This document shows, piece by piece, positions 1-49,326 of a stretch of DNA of 49,326 bases. Source of the DNA: Tindallia sp. MSAO_Bac2. GTDB taxonomy: Bacteria > Bacillota > Clostridia > Peptostreptococcales > Tindalliaceae. The notes beneath the pieces were generated by a model. That model was not told where the DNA came from. It saw nothing but the letters and a program-made list of their open reading frames with translations, and ran no database searches. Position 1 is the stretch's first letter. Each line of letters opens with the position of its first letter. The translations under genes and the position numbers were made by a program. Where the stretch lies: positions 1 through 49,326 of the forward strand of contig QYZZ01000108.1 in the NCBI GenBank assembly GCA_003838145.1, read 5' to 3'.

Positions 1-40
1 GCCGCGACTGTTGTTCAATGGGAAAAATTGTAATGCTTAG

Positions 41-87
41 AGACAGAAAAGACCCGATCAGAAAAGATGATCGGGTCTTTTCTGTCT
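41..87. terminator. Perfect 20-bp inverted repeat, intrinsic terminator downstream of mgtE
   Basis: Bases 41-60 and 68-87 are exact reverse complements around a 7-base loop, with a GC-rich core (GACCCGATC) and a run of four T or A inside each arm. It lies just past the stop codon of mgtE on the minus strand. The symmetry means it could also stop transcription entering from the left on the plus strand. Nothing else codes in bases 1-113. Confidence 0.75.
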
Positions 88-113
88 CTGCACTACAATT
101 CTTTCCTTAATAA

Positions 114-1472
114 TTATATCAGATACTGCATAAACCGTGTAGCCACCGTGAAGTATATAGTAAGACCTACAATATCATTTACTGTTGTTATAAAGGGTCC
201 GGATGCCACAGCAGGATCAATTTTTAATTTTGTCATTATTAGTGGTACAACAGTTCCTGCTAATGTCGCTACAAATAATGTTATGGATAGAGACAAACCT
301 ATAACAAAGCCAAGCATAATACTCCTTTGCCATAACGCAGCAATGATACTAATAAGCACACCATTTACAATTCCGATAATCAATCCAACAACAGCTTCCC
401 GCTGTATCAGTTTCCAGACATTTTTGCCGGTAAACTGACCCATTGTAAGTCCCCGAACTACTACCGCCAGAGATTGTGTTCCTGTGTTTCCGGCCATATC
501 AGCAATCATTGGGATAAAAACGGCCAGAACAACTACCGCATCCAAAGTTTCTTCAAACTGGTCTATAATATTACCGGCAAGCACACCGACTCCAAGCAAC
601 AGTACAAGCCAGGGTATTCTATTCATTGAGGCTTTAATTGGTCCTATACTTAAATCCTGCATACCATCTTCTGATCCTGAAATACCACCGAACTTCATCA
701 TATCTTCTGATGCTTCTTCTTCCAGAACCTCGATAGCGTCGTCAACTGTAATAACACCAACCATTACCTCTCCTTTGACTACTGGCAGTGCCAAAAAACT
801 ATAATTCCCCATTTTTCGTGCAACCTCTTCCTGATCCATATCCACGGGGACAGACACAACTCTTTCTGACATAATATCTTCCACCATTGTTTCCGGCCGG
901 GATACAATCAGTTCGCGCAGGGATACAACTCCGATCAAGCGATGCAAGTCGTCTACGACAAATAAGTAGTAAACGGATTCAGCATCCGGAGCAAGATTCC
1001 TTAAACGGTCTATTGCTTTTTCTACAGTGTCATGTTGATAAAGAACAAAAAAGTCAGTGGTCATCAAACCACCGGCAGTATTTTCTGGGTACGTTAAAAG
1101 CTGACGAATATCTTCTGCAGTCTCCGGGTGTAATTTATCAAGAATTTCCTCTTTTTCAAATTCTTCCAGCTCACCGAGGTAATCAGCTGCATCGTCCGGA
1201 GCCATCCTTTCAATGATTCGGACGCCACGAACAGGTCCTATGGTTTCAAGTAATGACTCCTGTTCTTCATAATCCAATTCTTCTAGTAGGTCTGCCAGCT
1301 CTTCATCTGTCAGCTTACTAAAAAGAACGCGCTCTTCCTCTTCAAGTTCCAGCAGGGCCTGAGCCATATCATAGGGATGAATTTCTTCAAGAATCTGGCG
1401 CAATGTTTCAGAGTCTTCATTTCTAATGGCTTCAACGATTTCCTGGTGCAAGTTATTATTTTTGTCCGGCAT
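114..1472 (-). CDS. mgtE: Magnesium transporter MgtE
   Basis: Homodimeric Mg2+ channel of the inner membrane, gated by cytosolic Mg2+. The 452 residues have the full family order. Residues 1-125 are an acidic MgtE N domain with helical repeats. Residues about 130-255 are two CBS domains. The last 180 residues are five hydrophobic helices holding the family signature AGNTGTQS in the pore region. Length is normal. The start has a clear GGGGAGG ribosome-binding site 5-6 bases upstream. It is monocistronic: its own sigma-A-type promoter overlaps the end of the kinase gene upstream and a 20-bp hairpin follows it. No magnesium riboswitch is visible in the short leader. Function is assigned from family membership; I see nothing odd. 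Confidence 0.97.
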   Translation of the reverse strand: MPDKNNNLHQEIVEAIRNEDSETLRQILEEIHPYDMAQALLELEEEERVLFSKLTDEELADLLEELDYEEQESLLETIGPVRGVRIIERMAPDDAADYLGELEEFEKEEILDKLHPETAEDIRQLLTYPENTAGGLMTTDFFVLYQHDTVEKAIDRLRNLAPDAESVYYLFVVDDLHRLIGVVSLRELIVSRPETMVEDIMSERVVSVPVDMDQEEVARKMGNYSFLALPVVKGEVMVGVITVDDAIEVLEEEASEDMMKFGGISGSEDGMQDLSIGPIKASMNRIPWLVLLLGVGVLAGNIIDQFEETLDAVVVLAVFIPMIADMAGNTGTQSLAVVVRGLTMGQFTGKNVWKLIQREAVVGLIIGIVNGVLISIIAALWQRSIMLGFVIGLSLSITLFVATLAGTVVPLIMTKLKIDPAVASGPFITTVNDIVGLTIYFTVATRFMQYLI

Positions 1473-1501
1473 CGGATCCCTCCCCTGAAAAAATTAAATT
1501 G

Positions 1502-1530
1502 AATATATCATACATATTTCGCCGGGTCAA
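1502..1530 (-). promoter_or_regulatory. Sigma-A-type promoter of mgtE
   Basis: On the minus strand TTGACC (1530-1525) is followed after exactly 17 bases by TATATT (1507-1502), about 30 bases before the mgtE start. The -35 box overlaps the stop codon of the upstream kinase gene. Each box matches consensus at 5 of 6 positions. Confidence 0.65.
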
Positions 1531-3473
1531 CGCATATGATGTGCAGGATTGGTCCAATAGCACGCCACACCATAAATTTTTTCCAGCTCTATGGGTTTTG
1601 TCAACACATCGTCAAATCCCTGCGAATAGTATTTATGCAAATCTTCTTCCATACTATAGGCAGATAAAGCAATTATAGGTGTATAATTTCCAGTTTCGCT
1701 TTCATATTCCCTGATTAACTGAACAGCATCAAATCCATCCATCATTGGCATTTGAATATCCATCAAAACCAAGTCATATTGATTATGTGTATAATATTGC
1801 ACCGCATCCAAGCCATTTGCAACAAAGTCAGATTCAAGATTGAAGCTGTCCATTAGTTTTTTCATTAATACCCGTGTAGGTTCATCATCGTCAGCTATAA
1901 GGATTTTGAGTGATTTTTCAAAGGGCTTTAGCTTTTTGCCAGTACTTTTTGTGCGACCTGACTTATTGAGAAGATCATGGCTCTCCTTCGATATTTTTAG
2001 CGGTACTTCGAAGAAAAAGCTACTTCCTTCTCCCTCTTCACTTTTCACCCCTATTGTTCCGCCCATCATTTCAATATACTGTCGTGACAGGGGCAGGCCA
2101 ATTCCGGCACCGCCATATATTTTTGTGCTGGTTTCATCAGATTGATAAAACGGATCAAAAATGTACGGAATATCTCCATAGGAAACGCCAATACCTGTAT
2201 CTTTAACTTCAATCCGGAAAACACCAATGTCATCTGTATATTCTTTGAGTATCGATATTATTTCAATCCTGCCTTCCTTCGTAAATTTGATTGCATTGGT
2301 AAGAAGGTGGCATATAGTCTTTACAAGCTTATCCCTGTCCCCTTTTACTATAATATTGCTAAGGTCTTCGTCAGTTACTATAAATTCAATATTCTTAACT
2401 TCCATCATCCGATAAAATGGCTCCAAACTTGACCGTATCATCTCCTGAAACTCAAAATTGCTTTCTTTGAGCACTTCAGAACCATTATGAAGTTTAGTCA
2501 ATCGAAGCAAATCATCCACCAGTTCCATCAAATGATTTGCTGATTCCTTTGTAAAGCCAAGTAACTCCTGTTGTTCCTCAGATGTCATTGTTTCATCCAT
2601 CATTGTAAGCATACCGAGTATTCCATGCAATGGCGTTCTAAGCTCATGGCTCATATTGGCTAAAAATGCATTTTTAACAGTATTTGCTTTTTCGGCCCGT
2701 TCCTTTGAAGCCAGTAATTCATTTTCTGCTGCTTTACGGTCTGTAATATCCCGGACAATTCCTACTGAATGAAACCGACCATCCTGCTGAAAGGCAGATA
2801 ATGATAATTCAATCGGGAATATTATTCCATTTTTCTTTTTTCCTTTCAGTTCAACGGTTCTTCCGATCACTCTTCCTTTTCCTGTATTTCTGAAATGATC
2901 AAGATTTACTTTGTATTTTTGCTTGTAATGTTCAGGACACAACGTTATATGTAAATCCTTCCCTAAAACTTCATCAGAACTGTACCCAAATATTCGTTGC
3001 GCACTTTTATTCCATCCGGTAATACAGCCATCATCATTCATCAAAACAATAGCATCCTGTGCCGCTTCCATTATATGCCGAAATTTCAACTCGCCTTCTA
3101 TAACCGTTTTTTCCATTTCTACCTGTTTAGTTATGTCTCTTGAGGTAATCAAACGCATTGGTTTATCATATGACTCAAGCGTTTTTCCGTTACCTGAGGA
3201 TTCCAGAGAAACATAGTGACCATTGCAGTGTTTTATTCGATAACGCAAAGAAGACTGACTTATCCCCATAAATGATTGGTTCATGGCTTTTTTCGCAGTC
3301 TCCACATCTTCATTATGCATTAATTCAAATATTGATCCACCTTCAAGTTCTTCAGGTGTGTAACCAAGAATATCAATGCATGAAGGTGAAATATAATGAC
3401 ATATTCCATAAGCATCTATTATGGTTACAATGTCTGTTGTATGATGCAGTATTTCCTCCGGATTAATTATCAT
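1527..3473 (-). CDS. Cytosolic PAS-PAS hybrid histidine kinase with C-terminal receiver
   Basis: Signal-transduction kinase of 648 residues with no membrane segment, so it senses an internal signal. Domain order: PAS (about 5-115), PAS with PAC (130-250, ending in the typical GIVRDITDRK), HisKA with H-box NMSHELRTPLHG (phospho-acceptor His276), HATPase_c (N-box Asn393; G boxes DTGIGV and GAGIGL), then a receiver domain from about 523 with acidic pocket DDD at 528-530 and phospho-acceptor Asp572 in the LVLMDIQMPMMDG block. The chain ends after the receiver, so phosphate must leave through a separate Hpt protein or the receiver is regulatory. No response regulator lies next to it. The start has AAAAGGAG seven bases upstream. 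The ligand of the PAS domains cannot be read from the sequence. Confidence 0.93.
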   Translation of the reverse strand: MIINPEEILHHTTDIVTIIDAYGICHYISPSCIDILGYTPEELEGGSIFELMHNEDVETAKKAMNQSFMGISQSSLRYRIKHCNGHYVSLESSGNGKTLESYDKPMRLITSRDITKQVEMEKTVIEGELKFRHIMEAAQDAIVLMNDDGCITGWNKSAQRIFGYSSDEVLGKDLHITLCPEHYKQKYKVNLDHFRNTGKGRVIGRTVELKGKKKNGIIFPIELSLSAFQQDGRFHSVGIVRDITDRKAAENELLASKERAEKANTVKNAFLANMSHELRTPLHGILGMLTMMDETMTSEEQQELLGFTKESANHLMELVDDLLRLTKLHNGSEVLKESNFEFQEMIRSSLEPFYRMMEVKNIEFIVTDEDLSNIIVKGDRDKLVKTICHLLTNAIKFTKEGRIEIISILKEYTDDIGVFRIEVKDTGIGVSYGDIPYIFDPFYQSDETSTKIYGGAGIGLPLSRQYIEMMGGTIGVKSEEGEGSSFFFEVPLKISKESHDLLNKSGRTKSTGKKLKPFEKSLKILIADDDEPTRVLMKKLMDSFNLESDFVANGLDAVQYYTHNQYDLVLMDIQMPMMDGFDAVQLIREYESETGNYTPIIALSAYSMEEDLHKYYSQGFDDVLTKPIELEKIYGVACYWTNPAHHMR

Positions 3474-3530
3474 CCAATGACTCTCCTTTTCTCAATTAAT
3501 CTGAGGCACAACCTTTTCATACCCTGTTCG

Positions 3531-4151
3531 TTAAAGCTTAATCGAAGGTCTATGCTGAAAGTCTAAAAATGAATGGTTAAATCTGCCCAAAAGTTTCAAT
3601 GTAAGGCTGATTGGCAGTCCGACTACATTATAGTAACATCCACTAATAGATTCAACAAGCAGTGCACCTTCATCCTGAATGCCATATCCACCCGCTTTGT
3701 CGGTATAACTGGCATGATTAACATACCAGTCTATTTCCGGAGCTGTCAGGCTTCTGAAGGTAACATCAGTTCGTGCCAGTGCAGTTTCTTTATCACAAAG
3801 CGAGGGAACCGAAACAGTCACTGCGGTAATTACCTGATGTGTAGTTCCAGAAAGCATTGAGATCATTTTTCTTGCATGGGCATCAGTTTGGGGTTTTCCA
3901 AATAATTGCTCCTTCATCACAACAACAGTATCCGCCCCTAAAACCATTACCTCCTGATTCTGATATTTCGAAGCGACATAATCAACTTTAGAGCAACTAA
4001 GAATCTTAACTCTTTCTTCAACTGATTTATCATTATTTAATTCCAACAAGTTATCCTCATTCACCAAACTTGCTTCCGTACGAAAAACCATCCCAAGACG
4101 GCTTAGAATCTCTCGGCGTCTCGGAGACTTAGATGCCAGTATTAATTCCAT
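3531..4151 (-). CDS. maf: Maf-family nucleoside triphosphate pyrophosphatase
   Basis: House-cleaning pyrophosphatase that hydrolyses non-canonical or modified nucleotides (family activity: dTTP, UTP and methylated NTPs); Maf is also linked to septum arrest. The 206-residue protein shows the family blocks in order: N-terminal LASKSPRRREIL, GADTVVV in the middle, KAGGYGIQ, and YNVVGLP near the end. I place the start at 4151, not at the in-frame ATG seven codons upstream, because GGAGGAT lies just before 4151 while the upstream ATG has no ribosome-binding site. It is separated from the kinase gene by about 57 bases and is divergent from purL. Confidence 0.93.
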   Translation of the reverse strand: MELILASKSPRRREILSRLGMVFRTEASLVNEDNLLELNNDKSVEERVKILSCSKVDYVASKYQNQEVMVLGADTVVVMKEQLFGKPQTDAHARKMISMLSGTTHQVITAVTVSVPSLCDKETALARTDVTFRSLTAPEIDWYVNHASYTDKAGGYGIQDEGALLVESISGCYYNVVGLPISLTLKLLGRFNHSFLDFQHRPSIKL

Positions 4152-4275
4152 TTTAATCCTCCACTTCAACATATTATTACCATCTACAGATTACAGGTTA
4201 TTCGAAACTGTTTTTTTCCGTTATATCTGTTATAATTATAATTATTGAAACTAAAGAAGTCAAAGGAGGATCAAT

Positions 4276-7200
4276 ATGTCAGCCAGTGTCCGGCGAATTT
4301 TTGTAGAGAAAAAGCATGCCTTTCGTTCAGAGGCTGAGGGACTATTAAAAGATTTACAGGAAAGCCTTGCCTTAAAAAAGCTGAATAACCTTCGTATTCT
4401 CAATCGGTATGATATTGAAGGTATTTCCGATGATGACTACGAGAATGCTAAACATACTATTTTTTCCGAAGCACCTGTCGACGATATTTATGAGGAATCT
4501 TTTACTGCTGAAAAAGGCTCAGTAATGTTTGCCATTGAACTGCTGCCAGGCCAGTATGATCAACGGGCAGATTCTACTGAACAATGCATCCAGCTATTAA
4601 CCCAGGGGCAAAGACCAAAAGTCGCAACTGCCAAAGTGTTTGTGCTTACCGGAGCATTGTCCGATAACGAAGTGAACTCAGTTAAAAACTACTTGATTAA
4701 CCCGGTAGAATCACGAGAAGCCTCATTGGAAAAGCCCGATACATTGAAGGTGGATATGCCTGAACCAGAACCGGTTAAAGTAATCGAAGATTTTAATCTG
4801 TTGGATTCCGATGGGTTAAAACGTTTCAGTGAGGAAATGAGTCTTGCAATGAGCCTGGACGATTTGAAGTTTTGTCAGCGCTATTTTTCTGATGAAGAAA
4901 ATCGCGACCCTTCCATAACTGAAATAAAAATGATCGATACTTACTGGTCAGATCATTGCCGTCACACCACTTTCATGACAGAAATCAGCAACGTGGACAT
5001 TGATGACACCTCCTTAAATCTGCCAGCAAAAAAAACATATAAAGAATATCTGGATAGCAGAATAAAGGTTCACGGCGAAAAGCAAAATGAAAAATATCCC
5101 TGTTTAATGGATCTGGCTGTTCTATCCATGAAAGAACTGCGACAACAAGGGTTATTAGATGACTTGGAAGTTTCGGAGGAAATAAACGCTTGTAGCATTG
5201 CCGTCCCCGTTGAAATAGATGGAGAAACTGAAGAGTGGCTTGTTATGTTTAAAAATGAAACGCATAATCACCCGACAGAAATAGAGCCCTTTGGGGGGGC
5301 TGCCACCTGCTTAGGCGGGGCCATCCGGGATCCCCTGTCCGGACGTTCCTATGTTTACCAGGCAATGAGAATCAGTGGATGTGCTGATCCAAGAACTCCC
5401 GTATCACAAACAATACCAGGTAAGCTGCCTCAAAAAAAGATTACCCAGGAGGCTGCAAATGGTTACAGTTCCTATGGCAATCAAATCGGTTTAGCCACCG
5501 GGCAGGTTAAAGAAATATACCACCCCGGTTTTGTTGCAAAAAGAATGGAACTTGGTGCTGTTATTGCGGCGGCTCCCCGACAAAATGTCGTAAGAATGAG
5601 TCCAGCTGCAGGCGATATTATCCTGCTTGTAGGCGGAAGAACCGGGCGAGACGGCTGTGGTGGAGCAACTGGATCTTCCAAAGAGCATGATGAACATTCC
5701 TTAACCAGCTGTGGAGCAGAAGTACAAAAAGGCAACGCACCGACAGAACGAAAAATTCAGCGCCTTTTCAGAAACCCTGAAGTCAGTAAACTAATAAAAA
5801 AATGCAATGATTTCGGAGCTGGCGGTGTTTCTGTTGCAATTGGAGAACTGGCCGATGGACTCTTAATAGATCTTGATCGCGTTCCAAAAAAGTATGAGGG
5901 GTTAGATGGAACCGAGCTGGCTATTTCTGAATCACAGGAGCGAATGGCGGTCGTTCTTGATCCGAAGGATGTAGAAGCTTTTATTGAAGCATCCGGCAAC
6001 GAAAACCTGGAAGCTACTCCTGTAGCCACAGTTACTAATAACCGGCGGCTGGTGATGGAGTGGCGCAGCCAAAAAATCGTTGACATTTCCCGCGACTTTC
6101 TAGATACAAATGGTGTTAAACAATCTACTTCTGTCAGAATTATTGGACCTGATCCAGTTCTAAGCCCGCTGTCAAACATTAATAATGAAATTAAACCACT
6201 TCTTAAACCAGAAAGTTTTCAGTGGGAAAAAGCATGGATTCATAGTTTGACAGACCTTAATGTATGCAGTCAAAAAGGGTTGGTAGAAAAATTTGACAGT
6301 ACTGTAGGGGCTGCTACCACAATCATGCCTTTAGGTGGAAAAAGACAGCTGACTCCAGCAGAGGGAATGGTTGCAAAAATTCCCGTCTTAAACGGTAAAA
6401 CTACCACCGCAACCATTATGACTGCCGGGTACGACCCATATATTTCTTCATGGAGTCCATATCATGGTGGTTTCTATGCTGTGGTAGAATCTCTTTCTAA
6501 GTTAGTGGCAATGGGCGGGAACTATAAAAAGGTCCGCTTGACTCTGCAGGAATATTTTGAAAAACTCGGAGACCGGCCAGAACGTTGGGGAAAACCAATG
6601 GCTGCTCTTTTAGGTGCCTATGCTGTACAGAAGCAGCTTGCGATTCCGGCTATTGGTGGAAAAGACAGTATGTCCGGCACTTTTAAAGACATGGACGTAC
6701 CTCCTACCTTAGTCTCTTTTGCTGTTGGTGTTGAAAAAGCTGACAATATTATTTCTGCTGAGTTCAAAAAATCAGGAAGGCCTGTAATGATTACCCGGAA
6801 TCCGTGTGATGAAAATCATTTGCCTGATCTTAATACGTTAAGCAAAATATACGCTGCCTTACATCAAATGATTCTCAATGGTGAAATAATATCTGCAAAA
6901 ACCATTGGAAGCACAGGGGTTGCTCCCAGTATAAGTCAAATGTGCTTTGGGAATGAAATCGGCTTTGAATTTTTTGATCCATTACCATTATCTCCAGAGG
7001 AATTGTGGTTACCGGATCCGGCAAATTTCATCCTTGAGATGAAAGACGAAGCCGCTGCCGAAAAAATATTCAGTCTTGTTCCAGCTTATCATCTTGGCCA
7101 AACTACTAAAGAGGCCGTCATAAAAATTGACAGGGAAACAATGGATCTTTCAAAACTTGAAAGCGCCTGGAGAAGTACATTAGAACCAATATTCCCTACC

Positions 7201-8079
7201 CGGAAAGAGGCAAAGGATGATATCATATCAATACCCTTTTATCAATCAAAGGAGGGAAACAGAGCCACACCCAGGATTGCAAAACCCAGAGTTGTAATCC
7301 CGGTTTTTCCTGGTACTAACAGTGAATATGATACTGCCAGAGCCCTAGAAGAAGCCGGTGCAATTCCCGAGACTATTGTTTTAAAGAATCTCACCCCTCA
7401 GGACATTGAAACAAGCGTAGAAAGAATTGAAAAAGAAATTAACCAGGCTCAGATGATCGTTATACCTGGTGGTTTCAGCGCCGGAGATGAACCGGACGGT
7501 TCCGGGAAATTTATTAATGTATTCTTCAGAAATCCACGATTACAGGAATCCATTAACCAGTTATTGATGAACCGCGATGGTCTTATGCTTGGCATCTGTA
7601 ACGGTTTTCAGGCACTTATAAAACTAGGGTTGGTTCCTTTTGGTGAAATAAAACCCTTGGAACCCAATTCTCCTACGCTTACATTTAATAGCATCGGCCG
7701 GCATGTGTCCTGTATGGTTAATACACGTATAGTATCTACACTTTCTCCTTGGTTTTCACTGGTAGAACCTGGCGATATTCATACAGTTCCAGTTTCTCAT
7801 GGAGAAGGACGATTTATTGCTAATGAATCCGACTACTTAAAATGGGCAGAAAAAGGACAAATTGCAACACAGTACGTTGATCTGAAAGGTGAAGCATCCA
7901 TGCATATCGATTTTAATCCAAATGGCTCCTATCAGGCAGTTGAAGCATTGAGTAGCCCGGATGGTCGTGTTCTTGGAAAAATGGGGCACTCAGAACGTCA
8001 AGGTTCTTCAATCGGGAAGAATATACCTGGTCATAAAGATCAAAAGTTGTTCGAGTCCGGCGTTCATTATTTTAGATAA
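4276..8079 (+). CDS. purL: Phosphoribosylformylglycinamidine synthase, single large polypeptide
   Basis: Fourth step of purine synthesis: FGAR + ATP + glutamine to FGAM. At 1267 residues it is the long form that joins the PurL synthetase and PurQ glutaminase, found in many Clostridia and in Proteobacteria. The synthetase core is recognised by ETHNHPTEIEPFGGAATCLGG, the IRDPLSGRSYVYQAMR block, DFGAGGVSVAIGELADG and IGGKDSMSG. The C-terminal quarter (about 1015-1267) is a class I glutamine amidotransferase with PGGFSAGDEPDG, nucleophile Cys in MLGICNGFQAL and the HGEGRF histidine. A good GGAGG lies seven bases before the start. TATAAT at 4231-4236 may be its -10 box, with a poor -35. Odd: it stands alone, with no other pur gene beside it. 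Confidence 0.97.
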   Translation: MSASVRRIFVEKKHAFRSEAEGLLKDLQESLALKKLNNLRILNRYDIEGISDDDYENAKHTIFSEAPVDDIYEESFTAEKGSVMFAIELLPGQYDQRADSTEQCIQLLTQGQRPKVATAKVFVLTGALSDNEVNSVKNYLINPVESREASLEKPDTLKVDMPEPEPVKVIEDFNLLDSDGLKRFSEEMSLAMSLDDLKFCQRYFSDEENRDPSITEIKMIDTYWSDHCRHTTFMTEISNVDIDDTSLNLPAKKTYKEYLDSRIKVHGEKQNEKYPCLMDLAVLSMKELRQQGLLDDLEVSEEINACSIAVPVEIDGETEEWLVMFKNETHNHPTEIEPFGGAATCLGGAIRDPLSGRSYVYQAMRISGCADPRTPVSQTIPGKLPQKKITQEAANGYSSYGNQIGLATGQVKEIYHPGFVAKRMELGAVIAAAPRQNVVRMSPAAGDIILLVGGRTGRDGCGGATGSSKEHDEHSLTSCGAEVQKGNAPTERKIQRLFRNPEVSKLIKKCNDFGAGGVSVAIGELADGLLIDLDRVPKKYEGLDGTELAISESQERMAVVLDPKDVEAFIEASGNENLEATPVATVTNNRRLVMEWRSQKIVDISRDFLDTNGVKQSTSVRIIGPDPVLSPLSNINNEIKPLLKPESFQWEKAWIHSLTDLNVCSQKGLVEKFDSTVGAATTIMPLGGKRQLTPAEGMVAKIPVLNGKTTTATIMTAGYDPYISSWSPYHGGFYAVVESLSKLVAMGGNYKKVRLTLQEYFEKLGDRPERWGKPMAALLGAYAVQKQLAIPAIGGKDSMSGTFKDMDVPPTLVSFAVGVEKADNIISAEFKKSGRPVMITRNPCDENHLPDLNTLSKIYAALHQMILNGEIISAKTIGSTGVAPSISQMCFGNEIGFEFFDPLPLSPEELWLPDPANFILEMKDEAAAEKIFSLVPAYHLGQTTKEAVIKIDRETMDLSKLESAWRSTLEPIFPTRKEAKDDIISIPFYQSKEGNRATPRIAKPRVVIPVFPGTNSEYDTARALEEAGAIPETIVLKNLTPQDIETSVERIEKEINQAQMIVIPGGFSAGDEPDGSGKFINVFFRNPRLQESINQLLMNRDGLMLGICNGFQALIKLGLVPFGEIKPLEPNSPTLTFNSIGRHVSCMVNTRIVSTLSPWFSLVEPGDIHTVPVSHGEGRFIANESDYLKWAEKGQIATQYVDLKGEASMHIDFNPNGSYQAVEALSSPDGRVLGKMGHSERQGSSIGKNIPGHKDQKLFESGVHYFR

Positions 8080-8125
8080 TATTTGAAACCGAAAGTCTAA
8101 TCAAACAGTATCAGGAGGTTTATAA

Positions 8126-8965
8126 ATGACAAAAAAGTGGTTTTACGAAAAGCATAGTCCTTCAACAGTCTATGGATATGAGATAACGCCTGTGCATGAA
8201 GAAAAAACTGAATATCAACATTTACAGATTGCTGACAACGAACACTTTGGGAGAATGTTAATTCTTGATAATGTAGTTCAGACAACCGAAAAGGAAGAAT
8301 TTATCTATCACGAAATGATGAGCCACGTGCCGATAATGGGACTGGATCGACCGGTTCAGTCGGTTCTGATTATCGGCGGTGGTGATGGCGGTATTTTGGA
8401 GGAGTGTCTAAAACATGAAAGCCTGCAACGGATCACAATGGTTGATATTGACCAACGAGTGATTGAGTTGAGTAAAGAAATGCTTTTCTTTTCTGATGCT
8501 TTCGAAGATCCAAGATTTGAGCTGATTGTCGGTGATGGTGCTGCATATGTCGCCAGCGAAGAAGCTCAGAACAGAAAATTTGATGTAATTATTGTTGATT
8601 CTCCTGACCCTATAGGGCCGGCCAAAGTTCTTTTCGAAACTCCTTTTTATCAGAGTATCCGAAATTGCTTAAATACTGATGGTATTATGGTCCGCCAGGC
8701 CGGAGTGCCGGTTTTTCAGGCACCTGAACTTAAGGAGGCCGTCGAAAGAGTCTCCAGATGTTTTCCAAAGGTGGAGGTTTACAGAGGTGTTGTACCTGTT
8801 TACGGTGGTGATATGGCCTTTGTTATCGCTTCAGCTGACGGCAGAAGCTGCCAGAACCCAAGAGCTTCCTTTAAAGGTAACTATTATAATAAATCATTTC
8901 ATGCAGCAGCTTTTTCACTTCCAACCTGGTGGTATGAATTAACCGGATTAACAATGGATGAGTGA
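8126..8965 (+). CDS. speE: Spermidine synthase (polyamine aminopropyltransferase)
   Basis: Transfers an aminopropyl group from decarboxylated S-adenosylmethionine to putrescine in the cytosol. The 279-residue chain begins with the family's beta-hairpin tetramerisation region (FYEKHSPSTVYGYEI), followed by a Rossmann fold with the nucleotide loop LIIGGGDGGILEE at about 87-99, an acidic ribose-binding VDID, and the catalytic gate VDSPDPIGPA near residue 155. AGGAGGT lies eight bases before the start. It follows purL after 46 bases and overlaps or abuts the NYN gene, so the three may be one transcript. No speD (SAM decarboxylase) or putrescine-forming gene is in the window. Confidence 0.96.
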   Translation: MTKKWFYEKHSPSTVYGYEITPVHEEKTEYQHLQIADNEHFGRMLILDNVVQTTEKEEFIYHEMMSHVPIMGLDRPVQSVLIIGGGDGGILEECLKHESLQRITMVDIDQRVIELSKEMLFFSDAFEDPRFELIVGDGAAYVASEEAQNRKFDVIIVDSPDPIGPAKVLFETPFYQSIRNCLNTDGIMVRQAGVPVFQAPELKEAVERVSRCFPKVEVYRGVVPVYGGDMAFVIASADGRSCQNPRASFKGNYYNKSFHAAAFSLPTWWYELTGLTMDE

Positions 8966-8984
8966 GCCGGAAAGGGGCACAATA

Positions 8985-9734
8985 GTGACAAAAAAAGAAA
9001 ATGGTAATAAAGATCAGCGAATGGCACTGCTTATCGACGGAGATAATGCTCAGCCCTCCCTGATTGCAAAAATGTTAACGGAGGCTGGCAAATACGGAGC
9101 GGTTACTATTAAACGTATTTATGGAGACTGGACAACTTCCGAGATGAAAGGGTGGAAAGACTCCCTTAATAATCATGCCTTCCAGCCAATACAGCAGTTC
9201 CGCTATACAGTGGGTAAAAATGCAACTGACAGCGCCTTAATCATTGATGCAATGGACATATTACACGGGCATCTGGTTGATGGATTTGCTATTGTATCCA
9301 GTGATAGTGACTACACACGCCTGGCTACACGCATTCGGGAAAATGGTACTTTTGTGATGGGTATCGGTGAGCAAAAAACACCAAAAGCATTCGTAAATGC
9401 TTGTGATATCTTTATATACACAGAAAACATAGCCCCTAAAGAGCAAAAATCCAGCAGCAAATCTTCCGGAAACCGCAAGAAAGAAAAAACCAAAGATATT
9501 GTTCTTATGGAGCTAATAAAGGAAGCCTACGAAATGGTTGTGCAGGAAGATGGTTGGACACATTTGGGGTCACTGGGCAAAGCCCTTCTTCAGCTTGACC
9601 CCGGCTTTGACCCGCGTTCCTATGGATTTAGACAGTTATCTCAATTAATTGAAGCGTTTCCAAAACATTTTCAGCTTAAAAGGATGGATGATGTCGGCCC
9701 CAGCAGTGTTTATGTAAAACTAATTGAACAGTAG
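8985..9734 (+). CDS. NYN (LabA/DUF88-type) nuclease domain with C-terminal LOTUS/OST-HTH
   Basis: Probable RNA-acting protein: PIN-like NYN domain followed by a LOTUS RNA-binding domain, an arrangement known from COG1432 proteins. Visible features are the first acidic motif LLIDGDNAQ near the N terminus, IYGDW, the central TDSALIIDAMD, the FAIVSSDSDYTRLATRIRE block with the third acidic cluster, and a lysine/serine-rich linker (KSSSKSSGNRKKEK). The LOTUS domain covers about the last 80 residues (GWTHLGSLGKAL to FPKHFQL). All four acidic residues expected for a metal-dependent nuclease appear present. I prefer the GTG start at 8985 (AAAGGGG seven bases upstream). An in-frame ATG at 8958 would overlap the end of speE and add nine residues, but has no good ribosome-binding site. 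The cellular RNA target is unknown. Confidence 0.88.
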   Translation: MTKKENGNKDQRMALLIDGDNAQPSLIAKMLTEAGKYGAVTIKRIYGDWTTSEMKGWKDSLNNHAFQPIQQFRYTVGKNATDSALIIDAMDILHGHLVDGFAIVSSDSDYTRLATRIRENGTFVMGIGEQKTPKAFVNACDIFIYTENIAPKEQKSSSKSSGNRKKEKTKDIVLMELIKEAYEMVVQEDGWTHLGSLGKALLQLDPGFDPRSYGFRQLSQLIEAFPKHFQLKRMDDVGPSSVYVKLIEQ

Positions 9735-9775
9735 AAAAACCTGGCAGACTTTTGAAAGCTGCCAGGTTTTTTAAT
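9735..9775. terminator. Bidirectional intrinsic terminator between NYN and LRR genes
   Basis: A 13-bp perfect stem, AAAAACCTGGCAG (9735-9747) with CTGCCAGGTTTTT (9759-9771), followed by T residues on both strands. It sits between convergent genes and serves both. Confidence 0.9.
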
Positions 9776-9786
9776 TCTGGTAAATA

Positions 9787-11001
9787 TTATTCGGTGTCAA
9801 TCAGTATCGTTCTGCTTTCAGAATCCCAGTGAGTTCTTGCTCCAAAAGCTTCTACCAATAATCTTGAATGAATCATGGTACGTCCATTAACGATTTTTGT
9901 AGGATAAAACAAATTAACACTTCTACCATTTACCAAAGCATATTCAGTTCCCACCGGAACTGTCATGTCCACGTCTCCAACCGTTCCAACTGCAGCTCTT
10001 TCCACAGGATCCCATGATATCTCACCACCCATGGCTTCAATAACTGCTCTTAGTGGAATCCTTGTACATCCTTCTTCTGTTATTGGTGGCTGGTCCATAT
10101 CGATACATTCACCGTTTACGCTCATGGATATTTCGCCAGTCTCACGGCTGCGAACAATACACTCTTCCGGTACAGCTGGTCTTGGTACTGGAATAGAACC
10201 AAAGTCAACCCACTGCAAATGTTCCAGTTCCTGAAGGTCCATTTCGCTCCTTAATGGATTGTTACGTAGATCCAGTCCCCTCAGATTTGGTATGGTAGTT
10301 AATGGTTCAATATCACTAACGCTATTATCAGCGATATACAATGTGTGAAGCTTTTGCATATTTGCCAAAGGCAATACACTGCTTATATTGTTATTGCTGA
10401 CATTTAAAACAGTAAGATTATTCAGGTTCGCTAAGGGTCTTATATTTGAAATGTTATTTCCGTGCAGGAACAAGCGATTCAGTTTTGTTAAATTCCTTAA
10501 AGGAGTCAGATCCGTAACCCGACTGTTGGAGATAACCAGGCTTTCAAGATTAGTAAGTCCTTCCAGCGGAGAAAGATCCGAAACATGACTTCCTCTGATT
10601 TCAAGCCGCTGAAGATTTTTTAATTCAGCCAGAGGGCTTAAGTCACTGGCATTTGACTGCTGTACCACCAGATTTCTCAGTTCGTTTAGTTCTGCGACCG
10701 GGCTTAAATCATCGACACCACTGCACAGAGCCAACCTTCTTAAATTTTTAAGGTGCTGTACACCTTCCAATGTTACCACCTGGTAACGGCAGAGCATTCA
10801 TGTGGTAGTATCAACGGTTCTTAAATCCTCAACATCTTCAGGCATAATAGGACCTTCCGGTTTTCCAATTTCTCTTCGAATAAAGCGCTCCAGCGCTTCA
10901 TCCTGAAATCGGATTTCATCACTGGAAAAGGCTGAAATTGTTGTAACTAATAACATCAGAAGTGAAATTACCATGAAAACTGATATAGTTCTTTTCGCCA
11001 T
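9787..11001 (-). CDS. Secreted leucine-rich-repeat protein with in-frame UGA (possible selenoprotein) and copper-amine-oxidase-N-type C-terminal domain
   Basis: Reading from ATG 11001 (AGGAGGGG just upstream) gives 404 residues if UGA at 10800-10798, codon 68, is translated. Residues 1-25 are a signal peptide (MAKRTISVFM start). Residues 26-67 are the N-terminal cap usual for internalin-like clostridial LRR proteins (FQDEALERFIRREIGKPEG). Immediately after the UGA come MLC, then TLEGVQHLKNL and about seven 22-residue LRRs (pattern DLSPLxxLxNLxxL), then a beta domain of about 110 residues like the copper amine oxidase N-terminal domain seen in many surface proteins. Both halves lie in one frame with no gap and the downstream half has no signal peptide, so it cannot be an independent secreted protein. 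The UGA forms a U-M-L-C motif and is followed by a perfect hairpin. Either this is a selenoprotein or a nonsense mutation split the gene. Role unknown; probably cell-surface. Confidence 0.8.
10772..10800 (-). promoter_or_regulatory. Candidate bacterial SECIS hairpin after UGA codon 68 of the LRR gene
   Basis: On the minus strand the UGA (10800-10798) is followed by 10 bases and then GTTACC-AGGT-GGTAAC (10787-10772), a perfect 6-bp stem with an AGGU loop. Bacterial SECIS hairpins sit at about this distance from UGA and carry a G-U in the loop that SelB reads. This is seen in the sequence; the function is inferred. Confidence 0.45.
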
Positions 11002-11050
11002 AGTCTCCCCTCCTATAAATAGGTAGATATCTCTTAGTCCTTTCATTTAC

Positions 11051-11079
11051 AGTATACCCTATTTTGTCTGACTTTTCTA
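11051..11079 (-). promoter_or_regulatory. Candidate promoter of the LRR gene
   Basis: On the minus strand TATACT (11056-11051) is a good -10 box, 49 bases before the start codon at 11001. TAGAAA (11079-11074), 17 bases upstream of it, is a weak -35 (4 of 6). Confidence 0.45.
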
Positions 11080-11184
11080 CTAATTACATACCGTTTAATC
11101 TTTTTTTAACATTTACCCGTTATTGCTTTTCCAAAAATAATTAACTGCCGATATATGATATTCCATCACAAATAATTCAATTTT

Positions 11185-11218
11185 AAAGCCGGTCCTTCCT
11201 TATGGAAAGACCGGCTTT
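11185..11218. terminator. Intrinsic terminator at the end of the trp operon
   Basis: AAAGCCGGT (11185-11193) pairs with ACCGGCTTT (11210-11218), extended inwards by CCTTCC/GGAAAG with one mismatch and a TTAT loop. It follows the trpA stop codon directly on the minus strand. The T-run is longer on the plus strand, so it may work in both directions. Confidence 0.75.
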
Positions 11219-12013
11219 TTATTGGTCTAATGCACTTCTCAGTTCAACCACAAACTTTAAGGCTTCTGAAAAATCAGACCCATTTCTCAGGTCTTCTTCA
11301 ATTTTTTCCACCAAAGCGCTCCCCACTATAAATCCATCAGCTAAATCCCGTATTTCTGCAACCATTTCAGGAGAAGAGATACCAAATCCAAGTGCTGTCG
11401 GACAGTTGGACTCGCCCCTTACCATAGACATAAAATCCTGTAAATCCTCCGAGAGAGAAGTTCTGGAGCCGGTAACGCCTCTGGAAGCAATACAGTACAG
11501 AAATCCTTCTGCATTTTCTGCGATTTCTTTAATCCGTGTACCAGAGGTAGGTGCCACCAGTCGTATTTCCGTTATGGGTAACGGTGATAGGGCATGGCCT
11601 TCAAAAAACCTGGCTTCCTTTGGTAAATCAGGAATAATCACAGCATCCAGACCAGCTTCCTCAGCACGTTTTCCAAAAAGATCCCATCCGTATTGCAGCA
11701 AACTATTCACATAGCCCAGGCATACCAATGGCAACTCAGTTTTTTTCCTGATTTCCGCCACCATCTCCAGATAACGATCCGTATCCATTCCTTTGTCCAA
11801 AGCACGGCTGGCAGCCCGTTGAAGAACAGGACCGTCTGCCAGCGGATCCGAATAAGGCAAACCCAGCTCAATAATATCGGCTCCTGCTTTTTCAAGCTCC
11901 GACACCAGTTGAATGGTGGTATTCATGTCCGGATCACCAGCCGTAATGAAAGGAATGAGGGCTTTTTTGCCATTTTCTTTTAGTAATTTAAATCGATTAT
12001 CCAATCGTTTCAT
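11219..12013 (-). CDS. trpA: Tryptophan synthase alpha subunit
   Basis: Cleaves indole-3-glycerol phosphate to indole and glyceraldehyde-3-phosphate and passes indole to TrpB. It has 264 residues, the usual length. Visible are the N-terminal [12 protein letters not shown], catalytic Glu in [17 protein letters not shown] with its Asp (the two catalytic acids of the family), YVNSLLQYG, and the phosphate-binding [11 protein letters not shown] and [10 protein letters not shown] loops near the C terminus. It is the last gene of the operon: its ATG overlaps the end of trpB by four bases (ATGA), so translation is coupled, and a terminator follows within a few bases. Confidence 0.98.
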
Positions 12014-13221
12014 GCTTTTCCCTCGCTTTCCATAATGGTGTGTATGTCCTTATCGCCTCTTCCAGACAGATTCATCACTATGATTTGCTCCTGTGACATG
12101 GATGGAGCCATTTTTATTACCTGTGCTAATGCGTGCGAGCTTTCCAAAGCCGGAATAATACCCTCACTTCGGGTAAGCAAGTGAAACGCTTCAACAGACT
12201 CCTGGTCAGTAACCGCTTCATACCTACCTCTGCCTGAATCATGCAAATAAGCATGTTCCGGGCCAATTCCCGGATAATCAAGACCAGCAGATATCGAATG
12301 AACCGGTTCAATCCCACCTTGCTTATTCTGCATTAAATAGGTTAGCATTCCATGGATAACACCAACACTGCCACAATTAAGAGCTGCTGCATGCTGCCCG
12401 GTATCCAGGCCAAGCCCCGCAGCTTCTACTCCCACTATGTCAACGGTATGATCCTCAATAAAAGGATGAAAAAGTCCAATGGCGTTGCTTCCGCCGCCGA
12501 CACATGCTACCACCGCATCCGGCAACATGCCTTCCTGCTGCAAAATCTGTTTTTTTGCTTCCAAACCAATCACCCTTTGAAAATTTCGGACCATGACCGG
12601 GTAAGGGTGGGGACCTACCACAGAGCCAATGATATAGTGGGTGTCTTCCACCCGGGCAATCCAGTCTCTGATCGCTTCATTAGTGGCATCCTTCAAAGTG
12701 CCTGTACCAGCATCGACTGAGTGTACACGAGCACCCAGTATTTTCATTTTGTATACATTCTGCGCCTGTCGCCTTATATCTTCCGCTCCCATAAAGACAT
12801 CGCATTCCAGCCCCATTTTAGCGGAGATAGTGGCTGCCGCAACGCCATGCTGACCGGCGCCAGTCTCTGCAATAATTCTGTTCTTGCCCATTCTTTTTGC
12901 CAGTAATGCCTGCCCAATAACATTATTAATTTTATGAGATCCTGTATGATTCAAATCTTCTCTTTTTAGATATATTTTTGCACCACTAAGTTTTTTTGTC
13001 AGATTCTCCGCAAAATATAGTGGAGTCTCCCGGCCAGCATACTGTTTAAGAAGTTCATCCAACTCCTTTAAAAAAGAAGGATCAGCATATGCCTTTTTCA
13101 ACTCTTCTTCCAGCTCCATTAATGCACTCATTAAAGTCTCCGGGGCATATTGTCCGCCAAATATTCCAAACCGATCCTCCAAAACCATATCATCCATTGC
13201 GTTTTTAACCATGGCATTCAT
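12010..13221 (-). CDS. trpB: Tryptophan synthase beta subunit
   Basis: PLP enzyme condensing indole and serine to tryptophan. The 403-residue chain is the TrpB1 type that partners Trp[15 protein letters not shown] is the family N-terminal block. The PLP lysine is in [10 protein letters not shown], with the phosphate-binding glycine loop [10 protein letters not shown] and the catalytic Glu in [11 protein letters not shown]. It lies between trpF and trpA with ATGA-type overlaps on both sides, consistent with one coupled translation unit. Confidence 0.98.
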
Positions 13222-13835
13222 TTGTTCACGCTCCTAACCTTCTCTATTACTTCACAGATTTTCACTTCAGATTTTATTCCATTTTCCTCAACACCACTGC
13301 TAAGATCCACAATATCCGGCTCAACTGTTTCGATGGCTTCTTGGACATTATCAGCATTAAGGCCACCAGCCAGTATCAGTTTTCCTTTTACCGACAGATC
13401 GCGAACCCATTCCCAGGGAAACGTAACGCCATTTCCACCCCGGAGAGGACCGGAGGCGTCCAGCAAATATCCATCCACCAGGTACTCCTTCGTTTGCTCA
13501 AGGTCGCCGGGTTCCTTAATGGAGAAACTCTTCCAGACCTGATACCCTTCCTTTTTTATATTCGAGCAATAGTCCGGACTTTCATCTCCATGCAGCTGAA
13601 TAATATCCAAAGATACATGTTTCCCAATTTCCAAAAGTTCCGCAGCTGTTTTGTTTACAAACACACCAACCCTCAGAATGGATGCATCAAGTCTATTTAC
13701 AAGCTGAGCTGCCTGATCTGGCGTTACCTGTCTTTTGCTGGGAGCAAATACCAAACCCATATAATCCGGCTTTCCTTTCCGGATGCCTGACAATTCATCC
13801 ATTTTGCTGATACCGCATATCTTGACTGCCGTCAT
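13218..13835 (-). CDS. trpF: Phosphoribosylanthranilate isomerase
   Basis: Amadori rearrangement of PRA to CdRP, a (beta/alpha)8 enzyme. The 205 residues begin [12 protein letters not shown], carrying the catalytic Cys of the KICG motif. The phosphate site [10 protein letters not shown] and a catalytic Asp in LLDASG are present, and the chain ends with the family's [21 protein letters not shown] precedes the ATG, which overlaps the trpC stop by four bases (ATGA). It is a stand-alone TrpF, not fused to TrpC as in enterics. Confidence 0.97.
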
Positions 13836-14647
13836 GACGCTTCTCCTCTCAGTTTTCTTAACGCATCACCCGGAAAGCGATTCGTGACAATGCTTTCTCC
13901 AACCAGAACCCCTGAAGCGCCATAGCCTTTGACTATCTGACAATCCTGGAAGGTTTTGATGCCACTTTCACTGATCATGTGAATTCCCCTGGGAATATCA
14001 TGACTCAGTTTTTCCGTTGTCGTTAAATCAACCTGCATGGTTTTTAAGTTCCGGTTATTTATGCCAATAAAGTCAACTTCAGGTTGCAGGCTTAAGGACT
14101 TAACCCGTTCCAATTCTTCTTTATTATGAACCTCCAATAAGCACTGTAAATTTAACTGACGGGCTGTCTGATGAAAGGTCTTCAATTCCTGATCTGATAA
14201 AGCAGCTGCAATCAAAAGAATAATATCTGCTTTCATTTCTTTGCTCTGATAAATCTGGTAAGTGCTTATAATAAAATCCTTTCTTAAGACCGGTAAATGA
14301 ACAGCCTGTTTTACTTCTGAAAAGTCATCGAAGGAACCTTTAAAATAGCTTGGTTCTGTTAAAACAGATATGGCTGCAGCACCTGCTTCCTGATATATTT
14401 TAGCCAGATCACCAGGGTTTTCTATCTCACACAACATCCCTTTGGATGGAGATGCTCTTTTTATTTCTGCGATGATGGCAGGAGTTTCCTTTTCTTTTGT
14501 TTTTTCTATTAACTGGGGTAGTAGTTTTATTGGTGCTTTTTGGAGTAGTTCATGCTTTTCCATTTTTTCAACCAATATATTCATAGGAACAGCATCCTGT
14601 TGAATCTGCAAATTATGTCTGGTTTTATCTATTATTGTTTTCAGCAT
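13832..14647 (-). CDS. trpC: Indole-3-glycerol phosphate synthase
   Basis: Ring closure and decarboxylation of CdRP to indole-3-glycerol phosphate. It has 271 residues with the family blocks: AEIKRASPSKGML (catalytic Lys), VLTEPSYFKGS, LRKDFIIS (second catalytic Lys), LLEVHNKEEL (Glu), FIGINNRNL and the C-terminal phosphate loop GVLVGESIV. The N-terminal 60 residues form the usual extra helix. Its ATG lies within the last codons of trpD, a 7-base overlap. Confidence 0.98.
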   Translation of the reverse strand: MLKTIIDKTRHNLQIQQDAVPMNILVEKMEKHELLQKAPIKLLPQLIEKTKEKETPAIIAEIKRASPSKGMLCEIENPGDLAKIYQEAGAAAISVLTEPSYFKGSFDDFSEVKQAVHLPVLRKDFIISTYQIYQSKEMKADIILLIAAALSDQELKTFHQTARQLNLQCLLEVHNKEELERVKSLSLQPEVDFIGINNRNLKTMQVDLTTTEKLSHDIPRGIHMISESGIKTFQDCQIVKGYGASGVLVGESIVTNRFPGDALRKLRGEAS

Positions 14648-15675
14648 GCCATTTCCCCTACCCTTTTATGATTCGTGCGCATCAGCTCATAGAACTCTAA
14701 CGCCCTGCCGTCATCAATGATTTCTGCAGCTTTCAAAACACCTTCCTGAAGATTTCTGGCAATGCCGGCAACATAAAGTACGGCTCCGGCATTGAGGAGA
14801 ACAATAGAACGGCTTCCATCCCGTTTCCCTTGCAATACCTGTTGTATTTTTATTGCGTTTTCTTCAGGACCGCTTCCTTCCAGCTCGCCCTGGCCGACCA
14901 ATTCCAACCCCAGTTTCTCCGGCTGGATGGTATATTCCAGAATTTCTCCATCTTTCACTTCGCACACATAAGAATCGCCAGTAACCGTTAGTTCATCCAA
15001 CCCATCAGAACCATGTACGATCATGGCATGTTTAACGCCTAATTCCATTAATGCTTCGGCCATCGGTCTGACCAGAGCAACATCGTAAACCCCCATTACC
15101 TGATGTTCTACGTTTCCAGGATTAACCAGCGGTCCCAGCATGTTAAATATACTTCTGAATCCGAGCATTTTCCTCACTCCGGCAGCATGTTTCATACAGG
15201 CGTGATAATCCGGTGCGAATAGAAAAGCCATTCCATAACGATGTAGTTTTCCCAATGCCTCTACCGGTTCCTGATGAATGGAAATCCCTAAAGCTTCCAG
15301 CACGTCAGCACTGCCAGACTTACTGGATACACTTCGGTTTCCATGCTTTAACACTTTCGCCCCGCCGGCAGCCGCCACCAGTGCAGCTGCAGTGGATACG
15401 TTAAATGTTTTTCCTCCATCTCCACCCGTTCCACAGGTGTCCACTGCGTCAGAACATGGATGAGGCAGTGCTTTGGCACGGCTCCGAATCACTTTCGCCG
15501 CCGCCACCAATTCTTCTACTGTTTCTCCTTTATGACGAAGTGCCGTTAAAAAAGCGGCCAGTTGTATCTCATGTACTTCCCCATCCATAATGGCGTTCAT
15601 GCTTTCTGTCATTTCGTCTGTATTTAAGGAATGGTTCTCCATTAGTTTTTCAATGATTCCCGTTATACTTTTCAT
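14641..15675 (-). CDS. trpD: Anthranilate phosphoribosyltransferase
   Basis: Transfers phosphoribose from PRPP to anthranilate. The 344 residues carry the PRPP-binding DTCGTGGDGGKTFNVST loop, KHGNRSVSSKSGSADVLEALG, and the FNMLGPLVNP block with the Arg-rich anthranilate site before it. It is a separate protein, not fused to TrpG. Its ATG overlaps the trpG stop by four bases. Confidence 0.98.
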   Translation of the reverse strand: MKSITGIIEKLMENHSLNTDEMTESMNAIMDGEVHEIQLAAFLTALRHKGETVEELVAAAKVIRSRAKALPHPCSDAVDTCGTGGDGGKTFNVSTAAALVAAAGGAKVLKHGNRSVSSKSGSADVLEALGISIHQEPVEALGKLHRYGMAFLFAPDYHACMKHAAGVRKMLGFRSIFNMLGPLVNPGNVEHQVMGVYDVALVRPMAEALMELGVKHAMIVHGSDGLDELTVTGDSYVCEVKDGEILEYTIQPEKLGLELVGQGELEGSGPEENAIKIQQVLQGKRDGSRSIVLLNAGAVLYVAGIARNLQEGVLKAAEIIDDGRALEFYELMRTNHKRVGEMAC

Positions 15676-16247
15676 GCTGCCTTCTCCTCTCTCAGGAAAT
15701 TTTTCAGGATTTCTTTACCATGCTCTGTTGCCAAGGATTCCGGGTGAAACTGAAGTCCGAAAATCGGATAATGCTTATGTTCCATTGCCATTATTTCTTT
15801 TTGATCCGTAAGAGCTGTTACCATCAGTTCAGGCGGCAATGCTTTCGGGCTTACCACCAGTGAATGATAACGAGTCGCCTGAAAAGCTTCGGGGATGCCT
15901 TTCAAAATTCCGCTATTCTTGTGGTAAATTTTGTCTGTTTTTCCATGAACCCTTCGGTTTGCATGAACAACTTTTCCGCCAAAGGCTTCTCCCATGGCCT
16001 GATGTCCCAGGCATATTCCCAAGGTTGGAATATGGGGGCCCAACTGACGAATGGCATCAATGGAAATGCCGGCATCGACGGGAAATCCCGGCCCGGGAGA
16101 TATAACCAGGTGAGAAGGCCCCATTCTTCTTAATTCTTCGACAGTAACAGCATTGTTTCGAATGACTTTTACCTCCGGATTTATCTCTCCGATGTACTGA
16201 AACAAGTTATAAGTAAAGGAATCATAGTTATCTAAAATAATAATCAT
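15672..16247 (-). CDS. trpG: Anthranilate synthase component II (glutamine amidotransferase)
   Basis: Supplies ammonia from glutamine to TrpE. A 191-residue class I amidotransferase with the triad visible: nucleophile Cys in LGICLGHQAMGEAFGG, and His/Glu in GLQFHPESLATEHG. The N-terminal IIILDNYDSFTYNLFQY is typical. In many Firmicutes TrpG/PabA also serves p-aminobenzoate synthesis; its place inside this operon points to tryptophan. Its ATG overlaps the end of trpE (ATGA). Confidence 0.97.
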   Translation of the reverse strand: MIIILDNYDSFTYNLFQYIGEINPEVKVIRNNAVTVEELRRMGPSHLVISPGPGFPVDAGISIDAIRQLGPHIPTLGICLGHQAMGEAFGGKVVHANRRVHGKTDKIYHKNSGILKGIPEAFQATRYHSLVVSPKALPPELMVTALTDQKEIMAMEHKHYPIFGLQFHPESLATEHGKEILKNFLREEKAA

Positions 16248-17728
16248 TGCGCTTTCTCCTCTCTTTCCTCATCTTCCACCAGAACCTGTAACATACCCTG
16301 GGCTTTTCGGTAGCTTTCCTGATACTCTGCCTCTGGGACAGAATCTTCAACAATTCCGGCACCCGCCTGCACGTACGCTTTCTGATCCTGAAACAGCACG
16401 CTCCGGATGGTGATGCATGTGTCCATGTGCCCGTTATAGCTGAAATATCCCACCGCCCCGCCGTAGGGCCCTCTTTTTACCGGCTCAAGCTCATCGATGA
16501 TTTCCATGGCTCGTATTTTGGGGGCTCCGGACAATGTTCCCGCCGGCAGGCAGGATGCCAGTGCGTCAAATGTGTTTGTGTTATTTCTTAGTTTTCCCTG
16601 AACCTCTGTGACCAGGTGCATTACATGAGAAAACTTTTTAACTACCATAAAGGGATCTACCTTAACACTTCCAAACTCCGAAACTCTTCCCACGTCGTTT
16701 CTGGCCAAATCCACCAACATAAGATGTTCTGCCTTTTCTTTTTCATCGGATGCCATTTCCGTTGCCAGGAGTTCATCTTCTTCCGTCGTTTTCCCCCTTG
16801 GCCTTGTTCCCGCTATAGGACAAGTCTCAATGGTGCCCTTGGTGCATTTAACCAACATTTCCGGCGAAGCGCCAACCAGCTGATAATCATCAAAGTCAAA
16901 GTAAAATAAATATGGCGAAGGGTTTAGATTTCTAAGCTTCCGATAAGTCTCGAAGGGAGCTGGTGCCGGTTCCACGCAGTAGCGTTGCGATAAGACCACC
17001 TGGAAAATATCACCATTTCGAATGTATTCTTTGGCCTTCAAGATTTTTTCCGAGAAACTGTCTTTCGTTTCTGTACTGCTAATGCTCCTGTTCTTATATT
17101 GACTGCCATGTTTTTCCATTTTTTTAACCACTGGCTGATGAATTGTTTCTTCCATTTGCTTTAGCTTTTGAACGGCTTTTCCATAGTTATGAAATAGGGA
17201 TCCCTTTGTTTCAGTTACCACCATCAACAGGATGGTCTGTCGGGCATGGTCAAAGGCCACTAACTGATTCATGATAAAAAAATCCGCGTCCGGCAGCTGT
17301 CGGTCGTCCTCTCCCGGTTCTCCCAGGTTTTCATACTGCCGAATCAAATCGTATCCCATGGTGCCAACAGCACCGCCGATAAAGTCCGGACCTTCTTCGA
17401 TGGGCGATGGAATTGCATCTCCCAGCATCTCTTTTAGATGATCCAGAACTTTCCCCTCCCCTTCTTCAATACAGCCGTCCCGATACGTCACTTTCCATTT
17501 CAGGCCATAAGATGTTAATCGTTTTTCCGGTTTACTGCCGATAAATGAATACCTTCCACGCCGGACACCATCGGCCACACTTTCCAATAAAAATGTGCCG
17601 CCTGGCTGCTGCAGTTTTTGGTATAAGGTGATGGGTGTTTCCGTATCTCCCGGCAATTCTGCAGTTACACAGACACGATGATTATTTTGGGCTTTCTTTT
17701 TATACGCTTCATAAGGCATGATTTTCAT
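16244..17728 (-). CDS. trpE: Anthranilate synthase component I
   Basis: First committed step of tryptophan synthesis, chorismate to anthranilate. The 494-residue protein keeps the tryptophan feedback site LLES near residue 49 (TFLLESV), so it should be inhibited by tryptophan. The catalytic chorismate-binding half has IFQVVLSQRY, LFYFDFDDYQLVGASPE, the CPIAGTRPRGKT lysine/threonine block, DLARNDVGRV, LPAGTLSGAPKIRAMEII and GPYGGAVGY. GGAGG lies eight bases before the start. It is the first gene after the T-box leader. Confidence 0.98.
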   Translation of the reverse strand: MKIMPYEAYKKKAQNNHRVCVTAELPGDTETPITLYQKLQQPGGTFLLESVADGVRRGRYSFIGSKPEKRLTSYGLKWKVTYRDGCIEEGEGKVLDHLKEMLGDAIPSPIEEGPDFIGGAVGTMGYDLIRQYENLGEPGEDDRQLPDADFFIMNQLVAFDHARQTILLMVVTETKGSLFHNYGKAVQKLKQMEETIHQPVVKKMEKHGSQYKNRSISSTETKDSFSEKILKAKEYIRNGDIFQVVLSQRYCVEPAPAPFETYRKLRNLNPSPYLFYFDFDDYQLVGASPEMLVKCTKGTIETCPIAGTRPRGKTTEEDELLATEMASDEKEKAEHLMLVDLARNDVGRVSEFGSVKVDPFMVVKKFSHVMHLVTEVQGKLRNNTNTFDALASCLPAGTLSGAPKIRAMEIIDELEPVKRGPYGGAVGYFSYNGHMDTCITIRSVLFQDQKAYVQAGAGIVEDSVPEAEYQESYRKAQGMLQVLVEDEEREEKAQ

Positions 17729-17750
17729 TTGTCATCCTCCTCTATTTTTC

Positions 17751-17796
17751 AAAAAAATAAACACATCGATCCCATCATAGGGACGATGTGTTTATT
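17751..17796 (-). terminator. Second (promoter-distal) T-box terminator
   Basis: AATAAACACATCG and TCCC pair with GGGA and CGATGTGTTTATT (one bulged T), with a short TATGAT loop, followed by seven T. It lies 22 bases before the trpE start codon. Confidence 0.88.
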
Positions 17797-17815
17797 AACA
17801 CTCGCGGTGCCACCC

Positions 17816-17862
17816 AGTTTAGACAATAATCCCCTTAACACTCTTGGCAGTTACTTTAGAAT
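17816..17862 (-). repeat. Partial duplication of the T-box stem III/antiterminator region
   Basis: The bases before T-box 2 (AAGAGTG, then ATTATTGTCTAAACTGGGTGG) repeat those before T-box 1 (AAGAGTG, then TTTAATCGTCTAACATGGGTGG) with similar spacing. Only the 3' part of the leader is repeated, not Stem I. Read directly from the sequence by comparison of the two modules. Confidence 0.75.
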
Positions 17863-17902
17863 AAAAAACGCACCCCATCCTAAAGTTAGGACGAAATGCG
17901 TT
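17863..17902 (-). terminator. First (promoter-proximal) T-box terminator
   Basis: AACGCATTTCGTCCTA (17902-17887) pairs over all 16 positions with TAGGATGGGGTGCGTT (17882-17867), counting G-U pairs, around an ACTT loop, and the transcript runs into TTTTTT. The 5' arm begins just after T-box 1, the usual arrangement for mutually exclusive antiterminator and terminator. Confidence 0.88.
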
Positions 17903-18156
17903 GATTCCGTGTTGCCACCCATGTTAGACGATTAAACCGTCTCACTCTTTACAGGTACGGAAGAATAAACCTTCGATACCCTGTCCTGTTAACGGTGGAC
18001 TTCCGGCCAACACTACTCCTTTCGTTTGGTGCGGCTTCTCCTGGAACCATTCAGCAACCTGACCGCCACCGGGCTTCCACCTTCCCCGGCTCGCTTTAGA
18101 CTTACAGTTGTTGCTTACTTTTTCCATTCACTGAATTTCTGTTGTTATTTCTGTCT

Positions 18157-18185
18157 ATCCTACACCCATAAATCAAATTTGTCAA
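18157..18185 (-). promoter_or_regulatory. trp operon promoter
   Basis: On the minus strand a perfect TTGACA (18185-18180) is followed after 17 bases by TAGGAT (18162-18157). Transcription would begin near 18150, giving a leader of about 420 bases before trpE. Confidence 0.85.
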
Positions 18186-18238
18186 GTGAATTCTGATTTT
18201 TTGTGGTTGTTTTGATGTTTGTAATTTTTTTCATTTTA

Positions 18239-19015
18239 CTAATTGGTTTCCCTGGGAGGTCCTGGAAAAAAAGCGTTGGTTTTCTGTGCATACGCTTCAA
18301 ATTCCGGATTGCCCTTGTATTTTTTCTCCAGCATGGGTACTCCGGACACGAATAGCAGCAGCCATGTGATCACCAGGGGACTGATGATACCTGTCCATCC
18401 CCATTCTACGGGTATGGCCATAATCCATAACCCCCACCACATGGTAGCCTCTCCAAAATAATTAGGATGCCGGGTGTAGCGCCACAAACCATGCTGAATG
18501 ATTTTTCCTTTGTTATCCGGATTCTTTTTAAATTCCCTGAGCTGGCGATCTCCTACGGATTCAAAGTAAAAACCAATAATCCAAACCGTCAGCCCTAAAA
18601 TTTCAAAAATGCCAAAGTCAGTCCGGGTTGACGCTTGCACCAGTAACACCGGATAGGCCACTACCATCATAAAAAAGCCCTGCAGCATGAAGACCTGAAG
18701 AAAAGCCCTTGGCACCACCCATTTACCCCATTCTTTTCGCCAGTTGGCATACCGAAAATCCTCCGGTTTTCCAATATTGCGTCGAATGATATGATAAGCC
18801 AATCGGCTGCCCCAAATCGTCACCAGAATCATGGCAACTGTTCCTCTGATTGTGAAGCTTTCTGATACCAGCCAGGCATAGACCGTAACGACAACAAACC
18901 CTGGTCCCCATCCCATGTCTACAATAGAGTTGTTTTTTATGACCTGTGCTACCACAAAAAAGAGCATAAAGTATGCAAAAACCACCAGTGCGGACCGTAG
19001 CAGTAATGATTCCAT
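18239..19015 (-). CDS. DUF1295 / steroid-reductase-like integral membrane protein
   Basis: A 258-residue membrane protein of the DUF1295 family, related to the C-terminal membrane domain of steroid 5-alpha-reductases and isoprenylcysteine methyltransferases. About six to seven hydrophobic helices are visible. The family signature is present: SIVDMGWGPGF near the N terminus, and GLWRYTRHPNYFGEATMWWG at about 178-197, whose Arg, His, Asn and Glu are expected to bind NADPH or SAM. The substrate is unknown; a lipid is likely. It starts three bases after the DhaL-DegV stop, so the two are cotranscribed, and a lipid substrate would fit that neighbour's fatty-acid link. Confidence 0.88.
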   Translation of the reverse strand: MESLLLRSALVVFAYFMLFFVVAQVIKNNSIVDMGWGPGFVVVTVYAWLVSESFTIRGTVAMILVTIWGSRLAYHIIRRNIGKPEDFRYANWRKEWGKWVVPRAFLQVFMLQGFFMMVVAYPVLLVQASTRTDFGIFEILGLTVWIIGFYFESVGDRQLREFKKNPDNKGKIIQHGLWRYTRHPNYFGEATMWWGLWIMAIPVEWGWTGIISPLVITWLLLFVSGVPMLEKKYKGNPEFEAYAQKTNAFFPGPPRETN

Positions 19016-19018
19016 GGT

Positions 19019-20818
19019 TTATGCCTCCTCCCATTCCTGAACCAGAGATACCGCAACGGCTCCTTTGCCGGAACTGAGGGCAACGATGGGTGATATACCA
19101 GTGATATACTTCGGTTCTTTACCCAGGATCTTCACCAGTTTTTCCCGGTATTCTTCCGCCTTATCCGGTGCATCTCCATGAACAATGCAATAATCCTTCA
19201 CTGGCTTTTCCTGATGAAGGGAATCCACAATCTCCATGATTTTTCGTGTGTTTGCTTTGCGGCTGAAGGCTTTGGCAAAAGCAACCCCTTTCCCCTTTTC
19301 ATCCAGTGATACTATAGGCTTTAGATTCAGCCATTTTGCCAGTTTACCCTTCATAGGGCTGACTCTTCCGCCCCGAACCATGTATTCAAAGGTTGCCACG
19401 CTGACATATATGTGGGTTTTGGGAATTAAACTTTTCACCAGATTTTTGACTTCCTCAAAGGTTTTTCCATTTTGTACGGCTTCAGCGGCACTCAAAACCA
19501 ATAATCCCTGAGCGCCAGAGTTTTTCAATGTATCAATAACGGCAATCCTTTCCTTTTTCCCATTGTATTTTTCAGCTTCATGAAGAATTGCCTGATACGT
19601 ACCACTAATGCTGCCGGAAACGGTTAAAACCAATACATGCTCGTAATGACTGACCAAGAAATCCAGGGTTTCGCGTATCCTGGTCACCGTTGGTTGAGAA
19701 GAAGTTGGGTACTCTTTTACCTTCTCTAAAAATGAAAAGATTTGTTCCGGGATGATGGTTACCCGATCAAGGTAAGGTGTTTCGCCTACTAACAGCTGAA
19801 GTGGAAGCAGGTGAATATGATATTGATCCATCATTGCTTTTGGAATATCAGCAATCGAGTCCGTGACAATTGCAATGGATGGTTTTTCGGATTCCATAGC
19901 GTCCTGCTGACGCCTCATGTCATCCACCTTTTGTTGTTTGATAACACCATACTGACTCATGTGAATAAATATTTCCTCCGGATGGTCTGTATGAAAATGA
20001 AACCGGATCCGATTAGGATTTCCGGCTACAATTACTGAGTCACCTTTGCCCATTAAATATTTCTTTATTTCTTCGAGAGGCATCTGTTTTCCGTCAAGAT
20101 ATCCTTCCGTGCAATACCGATACTCAATTTCCGATTTCATATGTCCTTCTTCCGGAAAGTCAATTACTTCTGCTGTCCGCTTCTCTCTTACCAGGGCCTT
20201 AATTTTACCAGGGCTCAGCACTTCTGTAATACCTTCCAGAAAATGCACCAATCCTTGTGCCCCCGAGTCAACAACAGACGCTTTTTTCAATACTTCCAGT
20301 TTTTCCGGAGTGCTTTTCAGGGATTCCCGGGCCCGATCCAATGATTTTGTTAAAACCTCGCCAAAGTCGTTACTCTTTTTTCCCAGCTCATAAAAAGCTT
20401 CCGCCCATTCTTTCAGGACAGTCAGCATCGTCCCTTCCACCGGATTTGCCATGGATTCATAAGCGTAAGGTATAGATCGTATTAAGGATTCGCCAAAGAC
20501 ATCAGTGGAAATCTCTTTATGCGGCTTCACCTCTTCTGCCAGTCCGTTTAAGAACTGTGCTAAAATAACGCCTGAATTACCTCTCGCTCCGGTTAGCGAC
20601 GCAGCAGCAATGGATTCAAATGTTTGATTCGCAGCAAGCTGCGGCTTCACTTCTTCCAAAATATGATTTAACGTCAAAGAAAGGTTGTTTCCCGTATCTC
20701 CATCCGCTACCGGGAATACATTTATTTCGTTCAGATGATGTCGCTGATGAGAAACCTTTCTGGCTCCTGCCATGATTGCATAGTAAACTCTCTTACCATT
20801 CAGGTAATATACTTTCAT
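19019..20818 (-). CDS. Fused DhaL(DAK2)-DegV protein, fatty-acid-kinase-like
   Basis: The 599 residues join two normally separate partners. Residues about 1-200 are a DAK2/DhaL kinase domain (INVFPVADGDTGNNLSLT metal-binding loop with its Asp residues; LTGARGNSGVILAQFLNG). Residues about 310-599 are a DegV/EDD fatty-acid-binding domain (IAIVTDSIADIP, YPTSSQPT, VLTVSGSISGTYQAI, RGGRVSPMKG). In Staphylococcus aureus the separate proteins FakA (DAK2) and FakB (DegV) make acyl-phosphate from free fatty acid for phospholipid synthesis, so by inference this is a one-chain FakA-FakB. The middle of about 110 residues resembles the FakA connector. GGAGGAAAAACA precedes the start. It is first in an operon with the DUF1295 gene and lies 99 bases behind the selenoprotein gene. 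Confidence 0.88.
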   Translation of the reverse strand: MKVYYLNGKRVYYAIMAGARKVSHQRHHLNEINVFPVADGDTGNNLSLTLNHILEEVKPQLAANQTFESIAAASLTGARGNSGVILAQFLNGLAEEVKPHKEISTDVFGESLIRSIPYAYESMANPVEGTMLTVLKEWAEAFYELGKKSNDFGEVLTKSLDRARESLKSTPEKLEVLKKASVVDSGAQGLVHFLEGITEVLSPGKIKALVREKRTAEVIDFPEEGHMKSEIEYRYCTEGYLDGKQMPLEEIKKYLMGKGDSVIVAGNPNRIRFHFHTDHPEEIFIHMSQYGVIKQQKVDDMRRQQDAMESEKPSIAIVTDSIADIPKAMMDQYHIHLLPLQLLVGETPYLDRVTIIPEQIFSFLEKVKEYPTSSQPTVTRIRETLDFLVSHYEHVLVLTVSGSISGTYQAILHEAEKYNGKKERIAVIDTLKNSGAQGLLVLSAAEAVQNGKTFEEVKNLVKSLIPKTHIYVSVATFEYMVRGGRVSPMKGKLAKWLNLKPIVSLDEKGKGVAFAKAFSRKANTRKIMEIVDSLHQEKPVKDYCIVHGDAPDKAEEYREKLVKILGKEPKYITGISPIVALSSGKGAVAVSLVQEWEEA

Positions 20819-20917
20819 TGTTTTTCCTCCTAAGTTGAAAAGGATTATTAATTAAGAAATATTTACCCACAATGGTGTTTATCTACGCATTGCTACATAA
20901 AAAAGTTGATGGCTTAA

Positions 20918-22198
20918 TTATGAGTCATTGTTTTTCTGTAAAAGTTGCAAGGTATCTTCTATCATTCTTTTTCTCAGTATACATTCCTGCTCAAAGGATA
21001 ATTCAGGATTACCCACAGGATGTGGTATCGCAATCCCAGGTAATATCCTTACTGCACCGACGGTTTTGGCAATGGGAGTGATGGTGCAAATTTGAACAGT
21101 AGGTATCCCGGCATTTTCCAGTTCTTTAGCAATCGTTGCACCGCAACGGGTACAAGTACCTCAAGTGCTGGTAAGAATCACGCCGTCAACGCCATTATTA
21201 TTTAGTTCCATTGCCATTTCTTTCCCCATTCTTTTTGCATCCGCAACGGAAGTCGAGTTTCCCGTGGTAGACAAAAAATAGGGGTATAGCTTACCAATTC
21301 TACCATTATTCTCCATTTCTCTCATTATATCCAGCGGTACGATCCGGTTAGGGTCATCGTTCCCATAAACCGGGTCATATCCGGCATGAACGGACTCATA
21401 GTCACCTTTTCTCAAAGCATTGATGCCGGAAATGTTATACCTGGAGTAAAATTTAGCTGTCGCTGCAGGTAAATGATTCGGGTTTCCATTGGGAACAATC
21501 CCGCCGGAGGTCACCAGCGCAATGCAGGCTTCTTCCACCTTTAAGATTGGTGGTGCTGCCTCGATAACATCGTAAGATGGTATTGGCACTTCTGATTCAT
21601 AGGGCTCATCATTCAGTTTTGCTACCAGCATATCCAGAGCCCTTACAGCTCCTGTCTTTTCTTTGAATACATTTACACGAATACCTTTAGGAATCAAAAC
21701 CGATTCTGGTTTTTCCAGTTCGGTTCCTTCCATAATCTTTTTTACAATCCCCGTCATAGCCTCAACTGTTTTTTTCATGGAAGCAGCTGATTTTCCGGAC
21801 TTAACGATGGTTACATCAGATTTATAAATCTCCACTGCAGGATTTTCTTCATATATAGCCGTAACAGCTGGAATATTCATTTCTTTTTCCACCCGGGAGC
21901 ATATTTCGCCACATGCCATTCCAAACCGTCCAGCATTAAATGCAGGCCCTGCTATTACTATATCCGGTTTGGCCTCTTTAATCATTATCATGATTTCCTC
22001 ACTGGCTTTTGACACGTTCTCTGAGAAATAGTTGTCTCCACAGATGATGGTTCTTGTCAATTCAGCATCTTTCAGTGCTTGCCTGAAAAGATTAGCGGTT
22101 CCAACAGCACCTTCTTTGAAAAGAGGTGGTATATTCGCCTGTTCCTCTCCACCAACTTGCCCGAAAAACTGATTGGTATAAATAACGATTCGTTTCAT
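20918..22198 (-). CDS. Glycine/sarcosine/betaine reductase component B, selenocysteine subunit (GrdB/GrdF/GrdH family)
   Basis: Substrate-specific component B reductively cleaves the C-N bond of glycine or its N-methyl derivatives and passes a carboxymethyl group to selenoprotein A. The frame runs from ATG 22198 (GGGGGAG upstream) through UGA at 21163-21161 (codon 346) to TAA at 20920-20918, 426 residues. Residues around the UGA read LTST-U-GTCTRCGAT, the canonical active-site motif of this family, so reading UGA as selenocysteine is secure. Translation stays open for 80 residues beyond it (IPTVQICTITPIAKTVG and so on). The N terminus RIVIYTNQFFGQVGGEE is typical. The partner proprotein gene lies 11 bases upstream. 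No grdA, grdC, grdD or grdX is in the window, and the substrate subtype cannot be told from sequence alone. Confidence 0.95.
21134..21163 (-). promoter_or_regulatory. Candidate SECIS hairpin of the GrdB-type gene
   Basis: Twelve bases after the UGA, CGTTGC (21148-21143) pairs perfectly with GCAACG (21139-21134) around a GGU loop. Position and loop G-U fit a bacterial SECIS read by SelB. Confidence 0.65.
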
Positions 22199-22209
22199 CC
22201 CACTCCCCC

Positions 22210-23490
22210 TTAAACGGTCACTGCACTTAGTTTACTGTACCCCTGAAGATTATGACTTCCCATAATTCCATGGACTTCTATTAACAGGCTGCCATCAGAC
22301 TGTACAGATCCGACAAAACCACCGGTTGTCCGCTCAATGCTTTTCAAGTCACCGATCACTTTTTTCATTGGCGGCAGTTGGATCATTGCATTACTATTCC
22401 CTGTTGTGACTACAGCATCCGCCAGAAGAGTTCCATCTGGCAGTGATTCTGATTTTCCATCCACACCGGCATCCTCATTAGTAATAATAACTGTTTTGAT
22501 TCCTTTTTTCTCCAGGGCTTCGCAGATCATCATTAAATCCGTTGTTGGATTGCCAAAACCTTCCTGCGATTGCACAACACCATCAGCTCCTATCAACTCC
22601 ACTAATCCGGCAGTTATTTCCTTGTTTCTGATTTTTTCTTCCAGGGTGATCATTAAAGGCGTCAGCACAATGCCTATAAAGCAAATCTCTTCGCCGTGGC
22701 GTTTAAAGCATTCTTCGATGATGGCGTTATTCTGATGATGATATGTCGTTGTTTTGGATCCGGGGGATACACAGTTTCCGCTGACAATGGCACCATCATA
22801 AACAGCAAGAGGAGAAACCAGAGTGGGTAGCATTTTTTTTGAATCTTTCCCAAAATAATAAGTGTCATGCAGCAGTCCCTGACTCATGCAATTGTAGACA
22901 TAAACCACCTTCGGAAGCTCCGGGTATTCACTTGCCAATTCGTATGCACTTTTCCAGCTAATGATTTTCTTGGTATAACCTTCCGTTTCACGCACACAAC
23001 GAGCTATAAACTCCGCAGCAGTAACCCCTGCCAACCTGACAACTTCTTCATGTTCATGAGGCTCGATTCCTGCCTGTTTTTCAATTTGGATTACAATATT
23101 ATTGAGATGCGCAAAGGGAGTATAATCTGTCAGGGGGCCAGACATGTCGATGATTCCTTCCTGAAATCCAACAATGGGGCCCGTTGTCACGACAGCACAG
23201 TTTTTTAGGGCGTAAGTTATTCCTTCACCTATGCCTTCAAACTCTCCTAATATACCCGGAAAGGCTGCCTGTTCATTCTTTGTTCTCGGCTCAATTACGT
23301 CTTTAACCGGCAGAATTCTCACGGACTCTCCAGGCCTTGCCAGATCAATTTCAACCTTGCTTACACGCATATCTTTCTTTATAACTCTTGTTATCTCTTC
23401 TCTGTTTAACGTCAGTTCGTGATCGATATATCGGGTTTCATCACCAAAAGCTATATTTTTTACAGCAAACTCCCTGATCTCCAGGTTCAT
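22210..23490 (-). CDS. Glycine/sarcosine/betaine reductase component B proprotein (GrdE/GrdG/GrdI family)
   Basis: Encodes the alpha and gamma subunits of component B as one 426-residue proprotein. In this family the chain is cleaved before a Cys that becomes a pyruvoyl group binding the substrate amine. Here the likely site is Asn239-Cys240 in AIVSGNCVSPGSKTTTYHHQNN, which would give halves of about 26 and 20 kDa. Other family blocks are TTGPIVGFQEGIIDMSGP, GVTAAEFIA and SQEGFGNPTTDLMMICEALE. Its ATG overlaps the permease stop codon (TAATG), so translation is coupled. It forms the complex with the selenocysteine subunit encoded next. The EamA and AEC permeases upstream presumably import the substrate. 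Confidence 0.94.
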   Translation of the reverse strand: MNLEIREFAVKNIAFGDETRYIDHELTLNREEITRVIKKDMRVSKVEIDLARPGESVRILPVKDVIEPRTKNEQAAFPGILGEFEGIGEGITYALKNCAVVTTGPIVGFQEGIIDMSGPLTDYTPFAHLNNIVIQIEKQAGIEPHEHEEVVRLAGVTAAEFIARCVRETEGYTKKIISWKSAYELASEYPELPKVVYVYNCMSQGLLHDTYYFGKDSKKMLPTLVSPLAVYDGAIVSGNCVSPGSKTTTYHHQNNAIIEECFKRHGEEICFIGIVLTPLMITLEEKIRNKEITAGLVELIGADGVVQSQEGFGNPTTDLMMICEALEKKGIKTVIITNEDAGVDGKSESLPDGTLLADAVVTTGNSNAMIQLPPMKKVIGDLKSIERTTGGFVGSVQSDGSLLIEVHGIMGSHNLQGYSKLSAVTV

Positions 23491-24359
23491 TAAACGCCCT
23501 CCTTCATTTTATGGTTCATTTTATTGGTAAAAGAAAGACTTGCCAGCCCTAAAATAATAAGTCCAATACCGGCCCATGCAATCAATGTCAAAGTTTCTCC
23601 AACAAAAAACACGCCTAAGAGTGCTGCTGTCATCGGTTCAGCTAAAGTAACTGTTACAGCGGTTGAAGCTGTTGTTAATTTGAGTCCGCTTGCGAAAAAA
23701 AGATAAGCTCCTGCTGTAGCAATAACACCCAGGTAAATGGATATGCCAAAGCCTTTAGGTTCGAGAATCCAAGAAGCATCACCAAATAACAACAAAGGTA
23801 GCAACAACAATCCACTGATGGAAAAAATAACCGCCACTACCGTTTCTGAATCATTATATAAAAGTAGCTCTTTACTGAAAATAATATAGATGGAAAACCC
23901 AAAGCCAGCTACAAGAGCGAGTAATATTCCAATGGGTTCAACACTTATTTCTGCATCATTTGCAAAAAACAACATCAAACAACCGGTTATTGCCATGAAA
24001 GTAGAAATCCACCATTCTCTCACCGGAGCTCTCTTCCACAGAATCCACTCCATCAATCCTGCCATTACCGGCGCACTTCCCAATGCCACTACCGTTCCCA
24101 CAGCAACACCGGTAATCGCTACAGATGAGAAAAAAACTGGCTGAAAGATTGAAATGCTGACTGCTGAAATCATCGTGTATTTTATTGGCATGTGCCGTAT
24201 ATGTAGTTTGCGTCGAATCAATGCCAATAAAAACAATGATGCTCCACCTCCTACCATCCGGACAGCTCCGATGGTTAAAGGAGTTGCTGCATCAGGCGCA
24301 ACGGTTTGAACGGTACCAGTGGTTCCCCAGAGAATCGCTGCAATTAATATATAAAGCAT
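23490..24359 (-). CDS. EamA/DMT-family permease
   Basis: A 289-residue protein with ten hydrophobic helices in two EamA repeats, first residues LYILIAAILWGTTGTVQTVAP and second repeat beginning near GILLALVAGFGFSIYIIFSK. The second repeat ends with the usual TLAEPMTAALLGVFFVGETLTL motif. Family members move amino acids, nucleosides or other metabolites, in or out. GGAGGG precedes the start. It is coupled directly to the reductase component B genes, so import of their substrate is a reasonable inference. The direction of transport is not shown by the sequence. Confidence 0.92.
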   Translation of the reverse strand: MLYILIAAILWGTTGTVQTVAPDAATPLTIGAVRMVGGGASLFLLALIRRKLHIRHMPIKYTMISAVSISIFQPVFFSSVAITGVAVGTVVALGSAPVMAGLMEWILWKRAPVREWWISTFMAITGCLMLFFANDAEISVEPIGILLALVAGFGFSIYIIFSKELLLYNDSETVVAVIFSISGLLLLPLLLFGDASWILEPKGFGISIYLGVIATAGAYLFFASGLKLTTASTAVTVTLAEPMTAALLGVFFVGETLTLIAWAGIGLIILGLASLSFTNKMNHKMKEGV

Positions 24360-24388
24360 TTTCTTCCCTCCAGCTGAAATGTTTTGAT

Positions 24389-25327
24389 TTAAAACAAAAA
24401 AACGGAAATAATCATGAATGCTGCAATACTTATAATCGTATGGATCACTGTAAAGTCACTGGCTTGCTCTCCTACTTCACGACTTCCATAGGCACTGGCA
24501 AGAATGGGAAACATCATGGAAGGCGGCATCAACAGAAAGGTAAAAAAGGCATAATTAAAGACAGGATCCGGAGCAATAATGCGATTGATCAAAAGAATTT
24601 TAAAAAGATATCCTATACCAAAAACTACCGAAATTCTAAGGACTAACAGCTTCATATTTCCTTTCATATAGGTAGGACTGAAGGTAATGCTGTATCCAAT
24701 CATTATCATAATCAGCGGCGTAGTAATGCCTGCCATGTATTCAATGGCAAGGTAAAAACCCTCTAATACAGCATAATGATGAATGGTATCCAAAAATCCG
24801 GTTTGATTAAAGAGTATCCCCAGGAACATACTGATTATAGTAGGAGTTTTAAAGAGCTTCAGTAACTGCCTTCCATCAGATGCTTCGTCTCCAAGTCCTA
24901 TTTTCATCTGTGCAAACAAAACCATCCATAAGAATAATTCCTGTCCCACTCCCAGCATTGTATACCTGCCTAAATTTTCGATACCATAAACAGCATTGAA
25001 TATGGGTATACCAATAAATGCATAGGAATTTCCAGACGTAACATAGGGCGTTAGTGGATGTCTGAACACGGGAAATTGATTCAGCCCTTTACCAATTAAT
25101 AAAAAAGTAGTTGACATAATAAACACAGATCCAAAAAGCAGGAAATAACCTGGCTGCATCTCCATATTAACAAAGGACATAAAGATCATTGCCGGCAACG
25201 CATATGTCATCATAAAGTTTTTCAGTTCTTTCATCCCTTTTTCTGTAAAAATCTGGTGACGCCGAAAGAGCCACCCCATTATTATAAAGATTACCATGGG
25301 AATCATCCGTGTTATCACTTGTGCCAT
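24389..25327 (-). CDS. AEC-family permease (auxin-efflux-carrier type)
   Basis: A 312-residue integral membrane protein with about ten helices in two five-helix bundles. N-terminal GWLFRRHQIFTEKGMKELKNFMMTYALPAMIF and the central GITTPLIMIMIGYSI and C-terminal LLMPPSMMFPILASAYG are typical of the AEC family (Pfam Mem_trans). Family members carry organic acids such as malate or malonate, or export auxin. It is the first gene of the operon AEC - EamA - component B. The ribosome-binding site is weak. A promoter with 17-base spacing lies about 50 bases upstream. Confidence 0.92.
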   Translation of the reverse strand: MAQVITRMIPMVIFIIMGWLFRRHQIFTEKGMKELKNFMMTYALPAMIFMSFVNMEMQPGYFLLFGSVFIMSTTFLLIGKGLNQFPVFRHPLTPYVTSGNSYAFIGIPIFNAVYGIENLGRYTMLGVGQELFLWMVLFAQMKIGLGDEASDGRQLLKLFKTPTIISMFLGILFNQTGFLDTIHHYAVLEGFYLAIEYMAGITTPLIMIMIGYSITFSPTYMKGNMKLLVLRISVVFGIGYLFKILLINRIIAPDPVFNYAFFTFLLMPPSMMFPILASAYGSREVGEQASDFTVIHTIISIAAFMIISVFLF

Positions 25328-25374
25328 AATCTCAGCTGCCTTCCATTATTTATTGAATTTTTGTTCTCTTCTCA

Positions 25375-25403
25375 TATTGTATGCCTCCGGTGGGTTTTTT
25401 GCA
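25375..25403 (-). promoter_or_regulatory. Promoter of the AEC - EamA - component B operon
   Basis: On the minus strand TTGCAA (25403-25398) and TACAAT (25380-25375) are separated by 17 bases, about 48 bases upstream of the AEC start. It lies just beyond the terminator of the formate dehydrogenase operon, making the two operons separate. Confidence 0.6.
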
Positions 25404-25412
25404 ACGCATAAA

Positions 25413-25446
25413 TCAGCCCTTCATCACCATGGTGATAAAGGGCTGA
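25413..25446 (-). terminator. Terminator hairpin after rnfD
   Basis: TCAGCCCTT (25413-25421) pairs with AAGGGCTGA (25438-25446), continued by ATCACC/GGTGAT with one mismatch between. The minus-strand tail is only TTTAT, so strength is uncertain. It ends the fdhE-fdnGH-rnfCD operon 20 bases after the rnfD stop. Confidence 0.7.
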
Positions 25447-25466
25447 ACAATTTTTCCACTTTGCCT

Positions 25467-26429
25467 CTATTGAGTTGGCATCGCAATTTTTTTAGGTTCG
25501 CTGAATGGTTTTCTCTTTGTTGCATTTTCAATGGCAGGAACAAAAGCATTCATGATCAGTATCGAGAAAGCTACGCCTTCTGTCGGGGCAAGACCAATCC
25601 GAAAAACAACTATCAAAATACCGATGGCTACACCAAACACAATTTTTCCTTTCTCTGTAATAGGACTGGTAACCCAGTCAGTTGCCATAAAAAATGCTCC
25701 CAGCATCAACCCTCCGGTCACCATATGCAAGAATGGGTTATGGCCCGTCAGGAGTGCCAGCACGAAAACAGTCAGCACAATAGAAACTGGAATTCTCCAG
25801 TTAATATGCCCACGGTATAAAAGGAATAATCCTCCCAAAATTAATGCAAGCGGAGACACCTCACCCATGGCACCTCCCGGATATGCCAAAAACAAACTTC
25901 CTGCTCCCGGTAATTCCAGGCCTTGGTGCATCATAGCAAGGGGAGTGGCATGTGTCATAACGTCAACAGGACCAAAGTTTACATTCCAGCGCATAAACTC
26001 TGTACTAACATTCACAAACCAGGGAGCAAGGAGTATCATTGATACTCTGCCAAAAAGGGCAGGATTGAAACGATTCCATCCCAGTCCTCCCATAAGTTCT
26101 TTAGCAATTCCAACGGCTATTACAGTAGCCAGAACACCTTTCCACCAGGCAGTTGTTGCAGAGTAGCAGAGCGCTACAAAAAGTCCCGTCAGTATCGCAC
26201 TGCCATCCCCGAGATTATGTCTTCGATTTTGAAATTTTCTGAATGCAATTTCTGTTAATGCTGCCGTTCCCATACAAACAGCAATAAAAAATACTGCATA
26301 CATCCTGAAGAAGTAAATTGACACAAAGGTAACCGGCATCAGCGCCAGCATAGTATCTCTCATTGCTTTTCCTACCGTTTCATCAGACTTTATATGAGGA
26401 GCAGGAGATGCATTGAGTTTTGGATTCAT
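25467..26429 (-). CDS. rnfD: RnfD-family flavinylated membrane subunit
   Basis: A 320-residue NqrB/RnfD-family membrane protein. In Rnf complexes RnfD carries covalent FMN on a Thr and helps move electrons and Na+ or H+. The chain shows about nine hydrophobic helices, the family block GDGSAILTGLFVALCYS, GGLGWNRFNPALFGRV, and the flavinylation motif T-H-A-T before PLA, with Thr162 the expected FMN attachment site. FMN transferase ApbE is not in the window. It starts 16 bases after rnfC with a good ribosome-binding site. Unlike normal rnfCDGEAB loci no G, E, A or B gene follows; a terminator does. It therefore probably works with the formate dehydrogenase encoded upstream, unless it is an operon remnant. 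Confidence 0.92.
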   Translation of the reverse strand: MNPKLNASPAPHIKSDETVGKAMRDTMLALMPVTFVSIYFFRMYAVFFIAVCMGTAALTEIAFRKFQNRRHNLGDGSAILTGLFVALCYSATTAWWKGVLATVIAVGIAKELMGGLGWNRFNPALFGRVSMILLAPWFVNVSTEFMRWNVNFGPVDVMTHATPLAMMHQGLELPGAGSLFLAYPGGAMGEVSPLALILGGLFLLYRGHINWRIPVSIVLTVFVLALLTGHNPFLHMVTGGLMLGAFFMATDWVTSPITEKGKIVFGVAIGILIVVFRIGLAPTEGVAFSILIMNAFVPAIENATKRKPFSEPKKIAMPTQ

Positions 26430-26445
26430 CTTTTTACCTCCTTTC

Positions 26446-27771
26446 TTACCCTGTTTTGCCAGCTCGAGATCTTTCTTTCAATTCAGGTTGGATTTTGCGA
26501 ACAAAATCTGCAATTGGACGATGTCCGGGGCATACATATGAGCATATACCGCAATCCATACAATCTGAAGCATTCCATTTTTCCAGCAGGTCATATAGTT
26601 CCGCTTCTGCATATATACTAAGCTGGTTCGGATAAAGATGCATGGGACAGTATTCAACACACTTGCCGCAACGAACACAATCTGTATATGGAACTTCTGC
26701 GGATGCCATATCCGGCGGAAGTACCAGAATTCCCGTTGCACTTTTTACAATTCCGGGCTCCAGGGTAGTGAGCGCTTTGCCTGTCATGGGGCCTCCCATT
26801 ACAATTTTACAGCCTTCTTCAGGCACCACGTCGCATTGTTGCAAAATAAAATCAACCGGCGTTCCTATTTTCACTATATAGTTTCCCGGTTTGCCAACTT
26901 TAGGCCCACTGACAGTTACGACTCTTTCAATCAATGGTTTTCCATATACGACAGCTTCATACCCGGCTATCGTTGTACCAACATTACGAACCACACAGCC
27001 TAAATCTGCTGACCTGGCACCACGGGGAACATCTCTTCCGGTGATTGCTTTAATCAGTGTTGATTTATATCCTTGGGGATACTTAACTTCCAACGGCACA
27101 ACTTCCATCCCCGGTTCATTTTCAAGCATCTTCTGCAATTTATCAATAGCGTCAGGCTTATTTACTTCGATGCCAATATAGCATTTCTCAGCTCCGATAC
27201 ACCTCATCATGATTTTTGCTCCAGCAATAAGTTCTTCTGATTTTTCCAGCATCAAGCGATGATCACAGGTTAAAAAGGGTTCGCATTCCGCTCCATTTAA
27301 CAAAAGTGAATCAACTGGTGTTTTGGGGCTTATATTTGCGTGGGTAGGGAATGCAGCTCCTCCCATTCCCACCAGACCAGCTTCTCGAATAGCACTTCTC
27401 AGTTCTTCCACACTCATCGATTCCGGATCCCTTTGAACAGTAGGATGGAATTCATGTTCATCACCTTCTGACTCAATTCTGACAGACAAAGCCTCTCCAC
27501 CTGCATAATAGGGAAAATAATCAACATCTGTTACAACTCCATTTGCACTGGCATGTACGGGCGCACTGATAAATTCCGTGCTGTCGCCTATCTTCTGTCC
27601 AACTTTGACTTTGTCACCTTTTTTAACCAATGGCTCATTTGGAGCCCCAATATGCTGGGATAACGGTATAATAACGTATGGAGCAACAGCCATTTTTTCT
27701 ATTTCTATGTGCTCTGTCCAAGATTTATAATGTGGAATATGGGCGCCACCTTTAAAGGTTTTTGCTTTCAC
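26446..27771 (-). CDS. rnfC: RnfC-family NAD(H)/FMN iron-sulfur subunit
   Basis: The cytosolic NAD(H)-oxidising or NAD+-reducing module of Rnf-type complexes, 441 residues, full length. N-terminal GGAHIPHYK corresponds to the family GGIHPPEYK block and is followed by a biotinyl-like fold to about 100. The NADH/FMN region has AGLVGMGGAAFPTH (132-144) and LLLNGAECEPFLTCDHRLM (156-174). A SLBB-like stretch follows. Two [4Fe-4S] motifs end it: Cys365, 368, 371, 375 and Cys404, 407, 410, 414. The start is GTG with a perfect AAGGAGGTGA. It lies directly between the formate dehydrogenase beta subunit gene and rnfD, so it probably links formate oxidation to NAD+. Confidence 0.94.
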   Translation of the reverse strand: MKAKTFKGGAHIPHYKSWTEHIEIEKMAVAPYVIIPLSQHIGAPNEPLVKKGDKVKVGQKIGDSTEFISAPVHASANGVVTDVDYFPYYAGGEALSVRIESEGDEHEFHPTVQRDPESMSVEELRSAIREAGLVGMGGAAFPTHANISPKTPVDSLLLNGAECEPFLTCDHRLMLEKSEELIAGAKIMMRCIGAEKCYIGIEVNKPDAIDKLQKMLENEPGMEVVPLEVKYPQGYKSTLIKAITGRDVPRGARSADLGCVVRNVGTTIAGYEAVVYGKPLIERVVTVSGPKVGKPGNYIVKIGTPVDFILQQCDVVPEEGCKIVMGGPMTGKALTTLEPGIVKSATGILVLPPDMASAEVPYTDCVRCGKCVEYCPMHLYPNQLSIYAEAELYDLLEKWNASDCMDCGICSYVCPGHRPIADFVRKIQPELKERSRAGKTG

Positions 27772-27791
27772 GACCTCACCTCCTTTTTCAG

Positions 27792-28598
27792 TTATCCTTT
27801 ATAATCCGAAGGGTTTGTTTCTTTATTTTTTTTAGCGGCATCTTTCAGTTCCCGACTTTTATTGTAATTCGTCCATAGTCCAAGACCCATTGCCAAAACC
27901 ACAAAAATTCTCAGGGGTTTAAATAGCATACTCCATAATCTTGCCTGCAATGGAACTTCAGGAGCCAGCGGAAGATTATACTGCGAAGGTGTATCTTCAA
28001 GAATATACATCATACCGGTTCCACCAACTTCATCCAGCCCATAGAGTGTTGCTTGCTGGCTGCCATGATTTTGAAGATGCATAACACGTTGACTTGCACG
28101 GTTAATTAAATCTCTTCTCTCACCAAAATCTATGGCTCCAGTCGGACAGGCGGCGGCACAGGCAGGTTTGTATCCATTTGAAACCCGGTCATAACAAAAC
28201 GTGCATTTAGTTGGCAAGTCTGTTTTTCTGTCAAAACTGATCACTTTAAAAGGACAGTTTGCCGCACAATAATTACACCCAATGCATTTATTAAAATCTA
28301 TGTCTACCGCACCGGTGTCCGTATGATAAATGGCCCCCACCGGACAGACAATTTCACAGGCAGCATCCGTACAGTGCATACATCGCTGGTTTCCAAAATA
28401 CCACTTAACTCCATTGTCTGTCTCTTTTTCCTGAAAAGTAACTCTCATCCAGGTTAAGGGCGATACTCTTGGAGGATTTTCATAGCTTCCCGTAAATTCC
28501 GTGGAATCTGCTGGTAATTGATTCCACTGCTTACAGGCAACCTGGCAAGCTCTGCACCCCATGCATTTTGATGTATCAATCAGGATGGATTGTGCCAT
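27792..28598 (-). CDS. fdnH: Formate dehydrogenase-type iron-sulfur (beta) subunit with C-terminal membrane anchor
   Basis: Electron-transfer subunit of 268 residues with four [4Fe-4S] motifs: CMGCRACQVAC (from residue 12), CMHCTDAACEIVC, CIGCNYCAANC and CTFCYDR followed by CAAAC. A single hydrophobic helix (IFVVLAMGLGLW) near residues 232-243 precedes a lysine-rich tail, like the anchor helix of E. coli FdnH. It has no signal peptide and would be co-exported by the Tat system with the alpha subunit. It begins three bases after the alpha gene. The usual next gene, the cytochrome b gamma subunit, is absent; rnfC comes instead. Confidence 0.94.
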   Translation of the reverse strand: MAQSILIDTSKCMGCRACQVACKQWNQLPADSTEFTGSYENPPRVSPLTWMRVTFQEKETDNGVKWYFGNQRCMHCTDAACEIVCPVGAIYHTDTGAVDIDFNKCIGCNYCAANCPFKVISFDRKTDLPTKCTFCYDRVSNGYKPACAAACPTGAIDFGERRDLINRASQRVMHLQNHGSQQATLYGLDEVGGTGMMYILEDTPSQYNLPLAPEVPLQARLWSMLFKPLRIFVVLAMGLGLWTNYNKSRELKDAAKKNKETNPSDYKG

Positions 28599-28601
28599 TG
28601 A

Positions 28602-31601
28602 TTACACCACCTTTCGTATGTTACAGAGGAATGCTTTATATTCTGGAATGGTGGTATTTGGGTCACCAAATGATGGGGTTATATCATTGGCTACCGGTCC
28701 TTTGGATAGTCCGGCAAATCCCCAGTGCCATATAATGCCAACCATTTCCAATGTTTTTCCACCAGCGTTGAATGACTTAATTCTTGGTGTGACGCATACA
28801 GGTGCTTCAAACTCACCACGGTGACTTGATACAATAACTTTTTCACCATTTGTTACACCAACTTTTTGCGCCAGCGATGGGCTGATTTCTACAAATAAAC
28901 TAGGCATTGCCTCCACCAGCCATGGCATATTCCTCGTCATCATTCCAGTCTGATAGTGTTCGCTCAAACGATAGGAAGTTGCAATTATAGGAAACTGGTT
29001 TTCTTCTGCCGATCCCCTATCCTCCGGGTACCATACTGTAGAGCATGGATTGAACTGTACGCCTGAAAACTGATTCAACAATGGACTTTCCCATGGTTCA
29101 TAATGCTCCGGGAATGGCCCGTCTGCCATAGCATTACTAAACAGCCTAGATACCCCTTCAGCAGTCATAATGAAAGGACGTTTCGCAGATTCCTCTGGCG
29201 GCAAGCTGGCATTAAAATCTGGAACATCAAGGGATTCCCATTCAATTCCATTCCAGGCGAACAGGGGTAAATCAGGATTCCACGGATTACCCTGCGGATC
29301 CGCTGAACACCGATTGTAAATGATTCTTCGGTTAACGGGCCATGCATATGCCCAGTCCGGATGATTACCTATCCCTTCCGTTTCACGTATTCGTTTCTGA
29401 CAAGCAGGTTCATCCGGGTCAGCGTAATAACCTGCATATATCCAGTTTCCACTGGATGTGCTTCCATCGTCCTGCAGCTGTGCAAAGCTTGTAATAAGGT
29501 TTCCGGTGGTCAGGTCTTTTCCATTTATTTCCTGGGCTACTTCAGCTGAGCTGGCATTTTCACCATAATCCCAGTTCATTTTTAAAATTGGATCAGGAAA
29601 GGCACCGCCACTAGTTTCATATTCTTTACGAACTGCTTTAAACAGACGATCAACAATCCATAAATCCGGTTTTGCATCTCCCGGTGGTTCAATGGCTGCA
29701 TAACGCCATTGAATCCATCTGCCGCTGTTACTAATGGTTCCGTCTCTTTCAATGTGCAGCGCTGCCGGCAGCAGGAACACCTCTGTATCAATTTCCTCAG
29801 GATTAACTCCAGGTTCTTTCCAAAATGTAGCCGTTTCATTTTCAAAAATATCAACGGATATTATCCAGTCCAATTTTCTGGAGTAATCTCTTTTTCTTCC
29901 TGCTGTAGGTCCTCCTACAGCAGGGTTATCCGCCCAGCATATCATGCCTTTGATTTCGCCTTCGCCCGTGTATTTTGAACTGGCAATATGCGATCGCTCT
30001 TTATCCAGTTTTGGCAGATAATCATAACAGAAATCATTGTCTGGAGTTGCGTATTCACCCCAGAATGCCTTTAGTAAACTGTTAAAAAACTTAGGTCTGT
30101 TTTCCCAGTAACCTCCTGGTGTTGTGGCATGATAGTCAGCCAGTGTTGGGTGTGACTTTTCATGAGGAACCGGCATATAACCCGGAATAATGTGGTAGAG
30201 CATTGCCATATCTGTTGAACCCTGTACATTGGACTGCCCTCTCTGTGCATTTACACCGCCTCCAGGACGGCCCATATTGCCTAAAATTGACTGTAAGATA
30301 GCTATTGCCCTTACAGCCTCTGCACCGTGAGAAAACTGAGTAATGCCCATGGCATACATAACGTTTCCAGCCTTTTTAGGATCACCGGTGTCGCAAAACA
30401 GTTCCGCACATTCTTCCAGGGTTTTCAAAGGACAACCCGTTGTTTCACTGACTGATTTTAGATCGTATCGGCTGAAATGCTTTTTCATCAACTGATAAAC
30501 AGAATTAGGGTCCGCCAGCGTCTCATCTCTGACAATCTCTCCGTCACCATTCAGCTGGTAACTCCAGCTGCTTTTATCATATACATTTTTTTCTCCACCT
30601 ATGCCGTCGTCTTCTGTGGCAGCTCCGGAAAAATAACCATCCTCAAAATCAAATTCAGGGCTTACCAGGAAAGATGCATTTGTATAATGAATCAAATATT
30701 CTTCATGCACCAGATCATTTTTTAAAGCATAATTAATTAACCCGTTCAGAAAAGCAACGTTTGTTCCGGGTCTAATTGGAACGTAAAGATCTGACAGAGC
30801 AGCTGTTCTTGTAAAACGCGGGTCGACACAAATCAGTTTTCCGCCTTTATCTTTAGCTTTTTGAATCCATTTCATGGAAACTGGGTGATTTTCTGCAGTA
30901 TTTAGTCCGATGTTCATCAATACATCCGAATACTGATAATCACTCCAGTGATTTGTCATTGCACCTCTTCCAAATGTGGCGCCAAGCCCGGCGACCGTCA
31001 CAGAATGTCAGAGTCTTGCACAATGATCAATGTTAACCAGCCCGAGGGCTCTTGCCGTTTTGTGATATAAATAGTTTTCCTCGTTATTGCACATGGCACT
31101 TCCCAGCCAGGAAATTGCAGGATTTCTATTTACGGTAACACCTTCAGAATTTACTTCAATGAAATGATCGTCCCGTGTTTTTTTAATCCTCTTTGCAACA
31201 GTTTCCAGCGCCCAGTCCCAATCCACCACTTCCCACTCCGATGCCTTTGGCGCCCGGTATAATACCTGCGTTACACGATTAGGATTTGGAATTATATTTC
31301 CATCCTCATCATACACATTTGCCATGTTAAAAAGTGAACTGCCTTTACTGCACAAAGTTCCTTCATTTACCGGGTGATCCGGATCTCCTTCCGTATTAAT
31401 CAACTGACCGTCACGCACATGACATATGATGCCGCATCCGACTCCGCAGAATGGACATATTGTAGTTATTTCCCGGGAATAATGAAGCCTGAATCCGCGG
31501 GTGGTGCCTTCAGCTGTTGGTTTAAAGCCAAAGCTGTATAAAGTTGTTGCAGCAGCAGCTGTTCCACCTACTTTTAAGAACTGCCTTCTGGACAATTTCA
31601 T
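28602..31601 (-). CDS. fdnG: Formate dehydrogenase alpha subunit, selenocysteine-containing, Tat-exported
   Basis: Molybdo/tungsto-bis-PGD catalytic subunit oxidising formate to CO2, 999 residues. The frame is continuous only if UGA at 31010-31008 (codon 198) is selenocysteine. The surroundings, [28 protein letters not shown], match the E. coli FdnG/FdoG active site, where Sec is at 196, so readthrough is secure. The N terminus MKLSRRQFLKVGG with a following hydrophobic stretch is a twin-arginine signal peptide, so the enzyme faces outwards. A [4Fe-4S] cluster is bound by Cys49, 52, 56 and 84. The C-terminal molydopterin-dinucleotide domain is present (VGVTNGEKVIVSSHRGEFEA). It sits between fdhE and the beta subunit gene with 3-14 base spacings. 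Confidence 0.96.
30980..31010 (-). promoter_or_regulatory. Candidate SECIS hairpin of the formate dehydrogenase gene
   Basis: Fourteen bases after the UGA, CGCC (30993-30990) pairs with GGCG (30983-30980) around GGGCUU. The stem is shorter than those of the other two UGA sites here, so the exact fold is uncertain, although selenocysteine itself is secure from the protein. Confidence 0.5.
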
Positions 31602-31615
31602 TCCTTTTTCACCCC

Positions 31616-32476
31616 CTACTTTCCACTACCTCTCCAGTTTTCACTTTTTCTGACAGACTCACTCCATACAAGCTCAGATCCAGGCAGAAATCCTTCATTA
31701 ACAGCCAAATCATCAATCACCAGTGTTGCAAAGTGGTATAAAGGAAGCAATGGTCTGAAGCCTTCTACTTCTCTGAAATCAAAAACTTTAACATATTGTT
31801 TACACTGATGACATATATAGACTCTGACACCTGGTATTTCATCAACCTGGAAAAAACCGAGCTTGCTTTGCTCTTTTTCAAAGCAGTATGGGCATGTAAT
31901 TCTTTCTACTGTCCAGCGATGACCACATAGCCAGCATTCTAGTTCGCGATAACCTTCTTCAGAATGGAGCATCCCATAGTGGGGTTTTGTTGAACAACGT
32001 GGACACCCGGCATTTGTTTTTATTTCTTTGAAAGCTTCATCTTTTCCTTCATCTTTTGCTTCGTTTTTAATACGGTATAAATAGCCGAAGGCAAGTGTTA
32101 AAGTCCATGTTTCAACATCAGAACTGATCCATTCACTCTTATGGCTAATAAACTGACTGATTTTTTCCGGCCAGAAAATATTTTTGCTGCCAGATATCAT
32201 TTTTTCATATTCTTCCCATTTTGATGCTGCCAGCATCACAGCTTTCAATTTTTCTTTGTCTTTTTGAAAAACTGTTCCAAAAACATTTTTTACGTGCTCT
32301 GTAACCATCTCTCCATAATTGCTGTCATTCACAAGATTCATTCTTTTTCTATTGCCATCTTTTTCAGCGATACGATAATACTCTTTAAGCACATCAGCTC
32401 CTTCCCTAAAAAACGGATACCATTTAAGACAATGATATTGCGACTGATTAAAATCCCCATTTCCGATCGGGTACAT
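31616..32476 (-). CDS. fdhE: FdhE-family formate dehydrogenase maturation protein
   Basis: A 286-residue protein with the FdhE zinc/iron-binding architecture: pairs of cysteines CPRCSTKPHYG, CWLCGHRW, CPYCFEKEQ and CHQCKQYV between residues about 160 and 230, preceded by an alpha-helical domain. In E. coli FdhE binds the Tat-dependent formate dehydrogenases before export. Its presence supports the alpha subunit being an exported FdnG-type enzyme. It is the first gene of the operon, starting with AAGGGGG upstream, and ends 14 bases before the fdnG start. The 252-base AT-rich gap upstream, shared with the divergent aminopeptidase gene, must hold its promoter, but no box pair is clear enough to call. 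Confidence 0.88.
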   Translation of the reverse strand: MYPIGNGDFNQSQYHCLKWYPFFREGADVLKEYYRIAEKDGNRKRMNLVNDSNYGEMVTEHVKNVFGTVFQKDKEKLKAVMLAASKWEEYEKMISGSKNIFWPEKISQFISHKSEWISSDVETWTLTLAFGYLYRIKNEAKDEGKDEAFKEIKTNAGCPRCSTKPHYGMLHSEEGYRELECWLCGHRWTVERITCPYCFEKEQSKLGFFQVDEIPGVRVYICHQCKQYVKVFDFREVEGFRPLLPLYHFATLVIDDLAVNEGFLPGSELVWSESVRKSENWRGSGK

Positions 32477-32728
32477 AACACACCCCCTTTTTTCACGAAA
32501 TCCGTTAATAATATAACAAATAAATGTATATCTATACTATTATTCGAATGTTCTGAATTATTCTCTAGGTTTATTTTACTTCAATATAATAATTTAATCA
32601 AGGACATACGTCTTTTATAAAAGGGCTTTATTCACTCGAAGGTTAATTAGCCACTTTTCTTTTATTGCATTTTAGGTTATCCTGAATAACAGTAGCCTTA
32701 GAATTTATAGTTTTGAAAGGAGTTTGTC

Positions 32729-33967
32729 ATGAAACTTGAGCAATTGCAAAAATATGCTGAAACAGTTATTAAAATAGGTGTCAATTTACAACAAGGCGAG
32801 AAATTAGTGATTAAATCACCGATTGAAACCGCTGAGTTCGCAAGAACCCTCGCTACTTTCGCCTTCGAGGCAGGAGCAGGAGATGTAATCATTGACTGGA
32901 AGGATGAACTTTATTCAAAAATCAGATATCAAAAGGCACCCAAAGATGTATTCGATTCATTCCCCCAGTGGAAAAAAGATTTTCATATGCAGCTGGCTGA
33001 GGATGGTGCAGCCTTCATTAGTATCGCTGCCAATGACCCGGAGTTGATGAAAGATGTCAATCCTGATGTGCTCATGAGACACCAGAAAACCATTAATACA
33101 GCCCTCAAGGAATACCGTGACCGATTGATGGGAAATAAGAACGCCTGGAATGTCATAGCGTTTCCTACCAAGTCCTGGGCTAAGAAGGTATTCCCAACCC
33201 TTACGGAAGAAAAAGCGGTTGAAAAACTTGGCGATGCAATTATTACCTCCGTAAGAGCTGATTTATCTGATCCAGTTGCTGCCTGGGAAACACATAAAAG
33301 AAATCTTAAAGAGCGCATGGATTTTATGAACCATCATCAATTCAAAAAGCTGCATTTTCAAAATAAACTGGGTACCGATCTTACGCTTGAACTTCCGGAA
33401 GGACATCTATGGACTGCCGGTGCAGAAGTGACACAGGATGGAATTGACTTTATTGCCAACATGCCTACAGAAGAAGTATTTACGCTTCCTCACAGGGATG
33501 GCGCTAACGGAAGGGTAGTCAGCTCTAAACCGCTGCCATATAACGGCAACCTTATAGAGGATTTTTCTCTCACTTTCCAAAATGGAGAAGTTATTGATTT
33601 CTCTGCCGCTAAAGGCTATGAAACTTTAAAAGGGCTACTGGAAACCGATGAAGGCTCACTTCGACTGGGTGAAGTCGCCCTTGTGCCACACGATTCTCCC
33701 ATTTCCAATTCCGGAATACTTTTTTTCAATACCCTCTTTGATGAGAATGCTTCCTGTCACTTGGCCCTGGGGAAAGCTTATCCGGTTTGTCTGAAAGATG
33801 GCAATAAAATGACACCGGAGGAGTTAGCCTCCGCCGGTGTCAATGAATCCCTGGTACATGAAGATTTTATGATCGGAACCTCTGATATGAATATTGTTGG
33901 TATCAGGAAAGATGGAAAGGAAATTTCAATTTTTAAAGATGGGAATTTTATCGACACAAAACTTTAA
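32729..33967 (+). CDS. M29-family metalloaminopeptidase
   Basis: Cytosolic aminopeptidase of the AmpS/PepS/aminopeptidase T family, 412 residues, the normal length. The dinuclear metal site is spread over conserved blocks that are all present: NMPTEEVFTLPHRDGANG, LGEVALVPHDSPIS, LFDENASCHLALG and VHEDFMIGTSDM near the C terminus. GAAAGGAG lies seven bases before the start. It stands alone, divergent from fdhE and convergent with the cyclase gene. It would supply free amino acids from peptides, which suits an amino-acid fermenter. Confidence 0.95.
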   Translation: MKLEQLQKYAETVIKIGVNLQQGEKLVIKSPIETAEFARTLATFAFEAGAGDVIIDWKDELYSKIRYQKAPKDVFDSFPQWKKDFHMQLAEDGAAFISIAANDPELMKDVNPDVLMRHQKTINTALKEYRDRLMGNKNAWNVIAFPTKSWAKKVFPTLTEEKAVEKLGDAIITSVRADLSDPVAAWETHKRNLKERMDFMNHHQFKKLHFQNKLGTDLTLELPEGHLWTAGAEVTQDGIDFIANMPTEEVFTLPHRDGANGRVVSSKPLPYNGNLIEDFSLTFQNGEVIDFSAAKGYETLKGLLETDEGSLRLGEVALVPHDSPISNSGILFFNTLFDENASCHLALGKAYPVCLKDGNKMTPEELASAGVNESLVHEDFMIGTSDMNIVGIRKDGKEISIFKDGNFIDTKL

Positions 33968-33979
33968 ATATTTAGAGTA

Positions 33980-34618
33980 TCACTCTGTCAAATAAATGGC
34001 TCTTATGGGAGATCCGTCGCCGCCATCTATTTTTAAAGGTAAAAACAAAAAGGTTCCTTTTGCATCTGGAACATGGTCGAGATTGCATAGATTTTCTACA
34101 ATGAGAATATCCCGGGACATTAATGTTTCATGCCCACTGAAAATACTCTCTTTTGTTGGGTCTATGTTCAGCGTGTCTATGCCTATTAGAGAAATATCCA
34201 TACCAAGGATTGCCTTTACTGCTTCCTCTGAAAGGAAGGGATGGTTTAAATATTCTTCCGTTCCAAAGTACTTATCCCAACCAGTATTAAAAATGAGAAA
34301 CCCGCCGGGTTGAATCATTGAAGTAAATGGATCAATATCTTCTCTGTTGATGCTTTCGCCGGCTTTTTTATCTTTCACCCTTATTATGGTTCCCATTCCA
34401 ATAAATCTGTCAAGGGGTATCTCATCAATTGCAGCTCCCTGGCTGCTAAAATGCCAGGGAGCATCAATGTGTGTTCCTGAATGACTTCCAAGGCAAAGCC
34501 TTTCTACCTGACAACCATCTTTCTCATGAGTATCCCAAGCCTCAATATTCACTTCCGGATCACCAGGATATATTTGCATATTACTTGTGATTCGATGGCT
34601 TAAATCTACGATTTTCAT
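33980..34618 (-). CDS. Cyclase-family metal-dependent hydrolase (kynurenine-formamidase-like)
   Basis: A 212-residue member of the cyclase/KynB family (COG1878). The metal-binding signature HSGTHIDAPWHF is at about 46-57, with the N-terminal VDLSHRITSNMQIYPGDPE and a C-terminal GGDGSPIRAI typical of the group. Members hydrolyse N-formylkynurenine, cyclic amides or isatin; without other kynurenine genes nearby the substrate is open. Its ATG overlaps the stop of the upstream gene by four bases (ATGA), so they are translationally coupled. Confidence 0.9.
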   Translation of the reverse strand: MKIVDLSHRITSNMQIYPGDPEVNIEAWDTHEKDGCQVERLCLGSHSGTHIDAPWHFSSQGAAIDEIPLDRFIGMGTIIRVKDKKAGESINREDIDPFTSMIQPGGFLIFNTGWDKYFGTEEYLNHPFLSEEAVKAILGMDISLIGIDTLNIDPTKESIFSGHETLMSRDILIVENLCNLDHVPDAKGTFLFLPLKIDGGDGSPIRAIYLTE

Positions 34619-35034
34619 CTGCCTTCACCCTGTTTTTCCCTGACAATTTGATCCAGCAACTCCGCCGCCACAAACACAACTTTCCTGCATTTTACGGGAG
34701 CATCTTCACGATAATTCTTTTTAAGCTGATCACACTTAATTGATCCCATTTCTTCCTTAAACCGATACATATAGTCTGTCACCATTTCTTTCATTTGATG
34801 GCTTTCGTGAGCTTTTTCACGAACGAATAAAACGCCTAAAACAGCTATCGCTCCAGATAATGCACCGCATGTATCCTCAATTGCCATACCACCACCAAAT
34901 CCAGCCATAGTCTTAAGCGTGCTCTTTTCAAGTTTCAGATCATAAATGTCATTGGCAGAATAAATCATGGCTTCAGCACAATTCAAGTCATATTTGGGTG
35001 AATAGTATTCTACTGCTTTATCTTTCAGCATCAT
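34615..35034 (-). CDS. C_GCAxxG_C_C family putative redox protein
   Basis: A small cytosolic protein of 139 residues with the spaced cysteines that define this family: NCAEAMIYS (first Cys at about 19), DTCGALSGAIAVLG with the CGAxxG core, SIKCDQLKK and PVKCRKVV. Four cysteines could bind a metal or cluster or form disulfides. Family function is unknown although members are common in anaerobes and often sit beside redox enzymes. AGGAGG lies four to five bases before tandem ATG codons at 35034. It is coupled to the cyclase-family gene. Confidence 0.85.
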   Translation of the reverse strand: MMLKDKAVEYYSPKYDLNCAEAMIYSANDIYDLKLEKSTLKTMAGFGGGMAIEDTCGALSGAIAVLGVLFVREKAHESHQMKEMVTDYMYRFKEEMGSIKCDQLKKNYREDAPVKCRKVVFVAAELLDQIVREKQGEGR

Positions 35035-35118
35035 TATAACCTCCTACGAATAGTATAAGACAAGCTTAACATGTCTTCCTAAAACGAATATTATCATGTT
35101 ACCCCAATAAATATAAAG

Positions 35119-35151
35119 AAACCGGATAAACATGATGTGTTTACCCGGTTT
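35119..35151 (-). terminator. Terminator of panD
   Basis: AAACCGG and TAAACA (35119-35132) pair with TGTTTA and CCGGTTT (35138-35151), one A-C mismatch, TGATG loop. It lies 20 bases past the panD stop. T residues flank both sides, more on the plus strand. Confidence 0.75.
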
Positions 35152-35170
35152 TTTTAATTCACATAGAGTA

Positions 35171-35554
35171 TTATCTAATATCACCATGTTTTTCTTCATC
35201 AGCAATTTCAACTGGCGTGTTGTTCTCATCCACAAAAACAATTTTTGGTTTATATTCGCGTGCTTCTTCTTCGGACAACCAGCAATAAGCAATAATAATG
35301 CAGGTGTCTCCAGGTTGAACCAGTCTTGCCGCTGCACCGTTAAGGCAGATCATGCCACTGTTTCTTGTTCCTTCTATCACATAAGTTTCAAGGCGCTGGC
35401 CATTATTATTGTTAACTACCTGAACTTTTTCCCCCGGAAGAATTCCCGACTGGTCCAACAACTCTTTATCTATTGTTATGCTTCCAACATAATTGAGATT
35501 AGCTTCTGTAATAGTAGCTCTGTGGATCTTTCCCTTAAACATATTTAACAACAT
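35171..35554 (-). CDS. panD: Aspartate 1-decarboxylase proenzyme
   Basis: Makes beta-alanine for pantothenate. The proenzyme cleaves itself at Gly24-Ser25 to form the pyruvoyl cofactor. Counting from ATG 35554 that pair falls exactly in [21 protein letters not shown], the Tyr of [22 protein letters not shown] and the IIIAYCWLS block are typical. The start at 35554 is preferred to the in-frame TTG one codon earlier because it sets the canonical numbering. It has 127 residues. No panB or panC is adjacent, and a terminator separates it from the next gene. Confidence 0.96.
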
Positions 35555-35697
35555 CAATTTTCACCAACCTAAAAGTTTTATACTTTAATTCTACATCATT
35601 TTAATAATAAATGCACGAATATTTTCATGTTTTGCCCATATTTCTAAAAAATGCCTGTTATCCTTGCATTTTAAATGAAATTTCATAATTTATTCTA

Positions 35698-35744
35698 TAA
35701 ACGCATTGAGATATATTGTCGATATTGATTCCTTCTGTTATACT
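35698..35744 (+). promoter_or_regulatory. Sigma-28 (SigD)-like promoter, overlapping a sigma-A-like one, before the chemoreceptor gene
   Basis: TAAA (35698-35701), 16 bases, GTCGATAT (35718-35725) matches the motility sigma-factor consensus TAAA-N15/16-GCCGATAT at all but one position. TTGTCG (35716-35721), 17 bases, TATACT (35739-35744) is a possible sigma-A promoter overlapping it. The receptor start codon is about 70 bases downstream. Confidence 0.55.
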
Positions 35745-35806
35745 GATTTAAGCACTTGATAGAATAGTTTTATTCAGATTATCAATCATTTGGAGGGGAT
35801 CTGCCA

Positions 35807-37804
35807 GTGACTTTATCAAAAAAAATCATCCTGTACATAAGTGTTTTAATTATTTTGGTTGCCGGAGGATTGGGGATTAGTGCCGTTTTCTTTAGTAGCG
35901 AAACCATTACTTCTCAGGCTGAAGAAAGTCTTTTTATACAGTCCAGAGATGGTGCCAGACTCATTTCTGACACTTCAGCCCTAAGACTTCAGGTTATTCA
36001 GGAAATGACTGAAAGAGATGCTATTCAGTCTATGGATTGGACCATTCAGCGAATCAGTCTTCAATCAGATATCCAGCGGCTTGGGTATAGAGACCTGGCA
36101 ATCATTAATGCTCAGGGATTTGCCCAGTATGTTCAGAGCGCAAATGTGGCCAACTATTCTGATATGCCTTTTGCTCAACAGGCTTTGTCCGGGAATGTTT
36201 TCGTATCAGATGTAATGATTGACCGTCAAACTGAAGATGCCTACATTACTTACGCAGTACCAATTATGAGGAATAACGAAGTACTGGGAGCACTTATTGC
36301 ACAACAGGATGCTCAGGTACTGACAGAAACTATCAGTACAATGGGTTTTGGAGATTCAGGATATGCCTATATTATCAATGATGAGGGAAGAATAGTTGCC
36401 CACGAAAACTGGGAGTATGTAACCAACCAGTTTATGCCTATGGAAGATACCGAAGAGGATCCATCTCTACTGCCCCTGGCATCAGCTTTCGAGCAAATCC
36501 TGGTAACAGAATCCGGAGTTGGAAGCTATGAATTTGAGGGAAATGATTTGTATCAGGGCTACTACCCGATTGATGGTACTAACTGGTATCTTGTTACCGT
36601 TGCCCATCGTGACGAAGTGCTGGCCGGTCTCACCAGCCTTCAGGGCATGCTTTTGATGATAACTGCCGGATTTTTAGTTCTTGGAATTCTGGTAGCCATA
36701 AGAATCAGTAGATCTGTCTCTACCCCCATTCGAAATTTATCAGATATTATCATGAAATTATCTCAATATGATTTAACCTTTGATGAGAACAGCTCTGCTC
36801 TTAAGTATTTAAATCGAAAAGATGAAATTGGCATTATTACAAACGCCTTGGCTACCATGCAGAAAAACTTCATTGATCTGATTCATCAGATTAACGACAG
36901 CGCACAAAATGTCGCGTCTTCCTCACAGCAGCTTACAGCTACCAGCCAACAATCTGCCACAGCGTCAACTGAAGTAGCCAAAACCATAGAGGAAATATCG
37001 CGTGGAGCATCTGACCAGGCCAAGGATACAGAAGATGGTGCCGGTCATATCAATGAACTGGACCAAATTATTCAATCCAATCAGCAGCATATGAGCACCC
37101 TTAATGACTCGGCAAAAAAGAGCGATGAGCTGAAAAACCAAGGAAGAGATATGCTCCAGGAAGTTGTTACCAAAACGGAGCAAAGCAGCCAGGCTGCTCA
37201 GGAGGTTAACCAGGTTATCGTTGAAACAAACGAAAGTGCTCACCAGATACAAAAGGCCAGTGCCATGATTAAAAGCATTGCTGAACAAACCAATCTGTTG
37301 GCTCTTAATGCAGCCATTGAATCTGCAAGAGCCGGTGAAGCCGGCCGTGGATTTGCTGTTGTTGCTGAGGAAATCCGAAAGCTGGCGGAACAGTCTAACC
37401 AGTTTACTGAAGAGATAGAAGCTATCATCAGAAAGCTGACTGAAAAGACTGGCAATGCAGTTGAAACTATGCAAAATGTCAGTGAAATGACAAGAGATCA
37501 AACAAAAGGAATACGCGAAACAAATGAGAAATTCGACGGCATCGATGAGGCTATTGCCAGCATGCTTAAGGTAATTGAAGATCTGAACATATCCGGCGAA
37601 GAAATGAACACGAAAAAAGATGAGATCATTTCTGTCATTGAAAACCTGTCGGCCATTTCTGAAGAGAATGCTGCCGGTACTGAAGAAGCATCTGCTTCTG
37701 TAGAAGAGCAAACAGCTGCTATGGATCAGATCGCCAGCACCAGTGAGGATCTGTCCCGACTGGCTCAGGATATGCAAGCCGCCGTTGCACAGTTTAAAAT
37801 TTAA
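35807..37804 (+). CDS. Methyl-accepting chemotaxis protein with double-Cache sensor
   Basis: Membrane chemoreceptor of 665 residues. A transmembrane helix (about 8-30) is followed by an extracellular dCache-type sensor to about 275, a second membrane helix ([17 protein letters not shown]), a HAMP linker (about 300-355) and a long cytoplasmic coiled coil. The signalling hairpin tip is unmistakable: [40 protein letters not shown] at about 488-527. The start is GTG with GGAGGGG eight bases upstream. No che or fla genes are in the window, but the sigma-28-like promoter suggests co-regulation with motility. The ligand is not readable; dCache sensors in such organisms often bind amino acids. Confidence 0.96.
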
Positions 37805-37820
37805 TTGCAAACATAAGTGT

Positions 37821-37858
37821 AAGCACCCGAGGCATTGATAACCCCGGGTGCTTTTTTT
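37821..37858. terminator. Terminator between convergent chemoreceptor and flavoprotein genes
   Basis: AAGCACCCG (37821-37829) pairs with CGGGTGCTT (37845-37853), followed by five more T. It overlaps the last codon of the flavoprotein gene on the other strand. Confidence 0.88.
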
Positions 37859-39083
37859 AAATTGATTTTGCAGCTGCCATCCCTGAAGAAAAAGCAAATT
37901 GAAGATTGAATCCACCTGTCATCCCATCTACGTCCATTACTTCGCCAACAAAGTAGAGGCCTGAAACCAGTTTCGATTCCATTGTTTTTCCATCCACTTC
38001 TTCAGTTTCCACCCCTCCGGATGTAACCATAGCTTCTTTAAATCCTTTGACCCGATGTATTTTAAAAGGAAATGCAGTAATCAAACGAACAATCTCTTTT
38101 CGCTGTTCTTTTGTCAGTTCCGCACATCTCTGGTCCTTAGATACATTTGCTGTATGAAGGATTAGATCAATTAACCTTTTGGGAATCTGTTCTGAATATA
38201 AAATATTCTTAACTTGTTTTTTTCCAAATTCGCTGATACTGTTTAACAGCATGTTCGCATAGATATCCGGTTTCATTGGTGCTGCCAGGTTTAATGTCAG
38301 AACGTCATCATCCTCAAAATACCTTGAATAGTTTAATATCACCGGTCCGCTTACCCCATCATGTGTAATCAAAAGATCTCCTTTATAGGCTCCCACTTTT
38401 TTGTTTTGCCGCCAATGTTCGAGGTGAGCCTGTTTAAGCGATACTCCAGTTAATTCCTCCAGTAAATGAGGGTATACCTGGATAGATGTGAGAGCCGGTC
38501 TTGGTTCACTTATACGATGACCAAAAGAAATTGCCATTTGAAAGCCATCTCCTGAGCTTCCTAATGCCGGATACGACAAACCTCCTGTAGCAATTATCAG
38601 TTTTTTTCCTATAAAAGTTTGTGATTCCGAATCAGCAACAAACAACCCTTCCAGCTTCTCCACATGATGCACAGGGGCATTAACCCTAAACTCTACCTGG
38701 AGGAGATTAATCTGATTAATCAGTCCTTCCAGTAATTCTGAAGCTTCTCCTGATTCCGGAAAAACTTTTCCATCATCTCTTGTTTTTAACGGAATACCTA
38801 TATCCAGAAACCATTTGCACAAAAAATCAGGATTATATTTCCTTATGCTTTTACCAGCAAATTTATCTTTTTCATAATAATAGCTTAAAAATTGACCCAT
38901 AGGTATTGCGTTTGTGATGTTGCATTGTCCACCGCCAGATGCCAGTAGTTTTTTGCCCGGCTTATCGTTCTTTTCCAGCAATAGTGTTCTAAGTCCTTTT
39001 TTACCCGATTCTATTGCTGCTACCATCCCTCCAAGACCAGCTCCAACTATGATAACATCATAAACGCATGGTTTTCTCCTCAT
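37857..39083 (-). CDS. HI0933/BaiN-family FAD-dependent oxidoreductase
   Basis: A 408-residue flavoprotein of the HI0933-like family. The FAD Rossmann motif VIIVGAGLGGMVAAIESGKKG is near the N terminus, followed by PGKKLLASGGGQCNITN, then LIIATGGLSYPALGSSGDGFQMA near 165-186 and the C-terminal VSGLYFVGEVMDVDGMTGGFNLQFAFSSG. Family members are annotated as aminoacetone- or bile-acid-related oxidoreductases, but most have no proven substrate. The start codon overlaps the stop of a possible 23-codon ORF (TGATG). It probably shares a terminator with the chemoreceptor gene opposite. Confidence 0.93.
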   Translation of the reverse strand: MRRKPCVYDVIIVGAGLGGMVAAIESGKKGLRTLLLEKNDKPGKKLLASGGGQCNITNAIPMGQFLSYYYEKDKFAGKSIRKYNPDFLCKWFLDIGIPLKTRDDGKVFPESGEASELLEGLINQINLLQVEFRVNAPVHHVEKLEGLFVADSESQTFIGKKLIIATGGLSYPALGSSGDGFQMAISFGHRISEPRPALTSIQVYPHLLEELTGVSLKQAHLEHWRQNKKVGAYKGDLLITHDGVSGPVILNYSRYFEDDDVLTLNLAAPMKPDIYANMLLNSISEFGKKQVKNILYSEQIPKRLIDLILHTANVSKDQRCAELTKEQRKEIVRLITAFPFKIHRVKGFKEAMVTSGGVETEEVDGKTMESKLVSGLYFVGEVMDVDGMTGGFNLQFAFSSGMAAAKSI

Positions 39084-39154
39084 CAGCTGTCGTCACCTGC
39101 CAAGTCAAGTATGCTTTGCTGAACAAAATTTAGCGCCACGTTTTTTCTATTCAT
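39083..39154 (-). CDS. Possible 23-residue leader peptide ORF
   Basis: ATG at 39154, preceded by GAGAGG, opens 23 codons (starts MNRKNVALNF, ends LAGDDS) whose TGA overlaps the flavoprotein ATG as TGATG. The coupling geometry is that of a real upstream gene, but the peptide matches no family I know and so short an ORF can arise by chance. Confidence 0.3.
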   Translation of the reverse strand: MNRKNVALNFVQQSILDLAGDDS

Positions 39155-39267
39155 TGTCAATATCCTCTCAGTGTCGTTTTTCGATAAACAGGCTTTTCTT
39201 GATACTGCTTATTTATCTACTCATTACAGTAAATCATTACACAATATCGGCATCTTAAGTACGCAGG

Positions 39268-40524
39268 TTATCTGCAAAGAATTATTGAAACATCGTTGAC
39301 ATTAGAACCAGTCGGGCCTGTTATAACCAGATCATTACTTGCTGCCAAAGCATTGAAGGAATCGTTGTTATTCAAATATGATTCAGGATCAACTCCAGCT
39401 GACTTCATACGTTCAACAGACTTTCCGTCCACAATGCCACCAGCAGCATCCGTCGGACCATCTGTCCCATCAGATCCTACAGAAAAAATCACAATGTCTT
39501 CCATACCTTCAATTCCTTTGGATGCTGATAAGGCAATTTCCTGATTACGGCCACCTTTTCCACTGCCGCTGACTCTCACTACCGTCTCTCCGCCAGCTAT
39601 CACAGCACAGGGAGGCTTGATAGAGTAGTTATTTTCATCATTTTGCTTTATTTTCTGAGCAATAGCGGCAAAAACCGATCCTGCTTCTCTTGCCTGGCAA
39701 TTCAGAGTGGTTGTCAATATAACTGGGCTGTATCCCAACTCTTGTGCCTTATTAGCGGCCGCATCACATAAGGTGTTTACATTGCCGGCAATAATGGTAT
39801 CACAATTTTTTATTTCCTTGGGAGTTTCAACGGCCAGTATTTTTTTGATATTATCATTGATATGTAGCTGGTATTTTTCAATAATATCAAGCGCCTGGCT
39901 GCTGTTGGTCATATCCGGGTAAGCAGGACCGGAGGCAATAGCGTCCAACCTATCTCCTAATACGTCAGACAGGACAATGGAATAAATTTGTGCATCACCA
40001 CACATTTTGGCAAACCGTCCACCTTTAACCCGGGATAGGCGTTTCCGGATTGTATTAATTTCAACAATATCTGCTCCGCTGGCTAACAGCTGGTCGGTTA
40101 CATTCATGATATCCTCCAGGGCAACCCCTTCCATGGGCTTTTCAAAAAGGGCCGATCCGCCTCCAGACAATAAAAGAATAACCTGATCATCCTTTGTCAG
40201 ATTACTAACCAGTCTTAGGACAGCTTCTGCCCCCTTTACAGAGTTTGCATCCGGAACTGGATGGCCTGCTTCAATAATATCAAACCCTTCAATCAATCCT
40301 TGAGAATGTCCATACTTCGTTACAACAACTCCGGCTTTGATTTGATCGCCTAAACGTTGCTTTGCTGCTTCAGCCATGTTCCAGGCTGCTTTTCCAATGG
40401 ATATAACGATTACTTCACCCTGGAATTTTCTGTTTCTCAAGGCTTTATCAACGGCTTCATTCGGCAATACTGCTTTAATGGATTCATCGATTATACTTAA
40501 TGCATCATCCCTTATATCACTCAT
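39268..40524 (-). CDS. Glycerate 2-kinase (MOFRL family)
   Basis: Phosphorylates D-glycerate to 2-phosphoglycerate. The 418-residue chain has the N-terminal DUF4147 domain (ISIGKAAWNMAEAA; LLLSGGGSALFEKP with the P-loop-like SGGGSA) and the C-terminal MOFRL domain (GGETVVRVSGSGKGGRNQEIALS; SVGSDGTDGPTDAAGG). Catalytic Lys and Arg regions (NTIRKRLSRVKGG) are in place. AGGAGG lies seven bases before the start. It begins 39 bases after DUF975 in the same direction. Glycerate could come from serine or glyoxylate. Confidence 0.94.
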   Translation of the reverse strand: MSDIRDDALSIIDESIKAVLPNEAVDKALRNRKFQGEVIVISIGKAAWNMAEAAKQRLGDQIKAGVVVTKYGHSQGLIEGFDIIEAGHPVPDANSVKGAEAVLRLVSNLTKDDQVILLLSGGGSALFEKPMEGVALEDIMNVTDQLLASGADIVEINTIRKRLSRVKGGRFAKMCGDAQIYSIVLSDVLGDRLDAIASGPAYPDMTNSSQALDIIEKYQLHINDNIKKILAVETPKEIKNCDTIIAGNVNTLCDAAANKAQELGYSPVILTTTLNCQAREAGSVFAAIAQKIKQNDENNYSIKPPCAVIAGGETVVRVSGSGKGGRNQEIALSASKGIEGMEDIVIFSVGSDGTDGPTDAAGGIVDGKSVERMKSAGVDPESYLNNNDSFNALAASNDLVITGPTGSNVNDVSIILCR

Positions 40525-40563
40525 ATAAACCTCCTGAAATTATATTGCCATCAGTCTTGATCA

Positions 40564-41337
40564 TTATGTCATTTCCGCCATCAGACCGTCATTATAGTCT
40601 TTCATTTTTCTATATAGCTGAGCATAGGTAGCTTCATAATAGGGATTTACAAAAAAGATGCCCAATCCAAACAGCAACCCTCCCAAAAAGTACCATCCAA
40701 TAAAGGATAAGTCCAGAAAAAATAAGTCCATCTTTTGCCCGTTGGTCATATCTATACTCTTTTGTATAGCCTGATCTGCATCCATATCGGGTTCCTCAAT
40801 TAAAATATATGGAACCATTTTGTAAGCATAGTGCTTCACAATACCTGGAATAATCAGCAATAAAAACCAGAGAAAATTGTAGAATCCCCTTAAAAACATG
40901 GTTTTGACAATGTTCAGGTAATGCTGAGATTTGAAAACAGAAGCCAGATACACAATTTCTGCATCGTCATCGGTTACGCCACGCAGAAAAAAAGTTCTTC
41001 CACCAATTTCTAACGGTATCCCTACAAATATCCGAAAAGCCCATAAAATCAGAACCATGGTAAGGCCGAAGAGAAAGGTAAAAGCCATTATACCAGGCAA
41101 ACCGATTGCGTCCAGGACACCGGAAAAAAAGTTAGGTGAAGGATTAACATTTATACCGCCCATATTAATCGAAAACCCACTGCTCTCTGTTGCTGCAGAT
41201 CTTCCATGACTGCTGCTGTTATAAGCATTATCACTGCCACCTGCCATTGTAATGATCAGTGATATAAAAAATGCTTTCAAATAATGCTTTCCCAAAAACC
41301 TTTTTGCGCCATTTTTAATCTCTTTTCGTGTCCACAT
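40564..41337 (-). CDS. DUF975 family membrane protein
   Basis: A 257-residue integral membrane protein. The first residues, TRKEIKNGAKRFLGKHYLKAFFISLI, are the DUF975 signature, followed by a low-complexity Gly/Ser/Asn loop (GGSDNAYNSSSHGRSAATESSG) and four more hydrophobic helices; the late block ILIEEPDMDADQAIQKSIDMTNGQKMDLF is also typical. GGAGGAGA precedes the start. Function of the family is not established. It lies between ftsK and the glycerate kinase gene on the same strand. Confidence 0.85.
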   Translation of the reverse strand: MWTRKEIKNGAKRFLGKHYLKAFFISLIITMAGGSDNAYNSSSHGRSAATESSGFSINMGGINVNPSPNFFSGVLDAIGLPGIMAFTFLFGLTMVLILWAFRIFVGIPLEIGGRTFFLRGVTDDDAEIVYLASVFKSQHYLNIVKTMFLRGFYNFLWFLLLIIPGIVKHYAYKMVPYILIEEPDMDADQAIQKSIDMTNGQKMDLFFLDLSFIGWYFLGGLLFGLGIFFVNPYYEATYAQLYRKMKDYNDGLMAEMT

Positions 41338-41445
41338 GCCTTATCTCCTCCAAATAATCATCTTCGTTAATAATATTTACAGAATAAACTACGGAAGGTG
41401 CATGGGAATGTTTCAGTCAGAGATAACAAAAACTTATGCTTCAAA

Positions 41446-43500
41446 TTACTGTTTATCATTTATAGAGCTATCAATCATAGAAATTACTTTTCTGGGTTTT
41501 GTTCCTTCACTTGGCCCAATATAACCTCTTTCTTCCATTTCATCAATTAACCGTGCCGCACGATTAAAACCCATTCTAAGCTTCCGCTGCAACATAGAGA
41601 TCGAAATCTGCTGGTGTTCAAAAGCAATTCGAAGTGCTTCCTGAAACACATCCTCAGACTCACCGTTTTCCTCTTCGCACATCTGTTCTTCGCCTTTTTC
41701 GATTTCTGCCTCTAAAAATCTTCCTATGGTAGTATCTGTTTGGTACCGCTCGAGGTACTCAACCGTTCTTTGAACTTCCTCATCTGAAAGAAAAGCTCCT
41801 TGAATGCGAACAGGTTTACTGGCACCAACAGGATGAAATAACATATCTCCTCTTCCTAAAAGCTTTTCTGCACCGGACATATCCAAAATGGTTCGGGAAT
41901 CAACTTGTGATGCAACGGAAAAAGCAATCCTGGATGGAATATTTGCTTTAATTAGGCCTGTGATGACATCCACAGATGGTCTTTGGGTGGCAAGTACAAG
42001 GTGAATTCCAGCAGCTCTGGCCTTCTGAGCCAGACGACATATATTATCTTCCACTTCTTTTGCTGCTACCATCATTAAATCAGCCAATTCATCAATAATA
42101 ATAACCATATAAGGCATCTGATTACCCGAGTTTTGCCGCTGATATCCTTCAAGGTCTCTTACCCCAGCCTCTGCAAAGATTTGATACCTTTCCTCCATCT
42201 CACGCACCGCCCATTTCAGGGAAGCCGTAGCTTTCTTGGGGTCTGTAATCACAGGAGTAATTAAGTGAGGAATACCATTATACCGATTTAATTCGACAAC
42301 TTTCGGATCAATAAGAAGCAGCTTCACCCGGTCCGGCCGAGCGTTAAAAAGCAGACTGAGTATAAGTGTATTAATGCAGACACTTTTCCCTGATCCGGTA
42401 GCTCCGGCTATTAGCAGATGCGGTGCTCTTGTCAGATCAAAAATAACTGAGTCACCACCAATATTTTTTCCCATAGCAAAAGGCAACGATGCTTCGCTTT
42501 GTTGATACTTCCGACTTTCAATTAACTCCCGGAAAGTAACCAGTGAAGTTTCGCCGTTAGGAATTTCTATACCTATAGCAGCCTTTCCCGGAATAGGTGC
42601 TTCGATGCGAATAGATCTGGCTGCCATATTTAAGGCAATGTCATCACTTAGATTCGTCACCTTACTTACTTTAACACCTCGTTCCGGCTGAAGCTCATAC
42701 CTGGTGATGGCAGGCCCCTGGGTAACGTTTAATACCTTTGCCTTCACGCCGAAACTTTCCAGGGTTTCCTCCAGCAACAGAGCCTGATCATTAAGTGCAT
42801 TCCTATTCTCTTTTATTCTATTTCTTGCTGGCAGGTTAAGAAAGGAAATCGATGGCTTCTCAAAAAATGATTTTGTCTCTATCTCCGAAAAACAAGGCAC
42901 TTTCTTTTCTTTTTTTGCCTCTCTTGTTGTAATTGGAATTGGCTGATGAACATCAGTTTTCCTGATTTCTGCCTTTTTATCTTCAGGCTCTATTCTTTCT
43001 GTCTTTACAATTGCCGAATTTTCTTTTTCCGGCTCTGTTGTGGGTTCCTGGCGATACATTTGTACTTCTTTTTCCAGTTTTTCATGTTTATCCTGCACAT
43101 GTTTTTTTTGGCTTTCTTCAATAAGGTCTTTCACCCGTTGGCGATGGATCTGCCACTCACTTTCATTTTTTTCTTCTTTATTATTTTGCTGTTCTGAATT
43201 TCTTTCTGACTTCGGTACATAATCCAAATGATTCACCGGTTTTGTAAAGGATTGAGAATATCGCTCTTCATAGACTGGCATAGGATCAACAGTTGGTTTA
43301 CTGTTACTTGTCTTTACAGATTTATTCTTTCGAAGAAGTTTTCCAACTGAGGCTGTATAGATAAAAATAGCTGTCAGCGATAAAAATGCCGGCAACCAGA
43401 AGCCTTCCATCAAAGAGAAAAGTATCCAGATTATGATACTATATATAACTACCTGTATTACCACAAAGCGTTTCATTTTATTCTTCTGTCTTTTTGTCAT
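41446..43500 (-). CDS. ftsK: FtsK/SpoIIIE-type DNA translocase
   Basis: Hexameric ATPase that pumps chromosomal DNA through the septum at division or sporulation. I start at ATG 43500 (AGGAGGG eight bases upstream) rather than the longer GTG at 43560. The 684 residues have only two membrane helices near the N terminus, where FtsK/SpoIIIE usually have four, then a charged Glu/Lys linker to about 235, the alpha/beta motor (SFGVKAKVLNVTQGPAITRYELQPERGVKVSKV; Walker A GATGSGKSVC; Walker B MVIIIDELADLMM; ATQRPSVDVITGLIKANIPSRIAF), and a C-terminal winged-helix gamma domain (LQRKLRMGFNRAARLIDEMEERGYIGPSEG) that reads orientation sequences. The shortened membrane part resembles the SftA type of Bacillus in having a modified N terminus. 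Confidence 0.95.
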   Translation of the reverse strand: MTKRQKNKMKRFVVIQVVIYSIIIWILFSLMEGFWLPAFLSLTAIFIYTASVGKLLRKNKSVKTSNSKPTVDPMPVYEERYSQSFTKPVNHLDYVPKSERNSEQQNNKEEKNESEWQIHRQRVKDLIEESQKKHVQDKHEKLEKEVQMYRQEPTTEPEKENSAIVKTERIEPEDKKAEIRKTDVHQPIPITTREAKKEKKVPCFSEIETKSFFEKPSISFLNLPARNRIKENRNALNDQALLLEETLESFGVKAKVLNVTQGPAITRYELQPERGVKVSKVTNLSDDIALNMAARSIRIEAPIPGKAAIGIEIPNGETSLVTFRELIESRKYQQSEASLPFAMGKNIGGDSVIFDLTRAPHLLIAGATGSGKSVCINTLILSLLFNARPDRVKLLLIDPKVVELNRYNGIPHLITPVITDPKKATASLKWAVREMEERYQIFAEAGVRDLEGYQRQNSGNQMPYMVIIIDELADLMMVAAKEVEDNICRLAQKARAAGIHLVLATQRPSVDVITGLIKANIPSRIAFSVASQVDSRTILDMSGAEKLLGRGDMLFHPVGASKPVRIQGAFLSDEEVQRTVEYLERYQTDTTIGRFLEAEIEKGEEQMCEEENGESEDVFQEALRIAFEHQQISISMLQRKLRMGFNRAARLIDEMEERGYIGPSEGTKPRKVISMIDSSINDKQ

Positions 43501-43580
43501 CTGATAACCCTCCTGAATTTCTCCTTGTCTATCATACCATTTCAGAAGGTTATTTTCCACGATTCTTCACTTTTAGCTTA

Positions 43581-43609
43581 TTCACATGATATAATGAATT
43601 TCATATAAT
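43581..43609 (+). promoter_or_regulatory. Promoter of the beta-propeller GGDEF gene
   Basis: TTCACA (43581-43586), 17 bases, perfect TATAAT (43604-43609). Transcription would begin near 43616, leaving a very short leader before the ATG codons at 43625 and 43632. Confidence 0.6.
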
Positions 43610-43624
43610 AAACGAAACGGGGTT

Positions 43625-46600
43625 ATGAGTGATGAAACGAGCATATTCTCAGTTTTTAGCCACATTTTTTTTATATCCCTTTTATCATCGATGCTTGTTT
43701 TAACATGCACTCATATTTCATATGCTTCCAGTACTTATGATGACACGACTATACTCCAGGAAGGTTTTTCTCCCTACTTTGAACTCCTTGATCGAGATTC
43801 CGGACTTTCAAACCTTTCTGTTTCTTCTATAATTCAAGATAAATATGGTTTTTTATGGTTTTCCACTCAAGGTGGCCTTAATTTGTATGATGGTCGCAAA
43901 ATAACCGTTTTTCGTCATAATCCCTTTAATGATGACGGACTTGTTCATAATTTGATTCAAACTATGTATTATGATGAGGATACCCATCACCTTTGGATTG
44001 GAACCTATCAGGGTATTTCAGAAATGTCAATTCATGGAAATAGTTTTACAAACTACACCACAGACTCTCACGGACTATCAAATCCCATTATCATTGCAAT
44101 TGAAAAAGGACCAGATGACAATATGTGGGCCGGAACCATGGACGGCCTAAACCGAATAGACAAAGACAGCGGCGACATCACCGTTTATGATGTGCCTGGT
44201 AACGTCATCAGGGATTTATACGTTGATTCAGAGGGGCGATTGCTGATAGGCACCTATGAAGGCCTCTATCAGTTTAACTTTGAAAGTGAGATGGTAGAAA
44301 TAGTTGACCTTGAACTGCCTTCGCCCTACGTTATGGTGGTCCGGGAGTTTCATCCCGGCACTCTGACTCTTGGTCTCTGGGATGGCGGAGTGGTAAATGT
44401 CAGTATGGAAAACCATTCAATAATGCACCAGGAATATGAACACAACGACGTGTATACTCTTTACCAAACACATGATCAAACACTTTGGATCGGAACCTGG
44501 GGTGGGGGATTATTTGCCCAGACTCCGGATGGATCGGTTCATCATTTCCTTGGAGAAGGTGAAAACAAGCTATTGGAGCATCCGGTGGTTTATTCCTTGC
44601 ACCAGGATCATTCAGGTATTCTTTGGATCGGCACTAACGGTGGAGGCATTAATAAATTGAACCCTAGGCAAAACAATTATGTCATTCACACTCATGAACC
44701 GGAAAATCCAGAATCTCTTAGTGCCGGAAAAGTAAATGCAATAATTAGAGATGCTGACGAGAATTTATGGGTCTCAATATATAATAACGGCCTTAATCGC
44801 TATGATCCTGCTGAAGACGCAATGATTTCCTATAGACACGACCCAAATAATCCGGCTTCTATTCCTTCAGATAACATTGTTGCCATGCATGTAGATGGGT
44901 CCGGCCAATTACTGTTAGGCAGCAGTGCCGGCCTCATAGCGTATGATGCTTCCAGTGATAGTTTTAGGCATTTAGATTATTTTGATGATGATGTTTTTGT
45001 GTATGCAATAGCAGAACAGCGTCATTTTCTTTGGATTGGTACCTATAATCATGGAGTTTACCGTTATAACCGCAGTACAGGAGAAATAGACCGGTTTTAT
45101 TATGGGCCCAGTTACAGTGCCATAATATCCGATAATCTGGTCTATGATATTTTAGTAGATTCTAAAGACCGGGTATGGATTGGAACCAATAACGGACTGA
45201 ATATGCTGCGGCCTGAGAATGACCGCTTTATTAAGTTCCACCGACAACCTCAGGAGGACCGGCATTTAGCAGCAAATACTATCCGCGTTATTTTCGAGGA
45301 CTCCAAAGGACGAATCTGGGTCGGCCTGGTAGGTGGTGGTTTGGCACTTTATCAGGAAGAGACCGGCAACTTTAAGACTTTTTTGGAAAAAGATGGTCTT
45401 TCCAGTAACATCATTACCGGTATTCTGGAAGACAGTGAAGGTAGAATTGTAGCTGCCAGCCATGATGGAATCTCTGTATTGGACCCTGACAAAGAAGACA
45501 TTATTGTCCTCACCCCGCAGGACGGAATCGGTGGCTGGGAATTTAACGCAGGACATTATATGGATATAGATGGAAGTCTTCTCTTCGGTGGTGTTCATGG
45601 CATTACATCTATACCGGGAGATCTGTCTGATGTAAGAGCTGTGACTCCCATTGCTTATATTACCGGTATGGAATTATATCAGCATCCAATAGACTTTGAT
45701 CAAATGTTTTTTAACGACCAGCATATGAATTTTAGGGCGCAGGAAAACTTCCTGGGTTTTCAGTTTTCAGCCCTTGACTATGATGCCCCCGAAAAAACTC
45801 GATTCAGCTATATTTTGGAAGGTTTCGACTCAGAATGGATTCATGCCGGTACCAGAGATTACGCATATTATTCCAATTTACCACCAGGTAGTTATCAACT
45901 GAGGGTAGTGGCAGAAAACGTCCATGGCGTTGAATCCGAACCTGCTGTTTTTTCTTTTACTATTGAGAAGCCCTGGTATATGTCAGGTTTTGCAATCATT
46001 GCGTATTTTATTTTATTTCTCCTATTGCTAGCGGGAGTATTGCGAATCAGAGAAGATCATCTGGTCCGTCAGCGTAATTCAATGCTTGCTGCTCTAAATC
46101 TTCAGCTGGAAGAAGCAAATCAACAACTTGAAAAACTTTCGACAGTAGACCCACTAACCGGACTCTTTAACCGCCGATACTTTGATACGATATTTGAAGA
46201 TCAGTTCCGGCTTTCTAAGAGAAGTCAAATACCGATTTCTCTGCTTATGTTTGATATTGATCATTTCAAAAATATCAATGACACTTACGGACATATTGCA
46301 GGTGATAAGGTGCTTCAGGAAATCGGAAGAATAGCAAATGATTCTCTCCCCAGGAAAACAGATTTTCTTTCCCGATATGGTGGTGATGAGTTTGCAATCG
46401 TTTTATATGATACCAACAAGGAAGGTGCCATCAAAGTAGCTCGGCGGATTCAACAACATGCAGCCAGTCTTACTTTCGTGGAAATTCCCGACAATAAAGC
46501 CACCATTACGATTAGCATAGGAATTTGCAGCATTATTCCTGAGGATAAAGCTGAACCAACTGATTTGATTCGTACTGCTGATCAGGCTTTATATGAATCA

Positions 46601-46654
46601 AAGGCAAACGGGCGTAATCGGATTACTTCTATGAACTCTCTGAAGAAAATTTGA
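43625..46654 (+). CDS. Two-component-regulator-propeller sensor diguanylate cyclase
   Basis: A membrane protein of about 1009 residues that senses outside and makes cyclic di-GMP inside. After an N-terminal hydrophobic segment come some 14 Reg_prop beta-propeller repeats (LWIGTxxGG- and DxxGRIWVG-type strands, about 55-660), a Y_Y_Y Ig-like domain (FSYILEGFDSEWI to SFTIEK, about 690-775), one membrane helix (about 785-805), a short coiled coil, and a GGDEF domain with active site RYGGDEFAIVLYD near residue 918 and an intact inhibitory I-site RKTD five residues before it. Odd: the frame's ATG at 43625 is only two bases from GGGG. A better-placed ATG at 43632 is in another frame and would join this one only if the eight-T run at 43665-43672 had one more T, giving a classic signal peptide. 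The ligand is probably a sugar or polymer, from homologues. Confidence 0.93.
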   Translation: MSDETSIFSVFSHIFFISLLSSMLVLTCTHISYASSTYDDTTILQEGFSPYFELLDRDSGLSNLSVSSIIQDKYGFLWFSTQGGLNLYDGRKITVFRHNPFNDDGLVHNLIQTMYYDEDTHHLWIGTYQGISEMSIHGNSFTNYTTDSHGLSNPIIIAIEKGPDDNMWAGTMDGLNRIDKDSGDITVYDVPGNVIRDLYVDSEGRLLIGTYEGLYQFNFESEMVEIVDLELPSPYVMVVREFHPGTLTLGLWDGGVVNVSMENHSIMHQEYEHNDVYTLYQTHDQTLWIGTWGGGLFAQTPDGSVHHFLGEGENKLLEHPVVYSLHQDHSGILWIGTNGGGINKLNPRQNNYVIHTHEPENPESLSAGKVNAIIRDADENLWVSIYNNGLNRYDPAEDAMISYRHDPNNPASIPSDNIVAMHVDGSGQLLLGSSAGLIAYDASSDSFRHLDYFDDDVFVYAIAEQRHFLWIGTYNHGVYRYNRSTGEIDRFYYGPSYSAIISDNLVYDILVDSKDRVWIGTNNGLNMLRPENDRFIKFHRQPQEDRHLAANTIRVIFEDSKGRIWVGLVGGGLALYQEETGNFKTFLEKDGLSSNIITGILEDSEGRIVAASHDGISVLDPDKEDIIVLTPQDGIGGWEFNAGHYMDIDGSLLFGGVHGITSIPGDLSDVRAVTPIAYITGMELYQHPIDFDQMFFNDQHMNFRAQENFLGFQFSALDYDAPEKTRFSYILEGFDSEWIHAGTRDYAYYSNLPPGSYQLRVVAENVHGVESEPAVFSFTIEKPWYMSGFAIIAYFILFLLLLAGVLRIREDHLVRQRNSMLAALNLQLEEANQQLEKLSTVDPLTGLFNRRYFDTIFEDQFRLSKRSQIPISLLMFDIDHFKNINDTYGHIAGDKVLQEIGRIANDSLPRKTDFLSRYGGDEFAIVLYDTNKEGAIKVARRIQQHAASLTFVEIPDNKATITISIGICSIIPEDKAEPTDLIRTADQALYESKANGRNRITSMNSLKKI

Positions 46655-46666
46655 TTATCCTTTATA

Positions 46667-47443
46667 TCAGTACTGGGAGAACAACCCTTTTTCTCCCTCA
46701 ATAATTTCTACAGAACTGCTAACTCCCAACCGGCTTGCGCCTGCTTCTATCATTGACATAGCTTGCTCATAGCTTTTTATTCCGCCGGATGCCTTAACTC
46801 CCATGTCTTTTCCAGCAATGGATTTCAGCAGTTTTACATCTTCTATAGTCGCACCTTTTCCGGAAAAACCAGTAGAAGTTTTAATGTAATCAGCGCCAGC
46901 CGCTTTAACAATCCAAGCTGCTGCATATTTTTCTGTTTCATCTAACAGTGCCGTTTCAATGATAACTTTCAGTTTAATGTTTTTGTTTAGACTGTCCTTA
47001 ATTGCTTTGATTTCATTCAGCACTAATTCATAATCAAATGACTTCAGAGCTGAAACATTCATTACCATATCTATTTCATCCGCACCCAGAATCATACTTT
47101 CTTTTGCTTCTGTAATTTTAGTATTAGTAGTGCTATAACCAAGAGGGAACCCGACAACAGTGCATATTTTCACCGCATCTGACTGCAGCTCCCTGGCTGC
47201 AAACTCAACTTGGACCGGCGGAATACAAACAGAATAAAAACCATATTTTCTGGCTTCCTCAAATAGAGCTATGTAATTTTTGCGAGCTGCTTCTGGCTTT
47301 AACAGTGTATGATCAATCATTTCACATAAAGAAGCTTTATTCACAGGAGCCTTGCTGCCAACCAGGCATTCCTCTGGAGGAGCTAACTCTAGCTTCAATT
47401 CAGATTCCAGCCTCTTTTTAATTTTAAATATTTTTTCTTGCAT
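46667..47443 (-). CDS. deoC: Deoxyribose-phosphate aldolase
   Basis: Cleaves 2-deoxyribose-5-phosphate to glyceraldehyde-3-phosphate and acetaldehyde. The start at 47443 is chosen because AAAGGGGA lies eight bases upstream; the frame stays open to 47560 but that extension runs over an intergenic hairpin. The 258 residues have a 40-residue N-terminal extension compared with the usual 220, followed by the TIM-barrel core: LCEMIDHTLLKPEA, VCTVVGFPLGY-type block, DEIDMVMNVSALK, KVIIETALL, Schiff-base Lys in ADYIKTSTGFSGKGAT and the second Lys in GVKASGGIKSYEQA. No phosphopentomutase or nucleoside phosphorylase gene is adjacent. Confidence 0.95.
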   Translation of the reverse strand: MQEKIFKIKKRLESELKLELAPPEECLVGSKAPVNKASLCEMIDHTLLKPEAARKNYIALFEEARKYGFYSVCIPPVQVEFAARELQSDAVKICTVVGFPLGYSTTNTKITEAKESMILGADEIDMVMNVSALKSFDYELVLNEIKAIKDSLNKNIKLKVIIETALLDETEKYAAAWIVKAAGADYIKTSTGFSGKGATIEDVKLLKSIAGKDMGVKASGGIKSYEQAMSMIEAGASRLGVSSSVEIIEGEKGLFSQY

Positions 47444-47499
47444 GAAATGATCCCCTTTCATTACTAATTTAATGCAGTAAAATTTTTTCAAACAGGAGA

Positions 47500-47530
47500 A
47501 TGGGTTTACCGGTTCAGCCGGTAAACCCAT
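47500..47530 (-). terminator. Hairpin between the cysteine-desulfurase-like gene and deoC
   Basis: ATGGGTTTACCGG (47500-47512) and CCGGTAAACCCAT (47518-47530) form a perfect 13-bp stem with a 5-base loop. On the minus strand the tail is only weakly T-rich (TCTCCTGTTTG). It lies 13 bases past the stop of the upstream gene. Confidence 0.65.
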
Positions 47531-47543
47531 AATTAATCTTCGC

Positions 47544-48827
47544 TTAAGCTTTCGAAGCAATCTCTTTGATCACTTCAATCGTTCTGTCTATCTCTTCTTC
47601 AGTGTTGTATGGCGCAAGACCAATCCGTACAAGACCACCAACAGATTTGAGGTTCAGCACTTCATTAATAAGCTCTTTCGCATAATAATGTCCGGACCAA
47701 ACGAAAATGCCCTGATCCCCCATAGCCCTGGCAACCTCACCTGCCCGCAGTCCTTCTATTAGAAATGAAACAGTTGAGGTTCTCGGTTCGCCTTCCGGCG
47801 GTCCGAAAACTTTCACTTTATCCATCTGCATCAACGCTTTACGCAGTTTTTTAGCCATCGGTTCTTCATACTCCTCAATGGCCAGCATCCCGGCTACAAT
47901 ATACCAACGTCTTCCTTTTAATCCCGCCAGTGTCTCGGAGTGCTCTCTCTCAGCCCACGCTTCACAGTCATGTCCTATATCTGCAATAAACTCAACTGCC
48001 TCCGCACTACCACAAATAGATTCAAATTGCGGGGTTCCGGTTTCCAGTTTTTCAGGTGGTTGTGTGTTACCTTCCACCAAAACCCGGTAGGTTTCCAGTT
48101 TTTTCAATTCTTCTGCTTTTCCATACAGGACTCCCATATGTGGTCCAAAAAATTTATAGGGAGAGCAAACAAGAAAATCAATATCCAGAGCTTTTACATC
48201 GATAGGCCGGTGCGGTGCGTAATGAACGGCGTCAATAATGGTAAGAGCCCCTTTATTATGCGCTCCATCTATCAGAGGTTTTATGTCTGTAATGGTTCCA
48301 ACACCATTTGAAGCCCAGTTCAACGCAACTATTTTAGTTTTATCCGTTAATTTTTCACGATAATCATTTAAATCCAGCTGACAGGTATCCGGATTAACTT
48401 TAACGCTTTTTATAACGAATCCACGCTCTTCCATGTGCCGCCAAGGAGATCGGTTGGACTCATGGTCCAGGTCAGTTATGATGACCTCATCACCTGCTTT
48501 CATATTTCTTGCCAGGGCGAAGGTAAGCATTAAGTTATTGGTTGTACTACTGTCACCGAATACAATTTCTTCCGCATAACAGTTCAGGAAATCTGCCATC
48601 GTCTCCCTTGCAGCTTCATGCAAAGCATCACACTCACGGGATGTTGCAAAATGACCATGTGCATTAGCGTTATGGTAAAACAGATAGTCAGTCATTTTAT
48701 CCACAACACGTTTTGGTACCTGTGTACCACCAGGCCCATCAAGATAAATAGCCGGATTACCATTTACCTTTCGATTCAGAGCAGGAAACTGACTCCTAAT
48801 CTTTTTAACATCATAAAAAAGCTCCAT
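47544..48827 (-). CDS. Cysteine-desulfurase-like class V aminotransferase
   Basis: A PLP enzyme of 427 residues resembling SufS/NifS but of the divergent VC1184-like subfamily. The N terminus IRSQFPALNRKVNGNPAIYLDGPGGTQVP is typical of it. PLP is held by the His/Asp in IIDAVHYAPHRPID and the lysine of VCSPYKFFGPHMGVLYG. The flexible catalytic-Cys loop of true SufS (R-x-G-x-H-C-A) is replaced here by WSGHYYA, with no Cys, so desulfurase activity is doubtful. GGAGG precedes the start. It is 17 bases behind a DsrE-like gene, which suggests sulfur or selenium handling, or a related beta-elimination. Confidence 0.88.
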   Translation of the reverse strand: MELFYDVKKIRSQFPALNRKVNGNPAIYLDGPGGTQVPKRVVDKMTDYLFYHNANAHGHFATSRECDALHEAARETMADFLNCYAEEIVFGDSSTTNNLMLTFALARNMKAGDEVIITDLDHESNRSPWRHMEERGFVIKSVKVNPDTCQLDLNDYREKLTDKTKIVALNWASNGVGTITDIKPLIDGAHNKGALTIIDAVHYAPHRPIDVKALDIDFLVCSPYKFFGPHMGVLYGKAEELKKLETYRVLVEGNTQPPEKLETGTPQFESICGSAEAVEFIADIGHDCEAWAEREHSETLAGLKGRRWYIVAGMLAIEEYEEPMAKKLRKALMQMDKVKVFGPPEGEPRTSTVSFLIEGLRAGEVARAMGDQGIFVWSGHYYAKELINEVLNLKSVGGLVRIGLAPYNTEEEIDRTIEVIKEIASKA

Positions 48828-48844
48828 AACACAAATTCCTCCTT

Positions 48845-49183
48845 TTAAAGGGTTATGATCTGATATCCCTGACTTATATAAGGTTCCATCGCTGGATGTC
48901 CGTTCATTTCACCGTCTAACGGAATCCCTGATTTTTCATTGTAATTCAATACACCCATTTTAGCAGAGCATGCTTTACATATAGACTTAAAAAGTCCCAT
49001 ATCTTTTGCTTTACGATATGTTTGATTGTTTGATTCCTCCAATTCTTTAATCAGTCTAACCGCTTCTCCTTCCATTACAATCAAAGCCTCGTTCCCTTTT
49101 TCTTTCATATCCATTGCGTTTAGTAAAACATGAATGAAACACATCGTATCTCCCTTAAAGGCAAAAAACACAGCTTTTTCCAT
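48845..49183 (-). CDS. DsrE-like small protein
   Basis: A 112-residue cytosolic protein resembling the DsrE/YchN fold: N-terminal KAVFFAFKGDTMCFIHVLLNAMDMKEKGNEALIVMEGEAV and a central SICKACSAKMG with two cysteines (CKAC) where family members carry their reactive thiol. ATG 49183 is the likely start (AAGGAGG seven bases upstream); an in-frame GTG two codons earlier overlaps the ribosome-binding site. Family members pass persulfide sulfur, and relatives occur in selenium metabolism. It is cotranscribed with the cysteine-desulfurase-like gene. Exact role unknown. Confidence 0.75.
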   Translation of the reverse strand: MEKAVFFAFKGDTMCFIHVLLNAMDMKEKGNEALIVMEGEAVRLIKELEESNNQTYRKAKDMGLFKSICKACSAKMGVLNYNEKSGIPLDGEMNGHPAMEPYISQGYQIITL

Positions 49184-49234
49184 GATCACCCTCCTTATCT
49201 ATAGTCTAAGCTTCTCGGAAACCCGAGAGCATTG

Positions 49235-49266
49235 ATCACTCAACATTTGTTTGTTGGGTGATTTTT
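49235..49266 (+). terminator. Terminator-like hairpin at the right edge
   Basis: ATCACTCAAC (49235-49244) pairs with GTTGGGTGAT (49253-49262), one G-T pair, followed by TTTTTC and more T on the plus strand. No plus-strand gene ends nearby, so it may belong to a small RNA, or to the leader of the minus-strand operon. A second small hairpin, CTCGG/CCGAG, lies just to its left. Confidence 0.4.
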
Positions 49267-49326
49267 CTTTTTCCTCCCATTTTCGCCTTTTTAAAGCAGA
49301 TCGAAAATTGGGACTTGACATCGTAA

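Follow-up and report, generated by a model that had tools for sequence, protein, structure and literature searches.

Extracellular respiratory molybdenum and tungsten enzymes are usually tied to quinones or cytochromes. Where do the electrons of an exported formate dehydrogenase (FDH) go when its operon carries rnfC and rnfD in place of a cytochrome b subunit? Such an operon lies in the window, the 49,326-nucleotide stretch of Tindallia sp. MSAO_Bac2 DNA (contig QYZZ01000108.1) analysed here. We consider it likely that its products form a single membrane-bound formate:NAD(P)+ oxidoreductase, a reading made without biochemistry, a transcript, a structure of the complex or a model of the FdnH–RnfD contact. 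The features in and next to the operon are:

25467–32476, minus strand: whole run of FdhE-like gene, fdnG, fdnH, rnfC and rnfD, from ORF order
31616–32476, minus strand: FdhE-like accessory protein, 286 aa, opens the run (TIGR01562 41.7 bits, cut-off 187.65)
28602–31601, minus strand: fdnG, 999-aa alpha subunit of the formate dehydrogenase-N type (TIGR01553 1106.3 bits, cut-off 814.2)
31008–31010, minus strand: UGA as selenocysteine codon 198, motif HCARL-U-H, read through by the fdnG ORF
30955–31013, minus strand: SECIS_3-like hairpin over the UGA and the following bases (RF01989, 31.1 bits)
27792–28598, minus strand: fdnH, beta subunit with one C-terminal hydrophobic segment; 16 Cys, four [4Fe-4S] clusters expected
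26446–27771, minus strand: rnfC, 441-aa NAD(P)H/FMN protein carrying two [4Fe-4S] motifs (TIGR01945 499.8 bits, over cut-off)
27064–27066, minus strand: RnfC Lys236 codon, aligned to E. coli NuoF Glu183
25467–26429, minus strand: rnfD, 320-aa electron carrier of the membrane, two flavin sites (TIGR01946 256.8 bits, over cut-off)
25944–25946, minus strand: codon for RnfD Thr162, where FMN is predicted to bind covalently, aligned to A. woodii Thr156 (numbering from PMC11889175)
25413–25446, minus strand: stable hairpin past rnfD, closes the run, from fold energy

The intergenic gaps along the five-gene run are 14, 3, 20 and 16 bases, and the ORFs confirm the compact minus-strand arrangement described in the original prediction, as they do the absence of a gamma subunit and of rnfG, rnfE, rnfA and rnfB from the operon. 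The hairpin placed after rnfD is real by folding (-28.8 kcal/mol for the 71 bases at this site, z -5.1), and a terminator scan lists none at 25413–25446. The fdhE call stood only in part: the gene is in place, but judged by its profile score it resembles FdhE only weakly, far below the TIGR01562 cut-off. ORFs resembling it lie upstream of the FDH gene in loci L020, L024, L028, L031, L112, L114 and L116.

Both dehydrogenase subunits are as they had been described. FdnG has UGA at codon 198 and an N-terminal Tat signal (PF10518, 25.2 bits against a cut-off of 22.7), and FdnH is a membrane-anchored four-cluster subunit by its 16 Cys, its C-terminal hydrophobic stretch and its best PDB match, E. 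coli FdnH (1kqf_B); its TIGR01582 score of 233.9 is under the model cut-off of 334.7. The SECIS_3-like match, with an E value of 9.7e-6 in a 111-base search, is below the gathering score of 63, and a whole-window search at that score did not list the element. With FdnGHI of E. coli (1kqf), the operon shares a Tat-exported, selenocysteine-containing TIGR01553 alpha subunit and a beta subunit that has 16 Cys and a hydrophobic segment at its C-terminal end; unlike FdnGHI, it has no cytochrome b gamma subunit and carries RnfC and RnfD downstream instead.

The original prediction called for a search for conserved fdnG-fdnH-rnfC-rnfD neighbourhoods lacking rnfGEAB. With FdnG (P0001) as query and E <= 1e-100, the only match among 291 class genomes was the genome of the window itself, and RnfC therefore became the distribution query. 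We call a locus linked when RnfC and RnfD of the clades described below stand next to an extracytoplasmic oxidoreductase without RnfG, RnfE or RnfA, a definition that this operon meets. With the window's genome counted each time, linked loci occurred in 4 genomes of a phylum sample of 398 and in 6 of a 60-relative sample; two of three class members of G341 were linked, neither new; and a contig scan was run with a pair of short peptide patterns taken from two linked RnfC copies: of 177 relatives the 80 best were retained, and 17 of these are linked.

The 26 linked loci are spread over 22 genomes, and those genomes that have a name are all Bacillota; the partners are FDH (17), a PhsA-like protein (7), a [NiFe] hydrogenase (1) and a beta subunit alone (1). 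For four of the 17 FDH loci the contig ends too early, and the label rests on nothing but the beta subunit. RnfC and RnfD are adjacent in every linked locus, and the Fe-S beta subunit stands immediately upstream of RnfC in all except the hydrogenase locus L034, where the order is C-D-beta-small-large (25/26). Chance adjacency of RnfCD with an oxidoreductase is ruled out by the 26/26 linkage. No profile match to RnfG, RnfE or RnfA was found in any of the 26 loci (3.3–49 kb examined per locus), and RnfB-profile matches were weak (17–37 bits) and fell mostly on Fe-S beta subunits and RnfC. Several loci sit on short contigs, the smallest of 3.3 kb, so genes past the contig ends went unseen. The other RnfC loci have at least one of RnfG, RnfE, RnfA and RnfB in 56 of 63 cases and an FDH- or Phs-type subunit in none of 63. 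Among linked alpha copies with the selenocysteine motif found, 11 of 12 have UGA and one (L033) has Cys (TGC); no HCARL-U-H-type motif was found in L023 and L027, both of which are cut.

The Tindallia genome itself has a second operon of this kind (PhsA-like reductase-beta-RnfC-RnfD). In two further genomes of the genus (G675 and G269), the Phs-type copy alone was found, which counts against the main reading. The FDH version was found in genome G676. Across the 26 loci conservation is borne out, and the finding is wider than first proposed, RnfCD also serving other extracytoplasmic oxidoreductases. That the same two parts occur not only with an FDH but also beside a sulfur-compound-type (PhsA-like) reductase and beside a hydrogenase suggests that they form a plug-in module which can be reused.

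Linked RnfC form one clade (support 100/100, 83-row tree), and so do linked RnfD (100/99, 47 rows), both on long stems. The first RnfD tree gave a long-branch warning and was therefore rebuilt without the Nqr row, which raised the support to 100/100 (46 rows). The FDH-linked copies, whose grouping was to be checked, fall into these clades, shared with the PhsA-like- and hydrogenase-linked copies. On the RnfC tree, the partner label needs six changes where the minimum would be three, so partners were swapped within the clade; the RnfC and RnfD trees disagree on the position of L116 inside it, leaving the inner history of the module unsettled. For RnfD, both the counts and the trees draw on 26 of 27 linked rows; these represent 25 loci, as L025 is cut and L036 contributes two rows. 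Other Rnf sequences enter the RnfD trees as 19 of 57 rows, with one or two more from the Tindallia genome, and the second RnfC tree as 8 of 64 rows; A2 comprises 16 of 27 RnfD, and A3 15 of 26 linked RnfC and one ordinary RnfC.

The RnfD encoded here, whose domain content is PF03116 only, is homologous to NqrB. Its model (mean pLDDT 73) superimposes on 9eri_D with Z 35.7 and rmsd 3.8 A over 290 aligned residues; the FMN loop 144–160 has pLDDT under 50, and nothing is concluded about the docking face for that reason. By alignment, Thr162 sits at the FMN-Thr position, in agreement with the flavinylation motif first noticed there, and the riboflavin ligands N122 and D251 are kept in all 26 linked rows (25 loci). 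Fourteen RnfD columns separate the linked group from the others (MAFFT, 26 versus 57 rows). In the A. woodii cryo-EM structure, the RnfD FMN lies toward the outside and the riboflavin toward the inside, and RnfD joins RnfC.

As a separate observation, the FMN-Thr position holds Thr in 22 and Ser in 4 of the 26 linked RnfD rows. The four Ser copies are all Phs-linked, and they count against the main reading.

RnfC, described from the outset as an NADH/FMN protein with two [4Fe-4S] clusters, fits that description: its eight cluster Cys are invariant in 26/26 linked and 64/64 other RnfC compared. Twenty-two columns separate the linked RnfC (MAFFT, 26 versus 64 rows). Position 236 is Lys in 25 of 26 linked copies, Glu in all 64 others compared and Ala in E. 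coli RsxC. A joint diagnostic trio of Glu-to-Lys 236, Leu-to-Arg 253 and Pro-to-Ser 254 was discarded; Arg253-Ser254 is common to Azotobacter and E. coli RnfC/RsxC, so that only Lys236 counts as special. Its place opposite NuoF E183 hints, from the alignment alone, at NADP(H): an exchange at this residue reportedly bears on NADP(H) use, an argument for which our literature search turned up nothing. The proposed transfer from formate to NAD+ is therefore retained with NAD(P)+ as acceptor, and NADP+ may replace NAD+ because residue 236 is altered; the choice between the two is inferred.

From these observations of gene content, conservation, clades and retained cofactor residues, we infer a complex and an electron path through it. 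Tat-exported, selenocysteine-containing FdnG and the Fe-S subunit FdnH would sit at the outer face, FdnH would reduce the covalent FMN that RnfD holds on its outer side, and RnfD would move the electrons through the membrane to the riboflavin on its inner side, from which they would reach NAD(P)+ through the two [4Fe-4S] clusters and the FMN of RnfC. FdnGH would thereby stand in for RnfG, and for RnfB/A/E upstream of RnfG, and RnfCD for the cytochrome b/quinone module. Two charges per formate would cross the membrane with the electrons, so that forward flow would build a membrane potential. The direction is likewise an inference, and the potential could drive the reverse reaction, from NAD(P)H to formate made outside from CO2. 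RnfCD would be a general module, one RnfC/RnfD clade serving PhsA-like reductases and a [NiFe] hydrogenase too.

The coupling is also inferred. Na+ pumping is not expected because RnfA and RnfE are missing, and our analysis makes coupling by the electrons' own charge movement the more likely. It remains conceivable, although we regard it as unlikely, that RnfD additionally moves Na+ against the electron direction, which would make the complex a Na+-pumping formate dehydrogenase. The driving force of about 100 mV is little for charge movement and pumping together, and RnfA/E occur in 0/26 loci; for pumping speaks that many carrier MAGs have isolate names in the style used for soda-lake sediment. 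The two sources point in opposite directions: in C. tetanomorphum Rnf, Na+ is described as moving between the flavins of RnfD against the flow of electrons (PMC9588780), whereas in A. woodii no Na+ path was reported in RnfD, pumping was placed at RnfA/E, and alanine variants at proposed RnfD Na+ sites grew fully autotrophically (PMC11889175). The Na+ or H+ coupling envisaged in the original prediction is thus weakened as regards Na+ pumping, and PMC9588780 keeps the question from being closed.

We also weighed whether the operon copies are merely spares for ordinary Rnf, with FdnGH electrons going elsewhere. A complete rnfCDGEAB lies on another contig of the Tindallia genome, and the genome has one ApbE, so that both the full Rnf and the apbE that were to be looked for are present. 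The complete set rules out a split normal Rnf locus; finding rnfGEAB elsewhere with no other rnfCD would have refuted the original prediction, and this does not apply because a separate rnfCD exists. Spares would be compatible with that complete Rnf and with the examined Rnf cofactor residues retained in both proteins, but the long-stemmed clades, the strict linkage, the group-specific columns of RnfD (14) and RnfC (22) and the keeping of RnfCD while partners were exchanged make this very improbable.

The remaining route is to quinone. PF01292 (the family of FdnI), NrfD (PF03916) and UbiA (PF01040) each had no match in the Tindallia genome, against matches in 8, 4 and 14 of 14 control genomes, respectively; a quinone route is accordingly unlikely and a quinone-linked FDH was set aside, its route being undetected here. 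The genome is 97.5% complete, and a missed gene is therefore possible. A UbiA-type prenyltransferase is present in three of the nine carrier genomes examined, and Tindallia and five others had no match; the absence of quinones is hence not general, and we do not claim it as a driver. Tindallia californiensis, probably of the same genus as the genome studied here, is listed without cytochromes or quinones in a review table (PMC8578096). That RnfD reduces quinone as NqrB does, RnfC being a side branch of a formate:quinone reductase, is scarcely credible in spite of RnfD–NqrB homology and the UbiA proteins of three carriers, given the missing UbiA matches, the T. californiensis entry and the RnfC cluster Cys kept in 26/26. 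With conserved loci, separate clades, a separate Rnf and no quinone route detected, the replacement of the quinone-reducing module by RnfCD, as originally inferred, is supported.

The same table lists T. californiensis without Rnf as well (PMC8578096), an unresolved conflict with the complete Rnf of the Tindallia genome.

Compared with Rnf (A. woodii 9eri, C. tetanomorphum 7zc6), the preferred complex shares RnfC and RnfD with the examined flavin and Fe-S ligands, and the half-path from outer FMN through riboflavin to RnfC would match; RnfG, RnfE, RnfA and RnfB are lacking, and the electron donor would be an external oxidoreductase in place of ferredoxin. NQR/RNF-like systems (Meheust et al. 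2021, PMC8238504; PMC10979944) likewise consist of partial Rnf/Nqr parts proposed as one-direction transmembrane electron carriers. Those systems have an RnfG-like protein and an RnfD-NqrF fusion in which the flavinylation Thr is not conserved, whereas RnfC and RnfD are separate here, the Thr is kept and the partner is an FDH; the 320-aa RnfD has no NqrF-type NAD domain (PF00175) fused to it, and the RnfG profile matched in 0/26 loci. The words "RnfC", "formate" and "molybdopterin" do not occur in the main text of PMC8238504, nor do "RnfC" and "formate" in PMC10979944. No earlier description of an FDH-RnfCD system was found in the literature searched, parts of which were available incompletely. 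The accessible part of one report (PMC6295475) describes, for the draft genome of the haloalkaliphilic syntroph Ca. Syntrophonatronum acetioxidans, RnfC and RnfD, no A, E or B, and a Tat-exported FDH alpha subunit; its authors count RnfC, D and two G as three Rnf subunits and do not link the FDH to them. That partial "Rnf" may be the same system.

If the formate:NAD(P)+ reading is true, half an ion pump ties an external enzyme directly, without quinones, to the NAD(P)H pool. This would explain how some syntrophic bacteria pass electrons at the NAD(P)H level on to formate or H2 outside the cell, and some "incomplete Rnf" annotations may turn out to be working complexes. The RnfCD half of Rnf, isolated in nature, would also let one ask directly whether Na+ is moved by RnfD itself. 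More tentatively, and as a possibility we would not yet call probable, RnfCD could be a third type of membrane module for extracytoplasmic oxidoreductases besides cytochrome b and NrfD, quinone-free and switched to NADP(H), in which the membrane potential pushes NADPH electrons to external formate, H2 or sulfide, or is gained in reverse; it would then serve reverse electron transport in fermenters and syntrophs that live without quinones in soda lakes and digesters. The carriers are soda-lake and related anaerobic bacteria and include at least one named isolate, Anoxynatronum buryatiense Su22, which carries the Phs version on contig NZ_FXUF01000002.1.

The DNA examined here encodes a compact operon:

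25467-32476, minus strand: genes for an FdhE-like protein, FdnG, FdnH, RnfC and RnfD, in that order

The genes are separated by 14, 3, 20 and 16 bases, and a strong hairpin lies 3' of rnfD. FdnG passes the FDH-N (formate dehydrogenase) alpha model, carries a Tat signal and is read through a UGA at codon 198, which lies under a SECIS_3 match with a sub-threshold score. FdnH contains 16 cysteines and a C-terminal hydrophobic segment, its nearest PDB entry being E. coli FdnH, and both RnfC and RnfD exceed the NCBIfam cut-offs. The original prediction of a membrane formate:NAD+ complex thus described this five-gene run accurately, including U198, the Tat signal and the hairpin. Just past the operon, a C_GCAxxG_C_C redox-active protein (34615-35034, minus strand) adjoins an arylformamidase-like gene (33980-34618). 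The window also encodes a GrdB-family selenoprotein (glycine/sarcosine/betaine reductase B; Sec346; 20900-22198, minus strand) with a SECIS_4 element (21123-21160) and an adjoining component B subunit (22210-23490), as well as a T-box leader (17884-18140, minus strand) that precedes an anthranilate synthase gene (16244-17728); a trp operon may begin here.

We identified a second operon of like design on contig C121 of the same genome, encoding a TorD-like chaperone, a Tat-exported PhsA-like molybdopterin oxidoreductase, an Fe-S beta subunit, RnfC and RnfD. The PhsA-like subunit scores 466.9 with the PhsA model, below the cut-off of 694, and its substrate is therefore not known. The two orphan RnfC proteins are 60.5% identical to each other, versus 41-45% to ordinary Rnf RnfC, and the two orphan RnfD proteins 55.3%, versus 39-44%.

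The two orphan RnfC sequences, scanned against 84,980 species genomes, had 177 relatives, and the best 80 of these were retained. Identity is 59-85% in 17 of the 80 and at most 47% in the remaining 63. RnfC-RnfD adjoins oxidoreductase subunits in all of the 17; 56 of the 63 have at least one of RnfG, RnfE, RnfA and RnfB, and none of the 63 has an FDH- or Phs-type subunit. With seven loci from sampling further genomes (L112-L118), the window and the C121 operon, the linked set comprises 26 loci in 22 genomes, and the conserved neighborhood without RnfG/E/A that the original prediction proposed to look for was found. Named carriers include Tindallia sp. (MAG), Anoxynatronum buryatiense Su22 and Syntrophomonadaceae MAGs; counting the window's own genome, 4 of 398 genomes in a phylum sample (E<=1e-145) and 6 of 60 in a sample of relatives (E<=1e-130) matched. 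RnfC and RnfD are adjacent in all 26 loci, and beta immediately precedes RnfC in 25. Profiles of RnfG, RnfE and RnfA matched none of the 26, a result valid only for the available DNA because several loci are short contigs; the RnfB profile gave weak matches (17-37 bits), most of them to the ferredoxin-like beta subunits and to RnfC. The partners are FDH (17 loci), PhsA-like enzymes (7), a [NiFe] hydrogenase (L034; PF00374 and PF14720 confirm the assignment) and a beta subunit only (L113). The FDH alpha subunit was seen in 13 of the 17 loci; in the other four the contig breaks off inside the beta gene or immediately ahead of it. The Fe-S beta subunit of L113 (8633-11883), whose own N-terminus looks Tat-like by eye, precedes RnfC and RnfD and has no catalytic subunit next to it; its catalytic partner may be encoded elsewhere.

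FDH-RnfCD is a real, conserved module, in which known parts form a new combination. In the open-access literature searched, we found no account that links RnfCD with a formate dehydrogenase, a thiosulfate-type reductase or a hydrogenase; this does not rule out one in subscription papers, most of which lay outside that literature. What comes closest is a haloalkaliphilic syntroph genome in which RnfC, RnfD and two RnfG were interpreted as an Rnf complex (PMC6295475). Further arrangements were observed among the collected loci. L036 (4864-9288) has a second FDH alpha gene with RnfD behind it; neither a beta gene nor RnfC was found in between, and a beta-RnfC-RnfD set lies a few kb away. The additional FDH alpha-beta pair of L031 (12819-16700) comes immediately after a complete FDH-RnfCD operon and has no RnfCD behind it in the available DNA; the two FDH sets may share one RnfCD. 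Stand-alone RnfC genes in two uncultured bacteria (L092 373-1779; L093 6120-7490), with no RnfD or other Rnf genes in the available DNA, lie upstream of apparent leucine-/homocitrate-type pathway genes (L092, homocitrate synthase model; L093, by eye).

PF01292 (the family of FdnI), NrfD (PF03916) and UbiA (PF01040) had no match in the window's genome; the control genomes were positive in 8/14, 4/14 and 14/14 cases, respectively. Tindallia californiensis is tabulated without cytochromes or quinones, but also without Rnf, in a review (PMC8578096). Thus, FDH has no visible conventional partner in the window's family. UbiA is absent from five more carriers and present in three, so other carriers may have quinones.

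In A. woodii RnfD, FMN on Thr156 faces outside and riboflavin, held via Asn123 and Asp249, faces inside; Fd-dependent NAD+ reduction is absent in the riboflavin-ligand variants N123A and D249A (PMC11889175). The aligned residues of the window RnfD, which has the RnfD fold as modeled by AlphaFold, are Thr162, Asn122 and Asp251, in agreement with the flavinylation site originally placed around Thr162. The riboflavin-ligand Asn and Asp are invariant in 26/26 linked RnfD rows (25 loci) and 57/57 Rnf-type RnfD, and the Thr162 position holds Thr in 22 linked rows and Ser in four, the Phs-type copies of L006 (the C121 operon), L026, L117 and L118. The eight RnfC cluster cysteines are likewise invariant (26/26 linked, 64/64 Rnf-type).

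In the second half-path of Rnf, electrons pass from the outer RnfD FMN inward to RnfC and NAD+ (PMC11889175, PMC9588780). By homology to FdnGHI, FdnH would end at the outer membrane face and could feed this FMN. Per formate, two electrons would move inward, the proton of formate remaining outside and one being consumed inside, so that the inferred reaction would be electrogenic even with no pump involved. Taking potentials near -420 mV for CO2/formate and -320 mV for NAD(P)+, formate to NAD(P)+ flow could support roughly 100 mV, and the membrane potential could drive the reverse. The PhsA-like and hydrogenase versions would likely run outward from NAD(P)H, helped by the potential; these directions too are inferred. 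No Na+ pumping is expected because RnfA/E, the Na+ transport site in the A. woodii model (PMC11889175), are absent from the linked loci. Nevertheless, RnfD itself could move Na+ in the FDH-RnfCD complex, given that Na+ is described, in the C. tetanomorphum report, as migrating opposite to electrons between the RnfD flavins (PMC9588780). The FDH-RnfCD system could decide between these two views of the Na+ site. We consider it likely that FdnGH and RnfCD form an electron path to NAD(P)(H) that pumps no Na+, and very likely that they form such a path once the Na+-pumping variant is included.

Position 236 of RnfC is Glu in 64/64 Rnf-type and Lys in 25/26 linked proteins, L116 being the exception. 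In a profile alignment it falls on NuoF Glu183, presumably the residue that excludes NADPH from complex I, and Lys236 hence points to NADP(H), a hint drawn from the alignment with no measurement behind it. Counter to this hint, Ala occupies the position in E. coli RsxC and the Azotobacter chain.

The original prediction asked whether FDH-linked RnfC and RnfD form their own clade; a clade was recovered for each, one that also includes the PhsA-like and hydrogenase copies. Linked RnfC form one clade (19/83 rows, support 100/100; 26/34 rows, 100/99 in a repeat tree), as do linked RnfD (26/47 rows, 100/99; 26/46 rows, 100/100 once the long-branched Nqr row was omitted). Within the RnfC clade, copies with PhsA-like or hydrogenase partners branch from among the FDH-linked ones, and the partner label needs six changes versus a minimum of three; starred branches force at least four changes for FDH and at least three for PhsA-like. 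The module was therefore re-used with different enzymes, which would not be explained if RnfC and RnfD were merely spare Rnf subunits. The trees conflict on L116, which branches first in the RnfC tree but groups with L028-L031 (100/98) in the RnfD tree, leaving the module's internal history unsettled.

A split Rnf locus is ruled out by a separate, full rnfCDGEAB on contig C34 of the window's genome (2.48 Mb, 97.5% complete), all six subunits of which exceed the NCBIfam subfamily cut-offs; the same genome encodes one ApbE, the other gene that the original prediction had singled out. Contig C48 carries an Nqr-like cluster (L007 4855-8775; NqrB-C-D-E-F-like, with Fer2, FAD and NAD domains in the NqrF-type protein). 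The contig extends ~400 bases further upstream, and neither an NqrA nor an RnfC frame lies in that stretch; with no UbiA match in its genome, this Nqr-like complex has no evident quinone. Near the PhsA-like-RnfCD operon, a further FDH-like alpha subunit (C121:31561-32619; L006 599-5109) lies beside a NuoF-type protein, a set that by eye resembles NAD-linked or bifurcating enzymes.
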